Positions 1 through 64,000 of a stretch of DNA of 64,000 bases are shown piece after piece. The notes under the pieces were generated by a model, which saw only the letters and a list, made by a program, of their open reading frames with translations, ran no database searches and was not told the DNA's origin. The translations under genes were made by a program, and so were the position numbers. Each line of letters opens with the position of its first letter. Position 1 is the first letter of the stretch. Source of the DNA: Planctomycetota bacterium (GTDB lineage Bacteria > Planctomycetota > Phycisphaerae > UBA1845); contig JACQXM010000015.1 in the NCBI GenBank assembly GCA_016208685.1, positions 1 through 64,000 of the forward strand, given 5' to 3'.

Positions 1-111
1 TGCAGCGATCGAATCTGATCGGCATTCATCCTGGGTCTCCTGATTCTTCGCAGGAGAGCGCGCTCCCCGCATTCGTCTCAGGACAACCATCGGCTCGAAC
101 CCCTTCAATTC

Positions 112-765
112 TTGAGCACCGCTAGCGCTGTCGTACTAGCGGCACTCCGTTTCTTCGACACCAAATCCGGACGTCCTACAAATGCTGCCATAATCCTCTT
201 TGGCAAGGACGCACTCTCCTTTTGTCCGGGAGCGTATGTCCAGTATGTCCGTTACGAAGGCTCCGACGCCGCGAGCGAGGTTGTTACAGACGCTCGACTC
301 ACTGGCGATCTGCTCTCGATCATGCGGGAACTCGATCGGATCGCTGCGCTGCTGGCGGGGGCCCGCCCAGTTCGCCGGCCTGACCTTTCGGACGGGACTG
401 TCTTCGCATTCCCCCCAAAATGTCTTCATGAGTTGTTCATAAATGCGGTAGTCCATCGGAACTACGAGAATTCAACCACGCCCGTTATGGTGAACCACTT
501 CACGGATCGGCTGGAGATCCATAACCCCGGGGGACTATACGGTGATCTCACACGGGAACGGTTCCCGCACGGTACGGCTTACCGAAACCCTATTCTAGCC
601 GAAGCGGCCAAGACCCTCGGGTTTGTCAACCGGTTCGGCCGCGGCATTGCCATTGCCGAAAGCGAACTCCAACGTAACGGCAATCCCACAATCCAGTGGG
701 ATATCGGCGCCAATCATCTTGCAGCGATTGTTAGGGGCGCAAATGAAGACCGTCACGTTCTTTAA
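112..765 (+). CDS. ATP-binding protein, RecG-like/HATPase_c_4 C-terminal region (AlbA_2/Schlafen-type ATP-binding protein family); N-terminal AlbA_2 domain not visible
   Basis: Translation has GRPTNAAIILFGKD, LHELFINAVVHRNYE, DRLEIHNPGGLYGDLT, YRNPILAEAAKTLGFVNRFGRGI, all typical of this family. TTG start; the in-frame region upstream to the stop at 16-18 does not look like an AlbA_2 domain. Confidence 0.75.
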   Translation: MSTASAVVLAALRFFDTKSGRPTNAAIILFGKDALSFCPGAYVQYVRYEGSDAASEVVTDARLTGDLLSIMRELDRIAALLAGARPVRRPDLSDGTVFAFPPKCLHELFINAVVHRNYENSTTPVMVNHFTDRLEIHNPGGLYGDLTRERFPHGTAYRNPILAEAAKTLGFVNRFGRGIAIAESELQRNGNPTIQWDIGANHLAAIVRGANEDRHVL

Positions 766-1732
766 CAACAAGGGGGGCGTCGGTAAGACTTCTCTGCTGT
801 ACCACCTGGCGTGGATGCTCCGCGAGCTTGGATATCGCGTGATCACAGTTGATCTGGATCCGCAATCCAATCTTACAAGTGCGTTTCTTGAGGACGACAC
901 TTTGGAGCAACTATGGCCCGATGGCAACCATCCAAAAACGATCCTCGGTGCGCTACAGTTATTGATAGAACATATGGGCGACATAGCTCCCGTTGAACCG
1001 TACCCAGTCGCCGACGGATTGTGGCTCGTGCCGGGCGACCTGGGCTTGAGCAACTTTGAGGATCGGCTCTCGCAGGCCTGGCGCGACTGCCTGAGCGATA
1101 ATTCGTCTGACGCTGGAGACGCGTTCCGCGTGATGACCTCGTTCTACCGCGTCGCCGTTGAAGCGGGCAGGCAGAGAAATGTCGACATCGCCCTTCTGGA
1201 TGTTGGGCCGAACATTGGCGCAATGAATCGAGCAGCCCTGGTTGCATCCGACTACGTGGTTATTCCGCTCGGCGCTGATTTGTTCTCTCTACAGGGACTG
1301 AGGAATCTCGGCCCTACTCTGCGGAGCTGGCGAAACGGATGGAGGGAGCGCAGGGCGCGAGTTACGGTCCCACCCGGACTAGAGATGCCTTGCGGCGCAA
1401 TGGCCCCGCTAGGATATGTAGTCCTCAATCCGTCTGTCCGGAGCAATCGTCCCGTGAAGGCGTATAAGCAATGGGCAGATCGAATTCCAGGTATGTACAC
1501 GAAGGATGTTCTTGGCGAGAGTGGTCTAATCGCGGATGAGAACCAACTTGCGATGGTGAAGCACTTTAAGAGTTTAATGCCGCTCGCGCAAGACGCCCGA
1601 AAGCCGATGTTCCTGTTGAAACCGGCCGACGGCGCCATCGGCGGGCACACGAGTGCAGTAACCGACTGCTACTCTCAATTCCACGACCTAGCTCTTCGGA
1701 TTGCGAGAGGGATGGGACTGCAGATAGGGTAA
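743..1732 (+). CDS. ParA-family AAA ATPase (MinD/ParA-like)
   Basis: MKTVTFFNNKGGVGKTSLLYHLAWML: deviant Walker A KGGVGKTS; VDLDPQSNLTS; ALLDVGPNIG. ATG at 743 is a better start than the ORF-track start at 623; it overlaps the preceding CDS by about 23 bp. Confidence 0.92.
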   Translation: MKTVTFFNNKGGVGKTSLLYHLAWMLRELGYRVITVDLDPQSNLTSAFLEDDTLEQLWPDGNHPKTILGALQLLIEHMGDIAPVEPYPVADGLWLVPGDLGLSNFEDRLSQAWRDCLSDNSSDAGDAFRVMTSFYRVAVEAGRQRNVDIALLDVGPNIGAMNRAALVASDYVVIPLGADLFSLQGLRNLGPTLRSWRNGWRERRARVTVPPGLEMPCGAMAPLGYVVLNPSVRSNRPVKAYKQWADRIPGMYTKDVLGESGLIADENQLAMVKHFKSLMPLAQDARKPMFLLKPADGAIGGHTSAVTDCYSQFHDLALRIARGMGLQIG

Positions 1733-1920
1733 GCGAGCTGACGAGACACCGCCCGCGTTCCTGTAGACCGTGAGGCGCAAGCACGCGAGTATCGACCATC
1801 CGGAAACGGTAAGCAGCCAAGACGCCGCGACGCCCACGAATCTGCTCAATGGCATGGGTGCGTCCACACCGTTGCGCAAAAGGATACTCCCTCACCAGAC
1901 GGCAATCATGTGGCAACGAC

Positions 1921-2229
1921 ATGATGACCAGGAGGGAAGGCGGCGCGGGCGGTGCCGTGGCGCCCGATGGCGCGCCTGCCACCGGCGACGCCGCTGACGC
2001 CATCGCGGGCAGCGACGCCGACGAGGCCATTGCCTTCGCGAACGGGTTCGTCAACCACCTCGCGACGGCCGCGCTGGTCGACGGGCGCCGCGCCGATTGG
2101 TGCGGCGAAGATTTCCGTCTCGTCGGATGCGTGCTGGCGCAAGTGCCGGCGCCCAAGGAGGATCCTCCCCCTTCGCTGGCAAGGGAGTATGCGCGGCTTC
2201 GGGAGGTTCTGTTGGCGCGTGCCACTTGA
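1921..2229 (+). CDS. small hypothetical protein
   Basis: ORF MMTRREGGAGG...DEAIAFANGFVNHLATAALVDGRRADWCGEDFRLVGCVLAQVPAPKEDPPPSLAREYARLREVLLARAT; plausible composition, no recognised domain, several competing frames. Confidence 0.35.
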   Translation: MMTRREGGAGGAVAPDGAPATGDAADAIAGSDADEAIAFANGFVNHLATAALVDGRRADWCGEDFRLVGCVLAQVPAPKEDPPPSLAREYARLREVLLARAT

Positions 2230-2267
2230 CGGTGAGCCGCCGCCCCTGGGACTGACGGCCGAGGCAG

Positions 2268-2400
2268 GTGGCACTGTTGGGTGTGCCACTGCTCTTGAGC
2301 CGTGGTCGTTCGTGAGCGGGAACTTGGCGGCGGGTCCGTAACTGTGTAACCATCCGCTCGGCGTCCTACTGGACACCACTGCTGACACAGCAGTGGCACC
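2268..2400. repeat. Composite palindromic intergenic repeat (copy A)
   Basis: GTGGCAC..GTGCCAC hairpin, then GGTCGTTCGTGAGCGGGAACTTGGCGGCG, then CCACTGCTG-aca-CAGCAGTGG (2376-2396). The same order of blocks recurs near 14.3-14.5 kb. Confidence 0.85.
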
Positions 2401-2435
2401 CGCCGCGGCCGCCCTCCCCGCCCTCGCCCGCCGGC

Positions 2436-3551
2436 CTACCCCGCAATCGCCCGCAGCACGGCGCAGCCGCGGCGGAGGTGTTCGTCCGGGGCGGCGTAGC
2501 TGACGCGAAAGTGCGTGTCGCGCTCGCTGAAGACCTCTCCGGAGATGATCAGCACGTTGCGCCCGATGGCCTCCTCCACGAAGGCGCCGGCGGAAGCAAA
2601 GCGCGGCGGGGCCTTGGGGAACACGTAGAACCCACCGGCCGGGCGCACGAAATCGAACGCCCCCTCCAGCTCGGCGCACACCAGGTCGCGCTTGCCGCGA
2701 TACTGCGTCACCCGCGCCGACATGTCGGTATCCATGGCCGCCAGGGCGCCGTACTGGGCCGCGTGTGGAGCGCACACGTACGTGTACTGCTGGAGCTTGG
2801 CCATCTCGGTGATGATCTCCGCGGGACCGGCGGCGTAGCCGATGCGCAGGCCGGTCATGGCGTGCGACTTGCCAAAGCCGCGGAGCAGCAGGGTGCGTTC
2901 CGGGGCGAAGGCGACGGGGCTGGCGGCCGGCCCGTCGTAGCAGAGGGACTGGTAGATCTCGTCGGCTACGATGAGCAGATCGTGCCGCCGCGCCAACTCC
3001 GCAAGCTGACGCACTTCCGTCTCCCGGTACACCACTCCCGTGGGGTTACAAGGCGAGCAGAGCAGCAGCATCCGCGTGCGCTGAGTGATCGCCGCGGCGA
3101 AGCGCTCGGGGTGAAGTTGAAAATCGTCGTACAGACTAACGGTCACGGGCGTGCCGCCCGCCAGCCGCACCAGGTACTTGTAGGAAACAAAGTAGGGGTC
3201 GCCCAGCAGCACTTCGTCGCCGGGGTTCAGACAGGTCAACATGGCCAGGAACAGCCCGCCCGAGACGCCCACGGTGACGAACAGGTCCGGGTCCCACGAG
3301 AACTCCTCCCGCAACTGCCGGGCGATGCGCTCGCGCAGCACGGGAATGCCCCGGGTGACGGTGTACCCGTTGCGGTCCTCGCGGATGGCGTCTGCCATCG
3401 CCCGCTTGACGGCGTCGGGCACCGGGAAATCCGACTGCCCGATGGAAAGGTTGATGGGATCCTTAAGGGTCGCTCCCAGATCAAACACGCGGCGAATGCC
3501 GGATGCACCGATACCCTTGACCCGATCGGCAAGGAAATGTCGCCCGCTCAT
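2436..3551 (-). CDS. pyridoxal-phosphate-dependent aminotransferase class I/II
   Basis: INLSIGQSDFPVPDAVKRAMADAI, NGYTVTRGIPVLRERIA, CSPCNPTGVVY, IVADEIYQSLCYDG, LRGFGKSHAMTGLRIGY. Start at MSGRHFLADRVKG preferred. Confidence 0.95.
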   Translation of the reverse strand: MSGRHFLADRVKGIGASGIRRVFDLGATLKDPINLSIGQSDFPVPDAVKRAMADAIREDRNGYTVTRGIPVLRERIARQLREEFSWDPDLFVTVGVSGGLFLAMLTCLNPGDEVLLGDPYFVSYKYLVRLAGGTPVTVSLYDDFQLHPERFAAAITQRTRMLLLCSPCNPTGVVYRETEVRQLAELARRHDLLIVADEIYQSLCYDGPAASPVAFAPERTLLLRGFGKSHAMTGLRIGYAAGPAEIITEMAKLQQYTYVCAPHAAQYGALAAMDTDMSARVTQYRGKRDLVCAELEGAFDFVRPAGGFYVFPKAPPRFASAGAFVEEAIGRNVLIISGEVFSERDTHFRVSYAAPDEHLRRGCAVLRAIAG

Positions 3552-3896
3552 GGAGTTGCTCCCCGCCTTTCCGCCCCCGCGGACTTTCGGCGCCGCGGCC
3601 GCGCCGTCCGGCGCGTAGTACGGAGCAAACGACATGCCGGAGATCCGGGAAGAGACCGACCGGGCCGTTTCAGCGCCGCCGTTTCCAGGCGGTGGACCCT
3701 GCCGCAGGCGGTGGGTGCCGCGGCCGATGCCCGCCGTGGGCGGCAGGCCCCGCAACGCTGCATGGGAATCCGCCGGCTGTACCCTGCGGCTCGGGCCTTG
3801 CACGCCGCTTCTCCGCACCCCACCGGCAACCGATAAGCAAGAGGTACGTTATGAGTGCGCGCCATGGCCGATCAGCCCGCGCACGGCGAACAGGCT

Positions 3897-4775
3897 ATGA
3901 ACCAACGTCAGACCATCGAGCGGTGGCGCGCGGTTCGGACCCTTCTCCTTTTCGCCTGCGTGGCGGCCGGCGGCGCTTGCGCTGTGTCGTACCGCCTGGA
4001 TCAGCGGCAGCTGAGCGCCCTGACCCAGGCGATCGTAGCTGGTGCTTCCTCGCCGATCGACCGCGTGCTGGCGCTCCAGCGCTGGGTCCACGATCGCCCG
4101 GGCACCTCGCGCAACCTGGGCTGTTTTCTGGTTCCCGCCCTGGGGCCCACGCCGCTTCAGGTCATGCAAGGCGGCGGCGACTGTGCCGACAAGGCACGGC
4201 TGCTGTGTTCCGTACTGCATGAGGCGGGCATCTCCGCCACGCCGGCAATGTGCTACGACGAAGCGACCGGCCGGCCTACGCATACCATCGTCGAGGCGCG
4301 GATCGGTCCCGGCCGTTACATGGTCGTCGACCCGGCGTTCGACCTGTGGTTCCCGCGTGCGGACGGCATCACCCCCTATGACCTGCTCGACCTGCGCCGC
4401 TCGCCCGACATCGTCCCTCAGCGCATCGCCGACCTGCGCCGCGCGAACCCCACGCTCACCGACGCCGACGAGTATTACCTCCGCTCGCCCGCCGCATACC
4501 ACACGGCCAGCACATTTCACTGGGATAAGAACCGCTGGACACGATGGCTCCGCGACGGGCTGCAGGTGTGGTTCGGCGAGGAGGTGTATCGAATCCGCCG
4601 CCCTCTGGCGTGGGAGCAACCCAAGGTGGCCCTAAGTGCCCTGTGCCTGGCGCCGGCGCTGCTGTGGGTGATCGTGCGGCTGATTCGTGGCACCGGGCGG
4701 CGCCTCATCGTGGCGATCCGCAGCGGCGCGGTCAGCCGGCGACCGGTTCCAGCAACCGGTGTCGCGGCCGGCTGA
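3897..4775 (+). CDS. membrane-anchored transglutaminase-like domain protein
   Basis: N-terminal hydrophobic segment; GGGDCADKARLLCSVLHEAGI, THTIVEARIGPGRYMVVDPAF (Cys/His/Asp pattern of transglutaminase-like fold). Confidence 0.75.
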   Translation: MNQRQTIERWRAVRTLLLFACVAAGGACAVSYRLDQRQLSALTQAIVAGASSPIDRVLALQRWVHDRPGTSRNLGCFLVPALGPTPLQVMQGGGDCADKARLLCSVLHEAGISATPAMCYDEATGRPTHTIVEARIGPGRYMVVDPAFDLWFPRADGITPYDLLDLRRSPDIVPQRIADLRRANPTLTDADEYYLRSPAAYHTASTFHWDKNRWTRWLRDGLQVWFGEEVYRIRRPLAWEQPKVALSALCLAPALLWVIVRLIRGTGRRLIVAIRSGAVSRRPVPATGVAAG

Positions 4776-4915
4776 TGGGACGACACACACGAGTTTTCCG
4801 GGTCGCGCCCAACTGACACTGCTGGAATGGCCTTGCGCTTGGAGCCCGGTCATCGGGCCGGCCGGCCCGCATCAGGCCGGGCTACCCTACTCGGCAGACC
4901 AGGCGTGTCGGTGCA

Positions 4916-6922
4916 TCAGGGACTCGCGTTCGCGCCGAAGCGCAGGGACAGTCGCGCCGAGTAGCGAGTTTCTTCCACGGCGTGGACTTCCCAGGTGACC
5001 AGATGCAGGGTGCGACCCAGGGAAGCGAGCTCGCGCACCGCCTGCCCCGCCTGCTGAATCCTGCCCACGAATTCGCGCTCCGCCGCCCAGTCGGGAACGA
5101 CGACATCGACCACCCCGTCGTCGCGCCAGACGCGCAGCGTAGGACCTGGCTTAGACGTGCTCTTTTCGCAGCGCTGGCGAAGGTCTTCATGCGGCGCGTC
5201 GAGTTTCAGCACTACGCCGTCCACGGCGATGATCCGATCGCCTGGTTCCAGAGCCGGGGCACCGCTTCCTTCCGCGTCCACCACAGCTACCTCAACCCAA
5301 CCCGGCCGGGTGGTGCGCCGAAACTCCACGCCCGGCATCCAGGCGTACGGCGCCGTCGCCGGATCCAATTGCCCCGTATCCAGCCACCAGGAGGGGTTCA
5401 GCAGCGACGCGTTGCCCGAATCCACGCCGCGCGTCCAGCGCTCCAGCACGTCGGCGGCGAGCCCCAGTTGCAGGACGGCGAGCGAGGTGCGATCCACCCG
5501 CGGGCGGATGCAGTCAAGTACTTCGGGCGACGACGCCAGCGCCGGTGACAGGCCGTTCGCGGCATCGAGCAGCCGTTCCAACTGCGCCCGGCTCGAGGAA
5601 ACCATGAGCCAGCCGCCCGATGCAGCCCAGGCGGGCTCGGTGTCTTCGAGGAGCTGCATGAACGGAAACTGCGACTGTCGTGCGTAGGCGCCCAACGCCA
5701 GATGTACGATGACCGTGCCCAGGTGGTCGCTCAGAGCGAGTGCGGGGGCGGCGCCGGCGGGCAGCGACTCGGCCGTCTGCAAGAGCTGAGTGAGCTTCTG
5801 CGCCACTTCCGTAATGGCGTTCCGCACTGCCAATGCATCCCGGCTCTGCACCATGAGCGCCAACTCGGGCGTCGCGGTGGGACGAGTGGGATCCTGCTCC
5901 CACACCAACACGAACTCCGGCCCGATGGAGAGCTCGGAGCCGTCGTCGGCTCCGCGCCGCAGTCCGGCGAGCAGTGTGGCGTACCGGCGCAGCGCACCGC
6001 CCTGCGGGTCGCTTAGCGCCGCGGTAAACGCGGCGGAGAAGTCGAACCGCCCGGCGTACGCCAGCAGCGTCGTCTGCGGCAGCCGACTCATCCGCTCGAT
6101 GGTCTGTGGAGACAGCGAGGCGCGCTTGCGCGGCTCGGAAAGCGCGGCACGGATGGCCAGGTCCACGCGCCCACGGCGCTCGTACAACCCGATCATGGTC
6201 TCGCGCAGCGGCAGGTCCGGCCAGCGCCGCGCCCGACCGGCTCTCGCGGGGTCATCGAACACCAGCAGCGCCGATGCCAGTTCCCGCCCGGGCAGGTGCG
6301 ACATCAGTTCCCGGTACAGACTCGACTGCTCCAGGGGGGTGATAGCGCCCTCGCCGCCCACCATCAAAGCGCGCACGTCGCGCAACAGCGGTCGCGCCGA
6401 TTGCCGCCGGGCGAGTGCCGCTATGTTGTCACGCACGCGAACGACGACGCCGTCCTCGGTGGTGAACGAACGGGCTTCCCCGGTCTGACTTTCGGCGCGG
6501 CGCCGGCCCTTGGGAAACCAGCGGTCAAGCTGATCGTCATCCGCCAGGCGGATCAGCCACACCGCCTTGTCCACCTCGGACCAGGAGGGCGCCGCTAACC
6601 CGATTTCAGACTTCGTCAGGGCCGCCGCGTCCACGGGATTCTGCGGGCCCAGGAAGGCGTTGATGGCGGTGGGCAGGTCCCACGTTTCGCCGTCTGGCGG
6701 CGCCCCGGATAGCAACGGCAGCAACCGCCAGGCGTGGCTGCGGCTGAGCGCGGCGGTGACTTCGCCAAGCTCACGAATGCGCACGAAGAGCTTCACATTC
6801 GCCGGGACGTACCGCGCCAGGGATGTCGGTCGAGGCGGCTGCTGCTGCCCCCTGGCCGCGACTGCCGACATCGCCAGGAGGCAGCCGACGACGGTCGCGG
6901 TGATCCTGCGAATGGAGAACAT
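4916..6922 (-). CDS. secreted hypothetical protein with C-terminal PDZ-like segment
   Basis: Signal peptide MFSIRRITATVVGCLLAMSAVAARGQ; C-terminal VVDAEGSGAPALEPGDRIIAVDGVVL resembles a PDZ segment. Confidence 0.75.
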   Translation of the reverse strand: MFSIRRITATVVGCLLAMSAVAARGQQQPPRPTSLARYVPANVKLFVRIRELGEVTAALSRSHAWRLLPLLSGAPPDGETWDLPTAINAFLGPQNPVDAAALTKSEIGLAAPSWSEVDKAVWLIRLADDDQLDRWFPKGRRRAESQTGEARSFTTEDGVVVRVRDNIAALARRQSARPLLRDVRALMVGGEGAITPLEQSSLYRELMSHLPGRELASALLVFDDPARAGRARRWPDLPLRETMIGLYERRGRVDLAIRAALSEPRKRASLSPQTIERMSRLPQTTLLAYAGRFDFSAAFTAALSDPQGGALRRYATLLAGLRRGADDGSELSIGPEFVLVWEQDPTRPTATPELALMVQSRDALAVRNAITEVAQKLTQLLQTAESLPAGAAPALALSDHLGTVIVHLALGAYARQSQFPFMQLLEDTEPAWAASGGWLMVSSSRAQLERLLDAANGLSPALASSPEVLDCIRPRVDRTSLAVLQLGLAADVLERWTRGVDSGNASLLNPSWWLDTGQLDPATAPYAWMPGVEFRRTTRPGWVEVAVVDAEGSGAPALEPGDRIIAVDGVVLKLDAPHEDLRQRCEKSTSKPGPTLRVWRDDGVVDVVVPDWAAEREFVGRIQQAGQAVRELASLGRTLHLVTWEVHAVEETRYSARLSLRFGANASP

Positions 6923-7306
6923 GCCCGATAACATACGCCTGCAACGTCCATCGACCAAACATCGACCGGCCATTGGTTCGGAGCCTGGCCGTTCGTGTCA
7001 GGGGTCACCGACGGACGTGCGACGACCGCAGGCCAGGCCGACTCACGATCTTGTACCCTCCCGATGCGGTCCGCGCCGCACGCCGCCGACGGTAGCCGGA
7101 GGCACCGCCGTGGTGTCGATCCGCGCGCCGGCTCCGCGCCGGGCCGCGGCGTTCAACCGGCGGCCGACCCCATGCCGCCTCGAGTGCGAAGCCGCGCCGG
7201 CAGCCAGGCGTTCACGGCTCTCCGTGCTCGCCCACGTCCGCTCATGCTCATGCTCATGCGCCGGCGCCGCATCGAACTACGCGCCGGAATTGCCGATACA
7301 CCATGC

Positions 7307-8281
7307 GTGAACGCGCCGACGGTTTCCGTCGTCATTCCCACCTACAACCGCGCGGAGCTCTTGCCCCGCGCGCTCGACTCCGTGGCGGCGCAGACGTTCG
7401 GTGACTGGGAGATCGTGCTCGTCGACGACGGCTCCACAGATGAAACACCCGCGGTCGTAGCGCAATACGCCGCTCGCCTGGGGCGGCGGCTGCGCTGCGT
7501 GCGGCAGAACAACGCCGGAAGCAGCGCGGCGCGGAATCGCGGCATCGAGGAATCCCGCGGAACGTTCCTCGCCTTTCTGGATTCCGACGACGAGTTCCTG
7601 GCCCCGAGGCTCGCGCGCCAGCTTGAGCTCTTCTCCCTGCGCCCGGAGCTGGGGCTGGTCTACTGCGACAGCGCTTACGTTGATCTGAGCGGCGTGCAGC
7701 ACGACTCCGTCTTCAACGACAAGGGCCCGATGGCACGGCGTGTTCCCTGTGATGGTGTGGCCCCGGGCCTGTATGTGGCGCGCGGCAGTCTCTTCGACTG
7801 GCTGATCCGCGGCTACTTCCTCTCCACGATCATGGGACTGGTTCGCCGCGAAGTGCTGGGAAGCACCATCCGCTTTCCCGAGGGGCGGCGTTACGCCGAG
7901 GAGTGGCTTTTCTACCTGCAGGTGGCGCGTGCGTGCCGCGCCGGTTTCGTCGATGAGCCGCTCTGCGTGCACCACTTCGTGCCCGGGAGCCTCTCGCGGA
8001 GCGATCCGCGGCGCAACACGCAGGAACGGCGTGAGCTGCTCCGGGCCGTGCTCGCCACGTTTCCCGACCTGGGTGGCGCGGCGCGCCGTATCGTTCACGG
8101 ACACCTGGCCGACGCGTGCCGGCAGATGGGCTTCGACGCGCGGCACGCAGGCGACCCCGGGCTCGCGGTCCGCTGCTTTGCGGAGTCGCTATGCCATCGT
8201 GTGTCACTGCGTGGCCTACGGGACCTCGCGGCCGCCCTGGTGGACGATCCGCCTGTGCGGCGGCACCCGCGCGCGACATGA
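7307..8281 (+). CDS. glycosyltransferase family 2
   Basis: APTVSVVIPTYNRAELLPRALDSVAAQTFGDWEIVLVDDGSTDET...NAGSSAARNRGIEESRGTFLAFLDSDDE; GTG start at 7307. Confidence 0.95.
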   Translation: MNAPTVSVVIPTYNRAELLPRALDSVAAQTFGDWEIVLVDDGSTDETPAVVAQYAARLGRRLRCVRQNNAGSSAARNRGIEESRGTFLAFLDSDDEFLAPRLARQLELFSLRPELGLVYCDSAYVDLSGVQHDSVFNDKGPMARRVPCDGVAPGLYVARGSLFDWLIRGYFLSTIMGLVRREVLGSTIRFPEGRRYAEEWLFYLQVARACRAGFVDEPLCVHHFVPGSLSRSDPRRNTQERRELLRAVLATFPDLGGAARRIVHGHLADACRQMGFDARHAGDPGLAVRCFAESLCHRVSLRGLRDLAAALVDDPPVRRHPRAT

Positions 8282-8499
8282 CCGCGGCGCGCTGTGCGAC
8301 CACGGCTCGCCGTGGAACCACCGTGCGCTGTGGGACCGGCTTTCCAGCTGGTCAAAGGTGGGGCGCGGAGGGCTGGTCTTACACCAGCCGGAGCGTGACC
8401 CGTAGCCGAGCATGGTTTCAGGCCACTAAGGCCCGCGGGGCCGCCCCTCAACCAGCCGGGCGCCTGACCGTCGATCGGCATTCGGGCCTCGGAACGGCC

Positions 8500-8952
8500 T
8501 TATCCCGCGGGCTCGATGGCGTAGAGGAACCATCGTTTCCTGGCGTTGCCACGCGGGTTCTGGCGCAGGCAGTAGATCGACCACAGCATCTCCCCGCCCG
8601 GATCGCCGATCGGGCTGCCGTCCGAGGCGGAAGCGGACGAACGCATGGCCCGGTCGTCCTGCGCCGGGGGCACCAAGCTGACCGGCCGCTCCGCGGTCGC
8701 CGCCTGAGCCGGCCTCTCGCGTCGCATGCGCACGCGGTAGCAATGCCGCCGCAGATAAAGCTCGCCCAGGGCCCAACCGCCCTCGCGCGACGACTGCTTC
8801 CAACGCCGCAAGACCTCGACGACGGCGTAGGCATCTCCGCGCCAGGTGAATCCCGCCGGCAGCCCGGGCTCGCCGAGTGCCATACTCGTGACATCGCCGG
8901 TTCCCGCGAAGGGCGTAATGGGTTCGCTGATCAGCTCGCTCACGCGCGGCAT
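8500..8952 (-). CDS. DUF6504-like small protein
   Basis: GEPGLPAGFTWRGDAYAVVEVLRRWKQSSREGGWALGELYLRRHCYRVR, recognisable as the FxWRGxxYxVxEVLxxW family. Confidence 0.75.
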   Translation of the reverse strand: MPRVSELISEPITPFAGTGDVTSMALGEPGLPAGFTWRGDAYAVVEVLRRWKQSSREGGWALGELYLRRHCYRVRMRRERPAQAATAERPVSLVPPAQDDRAMRSSASASDGSPIGDPGGEMLWSIYCLRQNPRGNARKRWFLYAIEPAG

Positions 8953-9359
8953 CTTGCGCCCGCCGCCGCCTCCGGCAAGCCGCGGGGTCCGGGAATCAGC
9001 GCTCCCGCGCCCCGGCGGACCGCTGGCACCGTGTGGTCAGTGTCACTGAGTATTGTCCGCGGCGCCGCGTGCCGATACCATTCGCTGGCGCGCGGAGCCG
9101 GCTTGCCTGTTGATTGATCGGCCGGCTTCGGCTATGCTTCCGCACCAGCGCAGAAGGTGTTGCGTACGTCGGGCCGCCTGCCGCTGTCGTAACCCATTAT
9201 TGCGTATGAGGTTATGGAGCGCCTGCGCAAGGTTCCCGCCAAGCGGGGCCGGCGCGGACGAAGGGACGGCGCGCAGACAGGGCTCTACCGCCGGAGCAAA
9301 ACAAGGGTGTGAGTTTTCGCGCGTCCGGGAGGAGTCCGGACGCTGGAGTTTGGGGCATC

Positions 9360-11465
9360 ATGAACCGTATTTACAACATCCGCAACATCGGCATTTCCGC
9401 GCACATCGACGCGGGGAAGACCACGCTTACGGAGCGCATCCTCTATTACGCCGGACGCATCCACCGCATGCAGGAGGTCAAGGGCAAGGACGGCGGCGCC
9501 ACCATGGACTACATGGAGCTGGAGCGCGAGCGCGGCATCACCATCACCTCGGCGGCGACCACCATCGAGTGGCTGGGCAAGCAGATCAACATCATCGACA
9601 CGCCGGGGCACGTGGACTTCACCGTCGAGGTCGAACGCTCGTTGCGCGTGCTCGACGGAGCCATCCTCGTGCTCTGCGCCGTGGGCGGGGTGCAGTCGCA
9701 GTCCATCACCGTGGACCGCCAGATGCGCCGCTACCGCGTGCCGCGCATCGCGTTCATCAACAAGATGGACCGCGTGGGCGCGGACCCGGTGCGGGTGATC
9801 GACGAGCTGGAGACCAAACTGGGACAGGTGGCCGTCCCCATGCAGCTTCCCATCGGACTCGGCGGCGATTTCGCCGGCGTGGTGGACCTCATGCGCATGC
9901 AAGCCTTGTACTTCGAGGGCCCCACCGGTGAGGAGGTCCGCGTGGCGGAGGTTCCCGCCCCCATGCGCGAAGAGGCGGACCGCGCCCGGCACGGCATGCT
10001 CGACACCCTCAGCCTCTACAACGACGACCTGATGGAGATCATGCTGGAGGGCCGGGAGCCGACCGAAGAGCAGATCGACCAGGCGGTGCGCCTGGCGACC
10101 ATCAACCGCGACATCACCCCGGTCTTCCTCGGTTCGGCCTATCAGAACAAGGGCGTACAGGCTCTGCTCGACGCCATTACCCGCTATCTGCCCTCGCCCA
10201 TCGACCGCGTGACCTTCGCCTGCGACAACGCCAACGACGGCGCCGAGATCACCATCACCGCCGACGCCGACGGACCGCTGGTGGCCATGGCCTTCAAGAT
10301 CGTCGACGAACCCTTCGGGCAGGTGACCTACACCCGCGTCTACCAGGGCGAAATCCGCAAGGGCAAGCAGTATCGCATCGCGCGCAGCGGCCAGAACCAG
10401 CGCATCGGCCGGCTCTTCCGACTGCACGCCGACAAGCGCGAGGACGTGGACGCCGCCGCGGCCGGCGACATCGTGGGCATCATGGGCATCGAGTGCGTCT
10501 CCGGCGATACGCTGTGCGACCCGTCGATCAACGTGTCGCTGGAGAACATGCACTGCCCCGAGCCGGTGATCTCCATCGCCATCTCGCCGGAGCGTAACGC
10601 TGACCGCGAACCGATGTCCAAGGCCATCAACCGCTTCACCAAGGAAGACCCCACGTTCCATTCGCGTTTCGACGAGGAAACCGGCGAGACCATCCTTTCG
10701 GGTATGGGCGAGTTGCACCTCGAGGTGTATGTGGAGCGCATGCGGCGCGAGTACAAGGCCAACGTGATCGTCGGCCAGCCCAAGGTGCAATACCGCGAGG
10801 CGCCGACCGTCGAGACCGCCTACAACTACAAGCACAAGAAGCAAACCGGCGGCGCGGGGCAGTATGCCCACGTAGTGGGCAAGCTGGTGCCCATCGACCC
10901 CAATGGCGAGGAAGTGTACGAATTCGAGAACCAGGTGACCGGCGGCCGGGTGCCCACGGAGTACATCCCCTCCGTGGACAAGGGCTTCCAGATGGCACGC
11001 CCACAGGGCCCGCTGGCCGGGTATGAAGTGGTGGGTGTGAAGATGATCCTCGAGGACGGCTCGTCGCACGCCGTGGATTCGTCGGACCTGGCGTTCCAGA
11101 TTTGCGCCCGGGCGGCGTTCCGGGAGGTCGTCCGCGATGCCAAGCCGGTGATCCTCGAGCCCATCATGAAGGTGGAAGTGGAAACGCCCACCCAGTTTCA
11201 GGGCAGCGTCACCGGCGACCTCGCCTCGCGCCGCGGACTGATCACCGGAACGGAAATGAAGCCCAACGCCGTGGTGATTCTTGCCGAAGTGCCGCTTGCC
11301 AACATGTTCGGATACTCGACGGACCTGCGTTCGCAAACGCAGGGGCAGGCGACGTTTTCCATGGAATTCGCCTGCTACCGCCGCACGCCGGCCAACATTC
11401 AGGAAGAAATCATCGAGCGGGTCCGCAAGGACAAGGACCGCAGCAAGGTGGGCGCGAAGAAGTAG
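9360..11465 (+). CDS. fusA: translation elongation factor G
   Basis: [87 protein letters not shown]; full length about 701 aa. Confidence 0.98.
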
Positions 11466-11611
11466 GCTCCGACACGGCGCGCCGCATGTCCGGCGGGGCG
11501 TCCGGCGCGGCTGCCGTGGCCGCGCGCCGCTGGTGCGGACTCCCGTCCTTTGCCGTGAGTGACAAGTCCCCGGGGCGAGGGCGTGAACGCCGCCGCAACG
11601 CTACGCCGGGC

Positions 11612-13861
11612 CTACTTGCCATCCAACTGGCGGGCCAGCGCCTCGGCCGTGGTGACCGGCTGTTTGCAGTTGCCCTTCTCGCAGACGTAGGCCGTCGCTT
11701 TGCCCTGCAAGCGCGTTTTGCCCTTCAGGAGCAGCAGGTCCGCGTCCGGCACGGCGTCCGCGGCGTGGAGCAGGACCTTGTTGGGCAAGTAGCGCTCGTG
11801 AACGGTCCGCACCAGGGCCCGGGTGTCAGGGGAGGCAGGGTCGCCGATGAGCACGATCTCCTTGACGTTGTCGTGCAGAAAGTCGGCGGCGCAGAGCAGT
11901 CGCTCATGGGCGAAGGGCACGCGCTGCACCTCGGCACCGAAGGCACGGAAGATTGACTCCGCCTTGTCGCGGAAATCCCTGCGATCCAGGAGCACGCCGA
12001 GCCGCAGCAGGTTCAGCGCCTGCACTGAGTTTCCCGAGGGGATGGCGCCGTCCTGGGGTTGTTTGGAACGGGCCAGGAGTGTCTCGGCGTCGGACGCCGT
12101 GAAGAAGAAGCCGCCGTTCTTCTCGTCGAAGTAGTAGCGGATGGAGGTCTCGGTCAGGGAGACGGCGGCGTCCAGCCAGCGGCGATCGAAGGTCGCCTCG
12201 TACAGATTGAGCAGACCCTCGGTCAGGAAAGCGTAGTCGGACAGGTAGGCGGTCAGCCGCGCCTCGCCGTTGCGATAGGTCGCCCGCAATCGCCCGTCGC
12301 GGCGCAGGGTGTTCAGGATGAACTCCGCGGCTTTCGCCGCCGCTTCGGCGTACGCGGGGCGATCGAGCACGGCGCCTGCCTTCGCCAGGGCGGCGATCAT
12401 CAGCCCGTTCCACCCGGTCAGCACTTTGTCATCCAGCGCCGGCGGCGTGCGCCGGGCGCGCGCAACCCGCATCTTCTCGCGCCAGGCGCCCATCCGCCGC
12501 CTGAGGTCATCGGCCTCCCGTTGATGCAACTTGGCGAAGACGTGGAGCGGCTTGGCGATGTGCAGGATGTTCTTTGGTCCCTTCGGGGCGTGGCCCAGGC
12601 GCTCGAACCAGTTGCCGGTCTCGGTCACGTCGTAATAGACGCAAAACAGCCGCCCCTCCTCCTCTCCGAGAACCGCCTTAACTTCCTCAACCGTCCAGAT
12701 GTAGAACTTGCCCTCCAGCCCTTCACTGTCGGCGTCGCGGCTGGAGTAGAACGCCCCCTCCGGCGCGCGGAGGTCGGTAAGCACGTAGTCGAGGATGTCG
12801 GCCGCCACCTCGGCGTACAACGGATCGCGGCTTGCCTGGAAGGCGTCGAGGTAGATGCCGCTCACCAGCGCCTGGTCGTAAAGCATCTTCTCGAAATGCG
12901 GCACCAGCCACTCCACGTCGGTGCTGTAGCGGCAGATGCCGCCGCCGATGTGGTCGTAGATGCCGCCCCGCGCCATATGGTCGAGTGTCACCCGCACGGC
13001 GTCGAACAGGCCGGCTTTGCCAGTGCGGCGATGGACACGAAGCATCAGCTCCATCGAGAGGCTGGGGGGGAACTTGTTGGTGCCCCCGCCGCTGATGCCG
13101 CCGCGCGAGCCGTCGAAGGCGTCGGCGAGCGTCACCGCCGCGCCATCCACCACGTCCCGGGGAATCAGCGTCTCCCCCGGCGTGGAGGGCGCCGCCCATT
13201 GCGCGAAGAACTCCTGGGCCGCTCCCGCCCCCCGGGTGATGCGCTCGCGCTCACTCTTCCAGGCATCGGCGATGCTGGTAAGCACGTGGAGAAACTGCTC
13301 CCGCGGGAAGTACGTGCCGGCGTAGAAGGGGGTGCCGTCAGGAGCCAGCCACACGCTCATGGGCCAGCCGCCGTGTTTGGTGAGCGCCTGGGTGTAGGCC
13401 ATGTAGAGTTCGTCGAGGTCGGGCCGCTCCTCGCGGTCCACCTTGATGCTCACGAAGCTCGCGTTGAGCGCCGCGGCCACCGCCTCGTCTTCGAAGCTCT
13501 CGTGCTCCATTACGTGGCACCAATGACAGGCGGCGTAGCCGATGCTCAGGAAGATGGGATGGTCCTCCTCCCGGGCCTTGCGCAGCGCCTCGTCGCCCCA
13601 CTCGTACCAGTCCACGGGGTTGTGCGCATGCTGAAGCAGATACGGACTGGTGGCTTTGATCAGACGATTGGTGCGTCGTCGCTCGGTCGCTGGGCTCATG
13701 GCTGGTTCCTGGGCACGAGTGGCAGTGGTTTGACCGTTCTCCCCACCCGCGCTTCCTGGCGGCGGGACCTCCGCGGCGAACCCCGTGGCCGCCAGCCCGA
13801 CGACCAGCGCCGCCACCGGTCGGACATCGGGGCATCGTATTGGCGCACGTCGCGGGTTCAT
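11612..13861 (-). CDS. YyaL/SSP411-type thioredoxin domain-containing protein (DUF255)
   Basis: [87 protein letters not shown]. Confidence 0.96.
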
Positions 13862-14189
13862 GGCGTAGTCGATCAGTCGAACAAATCGAACGGATCGGGG
13901 GGATGGTACCGGCCCGCGCACCGCTTTACCACTGCCGTCGGGCGGCGGGCGGCCCATCGCTCCAGCGGTGGGGGAACCGATCGCTCTGCGAATGAAGAAT
14001 GGTAAATGCGGAGTGCGGAAACAGAGCCGCGACCGTAAGGGAGCGGGCAACGCACGCAACGCGGCGGTGTACGATCCGTACCGCGAGTGCCAACGAGCGG
14101 TCACTTGCACATTCTTAGAGGGATCCGCTCCACCCGAAGCACAACTCGTCCGCCCTACGGGCGGGAGCGGCTTGAGAATGGTTCGATCC

Positions 14190-14210
14190 CCAGGGGCTCA
14201 AAGCCCCTGG
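14190..14210. repeat. Perfect hairpin CCAGGGGCT-caa-AGCCCCTGG
   Basis: 9-bp perfect stem, 3-nt loop, in the intergenic region upstream of the DUF255 gene. Confidence 0.75.
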
Positions 14211-14277
14211 CAACGCCCGCCGGCCCTCCGGGCCGTGGGCCGATCCTCGCCGATGGGCGTGCGCGACCCGCCGCCGC

Positions 14278-14486
14278 GGGAACCTGGCGGCGAGTCAGTA
14301 ACCGTCCGGTCCACGTCCCACCGTACGCCACTGCTGGCACAGCAGTGGCACGCGCACGGGTGGCATTGTCCGGTGTGCCGTTGCTCCTGAGCAGCGGTCG
14401 TTCATGCGCGGGAACCTGGCGGCGAGTCAGTAACCATCCGGTCCACGTTCCACCGTACGCCACTGCTGGCACAGCAGTGGCACGCG
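14278..14486. repeat. Composite palindromic intergenic repeat (copy B, one partial + one full unit)
   Basis: GGGAACCTGGCGGCGAGTCAGTAACC(G/A)TCCGGTCCACGT(C/T)CCACCGTACGCCACTGCTGGCACAGCAGTGGCACGCGC occurs twice, 132 bp apart. Perfect 10-bp stem GCCACTGCTG-gca-CAGCAGTGGC at 14327-14349 and 14459-14481. Confidence 0.92.
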
Positions 14487-14548
14487 CCCGCCCGCCCCGT
14501 CAGTACCGGTACAGCAGTGGCACGCGCGCCGATCGATCCTCCGGCGCG

Positions 14549-17500
14549 TTACCCCCCGACCACGCTGGGCACGGAGTCGTCGGTGGACGCATCCGCATCC
14601 TCCGTCGTGGCATCGTCGGTGTCCGAAGTGGATGCGTCATCCGCCTCGTCGGTCGCGGCATCGGCATCGTCGGCGCTGGCCGCGTCGGAATCGTCGGCGC
14701 TGGCCGCGTCGTCTGCCTCGTCATCATCCGCTTCAGGGACGAACGACTGCTCCGAGAAGCCCTTGATGAGCAGCACGAAGGGGTCGCCGATGGGGGCCAC
14801 GAAAAGATGCGCATCGACGACTACGTGCTGGCTGGGCAGCGGTCCCGCGCCGTCGATGTCGATCTCCGCCTCCAGGTTGAGCACCTGGTCCATCATCAGG
14901 TTGAGCACCGCGGTGGCGGCAAAGATGTCCAGCTCGGTCTCGGCGTTGATGCCGTGCGTACCGTCGAAGAACTCCGGCGGAGTGAACGCCGTCAGCAGAT
15001 TGAGCGCCGTGTTGGGCCGCCCGAAACGATAGGCGTTGAGCCTGGGCAGGAAGTTCCGCGGTACCAGCGCTACACCGTCCATGGTCTGCGGCGCCTCGGC
15101 TGCGAAGTTCATCTCCTCGAAGGTCACCGCGGCGTTGTTGTCCGAGCGGCGATAATAGAGGCGCACGTCGGTCGAGCGCCAGTCCTCGGGGTTGAACAGC
15201 GTGGGCCGATGCGGCGACGTCGGCTCGTCGGCGTCCTGGACACCGTTGCCGTTGATGTCATCAAAGTAGGGATCGCCGTCAGCGTTGTACCGGGCATTGG
15301 GTTCGTCGGTGCCGAAGATGTGGGTGTAGTGCTGCCGCCCCACGGGAAGCCCTGCCACCTGATCGATGGAGATGATGATGAGGCTGGGGTCGTATCCGGG
15401 CACGATGATCGGCTCGGTGCCCTCGCCGGTAGTCGTGGGATCGGTCACACCGTCCACCTGTCGCGGCCGGACCCAGGCCGGAACCGTCGTGGGTTCAGGC
15501 GGCGGAGGCATAGCCGTGCCGTCCGGCGGCGGCGCGAAGAAGAAGTCCGCGGGGTCGTTGCGGCTGGCTGGCCTGCCCGTCTGCTCATTAAACAGCAGGA
15601 ACAGGCCGGTTTCGTTGGTCCCGGGGATGAAATGCAGCACGTGCTGGCCCGCAGGGTTGTACACCGCCGTGCCGGCCGCGAAGTCATAATCCACGCGCAC
15701 CGGCTCGGCCCCCGGGCCGTCGTGCGTCGCCAGCACCAGGATCTGCTGGTTTGGGCCGGACGATTCAAACTCCGCGGGCGCAACCGTCGGTTCCTCGGTC
15801 GGCGTCTCGGCATCCGGCGACTCATCGAGCGGTCCTTCGACCGGCGTCGGCGTCGTCGGATCGGTGTCGAGTTCGCTGTCGATGGGGCCGACCTGCGCGT
15901 TCGGATCGGACGGCGGCGGCTCGGGCACGAAGTTGCTGGCCACGACCACGATGGGCACGGCGGGGAAGAAGTCCCCGGCTTCGCTCACGAAGTCGAAGAA
16001 CGCCTCGCCGTTCACCGGCGCGAAGATCGACCCGTCGCGAAGGTCCAGCCGCACCGGCCCGCGCCGACCGTGAACCTGGCGACCCGTCTCGCGCACCATG
16101 AGTGCGACGATGCCGCTGCCGTTGGTGCTTTCCGTGAATTGCAGCACGTACTTGCCGGTACCCCCGGGGTTGAAGGTGACGGCGGTGACGTCGCCGTCGG
16201 GGGTCACCTCCGCGTCCACGGTAACGGCATCAACGTTCTCACTGCGGAATGGGTCGCCGTCGGCGATCACAAAGAAGCTGCTCGGCCCGGTGCGGCTGAA
16301 GGGCAGGTGGGCACGCGACTCGCGGATGATGGCGGTGAGGGTGTCGATTCCGACGACCCGCTCGGTAAAGAAGCTGCCCGCCAGTTGCTCCAGCGCCGGC
16401 GGCGTCGTGCCCGCCAGCAACTCCGCCAGCAGATTCCGCAGGTCCTTCTCGCGCTCCTGGATCGCCTCGGCGTCCAGTCCCTGGAACCCGGCGTTGAACA
16501 CCCGCGAGAAGAACGTCTGGAGGTCGATGGCCTTCCCCTGGCCGTCCTCGGTCTGGAACATGTTCAGAGGCGGGCCGAAAGCGCCCGGATTGAAGATGAA
16601 ATACGTGAGCCGGGCGCCCAGCCCGCTCTCGATGCTGGTGAGCAGGTCATGCAGGGCGCCGATCGTGATGTGCCGCCCTTCCAGTTGCAGCCGCGCCATT
16701 TCCATCAGCAGGTAGTCGTGCAGCACCGGCAAATGCGGCTTGCCGGCACCTTCCCCTTGGGCTTCGTCCTCGGAGAAGTTCCGGTCCGGCTCGGTCAGCG
16801 TGCTGTAGTACACCGTGGGACCGAAGTCGCCCCCGGGAAACTGCGCCGGCTCGACCGGCAGGTCCTCGTCCACGTCGGCGAAGTCCTCCGTGAACGGATC
16901 GCCGCCGTCGCCGAACAGGGCCTGAATGGTGGCCGCCTCCACGCCGTCCAGCCGGGCGAGCGAGGAGAAATCAAGTCCGCCCGGAGCGTCGGCGATGGGA
17001 AACCCGGCGCGGAGGAACACCTCGGCGGCAGCGAGGGCGGCCGCGTCGATGTCCCCGGCCTTGGCCAAGTCAATGTTACCCTGCGCCAGGTCCATCCCGA
17101 TCCGCGCGATGGAGGGAATCGAGGCATCGAAGAACGTGGCGAGCTCCTCCTCTGCCAGGGTCTCGATGTCGCCGAGGTCGACTTCGTGTTCCACTCCCGC
17201 GTCTTCAAAGAGGTGCGTGTACGCCTGCACGATGCGCGTCACCAGCGCCGCGGGACTGATGGGCAGACGAACCGGATCGAGACCTTTGTCCTCGATCAAC
17301 TGTAGCAGCTTGGCGAGCACAACCGTGGTCAGGGGATCCACGTCGGCCCCGGCCAGTTCACCCTCGCCTCCGCCGCTGGCACTGGGGATGTTCGCCGAGC
17401 TTTGCAGGTCGCAGGTGCCATCATTGCCGACGTCGACGCAGATAGTGAAGTCCACGCCCACCGGCAGATTCTCCGCGCTGAAGGTCCCGTCGGGGTTAAG

Positions 17501-17890
17501 CGGCACCGTGGGCAAGGGCTGGCCAACGGCACCCAGTAGCGCGTTGCCCAATACGTCCAGGAAGCGGACCACGGTGCTCCCGGTGTCGAAGTCTTCGGGG
17601 AGGCTCTGTGCGGCGCTGGTATCGCTGACCGACGCGCGCGTGCTTTGCGTATCTGACACCTTGCCGGAAAGCGATCCGCCGTACCCGAGCGAGTCGTTGA
17701 GCAGAGCGTTACCATCGGTCGTCCCGTCGGTGGTCCCGTCGGTGCCGCCGCCGTCCGTGCCCCCGTCGCCCAGGGCGTCGGGCGTGCCGCCTCCCGGCGT
17801 GCATCCGACCAAGCCGATGGCAAGGATCGAGACGAGAACGACCGAGGCGCAGAGCCTCGACAGAACCAGAAGGTGGTTTCTTGTATGCAT
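14549..17890 (-). CDS. large secreted lipoprotein with internal duplicated domain and acidic low-complexity C-terminus
   Basis: Signal/lipobox SILAIGLVGC; Gly/Asp/Thr linker GTPDALGDGGTDGGGTDGTTDGTTDG; C-terminal D/A-rich tail. Confidence 0.85.
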   Translation of the reverse strand: MHTRNHLLVLSRLCASVVLVSILAIGLVGCTPGGGTPDALGDGGTDGGGTDGTTDGTTDGNALLNDSLGYGGSLSGKVSDTQSTRASVSDTSAAQSLPEDFDTGSTVVRFLDVLGNALLGAVGQPLPTVPLNPDGTFSAENLPVGVDFTICVDVGNDGTCDLQSSANIPSASGGGEGELAGADVDPLTTVVLAKLLQLIEDKGLDPVRLPISPAALVTRIVQAYTHLFEDAGVEHEVDLGDIETLAEEELATFFDASIPSIARIGMDLAQGNIDLAKAGDIDAAALAAAEVFLRAGFPIADAPGGLDFSSLARLDGVEAATIQALFGDGGDPFTEDFADVDEDLPVEPAQFPGGDFGPTVYYSTLTEPDRNFSEDEAQGEGAGKPHLPVLHDYLLMEMARLQLEGRHITIGALHDLLTSIESGLGARLTYFIFNPGAFGPPLNMFQTEDGQGKAIDLQTFFSRVFNAGFQGLDAEAIQEREKDLRNLLAELLAGTTPPALEQLAGSFFTERVVGIDTLTAIIRESRAHLPFSRTGPSSFFVIADGDPFRSENVDAVTVDAEVTPDGDVTAVTFNPGGTGKYVLQFTESTNGSGIVALMVRETGRQVHGRRGPVRLDLRDGSIFAPVNGEAFFDFVSEAGDFFPAVPIVVVASNFVPEPPPSDPNAQVGPIDSELDTDPTTPTPVEGPLDESPDAETPTEEPTVAPAEFESSGPNQQILVLATHDGPGAEPVRVDYDFAAGTAVYNPAGQHVLHFIPGTNETGLFLLFNEQTGRPASRNDPADFFFAPPPDGTAMPPPPEPTTVPAWVRPRQVDGVTDPTTTGEGTEPIIVPGYDPSLIIISIDQVAGLPVGRQHYTHIFGTDEPNARYNADGDPYFDDINGNGVQDADEPTSPHRPTLFNPEDWRSTDVRLYYRRSDNNAAVTFEEMNFAAEAPQTMDGVALVPRNFLPRLNAYRFGRPNTALNLLTAFTPPEFFDGTHGINAETELDIFAATAVLNLMMDQVLNLEAEIDIDGAGPLPSQHVVVDAHLFVAPIGDPFVLLIKGFSEQSFVPEADDDEADDAASADDSDAASADDADAATDEADDASTSDTDDATTEDADASTDDSVPSVVGG

Positions 17891-18508
17891 CACAGAGGTG
17901 TCTCCTGTCAGGTTGAGGAACGATGACGCGGATCGATCCGCGCGGCGCCGACTCCGCCGACAACAGGGCGGTGGTAGCAGCCCGAACCCGTCGGCGCCTG
18001 TGCCTTTCGGACCTGTCTCGCGCTTCATCGGGCTGCGACGGCGGACACTTGTGTTGGGTACCGTTGGGGTTGACCCCTTACCGGGGCGCGGTGATCAGCG
18101 GTACACGGGCCCGGCCGACCTACCGTTGCCGGCCGGTGGGCTGGTTCGTGACGTTGTTATCGGGCCTTGGCGTTCGTACACGCCAACCGGCCTGCCGGAA
18201 AGCCGCCGAGCGGCTTGGGCGGGCGGCTCACCATCAACTTGCGTTTTTACAAACAAAAAGTCTGCCTGGATGGAAACGTCTCTTTTGTGCCGCGGCTCGG
18301 CGGCATCCCCGTAACGCAGGTGTCACGACCGCAAGTCCGGGCCGCCCCCCCGTTTATCGGCCGCTAACGACGGGGTAACGTAGAATGTCTAGTGAGTTGA
18401 AGAAGGCTGCTCTCCGGCGCCGCCGCGGACCGATGATTCGGGGAACGCGGCGTGGGAGCCGGGAATCGAACCGACGAGTATGTCGTGTTTTTTGAAGGGA
18501 GGACAACC

Positions 18509-18955
18509 ATGATCGGTGCAACAGGGCTTCGAGGCAGTGTGTTGGGGTTGGTCGGCGTGGTGGGGATGAGCGTGGCGACGACGGCTCAGGCCGAGCCTTC
18601 GGTTCACTACACGCGCGTCTACCAGACGCAGCCCGCGTACATCGACTACGGCACGCCCTACGTGCAGCCGACGACGGTGCGCTACGTTGAACCGCCCGTG
18701 GTCGTCTCTCAGCCGGTAGTGACCGAGCGCGTGGTGGTGACGCAGCCTGCGGTCACCTATGTGTCACCAGTGTACGTGCCGCGGGTGTACTACTCCACGC
18801 CGGTAGTGTATGCTCCTCCGGTGCGCGTGTACCACCGGCCGGTGTATTACGGACCGGTCTGGGGCGGCCACTACTATCACCATGGACACCATCGCTCCTG
18901 GGGCTTCGGCATCGGCGGCGGCGGTGCATCGTTCCACTACAGCCGCCGACACTAA
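18509..18955 (+). CDS. small secreted Tyr/Val/Pro-rich protein
   Basis: MIGATGLRGSVLGLVGVVGMSVATTAQAEPSVHYTRVYQTQPAYIDYGTP...YYHHGHHRSWGFGIGGGGASFHYSRRH; GGGAGG ribosome-binding site upstream. Confidence 0.8.
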   Translation: MIGATGLRGSVLGLVGVVGMSVATTAQAEPSVHYTRVYQTQPAYIDYGTPYVQPTTVRYVEPPVVVSQPVVTERVVVTQPAVTYVSPVYVPRVYYSTPVVYAPPVRVYHRPVYYGPVWGGHYYHHGHHRSWGFGIGGGGASFHYSRRH

Positions 18956-19382
18956 GGCGGCGAAGGATGCCGCCCGGCGCAGGCCCGCGGGTCGCGGGCC
19001 TGGGTCGCAAGCGGCGGGCCGAAGAGAACGCAAGGCCGGTTGCCCCAAAGGCGATCGGCCTTTGTTATGCGCGGGCGGGGGTCGCGCCGCGGAAACGTGA
19101 GTTTTCCGGGCTACGCCCCACCGATGCTACCGTGCGGAGTCCGCAGCCTGTCGCGCGACCATCCGCTCGGCCTGCCGGCATCGGCTCGGGCCACTCCACA
19201 CGAAAGACCCAGTGTCTCGACGCACTTGCCTTTGCGTTCCATCGTTAAACGAACCAGGGCCCGCATGGCCGGCCCGTTGCCGCGGCGTCACCGAGGTCGC
19301 GTCTGGTCCGGAAGGCGGAATTCGGAATTCGCGATGATCACGTTGAGGTGTGGTGGGGCACGAGCCGCTGAACCGTGACCGC

Positions 19383-20618
19383 CTACGCCACGTTGTCCGA
19401 AGGCGGCTGAGGGTTGCGCAGCACTTCCAGGCCCACGATGGTCACGTCGTCCCGCGGATTGAGTGAACCCGGGTCCTCGTCGAGTTTGGCCTCGATCCTC
19501 CGCACCATCTCCTCGATGGGCAACCCGGCCACCGCCTCAAATGCGCGATGGTACGCCGTGGTGTCCAGCCCCTTGCCGTCGGTATCCTGAAAGGCCAGCT
19601 CCAGTCCATCCGAGTACAGGATGAGCTTATCGCCGGGCCGGAGCTGGCACTCAAAGGTGGGGAATTCCTCGCCTTTGAAGACCCCCATCAGTCCCCCGGT
19701 GGCCTTCAGATCGCTGACCATGCCGTCGGCCGTTATCAGAATGGGATACGGATGCCCGCCGCGGGCATAGGCGAGTTTGAGGGTGCGGTGGTTCAGCAAC
19801 CCGTAGCACGCCGTGACGAACTGGCAATTGGGCAGCGCCTGCTCCACCAGGGCGTCGTTGAGGGCGGTGAGCGTTTGTGCCGGCGTGAGGATGGTGTACC
19901 CCTCGCCATGAACATGCTTGCCCACGATGGCGCGTTTGATGAACATGGTGAGCAGGCTCGCCGCCAGCCCGTGGCCCACGGCGTCGGCGACGTAGAACCC
20001 GGTGTGTTCCTCGTCGATGCGGAAGACGTCGTAGATGTCTCCGGATACCCAGGTCGCCGGGCGGAACACGGTGGCGAACTGCACACCGTTGATGGGTTTC
20101 CGGACCTGCGGCAGGAAATCCCGCTGCAAACGCGCCGCCAGCCGCATTTCCTGGTCCACCTCGCGGAAGTGCTGGTTGAGCCGCTTGCCCAGCCGCTCCA
20201 TGCTCCGCAGCTCCTGCTCCATGCGGCGGAAGTGCGTGTGGTAGCGCTCGATCATGGCGAAGCGTCCGCGCAGCTCCGGCAGCGGCACCGCCGGATCGAC
20301 GAAGTCGACGAAGGGAGCCCCGTCGCCGCAACGCGGGTAGGAGGCGTCGGCGATGATCACCGCGGCGATGTGCTGGGCGTCAATCAGCCGCAGCAGGCCC
20401 GTAAAGTCGTCATCCGTCGCATCGGACGCCGCCGCCCCCGCGGGCCGGGACGGGGCGGGCATGAGAATGGAATCAATCGGTTGGGACCGGGCGATGGCCA
20501 TCCCGCCCCGATAATCCGGCGCGGTGGTCACTTCCCACCCGACATCCGTCAGTGCGCCGGCGGCGCCGGGCGGAAGACTGCGTTCCGGCGGCTCGATGAC
20601 CAGGGCTTTGAGGGACAT
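19383..20618 (-). CDS. PP2C-family SpoIIE/RsbU serine phosphatase with N-terminal receiver-like region
   Basis: RLAARLQRDFLPQVRKPINGVQFATVFRPATWVSGDIYDVFRIDEEHTGFYVADAVGHGLAASLLTMFIKR; LILYSDGLELA. Confidence 0.95.
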   Translation of the reverse strand: MSLKALVIEPPERSLPPGAAGALTDVGWEVTTAPDYRGGMAIARSQPIDSILMPAPSRPAGAAASDATDDDFTGLLRLIDAQHIAAVIIADASYPRCGDGAPFVDFVDPAVPLPELRGRFAMIERYHTHFRRMEQELRSMERLGKRLNQHFREVDQEMRLAARLQRDFLPQVRKPINGVQFATVFRPATWVSGDIYDVFRIDEEHTGFYVADAVGHGLAASLLTMFIKRAIVGKHVHGEGYTILTPAQTLTALNDALVEQALPNCQFVTACYGLLNHRTLKLAYARGGHPYPILITADGMVSDLKATGGLMGVFKGEEFPTFECQLRPGDKLILYSDGLELAFQDTDGKGLDTTAYHRAFEAVAGLPIEEMVRRIEAKLDEDPGSLNPRDDVTIVGLEVLRNPQPPSDNVA

Positions 20619-20710
20619 GGACCTCCGTCGATCACAAGAGGCGGTCCGGTAACCGCGGCCCACGGACTCGAGCCGCGGGCAGACGGACGGCCACGAGTTG
20701 CTTCGACGGC

Positions 20711-21209
20711 TCAGGGCGCGGTCTTTAGCACGCCGGCGGGGAGGTCCAGACGGTCTCCCGGCTTTAGTCCGAGAGCTTTGAAACGCTCGGCATTCACCTC
20801 GATGGCGAAGCGGTACGGCGCCGCGGGGGGGTACTGGTTGTGCCGGTCGTCCAGGGCGATCATGGTGTAGTTGCTTACCACGCTACCGTCCGCGGCGACG
20901 TAGGCGATATCCAGGGGAATGATGGTGTTCTTCATCCAGAAACTGTCGCGGACGGAGTGGTCGAAGATAAAAATCATGCCGCGCTCCGTGCCGTCCGGGA
21001 GCGGCGCCATCTGCTCGGCGGTGATGAACATCAGGCCGCGGAGCTGCTCCGGGGCCTCATCGGCCACCCAGAGTTCAAACGGCTGGCCCTTGATCTCCAT
21101 CCGCACCGTGCCCAGCTTGTCCAGGGGGTTAGGCTGCGTGGGCGCACAACCGGTGCCGACGGCGGCGGGCAACATGGCAAGCAGCATCCACGAGTGGTTG
21201 CGGTTCATC
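20711..21209 (-). CDS. DUF192 family lipoprotein
   Basis: ELWVADEAPEQLRGLMFITAEQM...GMIFIFDHSVRDSFWMKNTIIPLDIAYVAADGSV; lipobox GTGC. Confidence 0.93.
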
Positions 21210-21603
21210 CGGCGTCCGACCGGTCCGCGCCGGGTCCCGATTCCGCGCCGCCGCGCCCGGCGTGACGCTGCTGCCGGCGGCGGAGGATCAGCTCCCGCGT
21301 GTACCAGATATCCTTGGTGGCCAGCACGCACAGCCACATCACCAGCAGCAGCATGACCAGCCAGTACGTGGCGTACACGCGCGGGCGGTCGGGAATGTCC
21401 ACCACATACACACCGAGCACAAACATTACGGCAAGTACCAGGCAGATACCCGCACCCAGGCGCCGCCAGGGCCGGTCGCCGTCCAAGGGTCCGACAGCGC
21501 CACGCCCACCGGCCGCCTGCTTCCAGGCATAATACCCGGCCACCCCCACGCCCGTGGCGAGTATGGCCGAGCAAGCCGCGAACTTCAACACGCCTTCCGT
21601 CAC
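21205..21603 (-). CDS. small membrane protein, unknown function
   Basis: Hydrophobic segments FAACSAILATGVGVAGYYAW, AGICLVLAVMFVLGVYVV, YWLVMLLLVMWLCVLA; stop overlaps the start of the DUF192 gene. Confidence 0.7.
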   Translation of the reverse strand: MTEGVLKFAACSAILATGVGVAGYYAWKQAAGGRGAVGPLDGDRPWRRLGAGICLVLAVMFVLGVYVVDIPDRPRVYATYWLVMLLLVMWLCVLATKDIWYTRELILRRRQQRHAGRGGAESGPGADRSDAG

Positions 21604-21704
21604 CGGCACCCATCCTGTCTCTATCGGATCGTATCCCGGCCGGCGGCCGCGGACCAGCGCCCAGCAGCTCGCCGGTGCCGCCGCGGAGGCAGCCGCACGA
21701 CGCC

Positions 21705-21840
21705 GCGGCCTACACGCCGCACCGCACTCTGCACGCCGCACCGCACACTGCACCCCGCACTACAGCTTACGCGCCGCGGCTTGCACGGCGCCGCGGCATG
21801 CACACCACACCGCACCGCGGCTTGCACGCCGCGCAGCACA
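21705..21840. repeat. Degenerate low-complexity GCACxCCGC/ACCGCAC/CGCGGCTTGCAC repeat tract
   Basis: Repeated blocks gcacgccgcaccgcac, cgccgcggcttgcacggc, cgcaccgcggcttgcacgccgcgc immediately before the enoyl-CoA hydratase start. Confidence 0.7.
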
Positions 21841-21856
21841 AACGAGAATACGCGGC

Positions 21857-22627
21857 ATGGACGATATCCTTCTTGCCCGGATCGATGGCAACGTCGGTCT
21901 GGCGACCCTCAACCGGCCGGAGGTGCTGAACGCGCTATCGCTTGAGCTCATGAAGCGGCTCGTCGATGCCCTGGAGGCCTTCGATGCCGACCCCAACGTT
22001 TACGTCATCGTACTGGCGGGCAGCGAGAAGGTGTTTGCGGCGGGGGCGGATATCGGCGACATGGCCGATGCCTCCCTGGTCGAAATGTACGAGCGAAACC
22101 AGTTCGCGCGCTGGATGCGCATTAAGCAGATTCGCAAACCCATGATCGCCGCGGTCAGCGGCTTTGCCCTGGGGGGCGGCTGCGAACTGGCCATGCACTG
22201 CGACCTCATCGTGGCCTCGGAGACGGCGCGTTTCGGCCAGCCGGAGATCAACATCGGCGTCATGCCCGGCGCCGGCGGCACGCAGCGTCTCACGCGCGCC
22301 ATCGGCAAGTTCAGGGCCATGGAGATGGTGCTCAACGGGCGCTTTCTCTCGGCGCAGGAGGCTTTCCAGGCGGGGCTGGTGACCCGCGTGGTCGCCAGGG
22401 AGCAGTTTCTCGCCGAAGCTCTGCGGCTGGCGCACGAGATCGCCCGGCGCCCGCCCATCGCCCTCAAGCTCGCCAAGGAAGCGGTGCTCAAGGCGGACGA
22501 ATTGCCGCTTTCCGAAGGGCTGGAGTACGAGCGCAAGCTCTTCTACACGCTTTTTGCTACCCGTGATCAGAAGGAAGGAATGAAGGCGTTCCTCGAGAAG
22601 CGCCCGCCCCGGTTCGAGGGGCGATAG
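21857..22627 (+). CDS. enoyl-CoA hydratase/isomerase family protein
   Basis: LNRPEVLNALSLELM, AGSEKVFAAGADIGDM, AAVSGFALGGGCELAMHCDLIVASE, FGQPEINIGVMPGAGGTQRL. Confidence 0.97.
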   Translation: MDDILLARIDGNVGLATLNRPEVLNALSLELMKRLVDALEAFDADPNVYVIVLAGSEKVFAAGADIGDMADASLVEMYERNQFARWMRIKQIRKPMIAAVSGFALGGGCELAMHCDLIVASETARFGQPEINIGVMPGAGGTQRLTRAIGKFRAMEMVLNGRFLSAQEAFQAGLVTRVVAREQFLAEALRLAHEIARRPPIALKLAKEAVLKADELPLSEGLEYERKLFYTLFATRDQKEGMKAFLEKRPPRFEGR

Positions 22628-22671
22628 CATGCCGCGACGCGCCGGACCGGCGTTGCCGTTGCGAAACTCGG

Positions 22672-22757
22672 ACGCGGATTTGGGATTTGAGATTCTGGAA
22701 TTGAGGTCTGAGATCTGAAATCTGGGATTTGATATCTGAGATCTGCGAATTGGGAAT
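22672..22757. repeat. AT-richer degenerate simple repeat (GATTTGAGATCTGAAATCTGG-like)
   Basis: gatttgggatttgagattctggaattgaggtctgagatctgaaatctgggatttgatatctgagatctgcgaattggg. Confidence 0.85.
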
Positions 22758-23708
22758 CCTGGGGCCCGGAGCAGCACGGTAGGGTGTGTGCCTGCGCCTG
22801 CCATCATCCGCCATGGTTGTTGGCGCAAAGCGCAGGCGTCCGCGGCAGGGCCGCCAAGTGTGGTAGCGCAAGTGCTTGCACCTGCCGGCATCCGTGTTCG
22901 TTGATGTAACGAAACGCGGAGACTCGCGGCAACGTCACGAGGCGGCCGTGGAAGCCGCCGCCCACGCACCACCGGATCAGCAGAGCGCGGCGTACGTGAC
23001 CACCGCCAGCACGACGATCTTCACCTTGCGGCGAAAGAACCAATACAGACGAACGCGCAGCACGCCTGTCCCCTCCTCGGGGAGCCGGCCGGCTCCGACG
23101 CGCGCCCGGCTGGCATGCGCCGGGAACCCGTGGCGTCACCGCAGGCCGCTTCCTACTGGATGATTCCCCGCTCCTGAGCGCCGGTCAACATCCCGGGCGA
23201 TGGGCGTCGGACGATCGGGCGGTCGGCGCCGGAGGGCAGCGGCTTCATCCGCTGAGGTCCGGTAACTCGCCGCAGATGCAGGGGGAATCGGGTCCACCGA
23301 GCGATGACGGACTGCAGTGTACAATCATCCAAATGTCTTGACGTCGGACCGTAGACGTAGGAGTATACGCCGACTTTCGATCTGCTTTGGATAGCGGTGC
23401 AGAATCGAGTGTCAAATGAACGACGGGGACTCATGTATCTGACAGCTACACTGGTTCTTGTATCGGATCGTGCCGCAACGGTCGCCAGCGTACTTGGGCG
23501 AACGCGTTCGCCCAGCGTTGCGCGGATTACGGACGAGGTCACGTTGATTCCCGCTGCGTCGGCGTATCACTTGGCTGTCCTGCTCCGAACCCCACGGGCG
23601 AACACGGGTGGGGCGACCGTGTACGGGCGCCCATCGCATCGGGTTCTTGGCTGTGGGATGCGCCCCGGGCGCGAAGGTCTTTTCATTGCTGCCCAGAGGA
23701 GGTGAGTC

Positions 23709-24527
23709 GTGACCACCAATCGGTCGGTAGGATGCAAACGCTTCGGTCCCCATTGGACTCTCCAGAAGAGGCGCACTTGCAGCAGGTTCCGGTGGGTCGC
23801 CCGCTCCGCGGGGATCGTGCTGTTCACGGCGACGCTTGTGACCTCAGGCTGCACCCCAGCGTCGGTCGAGATCACCAACGTTCCGATCACAATGAAGTTC
23901 GAGAACGTTCGGCGGGTCGGCTCCGGCGACAAGCAGGCGGATGAATGGACGGAGCTGGCGAAAGTGCTTGCGGAAAAGGCGGTGCAACGGGAAGGGAAAC
24001 CGGCGCTGCGCGTGGTAGATCCCGACCCGAACCCAACCGACGCCAGCACGTCGCCGAAGACGCTGCCTGGCACGGACATCTATGTTCGCCCGGTGCTTGC
24101 TGAGTTCGTGGTGCCTCGGCTGCGCGACGTGGAAGCCATCCATGCTCAGATCATCGCCTTGCGCAAGCGAAAGACAAAAGGGCCGATCGAGCGCGTGGAC
24201 TTCGAACTCCTCGAGCGGAGCGCTCAATTCCGCTACAAGTCCAATTACATCATCGCCAGCCTCCGCATCACCCTCTCCGGGTTGACCACTCCAAATGCGT
24301 CGGTCACGCTGCTTCTGCTCGATGGCCGCTCCGAGGAATTCACGGTCGGTGCGGACGGGCGATGGTCACGTGAGATCGTGATGTATCCCAATCGGAAATG
24401 GGTGTATGGCTACTCGGTGGAGAAAGAGAGCGGCGTAACCAAGCACTTTCGTTTGAACGTATTTACACAGACGCAGGAGCTCATCAGCAAGGACGAGTAC
24501 TTGAACCTGAAGGACAAGGAGCTCTGA
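23709..24527 (+). CDS. hypothetical lipoprotein
   Basis: N-terminal hydrophobic stretch with LVTSGC lipobox; long continuous ORF with credible protein composition. Confidence 0.7.
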   Translation: MTTNRSVGCKRFGPHWTLQKRRTCSRFRWVARSAGIVLFTATLVTSGCTPASVEITNVPITMKFENVRRVGSGDKQADEWTELAKVLAEKAVQREGKPALRVVDPDPNPTDASTSPKTLPGTDIYVRPVLAEFVVPRLRDVEAIHAQIIALRKRKTKGPIERVDFELLERSAQFRYKSNYIIASLRITLSGLTTPNASVTLLLLDGRSEEFTVGADGRWSREIVMYPNRKWVYGYSVEKESGVTKHFRLNVFTQTQELISKDEYLNLKDKEL

Positions 24528-24948
24528 GGGCCGGTTACCGATGGCGAACGGCAAAGGCAGTTGCAGTCCTCCTGTGCCGTCCGTCGAATCCGGTCGCGCC
24601 TCAGTCGGTTGCCCGTCGCGGTCAGCTCTGCGCGGTGCGCACCCGAGCGGATCCTGCGGGCGATGTGCCCGCGCCACACTTCACCAGGCAGCCCTTGCCG
24701 CAGCCGCCCGCCGCCGACCCTTCCGGCCCCGAGCGAATCTTCGCCGGCGCCGCCCGGCGTCATGGGGGCGACTCCATTCCAATCATTTCCCGGTCCCGCC
24801 CTCCGGTCAACTGTGTTGCCCCCTCCGCACGGCCGACTCCCCGCGCCTCGGCGCTGCCGCCGCAGCTCCGATAAGAACACCGCCCGGCCTTGGCGCGGCA
24901 TGCGGGCCGTTTTGTCACCCGCGCCGGGCGGCGCTATACTTCGTCGTC

Positions 24949-25167
24949 GTGAGCGCTATGTGCGGGATGAGCGTCGTTTCCGTTGTGATTGCCGCGGCCA
25001 CAAGCCTCGACGATCGGCAACTGCTTTTCATCACCGTCGTGGCGGTGATTGTGTTCCTCGCCACCTCCACGCGCGGAGCGCCGCGCCGATGCCGTCGCTG
25101 CCGCGAGCTCAACCGTCCGCAGGCGGTCTTCTGCGCCCAGTGCGGTGTGCGCCTGCGCTCCAGGTAA
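24949..25167 (+). CDS. small membrane protein with C-terminal zinc ribbon
   Basis: VSAMCGMSVVSVVIAAATSLDDRQLLFITVVAVIVFLATSTRGAPRRCRRCRELNRPQAVFCAQCGVRLRSR (CxxC...CxxC). Confidence 0.65.
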   Translation: MSAMCGMSVVSVVIAAATSLDDRQLLFITVVAVIVFLATSTRGAPRRCRRCRELNRPQAVFCAQCGVRLRSR

Positions 25168-25254
25168 GCACCACGCCCCCGAACGCGGCTGACAGAACAC
25201 CGGTCCCGACCGGATCACCGGTGACGCACTTACGTGTGCGTCCGCCCCCAAAGC

Positions 25255-25356
25255 TACCAGCCCGTAGCGAAAGGCGTGGCATGGGCTTCCAGCCCATGTT
25301 TTCACGGGCAGGGTGCCCGCGCCACGCCCGGTCCTCGACTTTTCACCACGCGCTAC
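25255..25356. repeat. Multi-hairpin intergenic repeat, family 2 (copy 1)
   Basis: AGCCCGTAGCGAAAGGCGTGGCATGGGCTTCCAGCCCATGTTTTCACGGGCAGGGTGCCCGCGCCACGCC...CACCACGCGCTACT; matches 33125-33229. Confidence 0.9.
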
Positions 25357-25796
25357 TACCCCAGGGTCGGAGGCTCGACACCGTACACCTGCCGCACGAT
25401 GTCGCCGAGCGTGACCGTCGCCGCGGCTTCGGACGCGGCGCCGGTCCGTGCCGCCCGCCGCCGGCCGCGCGGCGTTGAATCGCCGAACCGAGCGCGGCGG
25501 GCGTCGGCCAGGGCCTTCGCCAGCGTGCTCAGCTCCGCAATGGAAATCTCTCCTTCCGTCGTCGCCAGGTACAGGTAGAGCAAGCCGACGAGCATCAGGT
25601 ACGCCCGCTCGTCCCACCGCTCCGGATCGCTCTCGGAAAGCGGTCCGAAGGCCGTATCGAGGATTTGAATCAGCTCCTCGCGCCGCGGCACGGGCACCGC
25701 GTGGGGCGGCCTGGATGCGCACTTGGTCCGCGCGGCGGAAGGTGTCGCCCCTACCCGGCGCGTCGTTTGCCGCGCTTTGTCCGATTTCGCCACCAT
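25356..25796 (-). CDS. hypothetical protein
   Basis: MVAKSDKARQTTRRVG...REELIQILDTAFGPLSESDPERWDERAYLMLVGLLYLYLATTEGEISIAELSTLAKALADARRARFG; basic N-terminus and plausible fold. Confidence 0.6.
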   Translation of the reverse strand: MVAKSDKARQTTRRVGATPSAARTKCASRPPHAVPVPRREELIQILDTAFGPLSESDPERWDERAYLMLVGLLYLYLATTEGEISIAELSTLAKALADARRARFGDSTPRGRRRAARTGAASEAAATVTLGDIVRQVYGVEPPTLG

Positions 25797-26016
25797 CGTG
25801 TCCCCCAACGGCACCGGCCGGACACCGGACCGCGCCTCGCCCCGGGTTACCCAAGAGGTGAAGCGCGGGCGCCCGCGTCCGCACCGGCGCGATCCATTCG
25901 CGCCCGTCCCAATCGGTAAACAACGCGCGTAGCGATCGCGCGCCGCGAGTTGGGCAACGATCATCGCCGCGCGGAGCGCTGCGCGGTCACCGCGCGGGAC
26001 CGGGAACGTGGCGGGC

Positions 26017-28089
26017 CTACTTTCTTTCCGCGGTTTCCGCCTTGTGCGGCTTCCATTTCCGCCCCAGACCGCGGACCCGAACCGGGAGGATGACCATGGT
26101 GATGCCGTCGAGCTGCAAGCGCTTCTGCACCGCGAAGGCCGTGTGGTTGTGCAGCGCACGGTGATACCATTTGTCGAGTTGAAAGATGACCTGCCCGGCG
26201 AAAAACACCGTTTTGTGAAACTCCTTCCGCGCCTCGAGACACAGCGTTTCCGCCTCCGCCACGGCATCGGTGCCGATTCCCCAGCGGTAGGTGGCGGGCA
26301 CGCCCAGGCGATGCGCCAGGTCCACGTACTTCTCCAGGTTCTCGCGCGTCGCGTCGCGCAGTGCCTTGAGCTCCCGCTCCCCCTTGAACTGTCCGGAGTC
26401 GGTGACGCCTACGGAGATGAAGAGCAGATTGTGAAAGTGCCCGGGGAAGGCGCGAAAGATGTTCAAGATGGTGTGGATGCCCAACCCCCCGTAGGAGGCC
26501 ACCAGCACCGCCGCGGTGGGCTTCGTGGGGTCCAGCTCCGGCGGCGGCGTCTCGGAGGGCGGCACTTTGTCGAGCACCGCATCCAGTTGTGCCAGGTAGG
26601 CCGTCACGCTGCGATAATGCCGGTGGATAAGAAAGCAGACGGCGATCAGGCTGCCGGTCACCAACAGCGTCACCCAGCCGCCCTCCTGGAATTTCTCGAT
26701 GATGGTCACCACCAGAATCGTGCTGCAGAGGAGGGTGCCAATCGTGAACAGCGTGATGCCGCGCTTGCGCCGCGGCTGCTCTTCCGGGATGTGCCAGCAC
26801 CAGCCCACCATGCCCAGCATCGAGAGGGTGAAGGTGAGGAACACGTTGATGCTGTACATGATCACCAGCGTGTGCACGACGCCGCGCGTGCCCAGCAGTG
26901 CCAGAAGCGATGCGATCCCCATCAGCACGATGCCGTTCTGCGTCGTCAGACGTTCCGAAAGCGCCGCGAAGCGCCGCGGCATCCAGGAGTCAACGGCCAT
27001 GTTGGCGATCACCCGCGGGCCGTCGATGAACCCTGCCTGGGCGGCAACTACCAGCAGCGCCCCCTCGGAAAGCAGGGTTACCAAGACCACGATCCCTCCC
27101 CAGGGCAACCGCCCCGCCACGCTGTCGATCAGCACCGCATTCAGCGTCTTCCCGTGGACCGGAGTCACGTTGGTGAGCAGGTAGCAGAGTAGTAAGCCGG
27201 AGGCGGTGAACGCCAGCGAAACGGCCATGTACAGCATGGTCCGCTTCCCCGTGTGCACCCGAGGTTCCCGCATCAGGGGAAGCCCGTTGGATACCGCCTC
27301 GATTCCGGTGTACGTGCCGCCGCCCAGAGAGTAAGCATGAAGCAGCAGGAGCAGCAGGCCCGTGGTGCCCAGTGCCTGGTGGCCCGCCTCATATCCGGTC
27401 CGCAGCGAACCGACCACCGCCGGCAAGTCCCCCAGGTGTGTGCCGATCGTGCCCGCGATGAGCACGGCGTGCGTCAGCAGGAACACGAGGAAAATCGGGG
27501 TAAGTACCAGGATGGATTCCCGCACCCCGCGGGCGTTGAGAATGATGAGCGCGAGAATGGCCGCCGCCTCCACCGGCAGCTTGGCGGCATGCGCCCCCAG
27601 GGGCAGGAAGCTGAACAGTGCGTCGCCCGCCGCGGCAATGGACACGGTGATGGTGAGGATGTAGTCCACCAGCAGGGCGCATCCCGACACCACGCCCACC
27701 CGCGGGCCCAGCAGCTTGGTGGCCACCAGGTATCCGCCGCCGCCGTGGGGGAACGCCTCGATGATGCGGCTGTACCCCGCGGAGATGACGAACACGGTGA
27801 TCACCATCGCCACCGCCAGCGCCGCCGCCAGGAAGCGATGCTCCCCCAGGGCGCGGAATGCCTCCTCCGGCCCGTAGGCCGACGACGAGAGCCCGTCAGC
27901 GCCCATGCCCACCCAGGCGAGGAACGGAATCAGCGAAAGTCGGTGGAAGATGGAGCGGTCGCGCAGGTCGCGCGGCTTGCCGATGAGCAGGTGTTTGAGC
28001 TTGCCGGCGGTGGAGGTTCGCTCGGCGGAGCGCGGCCCGTCCGGCTTGGGTTTTGGCTCCGTTTCCGTCTTCATGGATTCGCGGGCCAT
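26017..28089 (-). CDS. APC-superfamily amino acid permease with C-terminal cytosolic domain
   Basis: LIPFLAWVGMGADGLSSSAYGPEEAFRALGEHRFLAAALAVAMVITVFVISAGYSRIIEAFPHGGGGYLVATKLLG; many transmembrane segments. Confidence 0.93.
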   Translation of the reverse strand: MARESMKTETEPKPKPDGPRSAERTSTAGKLKHLLIGKPRDLRDRSIFHRLSLIPFLAWVGMGADGLSSSAYGPEEAFRALGEHRFLAAALAVAMVITVFVISAGYSRIIEAFPHGGGGYLVATKLLGPRVGVVSGCALLVDYILTITVSIAAAGDALFSFLPLGAHAAKLPVEAAAILALIILNARGVRESILVLTPIFLVFLLTHAVLIAGTIGTHLGDLPAVVGSLRTGYEAGHQALGTTGLLLLLLHAYSLGGGTYTGIEAVSNGLPLMREPRVHTGKRTMLYMAVSLAFTASGLLLCYLLTNVTPVHGKTLNAVLIDSVAGRLPWGGIVVLVTLLSEGALLVVAAQAGFIDGPRVIANMAVDSWMPRRFAALSERLTTQNGIVLMGIASLLALLGTRGVVHTLVIMYSINVFLTFTLSMLGMVGWCWHIPEEQPRRKRGITLFTIGTLLCSTILVVTIIEKFQEGGWVTLLVTGSLIAVCFLIHRHYRSVTAYLAQLDAVLDKVPPSETPPPELDPTKPTAAVLVASYGGLGIHTILNIFRAFPGHFHNLLFISVGVTDSGQFKGERELKALRDATRENLEKYVDLAHRLGVPATYRWGIGTDAVAEAETLCLEARKEFHKTVFFAGQVIFQLDKWYHRALHNHTAFAVQKRLQLDGITMVILPVRVRGLGRKWKPHKAETAERK

Positions 28090-28395
28090 GCGGACGCGTC
28101 AGCGCCGGCCGAGCCACTGTCGAGTCTACCGCGCCGGACGGACGGTCAGGCGTCGCCACCGTCCCGAAAACCGCGGGTTTCCACCCTCGGCGCCGGTATT
28201 CTGATCGCCCCTCGTACCAGCGTCCAGTGCCGCGCGCGCCCCGGGAGGCTGAAGGGCTGGCACCGCCCCGTCCGGCGCTCAGGATGCGAGCCAAAAGCCT
28301 CGGGACGAGTGTGCGTCTCCCGAAGCCTGGCACGTTGCCGTATACTCTCCGCCGCGACCGCGGCGCTGTCGTCGCAGTCGAGGAGCGTAGCCATC

Positions 28396-28761
28396 ATGGA
28401 AAGCGAAAGCACGATGAACGAGATTGTGGAACTGGCGACCCGCCTCGGTCGGCGCATCGCCTCCGACCCGCGCGGCCAGCAGTTCGCCGCGGCCCGCGCG
28501 GCGCTGGAAGGCAGCCCCGCGGACCGGCAGCTCCTCGGTGACTACGAAGCGCAGCAGCGCAAGATCATGGACCTGGAAGCGGGCGGCAAGCCGATCGAAG
28601 TCGAAGACAAGCGCCGCCTCTCGGACCTGTACCAGCGCGTCGTGGGCAGCGAGGTCATCCGCAATCTGCTCAAGGCGCAGACGGATTTCCTCGAAGTGTT
28701 GCAGCTTGTCACGCAGATCATCGAGCGCGAGTCGATCGGGCCCGACGAATCCCCGGCGTAA
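28396..28761 (+). CDS. YlbF/YmcA family protein
   Basis: MNEIVELATRLGRRIASDPRGQQFAAARAALEGSPADRQLLGDYEAQQRKIMDLEAGGKPIEVEDKRRLSDLYQRVVGSEVIRNLLKAQTDFLEVLQLVTQII. Confidence 0.88.
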   Translation: MESESTMNEIVELATRLGRRIASDPRGQQFAAARAALEGSPADRQLLGDYEAQQRKIMDLEAGGKPIEVEDKRRLSDLYQRVVGSEVIRNLLKAQTDFLEVLQLVTQIIERESIGPDESPA

Positions 28762-28764
28762 ACA

Positions 28765-29574
28765 ATGATGGACCGCGACGCGGCGTTGGCTTCCGTGGCG
28801 CAGCAACTGGCGTGCGACCGACTCCTCGGGCTCACCTTCGTGCCCCTGGTGTTGCGCGCCGCCCCCGAGCCGATCGCTTCGGCCCCCCCCGCGGCGCGCG
28901 GCCCCGCCCCCGTGATCCCCGCGCCGCCCGCGGACCCCTCACGGCGCCAGGACAGCGCCGAGCGGCTGCGCGTGCTCGACGAAACCTGTGTCAAAGGGTG
29001 CCGCAAATGCGGACTGGCGGAGACCCGCACCCAGACGGTGTTCGGCCAGGGGAACCCGGCGCCCCGACTGGTCTTCGTGGGCGAGGGGCCGGGGTACGAT
29101 GAGGACAAGCAGGGATTGGCCTTCGTCGGCGCCGCCGGCCAGGTGCTTACGCGCATGATCGGCGCCATGGGCCTGACGCGCGATGAGGTGTTCATTTGCA
29201 ACGTGGTCAAATGCCGCCCCCCGGGCAATCGCACGCCCACCGCCGACGAGATTCTGGCGTGCAGCCCCTACTTGTGGGAACAGCTCCGCATCCTCCAGCC
29301 CGAGGTGATCGTCGCCCTCGGCGCGCCGGCCGCCAAGACGCTGCTGCACACCTCCGAATTCATCGGAAGGCTCCGCGGACGCTTCCACGACAGCTACCTT
29401 TCGGGTGTTCCCGGCGAGGGTCCGTGCGTTCCGCTCATGCCCACCTATCACCCCGCCTATTTACTTCGCACGCCGTCCGAAAAGCGCAAGACCTGGGAGG
29501 ATCTGCAACAGGTCATGCACCATCTCGGCCTGCCGCCGCGCCAGACGAGCTCCGCGGAAGGCGACAACGGCTGA
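28765..29574 (+). CDS. type-4 uracil-DNA glycosylase
   Basis: CRKCGLAETRTQTVFGQGNPAPRLVFVGEGPGYDEDKQGLAFVGAAGQVLTRMIGAMGL...VFICNVVKCRPPGNRTP...PTYHPAYLLR. Confidence 0.97.
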   Translation: MMDRDAALASVAQQLACDRLLGLTFVPLVLRAAPEPIASAPPAARGPAPVIPAPPADPSRRQDSAERLRVLDETCVKGCRKCGLAETRTQTVFGQGNPAPRLVFVGEGPGYDEDKQGLAFVGAAGQVLTRMIGAMGLTRDEVFICNVVKCRPPGNRTPTADEILACSPYLWEQLRILQPEVIVALGAPAAKTLLHTSEFIGRLRGRFHDSYLSGVPGEGPCVPLMPTYHPAYLLRTPSEKRKTWEDLQQVMHHLGLPPRQTSSAEGDNG

Positions 29575-29764
29575 CGCCGGCGGACGCCTGACCGCCACCA
29601 TCGAGCCCCCGCGAACCGCGCTGGCGCGACTCACGCCTCGAAACGGCCCGCGGGGCCTACTCTCGACCCCAGCGCGCTCCGTTTCTCTTGTTAACAACCC
29701 AACGACTAGTTGACGGGCCGCTTAGGCGCACGCCCTGCTCTGCCGCGATGTCGTTGGGAACTAA

Positions 29765-31876
29765 TCAGCGCGGTCCGGTTAGGTTGGCTTCGAGGACTGC
29801 GTGATCATGCAAGTCCACTTGACCACTGCCGTCCACGTCGGGCGTGGCCGTGGGGTTGCAGGCCAAGGGGTCGATCGCCCCAAAGCAGCCCTGCAATGTC
29901 GCGAAATCGCGCAGGTCCACATCGCCGTCGCAGTCCAAGTCGGCCCCGGCGCACGGTGCTGATCCAAACTCGTAGGCACCCATATCCACGATGGGCGAGA
30001 GACCAACTCCGGTGTCCTGCGTGGCGGGGTCGTCATAGAAGCGCCGGTTGCCAAGAATGTCCGTGGTTACGCCGAGCGGAACCGCCCCGTTGTGACCGGC
30101 GTCGATACAGGGTGAGCCGGGGCCAAGACGTAAGTCATCGTCTTCTGTTCCTGGAATCCCGTCGGAACCGCCGGTATTTACAAATAGAGGATCGGCGTCG
30201 ATGTTGCTGCCGCCGTCGATCGTCCCCGGCGAAAGCCCATCCTGAACAGCGCTGAAACGGACCGTTGGCATGTCGACTGTGGGATCGAAGTTGAAGATCT
30301 CATGTGGACTGTTGCCCCAGAAAATGCAATTGTTCACTGTTGGTCTACTGCCGCTGTTGTACATGCCACCGCCGCGGCTGTTGCCTGTCGCGTTCCCGCT
30401 AAAGGTACAGTTGGTCACAGTCGGGTTGCTGTCACGGACGTTGTCCATTCCTCCGCCGTTACTACTGAACGCGCAGTCAGAAACCGATGGGCTGCCGTGG
30501 TCATTCCGCATCCCCGGACCAACGTTGCCGGCGAAGAAGCAGTTGGTTACGGTCGGGTTGCTGTAGAGGTTGAGCATCCCGTCATGCGAGTTTGCAATGA
30601 ATGTGCAATTGTTCACCTTTGGCCGCAGGCCGACATAGTAATTGTACATGCCACCGCCGCCGGCGCGTGCGGTGTTGTTGGTGAATGTGCAATAGGTCAC
30701 CGTCGGGCTGCCCCCGCTGAAGTTGATAAGCCCTCCGCCGTTGATGGCCGAGTTATTGCTGAACCTGCAGCCCGACACCTTCGGGCTACTCTCGGTGTTC
30801 GCCATCCCGCCGCCACTGTTGCCGGCGGAGTTCCCGCTGAACAGGCAATTGGTAACCGTCGGGTCGCTGCTGAAGTTGACTACCCCCCCGCCGCTTTGAG
30901 TAGTCCTGTTCCTGTCGAATGTACAGTTAGAAACAACTGGGCTGCTATTCGACGCGTTGGCTATCCCGCCGCCGCTGTTCCCAGCCGAGTTCCCGTGGAA
31001 CGAGCAGTCAGTTAGGGACGGTCCGCTGTTGACAGTGTTGGCCATCCCGCCGCCGACAAATGCCGAGTTGCCCATGATCCTGCAGTTGGTAACCTTCGGG
31101 TTGCTGCCGAATACGTTGTCGACCCCACCGCCGGTCGTAGCGGAGTTACCGCTGAATGTGCACTCGGCGACCATCGGGCTGCCTGTTTCGTTATACATGC
31201 CTCCGCCCCGATTGAAGGGCGCCGCGCCATTTGCGTTACCCGCCGTGATGGTGAAGCCGTTGAGGAGGGCTGTGGCGTCCGTGCCGCTACCAGTAATGAC
31301 GTGATAGCTGTTCTCGGTGTTGTTGCCGCTGATGATGCACAACCCGTTGTCGCCGCAGAGCTTGCCGAGTGCGCCATCGCAATCGGGAGAATCCTGTGTG
31401 CAAGGAAGGGGTATGTCGTCGCTCGCCAGATCGCCGCTGAGGATCGACACGTGGAGAACGATGTCACGCAAGTCGGGATCCGGCGCAGCGAGTCCCGCGT
31501 AACCGCCCCAAAGCGCTACGCCATTCTTCAGTTGAAACGTCGCGGCACGGTCTCCCGGTGCTGATTTCCCGGTCGCGTCTTGATCGGGCGTGTAGGTGCC
31601 GCCCGCCACACGAATCTCGTCGCCGGGGGTTGCCGCCGCGAGGGCATCCTGTAAGTGCTTGAACGCGGCGGCCCAGCTTGTGCCGTCTCCGCCAACGGGG
31701 GCGTCGTCGTCAACGTAGATTGGGTTCGCCCCGGCGCTGGCCGGCGTTCCGGCCAGCGCCATCGCGGTAACCAGCCGTGCAGCCCAACCCACGGTGCGAC
31801 GGCGCGCCTTGAGGAAGCGCGCAGCGGAGCGCAACCGAAGCGCAACGGACCACCTTCGGGCAACAAGCTCGAACAT
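29765..31876 (-). CDS. secreted right-handed beta-helix protein with C-terminal dockerin-like repeats
   Basis: IYVDDDAPVGGDGTSWAAAFKHLQDALAAATPGDEIRVAGGTY; repeated C(T/S)FSGNSAxxxGGGxxNxxSxPxVxxC units; DLDCDGDVDLRDFATLQGCF and DVDGSGQVDLHDHAVLEANL. Confidence 0.93.
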   Translation of the reverse strand: MFELVARRWSVALRLRSAARFLKARRRTVGWAARLVTAMALAGTPASAGANPIYVDDDAPVGGDGTSWAAAFKHLQDALAAATPGDEIRVAGGTYTPDQDATGKSAPGDRAATFQLKNGVALWGGYAGLAAPDPDLRDIVLHVSILSGDLASDDIPLPCTQDSPDCDGALGKLCGDNGLCIISGNNTENSYHVITGSGTDATALLNGFTITAGNANGAAPFNRGGGMYNETGSPMVAECTFSGNSATTGGGVDNVFGSNPKVTNCRIMGNSAFVGGGMANTVNSGPSLTDCSFHGNSAGNSGGGIANASNSSPVVSNCTFDRNRTTQSGGGVVNFSSDPTVTNCLFSGNSAGNSGGGMANTESSPKVSGCRFSNNSAINGGGLINFSGGSPTVTYCTFTNNTARAGGGGMYNYYVGLRPKVNNCTFIANSHDGMLNLYSNPTVTNCFFAGNVGPGMRNDHGSPSVSDCAFSSNGGGMDNVRDSNPTVTNCTFSGNATGNSRGGGMYNSGSRPTVNNCIFWGNSPHEIFNFDPTVDMPTVRFSAVQDGLSPGTIDGGSNIDADPLFVNTGGSDGIPGTEDDDLRLGPGSPCIDAGHNGAVPLGVTTDILGNRRFYDDPATQDTGVGLSPIVDMGAYEFGSAPCAGADLDCDGDVDLRDFATLQGCFGAIDPLACNPTATPDVDGSGQVDLHDHAVLEANLTGPR

Positions 31877-32718
31877 CGTTCGCCCCTCCACAGGTGCCTG
31901 CGATAAGGCACTTTCTCGCCAGCTTAGCGATGTTCTCTGTCGGTTCCAAACATTTGGTCCCGTTGGTCGGGGTCTTCCAGTCTTTACGGATGGCGGGCCG
32001 ATGATACGTACCAGGTCAGGGAGGGCTTGGTTGTGGCGCGGAGGAACCCTGAGATCGTGCCAGCACTACGCCCCGGGGGCGAGTCACGTGCGCGATGCCA
32101 ATCGCGACGTTGTGCGAGGCGTTGCCCGGCGGCGCGTGGATGTCTCCGGAGCTGCCCGGTGACCGTGCGCCATTCCGGACCGCAACAACCGGCGGCATGC
32201 GGTCCGGCTGGGTGCAGGAATTCGAGCTTCTCAGGCTCGTGGCTGTTGGCGGCGGGGTTCAGGGGTCTCGTCCCGCCGCACCGGGCCTCGATCCCCGTCT
32301 ATTCAATCAGCGCCCGCCGGGGTCTTTGGCGGCGCGCCGCAGAGACCGGCCACCGAGTGCTGGCCTCGGGGATTCGCCATTGGAGCACCGCCACCGGGCA
32401 GCACGATTCGGCGCTACAACCACGCAGGGCCGCAGCGGCGGGCGCCTGAGAATCCACAATTCCTGATTCAGAATTCGGAATCGTGCCTCGGCCCGCAGCC
32501 GACCGCCGTGATGATTGACGCGGCTCTCGCCTCCGTTACACTTCGGCTCGGTGTTGGGGTCGGTCCTGGCGCGGCGCGACCCCGGCGCGACGAATTCCCG
32601 GTGTAAGCCGACGACGGCCGGCCATGGGCGGAACCGACGGCCCGGCCGGTCCGGAAGCAAGGGGCAGGACGCCTTGCTCCGTCTGTATGGTCCAAGGCCC
32701 TAGGGTGGAGCGAACCAC

Positions 32719-32880
32719 ATGAAGCGGTATCGAGCGTGGCAGGCGATCAGGTTCCTGGCCGTCGGGGCGATCATGCTCCAGGCCGGAGGGTGCGATCTGG
32801 GCGCGGTCAACAACTTCCTCCAGACGGTGTTCCTGGGCATCACGGCCGCCGGCAGCGTCGCCATCCTTCAGAACGTCTAA
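32719..32880 (+). CDS. 53-aa small lipoprotein (absent from the ORF track)
   Basis: My translation: MKRYRAWQAIRFLAVGAIMLQAGGCDLGAVNNFLQTVFLGITAAGSVAILQNV*. Signal peptide plus lipobox LQAGGC, with GGTGGAG upstream. Confidence 0.75.
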   Translation: MKRYRAWQAIRFLAVGAIMLQAGGCDLGAVNNFLQTVFLGITAAGSVAILQNV

Positions 32881-33124
32881 GCGACCTTCCGACCCCCAGC
32901 ACGCCTTCAGGCAGTGCTCGCGTTTCCGCGCCGCCGGAGTCCGGGCGCGCATACGCGTGTCGTACCATGCGCTGACGCTTGTGTAGTTTCTCGCAATTAC
33001 CTGCCCGTATTTCCATCGGTCTGGCGGCGGGGTTTCGGCCTTCGCGGGGCCGCGCAGGCTCAAAACCCGCGGCTCGATCCGGCCAGATATCAACGAGGCA
33101 CTACACCGGGTCGCGTTCGCAGCC

Positions 33125-33229
33125 TGACAGCCTGTGGCGAAACTCGTGGCGTGGGCTTCCAGCCCGTGATTCACGGGCAAGATGCCCGTGGCACACGTCG
33201 GCCCCGGCGTTTCGCCACGCGCTGCTGAG
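33125..33229. repeat. Multi-hairpin intergenic repeat, family 2 (copy 2)
   Basis: GACAGCCTGTGGCGAAACTCGTGGCGTGGGCTTCCAGCCCGTGATTCACGGGCAAGATGCCCGTGGCAC...TTTCGCCACGCGCTGCTGA; aligned to 25255-25356. Confidence 0.9.
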
Positions 33230-33310
33230 GGCGCTTGGCGCCACGCGAACCGGCGCTACGCCGGTCCCCGCTCGAGCATCGAACCAATCGGCCGGGTTGA
33301 ACCCCCCGCA

Positions 33311-36300
33311 CTACCGTTCCGCGGCGGCGGCGAGGCTCTCCGCGGTGGCGCCCGCGGGGAGTGGGCGGCTGGCTTTGCACTTGGGGTATCGGCTGCAACC
33401 GAGAAACGGACCGGTGCGGCCGCTGCGCACCAACATGGTCGATCCGCACTCCTCGCAGGGAATGTCCGTGGGCGTCGGCTTCGCCTTGACGGGACCGGGC
33501 ATTTCCGCCTCCGCGCGTTTCTTGGCCTCGCCGCGCAGGTTCGCGACGAAGGAACAGCGCGGGTACTTGGTGCACCCGAAGTAGGGTCCAAACCGACCGT
33601 TCTTGGCGGCGAGTTCGGCGCCGCAGTTGGGACAGGTCAGCGCGTGCTCCGGCCAGACCTCGACCACGGCTCGTCCCGTGCGCGTCCAGGCGAAGCCCGG
33701 CGGCGGGGGCCCGAGCGCCGCCAGATCCACCTTGCCGTCCTTTCCCCGCGGCACGGCCGCCCCGCGCCCGCGCGCTCCATTCCCATTGGTACTCGGCGGC
33801 GGCGCCTCGGGAATTTTGCCCGCTTCCTCCAGCGCCCTCAGGTGATCGAGCTTCTCCATGGGCATGGCGTTGCGGCAGCGGGGGAAGCCGGAGCAACTGA
33901 GGAACGGTCCACGCCGGCTGGTGCGGATGACCATCGGCCGGCCGCACTTGTCGCAGCGCGCCCCCGCCTCCGCAGGCTTGGGCTTCTCGACGTACACGCC
34001 CGGCGGCATGGGCCGCGTCCCCTTGCATTTGGGGTACTGGCCGCAACCCAGGAACGCCTTGCCCCGAGCGAACTTCACCTTCATCGGCGAGCTGCACTCC
34101 GGGCAGGTTTCCTTGATGTCCTCGGGGCTGACCTTCTGTAAGGGCACGCCGCGGTCATCGCAGGGGAGGGTGTTGTTGCACTCCGGATAGCCCATGCAGC
34201 CGAGGAACGGACCGAGCCGGCTCTTGCGCAGGATCATCGGCTTGCCGCACCTGGCGCAGGGCTCCGGGGCAATGACCTCGGCCACCGGCTTCCCCTCGGC
34301 GTCGACGTTCATCGATTGCCGGCATTCGGGATAGCCGGAACAGGCGAGAAAGCGGCCGTTCTTCCCCAGGCGGTAGACGAGCGGTCGGCCGCACTCCGTG
34401 CAGGTGTATTCACTGGGTTCGGAGCGGGCACGCTCCATCTCCGTGTGCGCCTTTTCCAACGACTCCTTGAACGGTTCGTAGAACTCGTTCAGCACGTGCA
34501 CCCAGTCCAGGTGGGCCTCTTCGATTTTGTCCAGCTCCTCCTCCATGTAGGACGTGAACTTGATGTCCATGATGGTGGGGAAATGGTTGATGAGTTTTTC
34601 GGTGACCAGTTCGCCGCGCGAGGTGGGACGAAGCTTGCGGTCCACGAGTTCGGCATAGCCGCGGTCCTGAACCGTCTGGATGATCGCCGCGTACGTGGAG
34701 GGCCGCCCGATGCCTTCCGACTCCAGCTTCTTGACCAGCGAGGCTTCCGTATACCGCGGCGGCGGAGCGCTGTATTGCTGCCGCGGATCGACCTGCAAGG
34801 GCGCCACCCGCTGATCCACGGCGAGCTCGGGAAGGACGGCGTCCTCGCCGTCGGGGATGCCCATGACGCGCAGGAAGCCGTCGAACACCAGGCGTCGGCC
34901 CCCGGCGCGGAAGATCGCCTCGCCGCCAGGGGTCTGCGCCGCGATGAGCACCGTGGTGCTGTCCCACTGGGCGGGCGTCATCTGACACGCGACGAAGCGC
35001 CGCCAGATCAGGTCGTAGAGCTTGTGCTGCTCGACGGTCAGGTGCCCCTTGAGCCCCGAGGGTTGATAGGTGACATCCGAGGGGCGGATGGCCTCATGCG
35101 CCTCCTGGGCGCGCTTGGACTGGCCGTAGACATTGGGCTTTTCCGGCAGGTGGCTGCTGCCGAATTGCGTGAGAATCAGGCCGCGGACGGCCTCCACGGA
35201 CTCCTTGCTGAGGTTGGTGGAGTCCGTACGCATGTACGTAATCAGCCCCACCGGCCCCTCGCCGCCGCCCAGGTCTACGCCCTCGTAAAGCTGCTGCGCG
35301 ATGCGCATGGTGCGCGCCGGGGCGAAGCCCAATTCGGTGGATGCCGCCTGTTGAAGCGTGGCGGTGGTGAAGGGGGCGTTGGGCCTGGACGTGGTCCGCT
35401 TGGTCTGAATGTCGCGGATGGCGAAGGCCGGCGCCGCCGCGGCATCCGTCCGGCCCTTGAGCACAACGGTCTTCAGGCCCTTGGCCGCGTACGCCTCCCA
35501 CGTCCGCTCGTCGACCGATTCGACAACGTAGCCCAGCGCCTCGGCGATCGCCCGTGCCTCCGCCACCGTGCCTGCCCTGAACTCCGCGCCGGCGAACTTG
35601 ACCAGCTCGGCGTACAGACAATGGTGCTTGGAGAGCCAACTGTTCCGCGCCTTTACCGTCGGTGCGCCGTCGGGGTCCTTGCCGCTTGTGAGGAACTTCT
35701 CCCACGCCGCGGAAAGGGCGGGGAGTTTGGTCACGTCGGTGGCAAAGCAGGCGCTGATGCGCCAGGACTCCTCGGGGACGAAGCCGCGAATTTCCTGTTC
35801 GCGATCCACGAGCAGCCGGACGGCCACCGATTGCACCCGGCCCGCCGACAGCCCCTTGGCGATCTTGATCTGGAGCAACGGGCTTAGCTGATAGCCGACG
35901 ATGCGGTCCAGCAGCCGGCGCGCCTGCTGCGCGTTGACCTTGTCCATGTCCACCTGCTGCGGGTGGGCGAAGGCCGCCTTGATGGCGGATTTCGTGATCT
36001 CGTTGAACACCACGCGGCGGGTGCGGTCCAGCGGTAACTCGAGGGAATGTGCCAGGTGCCAGGCGATCGCTTCACCCTCGCGATCAAGGTCGGTCGCCAG
36101 GTAGACGGCGTCGGCATGCGCCGCGGCTTTGCGCAGGGAACCGACCACCTTCCGCCGCGATGGCAGTACCTCGTAGGCGGGTTCGAAGTTACGCTGCAAG
36201 TCGATGCCGAAGTCGTGTTCAGGCAGGTCACGAACGTGACCCATGCTGGCCATTACCTCGTAGGCCGGGCCCAGGTACTTGTTGATCGTCTTCGCCTTGG

Positions 36301-36502
36301 CGGGCGATTCGACGATAACCAGCGACTTGCCCGAATGTTGTGTCTTGCTGGCCACGAACGACCCCGACGAGCGCGATGGCTCGCTGTTGTGAAAAACGCG
36401 GACGTTTATATCGACATAGGCTGGCGGTTTCTGCAACCGTTGATTATAGTCCCCGCTCCTGGTAAACCGGGGCGATTTAGCAGGACCCGAACGGGCTGTC
36501 AA
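33311..36502 (-). CDS. topA: DNA topoisomerase I with six C-terminal zinc-ribbon repeats
   Basis: KSLVIVESPAKAKTINKYLG, YLATDLDREGEAIAWHL, VGLITYMRTDSTNLS, GIGRPSTYAAIIQTVQDRGY. True start may be internal near ASKTQHSGKSLVIVESP. Confidence 0.98.
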   Translation of the reverse strand: MTARSGPAKSPRFTRSGDYNQRLQKPPAYVDINVRVFHNSEPSRSSGSFVASKTQHSGKSLVIVESPAKAKTINKYLGPAYEVMASMGHVRDLPEHDFGIDLQRNFEPAYEVLPSRRKVVGSLRKAAAHADAVYLATDLDREGEAIAWHLAHSLELPLDRTRRVVFNEITKSAIKAAFAHPQQVDMDKVNAQQARRLLDRIVGYQLSPLLQIKIAKGLSAGRVQSVAVRLLVDREQEIRGFVPEESWRISACFATDVTKLPALSAAWEKFLTSGKDPDGAPTVKARNSWLSKHHCLYAELVKFAGAEFRAGTVAEARAIAEALGYVVESVDERTWEAYAAKGLKTVVLKGRTDAAAAPAFAIRDIQTKRTTSRPNAPFTTATLQQAASTELGFAPARTMRIAQQLYEGVDLGGGEGPVGLITYMRTDSTNLSKESVEAVRGLILTQFGSSHLPEKPNVYGQSKRAQEAHEAIRPSDVTYQPSGLKGHLTVEQHKLYDLIWRRFVACQMTPAQWDSTTVLIAAQTPGGEAIFRAGGRRLVFDGFLRVMGIPDGEDAVLPELAVDQRVAPLQVDPRQQYSAPPPRYTEASLVKKLESEGIGRPSTYAAIIQTVQDRGYAELVDRKLRPTSRGELVTEKLINHFPTIMDIKFTSYMEEELDKIEEAHLDWVHVLNEFYEPFKESLEKAHTEMERARSEPSEYTCTECGRPLVYRLGKNGRFLACSGYPECRQSMNVDAEGKPVAEVIAPEPCARCGKPMILRKSRLGPFLGCMGYPECNNTLPCDDRGVPLQKVSPEDIKETCPECSSPMKVKFARGKAFLGCGQYPKCKGTRPMPPGVYVEKPKPAEAGARCDKCGRPMVIRTSRRGPFLSCSGFPRCRNAMPMEKLDHLRALEEAGKIPEAPPPSTNGNGARGRGAAVPRGKDGKVDLAALGPPPPGFAWTRTGRAVVEVWPEHALTCPNCGAELAAKNGRFGPYFGCTKYPRCSFVANLRGEAKKRAEAEMPGPVKAKPTPTDIPCEECGSTMLVRSGRTGPFLGCSRYPKCKASRPLPAGATAESLAAAAER

Positions 36503-36615
36503 ACCGATGTTTCCGACCGAAGCGGATCGCGGGTTGAGTTTTCCCCCCGTTCAACGAGACCAAGGCGACCCCGCCGATGATCTCTAATCATCGGTAGATT
36601 AAGGATTTGCGCATC

Positions 36616-38499
36616 ATGCTGAAGTTCTTCCGCAAGTACAACAAACACCTCCTGGCGGTTTTCATGAGCCTGCTGATGATTGTCTTCATCGGCGGCACGG
36701 CGCTGGAGAGATTCCTGACGCCCAACGTCAACCCGGTCGTAGCGCGAAGCCGGCTAGGCGACATCGGTCGGCTCGACCAGGCTCAGGCGACAGAGCTGAC
36801 GGGTTATCTGCAGAACCTGCGCGTGGTCGACTGGCAGCGGCCTGTACCCCAGGTGAGCAAACCCATCGACCTGGTGGACTGGATTCTGCTGTCGCGCGAG
36901 GCACAGCAGCTCGGCACGGAGCTGTCGTCGGCGTCGGCGAAGGCCTGGCTCGGCGGCGAAGACGGCATGAAACGCGTGCGCGAAACCTCGCGTGCCATGC
37001 GCGCCCGAGTGGACGGCTTCCTGGACGCCATCAGCCAGTGGCGTTCGATTGTCCTGGCGGCGCAGGCGGTGGCCGGCGCCGCCGTGCCCAGCGCGGCGGA
37101 GGTCCGCGCTGCGGCGCGCGAAGTCCTCGACAAGGTCAAGGTCCAGGCAGTGCTGCTGCCCGCCAAGGCATTCGTCGACCCGCGACAGGAGTTCACCGAC
37201 GCGGAGATCGAGGCGCAGTGGCAGCCGTATCGCGACGTGAAACGCGGTCCGGGGCTCCAGTTCGGGTACTTCCTGCCGCCCCGGGTGCGAGTGCAGTTCC
37301 TGATGATCGACCACGCCAAGCTTCTGGCGCAGATCGGCGTGGCGAACCTGGAGAAGAAGGCCCGTAAGTACTACGACGAACATCGGGCGGAGTTTCCCAA
37401 CCCCTCTCCCCCGCCGGCGGCCGAAGGCGCGCCGCCGCCCTCACCCTACCTTTCGTGGGAGGAGGCGCGCGAGCAGGCCATGGAAGCGGTGAAGGGTCAG
37501 CAAGCGGCGGAGGCCGCGGCGCGCATCGCTGACTGGATCGTCCAGTTCACGGGCGAGGCGTTCCACGACGTGGAACGCGGCCAGGACGGGTATAAGGCCG
37601 CACCCGCCGCGGTGGCACTCGACAGCTACTACGAAAAAGTGGTGGAGCAGATCCCGCCGTCGATCAACTTCCCCGGTGCCGTGGTGGTGGGGGTGACGGG
37701 GTTGTTCCGCGAGGAGGAAGCCGAGAAGGTGCCGCGGCTGGGCGGCGCGATGTACAAGCCGCCCACGGGCGCGGAAGTTGATTTCAAGACGCTGGCGTTC
37801 CGCAACCAGGGTGTGGTGCCCACGCTTTCCAAGGAGCTCGGCGCGGCGCAGGGCGACTACCTGGCACTCTTCGAAACCTGCCGGTACCCCCTGACCGACG
37901 ACGACGGGAACGTGTATGTCTTCCGCGTCACCAAGATCGGCGACGGGCGCCCCTCGCAGTTCGCGTCGGAGGCGCGCAAGGAAGTGGTGGACGACCTTCG
38001 CCTGCTCCGCGCCTTGGAGGAGGCCAAGGCGCGGGCCGCGAACCTCAAGGATTGCGCCGCCGCCGGCGGACTTAAGCAGGCCTTCGACGGTGACCTGGAT
38101 CTGGCGGCGCGCAAGGCCGGCGCCGAGGGTTCGGAGATCGCCTTCGCCGACGTCCCGCCCACTCCGCGGCTGCAACTTTCGCAGTTGGTGGCGGCCCCCG
38201 GGCAGCGGACCACGACCGTCTCGCCGGAGGTCGGCGCCATTCCCGCCGAACTCATCGCCGACTGGTTCGCCCTGGAGGAGGCCGACGACAAGTTCATCAT
38301 TCAGGAGCTTAAGGACCGGGCGGCGGTGCTGGTGGTGGAGTGGAAGGAGACGGTCCGCGGCAACACCGATGAGTTCGAGAAGATCCAGTCGCAAATCGCT
38401 TCACTGCTCCGCACGCGCTACGAAGGCGAACTGCTCGGCGACTGGATGGACCCGGACAAGATCCGGGCCCGAAACGGCTTCGACCTGGCGCAGAAATAG
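36616..38499 (+). CDS. membrane-anchored periplasmic protein, PpiD/SurA-N-like
   Basis: MLKFFRKYNKHLLAVFMSLLMIVFIGGTALERFLTP single N-terminal TM like PpiD; a canonical rotamase core was not recognised by eye. Confidence 0.6.
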   Translation: MLKFFRKYNKHLLAVFMSLLMIVFIGGTALERFLTPNVNPVVARSRLGDIGRLDQAQATELTGYLQNLRVVDWQRPVPQVSKPIDLVDWILLSREAQQLGTELSSASAKAWLGGEDGMKRVRETSRAMRARVDGFLDAISQWRSIVLAAQAVAGAAVPSAAEVRAAAREVLDKVKVQAVLLPAKAFVDPRQEFTDAEIEAQWQPYRDVKRGPGLQFGYFLPPRVRVQFLMIDHAKLLAQIGVANLEKKARKYYDEHRAEFPNPSPPPAAEGAPPPSPYLSWEEAREQAMEAVKGQQAAEAAARIADWIVQFTGEAFHDVERGQDGYKAAPAAVALDSYYEKVVEQIPPSINFPGAVVVGVTGLFREEEAEKVPRLGGAMYKPPTGAEVDFKTLAFRNQGVVPTLSKELGAAQGDYLALFETCRYPLTDDDGNVYVFRVTKIGDGRPSQFASEARKEVVDDLRLLRALEEAKARAANLKDCAAAGGLKQAFDGDLDLAARKAGAEGSEIAFADVPPTPRLQLSQLVAAPGQRTTTVSPEVGAIPAELIADWFALEEADDKFIIQELKDRAAVLVVEWKETVRGNTDEFEKIQSQIASLLRTRYEGELLGDWMDPDKIRARNGFDLAQK

Positions 38500-38520
38500 G
38501 CGTCACGCCGCCTCGCAGCG

Positions 38521-39240
38521 CTACGGCACGCGGATCCCGCACCGGCGCAGGTCCTCCATCGCCTGCCCGTCCCACCCACGGTTGGCCGCCGGGCTGGCAG
38601 GACTGGGGTGAAGCATCCGTCCCACGCGAACTTCCATGCCCCGCAGCGCGGCGCGGGCGCGAGCCGCGGCAAACGTCCCCACGCCCACGACCCAGCGCGC
38701 TTCAAGCGCCCGAACCGTCTCCCGCAGGGCCTCGTCGCAGGCCGCGAGCAGCGGTTCGCGCTCCCGTGCCGGCAGTTTGTCGGGCGTTCGGTTGCGTCCG
38801 CCGGCCTCCAGGAACATCAGTGGGCAGTAGTTGGCCACAAAAAACCGGCGGAAGAAGCGCTTCGGGGTGCGGAACGTGTCCCGCGCCCAGCCCCAGAGAC
38901 GGGCGCCGCTCACTTCGCTTCGCGGACAACGGAAACCCCACACCGGGCGGCGCGGATGCTCGTCCCGCGGTCTGCCCACCGGCACGTCGATCCCCAACCA
39001 GTTGCGGACGAGCGTCACCTCCCCGAAGGGCACGCCGGTTTGCGCCATGCCGAAGGGGCCGGGGTTCATGCCCAGCAGGATGACCTCCCGCAGCGAGCGT
39101 CCGTACAGTTCGACATACCGCGCATGGCCGGCGCGAGCGTATACCAGCGGGTTGTAGACGTGGGTAACCGGGCGGGCGAAGTCGAGGGTTTCAAGTCGTC
39201 GCGCCAGGCGGTCGGCTATGGACAGCAGTGGCACCCTCAC
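38521..39240 (-). CDS. SMUG1-family uracil-DNA glycosylase
   Basis: LGMNPGPFGMAQTGVPFGEVTLVRNWLGI...HPRRPVWGFRCPRSEVSGARLWGW...VANYCPLMFLEAGGRNRTPDKLPAREREPLL...VVGVG...LHPSPASPAANRGW. GTG start overlapping the upstream stop. Confidence 0.95.
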   Translation of the reverse strand: MRVPLLSIADRLARRLETLDFARPVTHVYNPLVYARAGHARYVELYGRSLREVILLGMNPGPFGMAQTGVPFGEVTLVRNWLGIDVPVGRPRDEHPRRPVWGFRCPRSEVSGARLWGWARDTFRTPKRFFRRFFVANYCPLMFLEAGGRNRTPDKLPAREREPLLAACDEALRETVRALEARWVVGVGTFAAARARAALRGMEVRVGRMLHPSPASPAANRGWDGQAMEDLRRCGIRVP

Positions 39241-40361
39241 GGACGTTGGAGCAGCCAATCCGCCACCTGCCCGATGCCTTCGTCGCGAAGCGTGCTCACC
39301 CGCCACAGCGGGCGGGCGTCGCCCACGGCGCTGAGGAGTTGCGCCTCCGTGGCGTCCGCCCCGGGCAGGTCGCACTTGTTGAGCACGAAGGCGGAGGCGA
39401 TCTCCATGATGCCGGCCTTGGAGAACTGGATGGCATCGCCGCTGTCGGGCATGAGCAGGACCAGGGTGGTGTGAGCGAGCTCGCGGATGGCGACGTCCGC
39501 CTGGCCGGCGCCTACCGTTTCCACCAGGATGTACTCGAAGCCGAATCCGTTCAGCAGCTTCAGCGTCTCGGCGGCATGCGGCGACAGCCCGCCGGAAGCC
39601 CCGCCCGAAGACAGGCTGCGGATGAACAGGTCGGCGTCCGGCGTGCCGCTCATCATGCGCAGGCGGTCGCCGAGCAGTGCCCCGCCGGTGACCGGGCTGC
39701 TGGGGTCGATGGCCAGCACCGCCACGCGCTTGCCCCGCGCGCGAAGCAGACGCCCCAGCTTGCCGATGAACGAACTCTTGCCGACGCCGGGAGCGCCGGT
39801 GATGCCCACCACCTGGGCCCGGCCGGCGGGCGGCGACCAGCCGTCGCGGGGCTCCCCACGCTGCACCGCGGTGATGAGCCGGGCAAGGCAGCGAACGTCG
39901 CCCCGCTCGTAGCCGCGCCGCGCCTCGTCGAAGCGCAGCGGCGCGTGCTGCGCCGCCAGCATCTGGATGGTGGCGACGATGCGGTCCAGCGGCGAGCCGG
40001 GGTTGAACACCGCGGCCACCCCCATGCGCAGCAGTTCCGGATGATCGTGCACCGGAACGATACCGCCCAGAACCACAGGGATGTATTCGATGCCCAGCGT
40101 CCGGCGGTGCTCCAGGAGCTCCGGCATCACCGTCATGTGGGCCGCGGAAAGCAGGCTGACGCCCACCACGTCCACGTCCTCCTGCTGCGCCGCGTGCATG
40201 GTGGATTCGCAGGTCTGCCACAGGCCGGTGTAGATCACTTCCACACCCGCGTCGCGGAACGACCGTGCCAGCACCTTGACACCGCGATCGTGCCCGTCCA
40301 GGCCGATCTTGGCCAGCAGCACCCGGGGGGGAATCGTGGCAACGTGGGGTTCGGTCGGCAA
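39237..40361 (-). CDS. fusion of B12-binding domain (methylmalonyl-CoA mutase C-terminal type) and MeaB/ArgK-type GTPase
   Basis: RVLLAKIGLDGHDRGVKVLARSFRDAGVEVIYTGLWQT (DxHxxG) followed by VVGITGAPGVGKSSFIGKLGRLLRARGKRVAVLAIDPSSPVTGGALLGDRLRM, VETVGAGQADVAI, VLNKCDLPGAD. Confidence 0.96.
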   Translation of the reverse strand: MPTEPHVATIPPRVLLAKIGLDGHDRGVKVLARSFRDAGVEVIYTGLWQTCESTMHAAQQEDVDVVGVSLLSAAHMTVMPELLEHRRTLGIEYIPVVLGGIVPVHDHPELLRMGVAAVFNPGSPLDRIVATIQMLAAQHAPLRFDEARRGYERGDVRCLARLITAVQRGEPRDGWSPPAGRAQVVGITGAPGVGKSSFIGKLGRLLRARGKRVAVLAIDPSSPVTGGALLGDRLRMMSGTPDADLFIRSLSSGGASGGLSPHAAETLKLLNGFGFEYILVETVGAGQADVAIRELAHTTLVLLMPDSGDAIQFSKAGIMEIASAFVLNKCDLPGADATEAQLLSAVGDARPLWRVSTLRDEGIGQVADWLLQRP

Positions 40362-40464
40362 CGTTCTGCCCTTTCCCGTCGGCTACGCCGACGCAGCGCG
40401 GCATGGTAACGCCCGGCAGGCGGCGCGGGCAAGAACGGCGGCGGGAGACGGCGTAAAGGCGCCG

Positions 40465-42159
40465 TCAGGGTTGTCCGCCGGCGTCCGCCGGGTCGGCGAC
40501 GGTGTCGGTACGGCCCGAACCGTCGGCCCCCCCGGCACCGGCGGCGGTGCCGCCGTCGTCCGCCTTGCGGTAGGTCGCGGCCGCGGCGTGCAGGTCGCTC
40601 CAGGCCTCCCGCAGGCGGATGCGCGCCCGGGCCAGCTCCGCCTCTGCGGCGATGTAGTCGCGCTGCACTTCGTTAAGCCGGTTCAGCGTTTCCTTGCCCG
40701 CCACGTATCCCGCCTGCACGATCCGCCGGTTCTCCCGCGCCGTCTTGAGCGACTCGCGCTGCAGGCGGATCTGCTGTTGGGCGTTCTGCAAATCAATGAG
40801 GGCACGGCGAACGTCGGACTGCACGCTGAGGCGCAGGCGATTGAGCTGCGCCGCGGCCTCGGCGCGCTGCGCCTCCGCCTGCCGCACCCGCGCCTGGCGC
40901 GCCCCGCCCGTGAAGATCTCCCAGCGGAACTCCATGGCCAGCGCCGAGGATTGATCCTCCACGGAGTAACGCAGGTTGGAGGGACGGTCGTAGCCCCAGG
41001 AACCGCTGACCACCACGCTGGGATTGTACAGGCCCTTGGCCGCGCGAACCTGTTCCTCCTCGCTGCGCAGCAGGTTCTCCATCTGGAGTACGTCCGGGCG
41101 GTCCTTCAGCGCCTGTTCGATCCAGGGACCGGGCGACGGCGCCTGAAGCTCGCTTTCCGTCTCATCGGCGAGGGTGGAAAGCGGAAGCCCGCCGGGCAGC
41201 GTAACGTCGGCGAGCCCCATGAGCTCCGCCAGCACCACGCGTCCGGTTTCCTTCAACCCCAGCGCCGCCGTGAGGTTGGCCTGCGCCGCCAGCATCCGCA
41301 CGCGGAAGTTATCCACGTCCGCCTGGCTCGCGCGGCCGGCGGCGCGAAGCTTCTCGGTCTCCTCGTGCTGTTCCTGGCTGAAGGACTCGTCGGCGCGGGC
41401 GATGCGCACCTGTTCCTCCGAAAGCTGCACCTGGTAGTAGGCGCGGTCCACCGCCTGGATGAGCAGCCGCTCCACGTCCGCCAGCCCCATGTGCGAGGCG
41501 TGGTACACGTGCTTGGCCGACATGAGCTGGGCCTCGCGCACGAACCCGTCGAACGCTGTCCAACTCGAGGTGAACGCCGTGGAGTGTTCGCTGAAGGAGT
41601 TGCGATCGCCCTTAAGCCCAGTGGGGCCGAACAGCGGGCGGCGCAGGGCATTGAGCAGCGTGGTGACCGTGAAGTTCGTGCTGTCCACGCCGATCGGCGC
41701 CGGCAGCGCCGGTTGCAGCAGGGTGTTCAAACGGTTGCGACTGGCCGGGGTGTGGAAGGTGCGCGCGGCGTTGTACGAGAAGATCACGGTGGGCAGGTAG
41801 CGCGAGCGCGCCTCCGCGATCCGCGCCGCGGCGGCCACGAAGCGCGCCTTGGCGGCATGAATGTCAGGGTTGGCGCGAATGGCGATGGCCCGCGCCTGTT
41901 GCAGCGTCAGCATGTCCGTGGGCAGCAGTTCCTCGGCCGCCTCGCCCGACACCGGCTCCCCCACGGGCATGAGCCGTGCGCGATCCTCCTCCGGCAGCCG
42001 GGCGTAGGCCTTCTGATGCCGGTCCAGCACCATCTGGATGCTGTCGAGCGGCTGGCGGCATCCCGCCAGCCCCACCCCCAGGGTCGCCGCCGACAAAAGC
42101 AGCTTCGGCGTCCGGCGGCGGGCTGCCCGGCCTTGCATCGGGTCACACAGCGGCGGCAT
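40465..42159 (-). CDS. TolC-family outer membrane efflux protein
   Basis: Lipobox GVGLAGC; LTLQQARAIAIRANPDIHAAKARFVAAAARIAEARSRYLPTV; ALKDRPDVLQMENLLRSEEEQVRAAKGLYNPSV. Confidence 0.94.
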   Translation of the reverse strand: MPPLCDPMQGRAARRRTPKLLLSAATLGVGLAGCRQPLDSIQMVLDRHQKAYARLPEEDRARLMPVGEPVSGEAAEELLPTDMLTLQQARAIAIRANPDIHAAKARFVAAAARIAEARSRYLPTVIFSYNAARTFHTPASRNRLNTLLQPALPAPIGVDSTNFTVTTLLNALRRPLFGPTGLKGDRNSFSEHSTAFTSSWTAFDGFVREAQLMSAKHVYHASHMGLADVERLLIQAVDRAYYQVQLSEEQVRIARADESFSQEQHEETEKLRAAGRASQADVDNFRVRMLAAQANLTAALGLKETGRVVLAELMGLADVTLPGGLPLSTLADETESELQAPSPGPWIEQALKDRPDVLQMENLLRSEEEQVRAAKGLYNPSVVVSGSWGYDRPSNLRYSVEDQSSALAMEFRWEIFTGGARQARVRQAEAQRAEAAAQLNRLRLSVQSDVRRALIDLQNAQQQIRLQRESLKTARENRRIVQAGYVAGKETLNRLNEVQRDYIAAEAELARARIRLREAWSDLHAAAATYRKADDGGTAAGAGGADGSGRTDTVADPADAGGQP

Positions 42160-45100
42160 GTTGATGCCCGGCCCTTTCAACTTCTTCGGGAAGCGGGTAC
42201 GCGCCCCCGTGGCGGAGCCAATGCACGAAACGCTTCAGGTCGTTGACCACCAGATACAGGGACGGAACGATCAGCGTGGTCAGCACCGTGGAGAAGGTCA
42301 ATCCAAACGCCACGGAGATGGCGATGGGAATCAGCGGCTGCGCCTGGGTACTGCGATCAAAGAGCATGGGCGCCAGCCCCGCGACGTTGGTCAGCGCGGT
42401 CAGGAACACGGCCAGCACCCGCGCCTCGGCCGCCTTGGTCACCGCAGTCTGAACCTCCATGCCGGCGCGCACATTCTGATTCACCTGGTCCAGCAGCACC
42501 AGCGCGTCGTTGACCACGATGCCCGCCAAGGCCGTCATGCCGAAAACGCTCATCAGGCTCAGGTCGTAACCCATCACCGTATGCCCCAGCACGGCGCCGG
42601 CCATCCCCAGGGGAATAGCCGCCATGAGGATGAGAGGCTGCACGTAAGAACGCAACGCGGCGCCGAGAATGGCGTAGGTGATCGCCAGCGCGATGACGGT
42701 CGCATCGATCAGACTGGAGAGCGATTCGCTGATCCGCGCCCGCTCACCGTCCACGCGGTAGATCAGCCCCGGATGTCGGGCACACAGCTCGGGCAGATAA
42801 CTGGAGATCATGTTGTGGACGATCTGCTCGGCGTTGGCGTGGCGTTCGTCGACGTCGGCATGGATCCGAACCCGCCGCAGCCCATCCTGGCGGGTGATGG
42901 CGGAGTAGCCGCGCACCATTCTGGTCTCGGCGACTTCGTGGAAGGGGACGGCCGCCCCGGTGCGGGTGCGGATGCGCAGGTTGTCGATGGAACTGAGGCT
43001 GCGGCGGTCCGACTCCTGGTAGCTGACCACCACCTTGACCTCGTCCCGCCCGCGCTGAAGGCGCACCGCTTCGCCGCCGTACAGCCCCTGACGCAACTGC
43101 GCCGCAAGGTCCGAAACCGACAGCCCGAGGTTGGCGGCGCCCGGTTGCAGTGAAACGTGCATCTCGCGTTTGCCGGGTATCAGGTCGTCCTCGATGTCAA
43201 AAACGCCGGCATAATCCGCCAGCCTGGCTTCCAGCTCGTCCGTGGCTTGGCGAAGTTGCTCCAGGTCTTCACTGAGCAGCCGGATCTCGACCGGCTTTTC
43301 CGTCGGCCCCAGAACCTCGCGCGTGATGGTGAAGGAAACAGCTCCGGCAATGGCACCGACGTTGCGCCGCCAGGCCTCGATGACCCGTGCACAGTCCACG
43401 CGGCGCTGCTCCGCGGGCATCAACTCGATGGACGTTTCGCACAACCCGCTGCCCCGCTTGGGGACGAAGTCGGCCCATTCCCCCACCGTGGAGTAGATGT
43501 GCTGCACCAGGACCCCCGGCTGCGCCGGCTTGAGGGCCACGTCGTCATTGAGCGCCCCGGCCGCCGCCTCCAGCCGTTGCACCGCCGCCTGGCTGACCTC
43601 CACGGGGGTGCCTTCGGGGAAACGTACCCGCGCCTTGAGGGTGTTGCGGTCCACCTGCGGGAAGAGCACGAACGGAGTGCGTCCGCCCCATACCAGTCCG
43701 ATGCACAGGAAGATGAGCGCCGCCGAGGCCCCCAGCACCACCAGCCGGTTACGCGCCAGGCGGCGGATGACGGGGGCGTAGACGCGGGTGATCGCGCCCT
43801 CGATGAGGGCGTTGAGCCGTTTGCGAGTGCGGATCCGCCACTGGGTGAAGCGCGACCGCCGCGCCCTCTCGCTGCCGCCCACCGTGGCCCATTCGTTCAG
43901 ATGCGGTGGGAGGATGAAGAACGCTTCCAGGCCCGAGGCCACGATGGTGGCGATCACCGCCACGGGCAGAACGTAAATCAGCTTACCCATCACGCCCTGC
44001 ACGTACATAAGCGGCATGAACATGACGATGGTGGTCAGGGAGGCGTTGAGCACCGGCATGCCGACGCTGGCCGTGCCTTTGATCGCCGCCAGTTCCGGCG
44101 TCAGCCCCTGTTTCTCCGTGGCCAGGACGTTCTCGGCGATGACGATGGAATCGTCGAGCACGATGGCGTCGGCGAGGATCAACCCGAACAGGCTGATCAT
44201 GTTCAGGGTCTGCCCCGTGAAATGCAGCACCCACAGCGCCCCCGCCGTAGCCACCGGCACGCCCATGGCCACTCCCACGGCGGCCCGGAAGTCCATGAAC
44301 AACATGAGGCAGATCATCAGCAGCGCCATGCCCATCAGCCCGTTGCCCACCAGCATTTGCAGCCGCTGATCCACGTCCCGCGATTTGTCCGCCAGCACGG
44401 AGAGCCGGATGCCCTCCGGCAGCTTCGCCTGCGCCACCTCGACATAGCGGCGCACCAGGTGGGCGATGTCGCTGATGTCCTCCTTGGCCGTCTTGGCGAC
44501 GGTTACCGTGGCCCCGGGTTCGCCGTCGATCCGCCCGTAGAGCGGCGTCTCTTCGAAGGTGTCGCGTATCTGCGCGATCTGGCCCAGGCGCACGGAACTG
44601 CCGTCGGGGCGGGCGATGACCACCAGGTCCTCGAAGTCGTGCTTGGTGTAGCGCTGCCCCGTGGTGCGAACGTTGATCTCCTCGGCGCGGGTGCGCACGG
44701 TGCCCGCGGGCAGGTCCAGGCTGCTGCGCGAGATGGCGTCGATCACCTCCCGCAACGTCAGCTCATACTGTTGCAGCGTCTCCTCCCGCACCTGGATGGC
44801 GATCTCGTAATCGCGGACGCCGGCCAGCGCCACCTGCGAGATCTTGGGATCAGCGAGCAAGTCGTTGCGAACCTGCTCCGCGACGCGCTTGATGGTCATC
44901 TCCGGCGCCGGCCCGTGCACGCCGATGTTCACCACGGGGTTGGGAACGAAGGTCTCGGTGACCACCGGGCGCTGGGCCTCGGGCGGAAAGGTGCGGATGG
45001 TGTTGACGCGGTCCTGCACCTGCCGCAGCACCTCGGCCGCCGGCGTGATCGACGGGTCGAAGGCCGCCAGCACCTTGCCCGAATCCTCCGTCGCCAGCGA

Positions 45101-45358
45101 CGATACCTCTCCCAGTCCGGGGATCCCTTCGATGGCCTGTTCGATTTTGATGTTGACCCCGCGTTCCACGTCCTCCGGACTGGCGCCGGGATAGGGAACG
45201 GTGATGAGCACGTGGTCGGTGGCGGTTTCGGGAAACGTCTCGCGCGGAAGGCGCAGGACGGCCACCGCCCCGCCCACGATCGACCCCAGCGCCAGCAGAT
45301 TCGCGAACACCGGGTTACGAACGAAGGAGGCGACGAGACGTTCCAGCGGCGATGCCAT
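42143..45358 (-). CDS. RND-family efflux permease (AcrB/CzcA-like)
   Basis: NPVFANLLALGSIVGGAVAVLRLPRETFPETATDHVLITVPYPGASPEDVERGVNIKIEQAI; DAIVLDDSIVIAENV; ALAGIVVNDALVLLDQVNQ. Confidence 0.97.
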   Translation of the reverse strand: MASPLERLVASFVRNPVFANLLALGSIVGGAVAVLRLPRETFPETATDHVLITVPYPGASPEDVERGVNIKIEQAIEGIPGLGEVSSLATEDSGKVLAAFDPSITPAAEVLRQVQDRVNTIRTFPPEAQRPVVTETFVPNPVVNIGVHGPAPEMTIKRVAEQVRNDLLADPKISQVALAGVRDYEIAIQVREETLQQYELTLREVIDAISRSSLDLPAGTVRTRAEEINVRTTGQRYTKHDFEDLVVIARPDGSSVRLGQIAQIRDTFEETPLYGRIDGEPGATVTVAKTAKEDISDIAHLVRRYVEVAQAKLPEGIRLSVLADKSRDVDQRLQMLVGNGLMGMALLMICLMLFMDFRAAVGVAMGVPVATAGALWVLHFTGQTLNMISLFGLILADAIVLDDSIVIAENVLATEKQGLTPELAAIKGTASVGMPVLNASLTTIVMFMPLMYVQGVMGKLIYVLPVAVIATIVASGLEAFFILPPHLNEWATVGGSERARRSRFTQWRIRTRKRLNALIEGAITRVYAPVIRRLARNRLVVLGASAALIFLCIGLVWGGRTPFVLFPQVDRNTLKARVRFPEGTPVEVSQAAVQRLEAAAGALNDDVALKPAQPGVLVQHIYSTVGEWADFVPKRGSGLCETSIELMPAEQRRVDCARVIEAWRRNVGAIAGAVSFTITREVLGPTEKPVEIRLLSEDLEQLRQATDELEARLADYAGVFDIEDDLIPGKREMHVSLQPGAANLGLSVSDLAAQLRQGLYGGEAVRLQRGRDEVKVVVSYQESDRRSLSSIDNLRIRTRTGAAVPFHEVAETRMVRGYSAITRQDGLRRVRIHADVDERHANAEQIVHNMISSYLPELCARHPGLIYRVDGERARISESLSSLIDATVIALAITYAILGAALRSYVQPLILMAAIPLGMAGAVLGHTVMGYDLSLMSVFGMTALAGIVVNDALVLLDQVNQNVRAGMEVQTAVTKAAEARVLAVFLTALTNVAGLAPMLFDRSTQAQPLIPIAISVAFGLTFSTVLTTLIVPSLYLVVNDLKRFVHWLRHGGAYPLPEEVERAGHQHAAAV

Positions 45359-45783
45359 CCGTGAGCCTATCCAGCCGGGAGCGGCGGGCGGCGGTCCACC
45401 GGGCCCGCAAGGGGGAGGAAATCAACTCCTTCGCGCGCCGAAGCGCGGCGACCCGATCCGCCCCGGCGCTGAACGCCTCGGGCAGGCGGACGCCGGCAAC
45501 CGCCGATCTCGTGCCCTCCGCGCCGCGATTATCCTACGTTCGACGGAGGCCCCGACAAGGGCGCCGCCGTCCCGCCCCGCCAATCACGTCGCGCCAGCCG
45601 CAGGCAACGCCCGCGGGGCCCGGCGCGCCGCGAGGCGCCACGGTAGAGACATACATACGACACTACAGCCACCGCCCCGCGGCGGGCGACGGAGTTAAAT
45701 CCACGTGCGCGAATCCGCGCCGCTTTGCCGCCGCAGTCCCCAAGCCACGCTAGCTGGCGCGGAGGCACCGGCCGGCCCGCCTT

Positions 45784-45804
45784 CCAGGGTCTTAACGACC
45801 CTGG
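45784..45804. repeat. Hairpin CCAGGGTC-ttaac-GACCCTGG
   Basis: Perfect 8-bp inverted repeat with 5-nt loop in the noncoding gap between RND permease start and fliD end. Confidence 0.75.
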
Positions 45805-45975
45805 CGACGATCGCTCACCCTACCGGGCGAACGCGCAACCCGTTGCCCCACACCCCATCGGCTCACCGGCCCACCCTTCGCAGCATGCCGTGTCACCGCC
45901 GCCGTGGCCGAAGGGCGCCTGCCAATCGCGCACGCCGGCCGCGTGCTGCGACGCACCCAATCCTTCAGGTTGGGT

Positions 45976-46014
45976 GACATGCCCAAGCACGGCACAGCCG
46001 TGCGCCGGCATGTC
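45976..46014. repeat. Nested stem-loop GACATGCC-caa-GCACGGC-aca-GCCGTGC-gcc-GGCATGTC
   Basis: Perfect 8-bp outer stem, symmetric 3x3 internal loop, perfect 7-bp inner stem; second hairpin GGCATGGC...GCCATGCC at 46022-46050. Confidence 0.85.
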
Positions 46015-46077
46015 TCTCCTGGGCATGGCGGCGCTGCGCTTGGCCATGCCACACTGAGACCAGGCTGCGTTGGAGCA

Positions 46078-49000
46078 CTAGCCGCCGGTTCCCAGTTGCG
46101 AAAGCGCGGCCAGCGAATTCTGCTGATCCTGAAGGGCGGCGAGCGAAGACTCCAGCGCCGCGAATTGCGCCTCCAGACGGGCGCGCTTGGCGTCCAGCAG
46201 CACGTTGAGTCGTCCGATCTGCTCCGCCAGAAGGTCCTTCTGATCCTGAAGGAGCTGCTCCTTGCGCGCGATGATTCCGTCGCCGTCGCGGGTTAGGTCG
46301 TCGAAGGCGCTTTGCACTACGGCCCCGAACCCGGTTCCTTCCGCGGTGAACAACCGCTCCACCTGCTCCGGCGAGTCGGCGTACACCTCGCGGAACTGCT
46401 CCTTGTCGAACGTCAAACGGTTGCCGGAGAATCGAACCCCGATGCCGCTGAGCCGGTTGAGCGAGCTCCCCGCGCCCTGAAACGTGCGCGCGGGCAGACG
46501 CGTCAGCCGCTCGCGCACCAGATTCACCGTCGCATCCCCGAACAGCGGACCACGCTCCAGCGTGTCGGCGTTGAAACTGATCGCCTCGTCGATCTGGGCC
46601 TGCGCGTCGTTGTAGCGATCCACGAAAGTCTGCACGCGCTCCACCAGTGCGTCGATGTCCTGAGCCACGGTCACCGTGACGTCCTCGTCGCCGGCGCCCA
46701 GTAGTTGAAGGGATACACCTTCGACCACGCCCTCCAGGGTGTTCGTGGGGCTGGAGACCACCAGCGGGCTGGCTCCGGCGCCGCCCAGCGTCACCACGGC
46801 GTCGCGCGCCTGGGACAGCGTCTCCAGGCCCAGGTCCAGCCCTTCGCCCACGAGCAGCAGTTCGCCCGGCCGGCCGGAGACCGACGAGGTGACGGTGAGG
46901 CTGAAAGGGTTCACGGCGCCGCCGGCGTTCACGACCGACGCGGAAAGCAGGCCCCCGGCAGCGTTGAGCTTGGCAGCGATATCCCGCAGCGTATCGGCGG
47001 CGCCGATGTCGATGCGCGTCTCCAGCGTGCCGTCGATGAAGGCCTCGCCGCTCCGCGCCGTCCCCGCAAGGCGCAGGTCGGCGGCGGCCCGTCCGCCCTC
47101 CTGGTCCTCGACCTTGAGCGCCGCGGTACCGCCGGCGCGGTCCACGAGCAGCAAACCGTCGCCGGTGTCGTTGATCCGCGCCTCGACGGCGCCCGAGGTT
47201 TGCAGGTTGATGACGTCCAGCACTTCGCCCACGGTCTTGAGGTTCGAGGCCAGCACCACGCTGTGCACCACTCCCGCGGAGTCGGTGATGCGGACGGTGC
47301 CCAGGCTTCCGGCGATCGCGGCGTTGATGTCCGTCAGTTTGCTTTGCCGGGAGATGTACTGAAGTTGCAGGTTCCCGCTGTCGGCCCGCGCCCCGGTTGC
47401 CCCGTCGAACGTCCCGGCAATGCCCAGGTCGGCGGCCAGCGTGCCGCCGACATCCGCGACCACGAGCGGACCCGTGCCCCGAGAGCCGTCGGAGAGCACG
47501 ATGCCGCTGCCCGTGCTGTTGATGGCGGCGGTCACCGAGGTGGCGGCGTCGGCATTGATCAGGTCGACGACGTCCTGGAGCGTTGCGGCCTGCGAAAAGT
47601 CGATGGTCGTTGACTGCCCCTGTCCGTCGGTGAGCGCCACCGAGCCGGCGCCAACGCCCCGCCCGCCATTCAGCGAGCGCAGCAGCACGGTGTTGAGTCC
47701 GCCCACCAGCCGGCGGGTCTGGAACGGTCCGCCGTCGGCGCTGAAGGCGGCGCCCGCCAGCCCCAGGTCGGCCGCGGTCGTCGATCCCTGCCCCGCCGAA
47801 ACCGTAACGTTGTTTCCCAGGCCTTGGGCCGCCAGCGTGATGCCCTTGCCGTCGTCGGAGATGCGCGCTCGCACGAAGTCGGCATTGCCCGCGGCGTAGT
47901 TGATGGCGTTGATCACGTCGCCCACGCTGGCCACGCGATACACGTCGCGTCCGCGGATGGCGTTGCTCTCCACGTCCGCGGCGATGCCCAGATCGGCGGC
48001 GGCGAACCCCTGCACGTCTTCCACGATGAAGTGCCCCGCGGTCGTGCCGCCGGCGTTGGTGTTGTCGGTGAGTTGAAAGGCGGAATTGGCCATGGCGATG
48101 CTCACCGAGACCCCGGCGGCCGTGGCGGAGTCGTTGATGCGGCGCCGAACGTCCTCGGCGGTGCGCACCGGCGCCTGGTTGGGGTCTGCAAGGTCGATCT
48201 CTACCGACTTGTGGTTGCGGTCCGTGATGCGGATTCTGCCCAGTCGCACGCCGTTGCCGCTGTTGAGGGCCCGCAGATCAGTGCTCGGCCGCAGGACATC
48301 GGTCAGCGCGACGCCGAAAGTCCCGAACGAGGTGGTGAACGTCAGGTCGTCGAGCGTGGAGCCAATCGCCTGCCGCCCGACGCCGTTCCCGTCGTTGAGC
48401 GCGGAAAGGAGCGTGGCGGGCGTGAGTCGGACCAGGTCGTGTCCGTCGATGCGTGCCCCCGCTGCGTTGGCTGCCAGCCCCAGGTCCCGCGCCGTAAAGC
48501 TGCCCGGCTTGTCGGCGATGATCAGATGGCCGCTTCCGCCGGAGGTGTCCTCGATGACGATGCGATCGCCGGTGGCGCCGTTTTCCGCCAGACCCGTCAC
48601 CCGGGCTCGGACGCCGACGCGGGTTTGAGTGTTGATGGCGGCGAGGATGTCTTCCACGGTGAAGGCCTTGGACAGGTCGACGTCCGCGGAGACGCCGCTA
48701 CGGTCCGTGATGGTAATCGTGCCGCGGCGCACGCCCTCACCGCCGTTAAGGGCCGCCAAGGGTGTCCCGCGATCCACCCGGCCGCGGCCCACCTCGATGG
48801 TGATGCGCCCCGTGCCCACGGGCGTGCGATCGGCGTCGGCATATCCGCGGCTGATGAGCGAATGGTTGGTCACCAGGGAATGCACGCGGAAGGTATGGCT
48901 GCCCGGCGTGGCCGACCGCGAGGCGGTGGCGGTTGCGATCGCCTCGTTGCTGCTCTTCACGGAAAAGCGCTGGAAGAAGGACGGGTCGTCGAAGTCCTTG

Positions 49001-49185
49001 ACCGATTCCTGGAGTGCCAGCAGCTTCCCGGAGAGTTCCAGGATGGCCGCCCGCTGGGTGTCGAGGTTCGTGGATCGCCGTTGCAGGTTCTGCACCGGCC
49101 GGGCTTCGATCGCCATGAGCTGCTCGATGAGCTTGGCGGTGTCGATCCCCGATATCAGCCCTATCCCGCTGGTTATGCCACTCAT
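46078..49185 (-). CDS. fliD: flagellar filament capping protein / hook-associated protein 2, expanded
   Basis: MSGITSGIGLISGIDTAKLIEQLMAIEARPVQNLQRRSTNLDTQRAAILELSGKL; C-terminal LSGIGVRFSGNRLTFDKEQFREVYADSPEQVERLFTA; internal hook-IN-like repeats. Confidence 0.92.
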   Translation of the reverse strand: MSGITSGIGLISGIDTAKLIEQLMAIEARPVQNLQRRSTNLDTQRAAILELSGKLLALQESVKDFDDPSFFQRFSVKSSNEAIATATASRSATPGSHTFRVHSLVTNHSLISRGYADADRTPVGTGRITIEVGRGRVDRGTPLAALNGGEGVRRGTITITDRSGVSADVDLSKAFTVEDILAAINTQTRVGVRARVTGLAENGATGDRIVIEDTSGGSGHLIIADKPGSFTARDLGLAANAAGARIDGHDLVRLTPATLLSALNDGNGVGRQAIGSTLDDLTFTTSFGTFGVALTDVLRPSTDLRALNSGNGVRLGRIRITDRNHKSVEIDLADPNQAPVRTAEDVRRRINDSATAAGVSVSIAMANSAFQLTDNTNAGGTTAGHFIVEDVQGFAAADLGIAADVESNAIRGRDVYRVASVGDVINAINYAAGNADFVRARISDDGKGITLAAQGLGNNVTVSAGQGSTTAADLGLAGAAFSADGGPFQTRRLVGGLNTVLLRSLNGGRGVGAGSVALTDGQGQSTTIDFSQAATLQDVVDLINADAATSVTAAINSTGSGIVLSDGSRGTGPLVVADVGGTLAADLGIAGTFDGATGARADSGNLQLQYISRQSKLTDINAAIAGSLGTVRITDSAGVVHSVVLASNLKTVGEVLDVINLQTSGAVEARINDTGDGLLLVDRAGGTAALKVEDQEGGRAAADLRLAGTARSGEAFIDGTLETRIDIGAADTLRDIAAKLNAAGGLLSASVVNAGGAVNPFSLTVTSSVSGRPGELLLVGEGLDLGLETLSQARDAVVTLGGAGASPLVVSSPTNTLEGVVEGVSLQLLGAGDEDVTVTVAQDIDALVERVQTFVDRYNDAQAQIDEAISFNADTLERGPLFGDATVNLVRERLTRLPARTFQGAGSSLNRLSGIGVRFSGNRLTFDKEQFREVYADSPEQVERLFTAEGTGFGAVVQSAFDDLTRDGDGIIARKEQLLQDQKDLLAEQIGRLNVLLDAKRARLEAQFAALESSLAALQDQQNSLAALSQLGTGG

Positions 49186-49498
49186 CCGGATGCCTCCCGG
49201 CGACCGCGTCGACTTGCCGCCCGCGTTGCGCTCCGACCCCGCCGCCCTGGCTCCCAGGACGCTCGCCTACGTGTGGACGGGCCGGGCCGATCGCCGGCCG
49301 CGCGCACCGTCCACGGAACCATTATCGGTCCGCGCCGCCGCGCAAAATGAGTGTCCCGACGCCCGGTGGGCCGCCGGCGCCACCCGCGGCCGGTCGCGGC
49401 AGGCCGCTTCCACCTCCGAACTCCGGCGACTCGCACCCGTTAGAGCGAGGCCCGGTCCGGCTTGCCCCCGGACGCCGATCGGCTAGCATCCAGGCGCT

Positions 49499-51178
49499 AT
49501 GATGGGAGCTTCGGCGACGCTGGCTTCGGTCACGGACATCGGCCTGTACATCAACCCGATCAAGGCGGCGGTGGTGGTGGTCCTGCTCTTTGCCTGGGCC
49601 GCCGCGGTGCAGTGGATCGACCGCGACACCGACAAGGTCAAGACTAAGCGCGAACATTGGAACATGATCGTGATGGCCGGCTCCTTCGTCGGCTTTCTCG
49701 TGCTCTTCATCCCCCCCTGGAGCGGCGTCCTGTTCGTCGGCGGCGTGATTGCCTGGCTGCTGATCACCGGGGGCGCGGTGGTCGCCTATGTGGTGCACCG
49801 CAACAGCCGCGTGGTTCCCGCGGCACGGGTACTTACGTTAACCCACTTCAAGCGGCTGGCGCGGGGCGGCGCCGATAAGAAGAAAGCCACCACCGACAAG
49901 GGCATCCGCGTGCGGCTGGCGGATCACAAGGGCAACGCGCTCGCGTCCCCGGAGGACCCCGACGAAGCGAAGTCGTTCAATCTGGTTCAGGACTTCCTTC
50001 ACGAACTCCTTTGGCGGCGGGCCTCGGATGCCGAGCTGCGCCCGGAGAAGGAGCGATACAGCCTCTTCTACCGCATCGACGGCGTCGAAACACCCAACAG
50101 TGAGGGCATCGCCACCGAGGACGGCGAACGGATCATCCGCTACCTGAAGCGCGCCGCGGGGGTGAACGTGGAGGAGATTCGCCGCCCACAGAGCGGGCGC
50201 ATACGCACGGCGCTGCTGAGTCACGCCGGGGATCTGGGCATCACCGAGGTTCGTACTTCGGGCAGCACGGCCGGAGAACGCCTGCAACTACAGCTTCAGG
50301 CTGGCGCATCGCTGCTGCGACTGCACGAATTGGGCATGGCGCCGCAGCGGCTGGAGGGCCTCAAGAAGGAGGTGCTCGCCAAGCACACCGGCCTGCTGCT
50401 GGTCAGCGCCCCACCGCAAAACGGGCTGACCACCACCCAGTACGCCATCCTGCGCGGGCATGACGCCTACATGCACAACATCCACACCATCGAGCGTCGC
50501 CGCCTGGTGGAACTGGACAACATCACGCAACAGATCTACGAAGGCAGCAACACCGACGTGAATTACGCCCGCATGCTGCAATCCATCCTGCGGCGCGAGC
50601 CGGATATCGTCATGGTAGGGGAATGCGAGGACCGCGAGACGGCGCAGATCGCCACCCGGGCCGCGGCGGACGACCGCAAGATCTACCTGGGCATCCCCGC
50701 CCGTGACAGCTTCGAGGCCCTCTCCAAGTACCTGACGCACGTGGAGGACAACGCCCTGGCCGCCAAGGCGCTGCGCGGCGTGCTCAACCAGCGGCTGGTG
50801 CGGATTCTGTGCCCCGAGTGTCGCGAGGCCTTCAAGCCGGACGAGGCGACCCTCAAGAAGCTCAACCTCCCCGCGGACAAGATCGAGAAGTTCTACCGGC
50901 CGCCGACGGAACCCAAGTTCGACAAAAAGGGCAAGCAGATTCTGTGTCCCAAGTGCCAGGGCACCGGTTACTCCGGCCGGGTGGGAATCTTCGAACTGCT
51001 GATCGTTGATCCCGCGGTCCAGGCGATGATCGCCGAGGGTGCGGCGGTGAACAAGGTGAAGGCGCAGTGCCGTAAGAACAAGATGTACTACCTTCAGGAA
51101 GAGGGACTGCTGAAGGTGATCGACGGCACCACCAGCATGCAGGAAATCCTCCGCTGCCTGAAGCTGGGGGAGAAGTGA
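49499..51178 (+). CDS. membrane-anchored GspE/PilB-like (T2SS/T4P ATPase family) protein with degenerate nucleotide-binding motifs
   Basis: N-terminal TM segments; SLFYRIDGV; ILRREPDIVMVGECEDRETAQIATRAA; LNQRLVRILCPECREAF...CPKCQGTGYSGRVGIFELL. Walker A position reads APPQNGLTTT rather than GPTGSGKTTT. Confidence 0.88.
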   Translation: MMGASATLASVTDIGLYINPIKAAVVVVLLFAWAAAVQWIDRDTDKVKTKREHWNMIVMAGSFVGFLVLFIPPWSGVLFVGGVIAWLLITGGAVVAYVVHRNSRVVPAARVLTLTHFKRLARGGADKKKATTDKGIRVRLADHKGNALASPEDPDEAKSFNLVQDFLHELLWRRASDAELRPEKERYSLFYRIDGVETPNSEGIATEDGERIIRYLKRAAGVNVEEIRRPQSGRIRTALLSHAGDLGITEVRTSGSTAGERLQLQLQAGASLLRLHELGMAPQRLEGLKKEVLAKHTGLLLVSAPPQNGLTTTQYAILRGHDAYMHNIHTIERRRLVELDNITQQIYEGSNTDVNYARMLQSILRREPDIVMVGECEDRETAQIATRAAADDRKIYLGIPARDSFEALSKYLTHVEDNALAAKALRGVLNQRLVRILCPECREAFKPDEATLKKLNLPADKIEKFYRPPTEPKFDKKGKQILCPKCQGTGYSGRVGIFELLIVDPAVQAMIAEGAAVNKVKAQCRKNKMYYLQEEGLLKVIDGTTSMQEILRCLKLGEK

Positions 51179-51254
51179 CCGCGGCGGGGAAGTACCGCAC
51201 AGCGGAGGGATTGCCCGCCAGGGGCGGATCGGCCGGCGGCCGGCAGGTGTACTT

Positions 51255-53123
51255 ATGTGGCTATCGCTGCTGATGCTGGTGCTGGTGCTCGGCGTCGCCT
51301 TCTTTCAGTCGACGCTGGGGTTCTTCAGCGCTCTGATCATGACGGTGCTGACCCTGTGTTGCGCCGCCGCCGCCGTGGGCACGCACGAATGGGTGGCCAT
51401 CAACTGGCTGGCGCCCCTGTGGAAGCCGGACTTCGCCCACGCCATCGCCCTGGCGGCGATCTTCGGCGTGCCGCTGATTGCCTTCCGTTTCACCTTCGAT
51501 CAGCTCATACGCCGCGCCTGCCTGCTTCCGGCATGGGTGGACCGCATCGGCGGCGCCTTCTGCGGCATCATCACCGCGCTCACCCTGGTGGGGGTCATGG
51601 CGCACGCCCTGCAAGCCGTGCCTTTCGGCACCACGATCCTGGGCTTCGCCCGCGTAGAGGTTCCCGCAAAAACCCAGCCGGAGGGCGGTGATCCGCCCAA
51701 ACCGCCGGATGTGGCGGCGCCGGAGCGGGAACTTTGGCTTTCCCCCGACCGTTTCGCGATCGGCGTCGCCTCGCTGCTTTCGTCGGGGGTGTTCAGCGGA
51801 GACAAGCTGCTCGCCGCCGAGAACCCCGACCCGGTGCAGGCGCTGGGGTGGGTGAACACCACTCACCCCGAGGTGTCGCGCGTGGCGCAGCCCAACTCCA
51901 TCGCCGTGGTGCGTTCCGGCGTGGTGTCGTACGTCTATCACTACACGGAAGGCGACCCGCGGCGCGGGGAACAGACCAAGTACGACGCCGTATCACCCAA
52001 GGCCGGGCACGAGTTCCGCATGTTGCGCGTGGCCCTTCGCGACGAAGCGCGGGATGCGCGCAAGTCGCACGTCTTCACCATCCGTCAGTTCCGCCTGGTC
52101 GGCACCCAAGGGCCCGACGGCCCCCTGGCGCAGTACTTCCCTACCGCCATCCAGCAGGAGGACGCCACGCAGACCACCAACCGTCACATCTGCACCAAGA
52201 TGACGAACTGGGGCAAGTGGCCGGTGGTCGACGAGATCTACGCGCCGCGCGACGAATCCAACGAGGTCGAGGTCGTGTACGAACTCCCCACCGCCTTCAA
52301 GCCCATGTACCTCGAGTACAAGCGCGGGGCGCGGTTCGCGCTGGCGTCGTTTGACATCAAGAGCCGCGACGCGGGGAACCGTCCCAGTGCGGGCGAGACA
52401 GAGACGCCGCATGGCGGAACCACTGCGGCTGCCGGGCAGCCCGCCGGCGGCTCCGCAGCGCCGGCACCGGCTCCGGCGCCACCCCCGGACCGCCGGCGCC
52501 GGCGCGGCGAGCCCGAGACCGTGCCCACCACCGGCTCCGGCGGCGTGCGCCCCGTCCGGGCGCAGACCGGCGGGTCGACGTTCGGCGACGAACTGCCGCT
52601 GACGCTTACCTCGTACCGGTCGCTGAAGGACCTTAACCTGGAGAAGGGCAAACTCGGTACCGGCCACCTGGTCGCCATGCTGGACGAGCAGGATGGCGGC
52701 ACGCAGCCGCCGGTCAGCCACTTCGCCGTCCCCGCCGACAAGCGGCTGCTCCAGCTCAGCGTAAGCCGCATGCAGGCCAAGAGCGGCATCGGCAAGGTGC
52801 TGGACCTCGCCGCCACCACGGCGCAGTCCTACTTCGTGCAGGACACCAACGGCACGCGCTACTCGATGATCGGCAAGTACGTGCGCGCCACCGTCGAGGG
52901 CGTCCCCATGCTGGAAGTGCAGTATTTCCCCGAACAGGCGGGTTCGATCGGCGGGCTGGGGCCGTTCCAGGACATCAAGGACCGCCATCTGCAAAGCGGC
53001 GAGTACGATTACGTGCTGCTCTTCCTGGTAGATCCCGGGGCCAATATCGTGACCCTCGCCGCCGGCGGGTCTGCTGCCCGCCAGGACGACCTGAGCGGCG
53101 AGAACCTCACCGCGCCGCCGTGA
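51255..53123 (+). CDS. multi-TM N-terminal (CvpA-like) protein with large C-terminal soluble domain
   Basis: MWLSLLMLVLVLGVAFFQSTLGFFSALIMTVLTLCCAAAAVG...ALTLVGVMAHALQAVP; same strand, 76 bp downstream of the GspE-like gene. Confidence 0.75.
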   Translation: MWLSLLMLVLVLGVAFFQSTLGFFSALIMTVLTLCCAAAAVGTHEWVAINWLAPLWKPDFAHAIALAAIFGVPLIAFRFTFDQLIRRACLLPAWVDRIGGAFCGIITALTLVGVMAHALQAVPFGTTILGFARVEVPAKTQPEGGDPPKPPDVAAPERELWLSPDRFAIGVASLLSSGVFSGDKLLAAENPDPVQALGWVNTTHPEVSRVAQPNSIAVVRSGVVSYVYHYTEGDPRRGEQTKYDAVSPKAGHEFRMLRVALRDEARDARKSHVFTIRQFRLVGTQGPDGPLAQYFPTAIQQEDATQTTNRHICTKMTNWGKWPVVDEIYAPRDESNEVEVVYELPTAFKPMYLEYKRGARFALASFDIKSRDAGNRPSAGETETPHGGTTAAAGQPAGGSAAPAPAPAPPPDRRRRRGEPETVPTTGSGGVRPVRAQTGGSTFGDELPLTLTSYRSLKDLNLEKGKLGTGHLVAMLDEQDGGTQPPVSHFAVPADKRLLQLSVSRMQAKSGIGKVLDLAATTAQSYFVQDTNGTRYSMIGKYVRATVEGVPMLEVQYFPEQAGSIGGLGPFQDIKDRHLQSGEYDYVLLFLVDPGANIVTLAAGGSAARQDDLSGENLTAPP

Positions 53124-53168
53124 CCTCCCAACGCACTCCGGTCGCCCAACGTGACGAGCCGACGGCCC

Positions 53169-53429
53169 CTACGGTTCGATGAGCCGCTCGCGAATCGCCC
53201 AACGCGTCAACAGAGCGAGATTGGTCAAGCCCAGCTTCCGCGCCGCCTGCTGGCGGTGCGTCTCGGCCGTCCGCGGCGAAATCGACAATCGGCGGGCAAT
53301 GTCGGCCAGCGAGTGACCCTCCGCCAGCATGCGAACCACCTGAAGCTGGCGGGGTGTCAAATCCGGCAGTTTTTTCCCTTGCACCCGGGCACCTCCCGAA
53401 CAGCGCGCACCTCGCGCGCCAATGTTCAA
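53169..53429 (-). CDS. single-domain LuxR/GerE-type HTH regulator
   Basis: LTPRQLQVVRMLAEGHSLADIARRLSISPRTAETHRQQAARKLGLTNLALLTRWAI. Confidence 0.92.
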   Translation of the reverse strand: MNIGARGARCSGGARVQGKKLPDLTPRQLQVVRMLAEGHSLADIARRLSISPRTAETHRQQAARKLGLTNLALLTRWAIRERLIEP

Positions 53430-53495
53430 GAACGATGTCTGTGCGCGAGGCGCGCGCGAAATCTCTCTGCAATATTGCGAAAATTCATATTAAAT

Positions 53496-53520
53496 AATAA
53501 CGTCAATTCATGACGTTATT
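53496..53520. promoter_or_regulatory. Perfect AT-rich inverted repeat AATAACGTCA-attca-TGACGTTATT (operator or terminator)
   Basis: 10-bp perfect palindromic arms, 5-nt spacer, in an AT-rich gap between the GGDEF stop and LuxR-HTH start. Confidence 0.75.
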
Positions 53521-53547
53521 GGCGCAACGTAGGTCGCTTTGTGCGCT

Positions 53548-54882
53548 CTACGCGGCACAAGGAGCCACGGAATTCCTTCCTAGCTTCTTGGCGCGGTACA
53601 GGGCCTCGTCCGCCCGGGCGAGGAGCTCGGCGGCGGTGACGGCGGACGCGGTCTTTAGAGAGGCAACTCCTGCGCTCATCGACGGAGGACGCTCGGTGCC
53701 CAGCGTCGAGGTGTATTGCTTGAACAGCCGGATGATGCGTTCCGCCACTTCGCCGGCCTGCTGACCTCCAGCGCCGGGAAGCACGAGCAGGAACTCGTCG
53801 CCTCCGTAGCGAATGGCATGGTCCATAGGCCGCGTGGCCCCGCGAAGCAGTTCGCCGATGAACGCCAGCACTTCGTCGCCCGCCTGGTGCCCCTGGGTAT
53901 CGTTGTGGTGTTTGAAATGATCGACATCAATCATGACCACCGCCAGGTCTTCCATGCGCGCCCGCTGGGCGGCGATTAGCGACTCGAGCTCGCGGTCCAG
54001 GAAGGCTCGGTTGCGCAGCTTCGTGAGCGGGTCGATGGTGGCTTGCTCCCGCGCGCGGCGAAGCTGGCGATCGAAGCCCGCTTCGCGTTCGCGGAGCTGC
54101 CACTGGGCATCGCGCTCAACCCTCGCGGCCCGGGCCGAAGCCAGTGCAAGATCGTGTGCCAGCGTCCGAAGCTGCTCCTCTGCGGCGGCCAGCTCCCGGA
54201 GCTGTCGTGTGGACTGGGCCGCGCCGTCCTGCTCCGCAGGGTCGCCACCCCAATTCCCTGCCACCCGACGCACGGGATCGGACAACCATTGCAGCGGCGC
54301 GGCGATCCTCCGATCGCACCACCGCCGGAGGGTCGCCGCTGCCACGGCGAGCGCCAACCACACACTCATCGCTCCGGCGCCCGCCGCCCAGAGAGAGGCC
54401 TCGAGCGATGAATCAGAACGGAGCAGCACCACAACCTGCCGCGGGACCAGCGACTGCGGTCCGTCCAGTGGAACCGCCAGGGCTCCCACTGGCTGGAGAA
54501 CGCCCAATACCGGCGCTGTGGCCGTGACTACCTCGCCCTTGGATTGGAGTGCCTGCGCGGCGGCCGCGCGATACGACGGATCGTCGGGGTACACGGCTCG
54601 GACCTCGCCCGCGGCCGTCAGTTCGGCGACGGCGACGAGCCGATCGAAGGTGGCGCGGAGCTCGTCCACGGCCTCCGCCAGCCCGCCCGCGGGGGCCTCG
54701 CGCAAAACCGCAGCGCTGATACGCGCCTGCTCGGCGACGTAGGCGGCCGATTGCCGCTGCTGCAGCTCATGATTGATGACGCCGAAGGCGATGCCGCCCG
54801 CAAGAGCGACTGCCCAGTTCCGTCGGCGCAAGGCGTCGCGAAACGCCGCTTCCAGAGTTGGCAGGGCGTCGGAGGCAGGCAA
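53548..54882 (-). CDS. membrane-associated GGDEF diguanylate cyclase
   Basis: ATIDPLTKLRNRAFLDRELESL, VVMIDVDHFKHHNDTQGHQAGDEVL, YGGDEFLLVLP; RPMD five residues before GGDEF fits an inhibitory I-site. Confidence 0.96.
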   Translation of the reverse strand: MPASDALPTLEAAFRDALRRRNWAVALAGGIAFGVINHELQQRQSAAYVAEQARISAAVLREAPAGGLAEAVDELRATFDRLVAVAELTAAGEVRAVYPDDPSYRAAAAQALQSKGEVVTATAPVLGVLQPVGALAVPLDGPQSLVPRQVVVLLRSDSSLEASLWAAGAGAMSVWLALAVAAATLRRWCDRRIAAPLQWLSDPVRRVAGNWGGDPAEQDGAAQSTRQLRELAAAEEQLRTLAHDLALASARAARVERDAQWQLREREAGFDRQLRRAREQATIDPLTKLRNRAFLDRELESLIAAQRARMEDLAVVMIDVDHFKHHNDTQGHQAGDEVLAFIGELLRGATRPMDHAIRYGGDEFLLVLPGAGGQQAGEVAERIIRLFKQYTSTLGTERPPSMSAGVASLKTASAVTAAELLARADEALYRAKKLGRNSVAPCAA

Positions 54883-55335
54883 GCGAATGTTCTCCGGTGG
54901 CCGCCGGGTCCAGGTTCCGCTCGACTCGGGCCGCCGGCCGTGTGGTGATCATCCGGCGTCGACCCGGGCCGGCTTCTCGACCCCATCCCGGCCCGCGGCA
55001 CCGCGATCCGGCCCGATGGGTCAGGGGTTTTCCTTACGTAAACGTACGATACCGCCGCCGCATCGAGGTCCGCCCACCCTCCCGGCGTCCGGTAGTGAAG
55101 CCGCGCCAGGGTAGGGCTCCGCCCTTCCTATCGGCAACGACGGAAGGTTCCCATTGCGCCCGTTCCCGGGAGTTGCGTTGTTTCTCGCCGGTTCGGCTCC
55201 GGCCTCCACGACAGGCTTGGGCAGTGGGAGCTCGGAATCCTCGCCGGGCGGTGTCGACGATCGCCGGGCGAGCGCGGAGCCCGGACGATTCGGATAACAT
55301 CGCGCCGCGGATGGCGCGACGCGCCGGCGAGGGCG

Positions 55336-56580
55336 ATGCAGACAACGGCAAAAGACACTTTCTGGCTGCTCATCGGCACCGGCCTGACGGCGGGCTTGGG
55401 GTTCCTTTACTCGGTGTACTCGGCACGAGTGCTGGGCCCGGAAACCTACGGCGACGTGGCCGCCGCCGTGGCGCTGGTGCTGGCCTGCCAGACGGCACTG
55501 GGGCCGATCAACGGTACCGTCGCCCGATTCACCGCGGAGTACGCCGCGCGCGCCGAGCTGGGACGCGTTCGCACCCTGAGCCGCGAGGTGACGCGGCGCG
55601 TGGCGCTCTACGGAGCCGGGGGGATGCTGCTGGCGCTCGCCGCGACGTCCCCGCTCCAGCGCGCGCTACAGTTCTCCTCGAGTGCGCCGCTGGCGGTAGC
55701 CTGGATGCTGGTCTACCTGACGCTGCTCATCAGCGTGGCCCGCGGCGTCCTCCGCGGCCTCCAGCGCTTCCGCACTTACAACGGCAACACGGTTGGCGAA
55801 TCGCTGGTGCGCGTCGTGACCGGCGTGGCGATCCTGGAGTGCGCCCCGGGCGCCACGGCGGCGCTGATACCGTACGCGCTTTCCCTGGGCGCGATGCTAT
55901 GGTTCGCCGCGCGGCAATTGCGACCGTTGCTGGCCGGCGCCGCTCCGCAACCGGTTGATGGCGCGGCGGTCAAGCGCTTCACGGTTCCCATGTTCGTGAT
56001 GATGCTCACTTCCGCCGGCTTTCAACATATGGACCTGCTGCTGGTCAAACACTGGTTCTCCGCCCCCGAGGCGGGACTGTACGGCGCCGCAGTGACCCTG
56101 ACCCGGGCGGTCGCCGTGCTGGTCACGCCCTTCAACCTGGTGCTGCTGCCCCTGCTGACCGCCCGGCACCAGCAGGGCGCGGGCACGCTGGCGCCGCTGC
56201 TGCGGCTGAGCGGAGCGTTTGTGGTGCTGGCGGGCGTTCCCCTGGTGCTGGTGTGCCTCTGGCCCGCCGGCATCATGACGCTGCTTTACACCTCGGAGTA
56301 CGCGGCCGGTGCCGGCGTGCTTCCCGGGCTGACCGTGGTGCGGCTGCTGGGACATTTGTGCCACATGATGGCACTGGCGGGGGCGGCGCTGAATGATTTC
56401 CGCTTTCTGCGCGCCTATCTGCCTGCCCTGGCGCTCCAGGCGGCACTGCTGGGCTGGCGGCACGAGTCCCCCGCGGCGGTGGTGACGGGGATGCTTGCGG
56501 TGCAGGCGGCGACGCTGCTGGCGATGGTGCTGCACCTGGTCTTGCGCCGTGGCCGCGCCGGCCGGAAGGCGGAGACATGA
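55336..56580 (+). CDS. oligosaccharide/polysaccharide flippase (MOP superfamily)
   Basis: KDTFWLLIGTGLTAGLGFLYSVYSARVLGPETYGDVAAAVALVLACQTALGPINGTVARFTAEY; multi-TM. Confidence 0.9.
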   Translation: MQTTAKDTFWLLIGTGLTAGLGFLYSVYSARVLGPETYGDVAAAVALVLACQTALGPINGTVARFTAEYAARAELGRVRTLSREVTRRVALYGAGGMLLALAATSPLQRALQFSSSAPLAVAWMLVYLTLLISVARGVLRGLQRFRTYNGNTVGESLVRVVTGVAILECAPGATAALIPYALSLGAMLWFAARQLRPLLAGAAPQPVDGAAVKRFTVPMFVMMLTSAGFQHMDLLLVKHWFSAPEAGLYGAAVTLTRAVAVLVTPFNLVLLPLLTARHQQGAGTLAPLLRLSGAFVVLAGVPLVLVCLWPAGIMTLLYTSEYAAGAGVLPGLTVVRLLGHLCHMMALAGAALNDFRFLRAYLPALALQAALLGWRHESPAAVVTGMLAVQAATLLAMVLHLVLRRGRAGRKAET

Positions 56581-57227
56581 TCCGCCGCGCCGCCAGGGTG
56601 TTTCGCACGCGCATGCGGCGGCTGCTTTCCGCCGCGGCGATCCGCTACGGGCGCTCGGCCCCGGTGGACCTCAAGACGGTGCTGACCGTAGAGGGTCAGA
56701 TCAGCGCCGAGGAATGCCGGCTGCTCTATGACTTGGCGGCGGCGGCGCCGGGCGCCATCGTCGAGATCGGCAGCTACCGCGGGCGTTCGACGGTGGCGCT
56801 GGCGCTGGGGTCGCGCGCCGGAAACGGGGCCGCGGTATTCGCCATCGAGCCGCATGAGCCCTTCACCGGCGTGCTGGGCGGACGCTTCGGTCCTGACGAC
56901 CGCGTGGCGTTCTTCGAAAACCTACTTCGCTGTCGTGTTGTCGACCTTGTGCACCTGGTGGGCCTGCCGTCGCAGGCCGCGGTTCGGGCGTGGGACAGAC
57001 CCATCGGGCTGTTATGGATCGACGGCGACCACAGCCTCGAGGCCGTGCGCGGCGATTTTTCGCTGTGGGGGGCGCACGTGATCCCCGGCGGACTCATCGC
57101 CTTGCACGATGCCACGCAACCCGACGGCGGTCCGGCGCGGGTGATCGCGGAGGCCCTCGCCGGCGGGAAGTTCGCAAAGGTCCGGGAGGTAGACCTTACC
57201 GTGGTGCTTCGAAAGACAGGCACGTGA
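56577..57227 (+). CDS. class I SAM-dependent methyltransferase (Methyltransf_24-like)
   Basis: GAIVEIGSYRGRSTVALALGS...IGLLWIDGDHSLEAVRGDFSLWGAHVIPGGLIALHD; ATGA overlap with the flippase. Confidence 0.9.
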   Translation: MIRRAARVFRTRMRRLLSAAAIRYGRSAPVDLKTVLTVEGQISAEECRLLYDLAAAAPGAIVEIGSYRGRSTVALALGSRAGNGAAVFAIEPHEPFTGVLGGRFGPDDRVAFFENLLRCRVVDLVHLVGLPSQAAVRAWDRPIGLLWIDGDHSLEAVRGDFSLWGAHVIPGGLIALHDATQPDGGPARVIAEALAGGKFAKVREVDLTVVLRKTGT

Positions 57228-57328
57228 CCGTGACCCCGAACCGTCGCCCGGCGGTGCCGGGACGGCACCGGGGAGGGGCTTCGGTCTGGCACTCAAGTGC
57301 AGGCCGTCCGCCGCGGAGGACCCAAGCC

Positions 57329-59419
57329 CTACCTGCCTCCGCCAACCAGCTCGTCCGCCAGCGGATCGGCGTCGTACACGTTGCGCAGGGCCTCGATGAT
57401 CGCCCGCGCGTCCAGGCACACCGCCCGCGCCTGCTCGTCGGTGTAGGCGATATCCCAGACCAGCCCCTGGAGGTTGCCGTCGAAGACGATGCCGATGACC
57501 TCGCCGGCGCGGTTGATGGTAGGGCTGCCGGAGTTGCCGCCGATGATGTCCGCGGTGGAGACGAAATTGAACGGCGCATCCGGTTTCAGCCGCGCCTTGC
57601 GGTCCAGCCAGCGCTGCGGCAGCGCGAACGGCGGCTTGCCGCCGCGCTCCTGATGCCGCTGATAGAGCCCGGCGAACGTGGTGAAGGCGGGGACGGGGCG
57701 GCCCGACTCGACATATCCGCGAACGGCGCCGAAGGAGAGGCGGAGCGTCCCGGTCGCATCCGGCGCCAGGTTCTCGCCCTGGACGGCGAACTGTGCCGCG
57801 GCGATGCGGGCGTAGTTCTGCCGTTCCACGCTCTCGATCTCATCCTCGTACAACTTGCGCAGGCGGCGGATTTCCGGGGCCAGGTCCGCGGCGAAGCGGA
57901 TCATGGGGTCCGTGGATTCCGCGATCGCCTGGGTGCCGCCGGCGGCAAGCCGTTTGCGCACCTCGACATCCTTGAGCTTCGTGCCGCTGACGAGCTGCTC
58001 CGCGCGGCCTCGCGGCGACTGCCCGGCCAGCATGCGGACTAACAGAGGATCATCGCCCCCGGCGGTCTCCGCCAGGTAAGAAAGGCCGCTGGTGATGCGG
58101 TCCATCTCCAGCTCGTCGTAGATGGGCGCGGGCGAGAAGAGCCGCAGGTAGAGCGTGTCCAGGGCCGCCTCCTGATACTCCTCCAGCCGCTCGGCGTTGG
58201 GTTTGTCCTTCTCCTCGGCCAGGAACACCAGGTGCCGCGCGATGCGATACAGGTCGGAGCGGATCACTTCGCGGCGCCGCTCCAGGGCGGAATAGCGCAG
58301 GTAGTGTTCCCGGTGCTTGCGCTGCGCCTCGCTGACACGGTCCCAGGCATCGCCCCATTGGGCGTGGAATTCGGGATTGGCGTCGACGGCCACCCGCAGT
58401 GCTTTTTCCGCACTTACCTTGGCAGTCATGATCTGCGGATCGTGCAGCCCGGCGAGGATGCCGGTGAAGGCCTTGCGGGAGTTCTGCGCCCCATATAGGT
58501 CGCCGGTGGCGATGCGGGCGTTCTCCTCGCTGCGCGCCGAGAAACTGAGTAGCTGCACCTCGCGGCGCCACAGCCGCTGGAGGATGACGGGGTAGCTCAC
58601 GTCGCGCAGGAACTTGAGGTGATCGACGGTGTACTGGCGCTGGGTGCGCGCCGGGTGTCCGACGATGAAGTTCAGGTCGCCCTCGGCGGCGCCGGTGCCG
58701 CTCCACTTCAGGTAGTGCTCCGGATGCAGGGGTTTGCCGTTTTCGTAGATGCGGAAGAAGCTGACGTCCAGGTCGAAGCGGGGGTACTCGAAGTTGTCGT
58801 TGTCGCCGCCGTAGAAAGCGATGGCCTGTTCCGGGGCCATCACCAGGCGGACGTCGGTGAAGCGGCGGTAGCGATAGAGGTGATAGCGCGCCCCGTGGTA
58901 GAGCGTGACCACGTCGCTCTTGAGGCCGGTGGCGTCCTGGGACTCCTTCTCGATCTCGGCGATGCGCCGGCGTCGGGCGGCGTTGGCTTCCGCGGGCGAG
59001 GCGCCCGGCGCCGCGGCGGACTGCACGCGCTGTGTGACATCCTCGGTGGACCAGAGAATCTGCACCTCCAGGTCCTTGCAGGGCAGCTCTTCCTCCCGCG
59101 TTCGGGCGTAGAAGCCGGTTTCCAGCAGGTTGTGCTCGGGCGTGGAGAGTTTCTCGATGTCATCGGAGCCCACGTGGTGGTTGGTCATGACCAGCCCGTC
59201 GGCAGAGACCACCGACGCCGACCCGCCGCCCCCGAAGCGCACGCAGGATTTCTGCACGTGTTCCAGCCAGGCCGGCGTGGGCTCGAAGCCGTAGCGTTCC
59301 TTGAGGGCCTGGATCGGCGGCTTGTTCAGCAGCCACATGCCCTCGTCGGCCGCCGCGGCGGAAGTAAGGATCAACGCCGCCGCGACGATCGCGGCCCGGC
59401 GGACGCGCTGCGTTTGCAC
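57329..59419 (-). CDS. S46-family dipeptidyl peptidase (DPP7/DPP11-like)
   Basis: DEGMWLLNKPPIQALKERYGFEPTPAWLEHVQKSCVRFGGGGSASVVSADGLVMTNHHVG; IIGGNSGSPTINRAGEVIGIVFDGN. Confidence 0.95.
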   Translation of the reverse strand: MQTQRVRRAAIVAAALILTSAAAADEGMWLLNKPPIQALKERYGFEPTPAWLEHVQKSCVRFGGGGSASVVSADGLVMTNHHVGSDDIEKLSTPEHNLLETGFYARTREEELPCKDLEVQILWSTEDVTQRVQSAAAPGASPAEANAARRRRIAEIEKESQDATGLKSDVVTLYHGARYHLYRYRRFTDVRLVMAPEQAIAFYGGDNDNFEYPRFDLDVSFFRIYENGKPLHPEHYLKWSGTGAAEGDLNFIVGHPARTQRQYTVDHLKFLRDVSYPVILQRLWRREVQLLSFSARSEENARIATGDLYGAQNSRKAFTGILAGLHDPQIMTAKVSAEKALRVAVDANPEFHAQWGDAWDRVSEAQRKHREHYLRYSALERRREVIRSDLYRIARHLVFLAEEKDKPNAERLEEYQEAALDTLYLRLFSPAPIYDELEMDRITSGLSYLAETAGGDDPLLVRMLAGQSPRGRAEQLVSGTKLKDVEVRKRLAAGGTQAIAESTDPMIRFAADLAPEIRRLRKLYEDEIESVERQNYARIAAAQFAVQGENLAPDATGTLRLSFGAVRGYVESGRPVPAFTTFAGLYQRHQERGGKPPFALPQRWLDRKARLKPDAPFNFVSTADIIGGNSGSPTINRAGEVIGIVFDGNLQGLVWDIAYTDEQARAVCLDARAIIEALRNVYDADPLADELVGGGR

Positions 59420-59629
59420 GGTTCGCACTCCTGTTGGTGACAGACTCAACCCACGAAAACCGCGATTATGTGCCCAAACCCCGGGGCTGGAAAGCGAGGC
59501 GCATGCGTTCGGTGTGCAGGGCGGCGATGGGCGTCCCGACGGCATCCCCACGGAGCCACCTGCGGAAAGGACTCGATGGCATGGTGCCGCGTGGCGCAAA
59601 GGCGCGGCGCGCCGGAGCGCCCGGGCGGC

Positions 59630-60382
59630 TTACTCCGTCGAGGTTCGGTCAACCAGCTCGACCCCCGGGGGCAGTTGGAACACGAACTTCTCCGGTTCGA
59701 GTTCCGCGTCGGTCTTGATGTTCGTGACCGTATAGGTGGTCTGAGGCTTGGGTTCGCTGCCGGAGATGTTCAGCGTTTCGCGCTTCAGCAACATCCCCAG
59801 CTCCTTGCTGACGTAGTACTTGGAACGAACCGCCTTGGCGCCGATACCCTTCGGAGTCGCTTCCAGCACCCATACCTCGCGCCCATCCACGGTGGCGTCT
59901 CCGCCGAGGGTAAGAACCGTGTTCTTGTGCAGGTATTCGAGGTACGCCTTTCCGCCGATGCCGATGCCCGAGGAGAGCTGATCGCGCTTGGTCGCCTGGC
60001 GTTGTCCGTCACGCTCCGCCAGGGAGTAAAGCCACTTACCGTCGCCGCACATGACGATGCTTTCCTCGATTTTCTCCGCCATATTGCCCTGCGTGGAGAT
60101 GAGTTTAGTTTTCACTTCGTGGCGGAAGAGCTCCTTGCCGTCCGCCTTCAGGTGTGCGTATTGCCCGCGGTTGTCTTGCGCGGAGCGCCCGTCGGAACGA
60201 ATACGCAGGGTCTCGAGCTTCGTTTCCGCGGTCAGGGATTTGATCTTGGCCCACTGTTCGGTGATTTTCTTTTCCACCGACTCCAGCGTTTCCTCGGCCG
60301 AGCACGGCACCGCCGTAAGGCCCACGGCCGCGAAAAGCAGGCAGAACGACCCGATTCCCGGCAACGTCCGCTTGTGCGTCAT
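59630..60382 (-). CDS. secreted LolA-like outer-membrane lipoprotein carrier/sorting-fold protein
   Basis: Signal peptide; TLESVEKKITEQWAKIKSLTAETKLET...GDGKWLYSL...WVLEATPK...VSKELGMLLKRETL. Confidence 0.7.
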   Translation of the reverse strand: MTHKRTLPGIGSFCLLFAAVGLTAVPCSAEETLESVEKKITEQWAKIKSLTAETKLETLRIRSDGRSAQDNRGQYAHLKADGKELFRHEVKTKLISTQGNMAEKIEESIVMCGDGKWLYSLAERDGQRQATKRDQLSSGIGIGGKAYLEYLHKNTVLTLGGDATVDGREVWVLEATPKGIGAKAVRSKYYVSKELGMLLKRETLNISGSEPKPQTTYTVTNIKTDAELEPEKFVFQLPPGVELVDRTSTE

Positions 60383-60767
60383 AAGTCCGTCACTCACTTT
60401 CCGTTTCGGCAGGAGCGGGCGCGACGAGCCGGTCGCGCTCGGACCGCCGAGTGCTGTTCCGACGTGGCTGCGAACCGCTTCGCGGGCGTTACCCGGGGGC
60501 ACCGAAGCCTGCCCGGCTCGCCGCCGATCGCTTACGGCCACGAACTCGCAGCCTACAGTTCGCCGCCCCGCGCTTCAAGACGCGGCAATTACGCCTTACA
60601 AACGCGTTGCGCGGGGGCAGGCACCACGCGCCCGAGGTCCGGGAATCCAGGGCATGCTCTCGGCGCGGTCGACCGCGACGCCGCTGAGTATGGGGCGGGC
60701 AAGTTTCAGGTTTCGGGCGGCGCGGGTGCTTGCCGGAGATCGCCGCCGCCCTGCGGCGGGGCGCGGC

Positions 60768-62576
60768 CTAACGCCCTTCCAGGCGGGCGATGCGGGCCAC
60801 CAGCTCCTGGGCGTAGGGCTCGTTTTCGCGACCCTTGACCGCGGCGCGGTAGGCCTCCAGGGCGTCCTTGGCGTAGCCGGCATCGCCGAAGAAGGCGAGC
60901 AGGTCGTTGGCGGCGGCCGACTGGGCCACAAAGGTCCAATGCCGGCCCGCTTCGCGGTGGGCGGCCTCGAGCACACCCACGGCCGTCACGACCTCCTCCA
61001 AACCTGCCTTGTGGGCGTCGGTCGCCTTCTGCCGCTGGCTTTCGGCGTCCGCCTCTTTGAGTCGCAACGATTTCGCCGGCCCGGCCAGCAGTTGGGCCGC
61101 CCGCCCGTAGGCGTCATAGCGTGCCAGGTACAGGCGCGCGCGCTCCAGGTGGGCATCGGCCGCCTGCGCCGAGATGTGCCCGCTCATCCAGGCATCCGTC
61201 AGTCGCGGCTTGTACGGCGAGCGCTCCAGCGTCTCCGGGGACATGCCCTGGGTGCGCTCACGAGCCTTGGCCACCCAGTCCCTGGCGAAGCCGGCGGCCG
61301 CCTTCGCCGCCTGCAACGATTTGGCAAGCAGGTCCAGCGCCTTGTCCTCGGCCGCAAACGCTTCCGACTCGGTGCGATTCAAATCGTCGAACGCTTCCGC
61401 CGCCGCCACCCGTACCTCCTGGAGGCGCGACTGGGCGCGCTGCTCGTCACTCCGGTAGCTTTCCTTCATCCCCTCCAGCCGGGCGATGTCGGCGCGGGCG
61501 TCGGCCACAGCCTGTTCCGCGCTGCCGATGCGTGATTCGAGCAGGCGATGCTCGTTCTGGAAGTAGCGCAAGCCGTGCTGCACGGGGCGGGACGCGCCGG
61601 CGCCGGTCTGTTCCTGTCCCGCCTCGATTGCCTGCGCCTCGCGCAGCGCCTGGCGATAGGCGCGGTCCAGTTCCAGCAGGCGGCTTTCGAACTTTGCGCC
61701 ACCCTGGGGGTCGGAGAAGTCGATGCCGTCGCGTTGAAGCTGCTCCAGTTGCCCACGTGCCCGACCGGCGGCGGACTTAGCGGCGGCAAGCTTCTGCTCC
61801 AGGTCGGCGATCCGGGAGGCGGCGGCGCCGAGCTGTTCACGATCCTGTTGCAGGACGGCCTCTGTCTTGGCGATGGCCTCGTTGAGCAGCGCGACCCGTG
61901 CGTCGATACCGCTTGCGGCGACCTGTTCCGTCGCGCTTTCGTACTCGGTCACCTCGGCGGAGAGCTCCGCCAGTCGCTGAAGGACGGGTTGGGCCTTCTC
62001 ACGCAGCACGCCGGCGCGAAGCGACTCACGCAGGCCCTTATGAAAAAGGATGACCGCCTTGAGACGGTTGGCCTCGGCATCCGTCCGGGCGGAAACGTCA
62101 CCGGACGAGACCGCCAGGGCGGCGTCGGCGGCCGCCAGTGCGTCATCGAGGACGCGATCGTTGTCTTTGAGCGCCGCGGTGCGGGCCTGGGCTCCGTCGC
62201 GGATTTGGGCGGCGAGGTTGCCGTAGCCGGCGCGGGCCGGCTCCCGGGAGTCCTCGATCCAGTCCATGGGTTGAAACGCCTTCCAGCGCGTCTCGTGCAG
62301 GGCCTGATAATCGTCCTTGGCGGCCTCCAGCAGTGCCTGGGGGTCTTTGAGGTCCACCGGGGCACCCGCATCGGCAAGCTGTTCCAGGAGCAGGGATTTA
62401 TGCGCCAAACCGGCGCTGTAGGCATGCAGCAGGCGGCGGGCGCGCTCCACCTCGACGGCGGCGCTCTCCGCCACGGACTGTTCGGTCCCCGCCAGTAAGG
62501 GTAGGGCGATCCACGTAGCGCCGCAGGTCACCACGGCCGCGGCCGCCACGACCCCAACCAGAGTATCCTGTTTCAC
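60768..62576 (-). CDS. membrane-anchored coiled-coil protein, unknown function
   Basis: N-terminal TM LVGVVAAAAVVTCGATWIALPLLAG; long Ala/Glu/Gln/Arg heptad-rich regions. Confidence 0.75.
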   Translation of the reverse strand: MKQDTLVGVVAAAAVVTCGATWIALPLLAGTEQSVAESAAVEVERARRLLHAYSAGLAHKSLLLEQLADAGAPVDLKDPQALLEAAKDDYQALHETRWKAFQPMDWIEDSREPARAGYGNLAAQIRDGAQARTAALKDNDRVLDDALAAADAALAVSSGDVSARTDAEANRLKAVILFHKGLRESLRAGVLREKAQPVLQRLAELSAEVTEYESATEQVAASGIDARVALLNEAIAKTEAVLQQDREQLGAAASRIADLEQKLAAAKSAAGRARGQLEQLQRDGIDFSDPQGGAKFESRLLELDRAYRQALREAQAIEAGQEQTGAGASRPVQHGLRYFQNEHRLLESRIGSAEQAVADARADIARLEGMKESYRSDEQRAQSRLQEVRVAAAEAFDDLNRTESEAFAAEDKALDLLAKSLQAAKAAAGFARDWVAKARERTQGMSPETLERSPYKPRLTDAWMSGHISAQAADAHLERARLYLARYDAYGRAAQLLAGPAKSLRLKEADAESQRQKATDAHKAGLEEVVTAVGVLEAAHREAGRHWTFVAQSAAANDLLAFFGDAGYAKDALEAYRAAVKGRENEPYAQELVARIARLEGR

Positions 62577-62688
62577 GAGCCACTCCCGGAACGAACCAGC
62601 AGGAAGAACCTCGCCAACCCGGCTGGGATTCTAGCCCCGCGGCCGATCCACGCCAAGCGGCGGGACGCGGCGCCCCGCGAGCGGCCGG

Positions 62689-64000
62689 CTACTTCTCTGA
62701 CCGCGCGGCGTCGGAGCTGGGAAGCGGTTCGACATCCACGATGTCAATGTCGATCGCCCCGATCTTGGAGAGCAGCGGCAGGCTCAGATCGGCGATGCCG
62801 GAGCTCTTCAAGGAGGAGACGGCGAAGGCGATGCGCGTGGGGCTGCAATCGGATTCACCCAGCGCAGCGTCGAAATCGACCCACCGGCCGTCGATCAGAA
62901 ACTGCGTCCAGAGGTGATACCCGAAGATGTCGTCCTGCTTGCCGAAGAGCGGCACGTAGGCAAGCCCTACCGCCACCCGCGAAGGCAGCCCGTTCAACCG
63001 CCCCAGGGCGGCGAGCAGCACGCCGTGTTCACTGCAATCTCCCTCGCGCGTCCGGCAGACCTCGCTGGCGGTGGCGAACCCGATGTTAAGGCTCTTGGTG
63101 GTCACGTACTCGCTGACAAAACGGCGCAGCTTGTCTCCGAGGATGTAGAGGTTCTTTTCTCCGCCGCCGGCCTTCCTGGCCAGTTCCGCCAGCTCCGGGT
63201 CGGCCGTGTTCATCATCAGGTTGCCTTCCAGGTACTCGGCGAGCTCCCTGGGCGCCGTAGCGGGGCTGGGGTGGATCGAGGCAGCCGGCGACGCCCCCGC
63301 CGGAGGCTCACGTCGCAGGCGCGTCACCGTTACCAGGGCGCTGGTCGCCGTCTGCTCGCTGACCGTCTGCATGCCGGTGTCGGGAATGTCGCCCAGGGCG
63401 GCGTCGCCGTTCTTCGATGACACGCGATACACCACCCGCCGCGTGCCCTTGGGATTCAGCGAGCGTTTGGCCTTGACCACCGTGGTCATGAAAAGCTCGG
63501 GGGGAACGAACTCCGCCAGCGCCGTCGCCTGGTCGGTGATCACCATTTCAAGGTCGCCGATGCCGGGGGCGGGAACTTTTGCTTTGATGGGCGTACCGTC
63601 CTGGTCCACCCAGGAGATGAGCTCCATGGCGCCCATGGGGGTGGTCATCACCGCCGTGACCCGCTGCCCGCGCATGGTCTTGCCGTGATGCTCGAACTCC
63701 TCCCAGTTGCCGACCTTGGTCAGGGCCGAAACCGGGGCATCGAGCCGCAGCCCCGGTTCGTAGATGGAGAGCGTGTACTCCGTTCCCGGCTTGAAGCCGC
63801 GCAGCAGGCTCTCGCGGAAGCTGCCCCAGCTCTTGAGCAGGGCATCGGCGGGGACCTTGTAGTCCTCGGTGCGACTCATGCCGAACTGGGTACTGACGAT
63901 GGTGACCGAATCGTCCTTGAAAGTACCTTTCATGGAGAGCTTCTGGATCGACAGATCCTGAACCGTCTCGAAAGAACGCGGCCGGCCGGCAAGTGTTTCG
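62689..64000 (-). CDS. transglutaminase-like domain protein (truncated at right window edge)
   Basis: VCRTREGDCSEHGVLLAALGRLNGLPSRVAVGLAYVP...YHLWTQFLIDGRWVDFDAALGE (Cys-His-Asp). Reading frame remains open to base 64000 (ETLAGRPRSFETVQDLSIQKLSMKGTF). Confidence 0.9.
   Translation of the reverse strand, partial: ETLAGRPRSFETVQDLSIQKLSMKGTFKDDSVTIVSTQFGMSRTEDYKVPADALLKSWGSFRESLLRGFKPGTEYTLSIYEPGLRLDAPVSALTKVGNWEEFEHHGKTMRGQRVTAVMTTPMGAMELISWVDQDGTPIKAKVPAPGIGDLEMVITDQATALAEFVPPELFMTTVVKAKRSLNPKGTRRVVYRVSSKNGDAALGDIPDTGMQTVSEQTATSALVTVTRLRREPPAGASPAASIHPSPATAPRELAEYLEGNLMMNTADPELAELARKAGGGEKNLYILGDKLRRFVSEYVTTKSLNIGFATASEVCRTREGDCSEHGVLLAALGRLNGLPSRVAVGLAYVPLFGKQDDIFGYHLWTQFLIDGRWVDFDAALGESDCSPTRIAFAVSSLKSSGIADLSLPLLSKIGAIDIDIVDVEPLPSSDAARSEK

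Follow-up and report, generated by a model that had tools for sequence, protein, structure and literature searches.

Motor ATPases of the GspE/PilB extension type (PF00437; PDB 1p9r, 4ksr, 5tsh, 5oiu) combine an N2 and C-terminal ATPase fold with a tetracysteine zinc motif and a C-terminal domain, and are treated as ATP-driven by definition. There are precedents for motor roles apart from hydrolysis: Myxococcus xanthus PilB has a signalling role (PMC5544727; reviewed in PMC11656802), Vibrio cholerae PilT supports extension of the MSHA pilus with no hydrolysis of its own (reviewed in PMC11656802), and PilU works only through PilT, yet needs its own Walker motifs (PMC6762196). PilB of M. xanthus and PilT of V. 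cholerae are, however, both active ATPases in the wild type, and none of the three proteins is naturally degenerate and membrane-anchored. In the archaellum, FlaH acts beside FlaI, a motor of the PilT/GspE superfamily, as an ATP-binding, non-hydrolysing partner; having a KaiC-like fold and no membrane anchor, it offers an analogy to the protein described here without implied homology.

Here we describe a class-wide, degenerate member of the GspE/PilB group that departs from this definition, encoded in a window of 64,000 nucleotides (contig JACQXM010000015.1) from a planctomycete of the class Phycisphaerae. It shares the fold, zinc motif and C-terminal domain of GspE/PilB ATPases, but has lost the P-loop lysine and most catalytic residues and carries three predicted membrane helices in place of the N1/MshEN domain. 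PilT and PilU belong to the same superfamily, and a PilT-type gene is a common upstream neighbour; they differ in having functional Walker motifs and in lacking both the zinc motif and a membrane anchor. Anchored GspE-like proteins of two other families of Planctomycetota (f50 and f57) have the same N-terminal membrane region and domain order (HHalign over residues 12-554, 34% identity) and a similar neighbourhood, with a CvpA-like gene downstream in most and PilT upstream in several, but their Walker A, Asp box, Walker B and His box are intact. No description of the pseudo-ATPase family was found in the literature searched, which lay mostly outside subscription journals, and this is not proof of novelty.

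The interval to which the original prediction drew attention (50408-50641) corresponds to residues 304-381 of a single uninterrupted open reading frame, whose GC3 of 0.86 is on par with that of real genes of the same genome (Table 1). Its product has a GspE/PilB fold: Pfam T2SSE exceeds its cut-off of 24.9 bits by a wide margin, and a Foldseek search with a structure model of medium confidence (mean pLDDT 66, pTM 0.43) returned PilF (5oiu, E 5.1e-30) as the top match, followed by PilB and EpsE. Equivalog cut-offs are missed by far, at 229 against 630.25 bits for GspE (TIGR02533) and 191.9 against 675.65 for PilB (TIGR02538). Pfam finds no MshEN domain in the 559-residue protein, whereas the domain is present in five of the canonical proteins that the genome encodes; three hydrophobic helices, recognised by hydropathy and in the model, stand N-terminal to the ATPase domain instead. 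Positive charges in the loop that follows helix 1 point to an N-out orientation with a cytoplasmic ATPase domain, and a signal-peptide-like stretch at the start of some f57 and f50 orthologues agrees with this predicted topology. The genome encodes six canonical GspE/PilB-type proteins, so that the pseudo-ATPase need not be its motor; T2SSF platform genes are found elsewhere in the genome.

Table 1. Features of the pseudo-ATPase gene and its downstream neighbour (window coordinates)
Feature	Position	Strand	Basis
Membrane-anchored GspE/PilB-like pseudo-ATPase, 559 aa	49499..51178	+	Open frame; Pfam T2SSE 170 bits; 100% self match; full-length orthologues in relatives; GC3
Predicted TM helix 1, residues 20-41	49556..49621	+	Hydropathy >1.6; helix in model
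Predicted TM helix 2, residues 51-70	49649..49708	+	Hydropathy; model
Predicted TM helix 3, residues 76-102	49724..49804	+	Hydropathy; model
T2SSE (PF00437; GspE/PilB core ATPase) domain, residues 156-552	49964..51154	+	Pfam; fold search matches PilF/PilB/EpsE, best E 5.1e-30
Degenerate Walker A APPQNGLTTT, residues 304-313, Leu310 for Lys	50408..50437	+	Alignments
Degenerate Asp box IHTIERRRLVELDN, residues 328-341, retaining Glu332 but not Asp-Pro	50480..50521	+	Alignment; literature mapping
Walker B region REPDIVMVGECEDRET, kept in part, residues 366-381; Glu375 present here though not across the family, following Arg lost	50594..50641	+	Alignment
Degenerate His box, residues 391-403, TGH...H to DDR...P	50669..50707	+	Alignment; literature mapping
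Zinc motif, first C-x2-C, Cys438 and Cys441	50810..50821	+	Kept in 149/151 and 147/151
Zinc motif, second C-x2-C, Cys483 and Cys486	50945..50956	+	Kept in 149/151 and 149/151
Gene for CvpA-like membrane protein of 622 aa, with four helices predicted at the N-terminus, then beta-rich regions	51255..53123	+	Synteny; Pfam; low-confidence model

What has become of the catalytic machinery? Read in order, the region gives S-APPQNGLTTTQ, HTIERRRLVELDNITQ, IVMVGECEDRET and YLGIPARDSFEAL. The exchange of the P-loop lysine for leucine, claimed from the motif alone, is borne out by residue-level alignments with Thermus PilF and with an intact-motif orthologue, both of which set Leu310 exactly at the lysine. 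APPQNGLT does not match the Walker A pattern GxxxxGK[ST], and a second, intact Walker A, which would have spoken against degeneracy, is found nowhere in the 559-residue protein. Lysine occupies this position in none of 151 distinct Phycisphaerae orthologues, being replaced by Leu (49), Val (40), Arg (28), Ile (13), Thr (5), Met, Ala and Gln (4 each), Ser (2), or His and Gly (1 each). A study of Geobacter PilB assigns Mg binding to E357 of the Asp box, catalysis to E395 and the His box to H413 and H420 (PMC5424180). The spacing of the last three residues (18 and 7) equals that of our columns 375, 393 and 400. On this assignment, the Mg-binding glutamate has been kept while the catalytic glutamate and the His box have decayed across the Phycisphaerae orthologues. 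The Asp box is degenerate as described in that its Asp-Pro is lost (Asp in 3/151), but its first glutamate, E332, persists in 148/151. The Walker B-like motif, reported as kept, does contain E375 in the window protein; this residue is however present in only 38/151 orthologues, and the arginine two positions further on, a glutamate here, in 8/151. The His box reads R393 and P400, with histidine in 17/151 and 13/151, respectively. Arginines of the N2 domain at columns 190, 192 and 250, invariant in active members, are mostly lost as well; column 250 could not be equated with a particular PilB arginine finger, because its spacing misfits R271/R286. In contrast to the catalytic motifs, the zinc site is retained as predicted, each cysteine being found in 147-149 of 151 sequences. 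Loss of the P-loop lysine is by itself no proof against ATP binding or hydrolysis. As judged from the alignments, however, catalytic residues are lost jointly while the remaining protein stays constrained, with fold, zinc site and C-terminal domain strongly conserved; this is the selective loss proposed at the outset, and pseudo-ATPase status, then called likely, is strongly supported at the level of sequence.

Orthology searches show that the degeneration is not peculiar to the window. Nearly all of 60 relatives searched first contain a full-length orthologue including the N-terminus, separated by a clear score gap from canonical GspE/PilB paralogues, and 143 of 150 sampled Phycisphaerae genomes carry one (best match 1e-76 or better; the other seven give weaker, canonical-type matches only). 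Degenerate motifs in an uncultured assembly might have stemmed from a sequencing error, a recent strain-specific mutation or a decaying pseudogene. This explanation is refuted by conservation over 151 orthologues and retains practically no probability, since the loss is common to all of these sequences, their length has been preserved along with zinc site and C-terminal domain, and GC3 is of the coding type. Whether the substitution extends across Planctomycetota, as the original prediction asked, has a mixed answer: lysine is lost in Phycisphaerae and in the anchored orthologues of families f91 and f100, but kept in the full-length anchored orthologues that the phylum sample contains in f50 and f57, and the replacing residue varies. 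The intact motifs of f50 and f57 read CGPTGAGKSTTLY or TGPTGHGKTTTLY, EDPVEY, GEIRD, and HAND or HASD. Homologues with GKT at the same position, which had been named as a possible sign of local mutation or error, therefore do exist, but they mark an active ancestor instead. Trees computed without the active-site columns unite the Phycisphaerae sequences in a single clade (SH-aLRT 99 in one tree; 99/97 in another) and place one intact-motif f57 sequence outside the group of f50, f91/f100 and Phycisphaerae (98/92), which makes the intact motifs ancestral. On this branching order, the loss is derived from an ancestor that had intact motifs and already bore the N-terminal anchor, in support of the suggested repurposing; the roles suggested along with it, a structural subunit or a sensor, are putative. 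The two dead groups are joined with support of 58/9, and a tested alternative is not clearly rejected (p-AU 0.07), so the trees put the number of loss events at one or two. Record CP070718.1 contains the C-terminal part of an apparent second copy (L052:5815-6387, +), which adjoins a masked run of Ns and is followed by a CvpA-like gene; this fragment was set aside and possibly marks an assembly seam.

Might the protein still handle nucleotide? One rival reading takes it for a sensor, which would bind Mg-nucleotide without hydrolysis and inform the CvpA-like protein, by way of its membrane helices, of the cell's energy or signal state. Gly309 (151/151), Thr/Ser311 (148/151) and Glu332, the counterpart of Mg-binding PilB E357 (PMC5424180), are among the most conserved positions despite the catalytic losses, and for this reason nucleotide binding is the leading rival. 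We nonetheless regard the sensor as rather doubtful, because the phosphate-gripping lysine is gone, Thr306 survives in none of the 151 sequences and Gly307 in 49, the N2 arginines are mostly missing, and the retained residues may be structural only. WNK kinases work with a displaced lysine, and basic residues at columns 393-394 might conceivably stand in for the P-loop lysine in the same manner, yielding an unorthodox but active ATPase. Column 393, the position of His413 in the PilB His box, holds Arg or Lys in 105/151 orthologues and column 394 in 101/151; the residues found there in active members are His and Leu/Met, respectively. Such conservation is too low for an essential catalytic residue, and the catalytic glutamate, the His box and other arginines are lost too, which leaves this option very improbable.

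Beyond what the original prediction covered, the protein has three N-terminal hydrophobic helices, a CvpA-like gene downstream and, in many loci, a PilT-type gene upstream. In a sample of 41 neighbourhoods of about 7-20 kb each (26 kb for the window), clustering places a CvpA-like gene immediately 3' of the GspE-like gene in 35, and in four further loci a short hydrophobic downstream frame was recognised by eye. Pfam Colicin_V (PF02674) scores 17.2 bits with the 622-residue window protein, under the cut-off of 29.3, which two homologues pass (L126, 34.7; L141, 45.3); a model of the window protein is of low confidence (mean pLDDT 51) and too weak for a fold search. CvpA is an inner-membrane protein with four to five transmembrane segments and of uncertain function, required for bile-salt resistance in enteric bacteria (PMC6705877). 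The Phycisphaerae forms differ from this family by about 450 extra residues past the membrane part. Most of them (L117, L126 and others) measure about 550-660 residues; those of f50, f100 and similar families measure about 200-250.

In 26 of the 41 loci, from several classes and including the active-form families, the next gene upstream encodes a PilT-type ATPase with an intact Walker A; in some loci hisF precedes it. In the window genome this position is taken by fliD on the opposite strand, and the displaced PilT orthologue is found at G000:C6:213057-214145, where it has 74% identity to a syntenic PilT and groups with it. Two more PilT subtypes occur in that genome (G000:C42:6885-7979 and G000:C6:106829-107878), the latter flanked by two canonical PilB-type genes. 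The upstream association, together with the dependence of PilU on PilT (PMC6762196), would fit an accessory subunit in type IV pilus or type II secretion machinery, with the pseudo-ATPase as membrane cap or regulator of a PilT-type motor. Several observations make this unlikely. PilU requires its own Walker motifs, unlike the pseudo-ATPase; the conserved neighbourhood of the 41 loci showed no gene for a pilin, a platform protein or a secretin; and nine genomes with the pseudo-ATPase contain only lower-scoring PilT subtypes and none of the adjacent type, although these assemblies are possibly incomplete. Conversely, in one genome the adjacent PilT subtype is matched with a high score (G241:C2:823410-824495, 527 bits), and no anchored GspE-like protein came up there in the phylum search. 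The nine genomes rule out PilT as an obligatory partner and leave the CvpA-like gene as the steadier one. In two loci of family f8 (L121:6856-8604 and L123:7011-8729, both +), an FHA-domain GspE with intact motifs stands between the PilT-type gene and the pseudo-ATPase; seen in f8 only and placed outside the anchored clade, it was rejected as an active anchored paralogue.

How might a dead motor be put to use? Loss of catalytic residues, an anchor of its own, a CvpA-like neighbour and a seemingly working version in sister lineages together suggest a former motor that now serves as a non-motor component. We favour, with a probability of roughly one half, a membrane-anchored, catalytically dead GspE/PilB derivative that partners the CvpA-like protein as a scaffold or switch and draws on PilT for energy where PilT is present. 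The sequences show that an anchored GspE/PilB-type ATPase with intact motifs gave rise to a Phycisphaerae lineage in which the P-loop lysine was lost and, for the most part, the catalytic glutamate, the His box and several arginines as well, while fold, zinc domain, C-terminal domain and anchor stayed conserved. The protein may still assemble as a ring or part of one, tethered to the inner membrane by its own helices, although the loss of several N2 arginines invariant in active members counts against ring assembly. Without hydrolysing ATP, it could serve the CvpA-like product of the adjacent gene as a scaffold or a conformational switch; this partnership is deduced from gene adjacency, which is not proof of interaction. 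Where PilT of the neighbouring type is present, this active ATPase might supply energy to a shared complex, a coupling that cannot be general, as the nine genomes above have no such subtype.

A more specific and distinctly tentative extension, which we think improbable as it stands, would be a class-wide nucleotide-gated switch: a motor-derived inner-membrane assembly that holds Mg-nucleotide through the retained Gly, Thr and Glu, does not hydrolyse it and controls the CvpA-like protein. If true, the PilT/GspE motor superfamily would have a pseudoenzyme branch that can be compared with active orthologues still in existence. A conserved, membrane-bound and catalytically degenerate member alongside intact orthologues of the same architecture in sister lineages amounts to a natural experiment on ring roles beyond hydrolysis. 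Moreover, across Planctomycetota a motor-derived protein is linked to the poorly understood CvpA family, so that a role for both genes becomes testable.

The window contains further genes of note around the pair. The FliD-like gene directly upstream of the pseudo-ATPase (46078-49185, - strand) is unusually long at 1035 residues and contains flagellin IN motifs. Just beyond the CvpA-like gene lie a short LuxR-type helix-turn-helix frame (53169-53429, - strand) and a GGDEF diguanylate cyclase gene (53548-54882, - strand).

Follow-up and report, generated by a model that had tools for sequence, protein, structure and literature searches.

In Vibrio cholerae, the pilus ATPase PilU retracts pili only when PilT is present, and does so even when that PilT is the Walker A mutant K136A (PMC6821130). 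In Escherichia coli, the membrane protein CvpA is needed for deoxycholate resistance and has been proposed to be a transporter (PMC6705877). Among the papers searched, none joins planctomycetes, PilT and CvpA; CvpA, PilT and type IV pili came together only in a Pectobacterium genome survey.

Here we describe two adjacent genes that bring a GspE/PilB-family protein and a CvpA-like protein together. They lie in a 64,000-nucleotide stretch of DNA (the window) from a planctomycete of the class Phycisphaerae.

49499-51178, forward strand: membrane-anchored, putatively inactive GspE/PilB protein (pseudo-GspE), 559 amino acids; PF00437 at 170 bits, Foldseek match to the core of T. thermophilus PilF
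51179-51254, forward strand: intergenic gap of 76 bp, in which no intrinsic terminator was found
51255-53123, forward strand: CvpA-like membrane protein, 622 amino acids, with a large extracytoplasmic part; PF02674 in 26 of 33 orthologues, this member sub-threshold

A gene pair under purifying selection

The first-pass annotation of this DNA had described two same-strand reading frames about 75 bp apart, which is the arrangement that we recovered. Third-position G+C is 0.86 in the pseudo-GspE gene and 0.88 in the CvpA-like gene, so both look coding, and dN/dS between two congeneric relatives (0.066 and 0.061, respectively) indicates purifying selection on both. An Rfam search around the pair returned no RNA element, and a scan for sigma-70 promoters found none, a result no different from chance.

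Divergent to the pair lies a gene for a FliD-type flagellar cap protein of 1035 amino acids (46078-49185, reverse strand), in which a long central insert separates FliD_N from FliD_C. Convergent with it is an 86-residue reading frame (53169-53429, reverse strand) that by eye resembles a LuxR-type helix-turn-helix (DIARRLSISPRTAETHRQQAARKL). The window also encodes a Peptidase S46 family protein (57329-59599, reverse strand; PF10459, 682 bits).

A GspE fold on a membrane anchor

The T2SSE domain of pseudo-GspE scores above the gathering threshold of PF00437 and spans profile positions 5-370 of 370, and the protein falls below the cut-off of the GspE equivalog TIGR02533 (229 bits; cut-off 630). 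An AlphaFold2 model built with 31 orthologues (mean pLDDT 85) has the core of the PilF/PilB structures (Foldseek to 5oiu, T. thermophilus PilF: E 9.6e-39, TM-score 0.91 by target length). A segment with three predicted transmembrane (TM) helices stands in place of the N-terminal domain of ordinary GspE. A search for MshEN gave no match in pseudo-GspE, in which a soluble N-terminus of the MshEN/N1E type is absent; the ordinary paralogues of the same genome have MshEN.

49556-49795, forward strand: three N-terminal TM helices, residues 20-39, 55-72 and 79-99, from hydropathy and charge over 31 orthologues and from the model helices
50810-50956, forward strand: zinc-binding cysteines, CxxC...CxxC (C438, C441, C483, C486), in 108/108 orthologues and 17/20 distant in-class loci

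These helices, which account for the hydrophobic N-terminal segments picked out at first pass, have mean Kyte-Doolittle values of 1.7-2.1 across the 31 orthologues, and the model places helices at residues 20-47, 51-70 and 78-104 of the N-terminal part (about 105 residues). Because segments rich in Lys and Arg lie between TM1 and TM2 and after TM3 in these orthologues, the sequences suggest an N-out, C-in topology. Arg228 is conserved in all 108 Phycisphaerae orthologues; some zinc cysteines are gone in 3 of the 20 distant loci.

Loss of the active site

The motifs that characterize TIGR02533 (Walker A GxxGxGK[ST], Asp box and His box) are all absent from pseudo-GspE by motif comparison.

50408-50434, forward strand: degenerate Walker A, with Leu310 in place of Lys; Lys in 0/108 orthologues
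50486-50506, forward strand: degenerate Asp box, TIERRRL(V) for TIEDPVEY; Asp replaced by Arg or Lys in 71/108
50603-50638, forward strand: altered Walker B, DIVMVGECEDRE; Glu kept in the window protein, variable in the family (Glu in 37 and Asp in 35 of 108)
50666-50707, forward strand: lost His box, with Arg393 in place of His; Lys or Arg in 95/108

The Walker A motif reads SAPPQNGLTTT for the usual GPTGSGKTTT; the P-loop is LVSAPPQNGLTTTQ, compared with GPTGSGKTTTLY or GPTGSGKSTTLY in the genome's own six GspE/PilB paralogues, and the His box, usually TGHLVFSTLHTN, is DDRKIYLGIPAR. The Walker A lysine occurs in none of the 108 Phycisphaerae orthologues; by contrast, all 8 ordinary paralogues have it, as do all 10 TM-anchored relatives taken from other families. 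Its site is taken by Val (56), Leu (22), Ile (14), Arg (5), Ala (4), Met (3), Thr (3) or Gln (1), and the preceding Gly is invariant. The lysine is also missing from 20 of 20 further loci in distant families of the class, giving 0/128 overall.

Because the lysine is never present while this Gly, Arg228 and the zinc cysteines stay in the 108 orthologues, the GspE-like protein of Phycisphaerae is, as judged from its sequence, a conserved pseudo-ATPase. Calling it an ATPase, as the first-pass annotation did, was wrong for this lineage, in which the catalytic site is destroyed. The absence of the lysine from all 128 sequences and the dN/dS of about 0.07 argue that the loss was selected and is not decay. 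A pseudogene or an assembly error was ruled out by the same pattern (0/108 and 0/20 over many genomes) and by dN/dS. The Lys and Arg residues that now occupy the former Asp-box Asp (residue 333, 50495-50497) and His-box His (residue 393, 50675-50677) could serve to bind an anion or take part in a salt bridge.

The CvpA-like partner

The AlphaFold model of the second protein (mean pLDDT 86) combines a four-helix membrane region with two predicted beta-sandwich domains.

51258-51614, forward strand: four TM helices, residues 2-120, the CvpA-like region, from structure prediction and charge over orthologues
51876-52355, forward strand: first predicted beta-sandwich domain, residues ~208-367, pLDDT mostly >90
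52386-52538, forward strand: disordered linker, residues 378-428, pLDDT <50
52548-53096, forward strand: second predicted beta-sandwich domain, residues ~432-614, from the AlphaFold model and structural comparison

Four predicted TM helices and a large C-terminal part agree with the 4-5 helices and large C-terminal domain expected for the 622-residue protein. The loop between TM3 and TM4 is rich in Lys and Arg, which predicts that the C-terminus lies outside. The CvpA-like assignment finds its backing in the family: the window protein itself scores 17.2 bits against PF02674, under the gathering cut-off of 29.3, and 26/33 orthologues match it (E up to 0.05; best 3.7e-11). No purF context was seen for the gene. 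Foldseek with the C-terminal domains returned nothing at E 0.001, and the best VIA-align result, the first beta domain against B. subtilis YcdA (4r4g) in a test for a DUF4352-like or Ig-like fold, gave Z 6.3 (105 aligned at rmsd 3.8), a value that chance arrangements also reach. With no Foldseek match and a middling Z, a fold identity for these domains was dropped.

Gene order and the PilT-type gene

Adjacency in related genomes had been set beforehand as a check that could refute the pair. The CvpA-like protein is present in 38 of 40 relatives and pseudo-GspE adjoins it in nearly all. When gene order was counted with profiles of the three proteins across 158 distinct loci with a TM-anchored GspE (TM-GspE), a CvpA-like gene followed on the same strand in 148 (median gap 52 bp). 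A PilT-type gene lies immediately upstream of TM-GspE in 116 of these loci, and all three genes occur together in 109. The two-gene module first proposed is therefore real as a conserved pair and incomplete as a module, its widespread form being three genes.

In all 116 distinct cassette-type PilTs that were scored, the T2SSE domain retains Walker A, the Asp box and the His box in full, and the loss of the active site is therefore specific to the middle gene. Because an intact PilT stands directly upstream in 116/158 loci, the ancestral unit is, on this reading of gene order, PilT – TM-GspE – CvpA. In the window genome the cassette PilT orthologue is unlinked, on another contig (C6:212982-214145, 684 bits). 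Seven genomes of the family of the window genome keep the pair, and no cassette-type PilT was found in them (best matches ~320-410 bits; true orthologues >540). These cases imply that PilT is not strictly required or has been replaced by a paralogue.

One locus has an additional intact GspE between PilT and pseudo-GspE (L070:5012-6733, forward strand), with an N-terminus that looks FHA-like; it was seen once. Genes for hisF, a lepA-like and an mgtE-like protein, identified from their sequences only, recur beside 15-20 of 100 loci and are not thought to be functional parts of the module. PADLOC gave no match, and a defence system was dropped on that ground.

Pseudo-GspE is the sole T2SSE gene of the 290-kb contig that holds the window, and a search of this contig for PilC/GspF, secretin and PilM found none, in line with the first-pass observation that no gspD/F/G or pil genes are visible nearby. 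Adjacency, kept in 148 of 158 loci, did not refute the pair, and a conserved membrane module outside a T2SS/T4P locus is supported. Elsewhere the window genome encodes six intact GspE/PilB paralogues, GspF/PilC and several secretins, as well as five further, shorter T2SSE-family matches, of which four also match the PilT query. We therefore did not find a T2SS/T4P locus elsewhere that lacks only this ATPase, and an ordinary T2SS ATPase split from its own locus is ruled out, as the T2SS/T4P parts have ATPases of their own. A stand-alone complex is only a candidate reading: PilC/GspF platform proteins were present in each of the 78 genomes with the module that were tested, and an ordinary pilus or T2SS may be what the module serves.

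Distribution and evolution

In a phylum-wide scan of near-complete genomes, TM-GspE matched 176 of 393, nearly always in single copy; all sampled Phycisphaerae genomes matched except four below threshold, and the named records of relatives are Phycisphaerae. Among 80 retained loci, one has an Actinomycetota label (L123, record OTbin.97) and contains the whole module, PilT – pseudo-GspE – CvpA. That module is otherwise seen only in Planctomycetota, and a binning error probably explains the label.

In other planctomycete families (L171-L180, L191, L195, L205-L210) the TM-anchored GspE retains the whole of its active site, and its usual neighbours are PilT, a short CvpA-like gene or both. Outside the class, the Walker A lysine is also missing from a second group (L196-L204), and L192 and L194 keep GK[ST] with degenerate Asp and/or His boxes. 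FastTree trees, whether or not the active-site columns were included, place L192 as sister to the class sequences (joint-clade support 1.0) and L196-L204 in a clade of their own (1.0). As the tree places them apart, the sequences indicate at least two losses of the lysine, provided that it was never regained. The TM-anchored forms have the TM domain pattern W39, D43, W54, R101, N102 in common, and their monophyly relative to ordinary GspE has moderate support only (0.69-0.71).

Possible roles of the module

Our preferred reading, held tentatively and at somewhat less than an even chance, is that the pair forms the membrane core of a three-gene planctomycete module in which a catalytically dead ring serves as a membrane-tethered adaptor for a PilT-type motor and is coupled to the CvpA-like protein. 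It builds on the fold, the predicted TM segments, the catalytic loss under purifying selection, the gene order and the intact PilT neighbour observed here. An adaptor ring is suggested because an intact and a dead, membrane-tethered T2SSE protein are encoded beside a membrane protein with periplasmic domains. As judged from its motifs, the middle protein of Phycisphaerae would no longer bind and hydrolyse ATP normally, and would most likely form a membrane-tethered ring. The PilT-type motor could dock onto this ring from the cytosol, by analogy with PilU on PilT, and the CvpA-like protein might receive movement or conformational signals from the ring; its periplasmic beta domains may bind a component of the envelope or of a pilus. 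An effect on pilus retraction or transport may follow. The seven family genomes in which no cassette-type PilT was found, and the unlinked gene of the window genome, count against this reading. As pilT is the sole conserved pilus gene of the module, the link to pili rests on homology.

Pseudo-GspE might instead join, or stack on, the ordinary GspE/PilB ring of the T4P or T2SS of the cell as a regulatory subunit. The presence of PilC/GspF in 78/78 genomes, the six intact paralogues and several secretins of the window genome and the retained ATPase core fold are all compatible with this, but most loci link a PilT-type and not a PilB-type gene (the extra intact GspE with the FHA-like N-terminus occurs once, in L070), and a TM tether limits free exchange with soluble rings, so we regard this as rather unlikely. 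We give the same low standing to an ATP-independent structural or transport complex in which pseudo-GspE serves the CvpA-like protein as a plug or scaffold on the cytosolic side and the linkage to PilT is a matter of history. The seven genomes that keep the pair without a cassette-type PilT would fit, as would E. coli CvpA, which deoxycholate resistance requires and for which a transporter role was proposed (PMC6705877), although the PilT linkage holds across several families and for intact and dead versions alike.

A nucleotide sensor with unusual binding, in which basic residues at the former Asp and His boxes (71/108 and 95/108) replace the missing lysine, accords with the invariant Gly before the lysine site. 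Walker B Glu is kept in only 37/108, however, which makes hydrolysis unlikely, and we consider a sensor improbable. That pseudo-GspE is a decaying, functionless copy, as its lost catalytic motifs alone might suggest, is refuted by a dN/dS of 0.066, its single copy in nearly all genomes of the class and zinc cysteines in 108/108, and has a negligible chance of being right.

The adaptor reading can be extended to a phylum-specific machine that works apart from any pilus: what was once a pilus-extension ATPase would now be a membrane ring, independent of nucleotides, linking a PilT motor with a CvpA-type channel that has periplasmic domains; we think this doubtful. The adaptor reading, if it holds, would establish a natural, class-wide pseudo-ATPase of the GspE/PilB family fixed in the membrane beside an intact PilT motor, and would show in nature the dead ring as adaptor that has so far only been engineered in Vibrio. 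CvpA, a family without a settled function, would gain a conserved motor partner, and the coupling of motors to the planctomycete envelope could be studied with a defined gene set. The complete-site relatives in sister families allow living and dead forms of this protein to be compared.

Comparison with known systems

The module pairs two proteins of the T2SSE family, as does PilT–PilU of V. cholerae (PMC6821130), and here too a catalytically dead one may be needed by the other. The dead ring of Vibrio is engineered and soluble, whereas the putative planctomycete one is natural, PilB-type and membrane-anchored. With the GspE/PilB extension ATPases, pseudo-GspE shares the N2 domain and C-terminal RecA-like core, the zinc tetracysteine domain and Arg at 228; unlike them, it has three TM helices for a soluble N-terminus, has lost the Walker A Lys and the Asp and His boxes, and is encoded outside a T2SS/T4P locus. 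The complete-site TM-anchored GspEs have the N-terminal TM domain and gene neighbours in common with it, but their active site is whole and, among those listed, their CvpA-like frame is only ~200-290 amino acids long. The CvpA-like protein, finally, has the four-TM N-terminal region of CvpA (PF02674), to which it adds a large extension of two predicted beta-sandwich domains, the window member being sub-threshold for the family.
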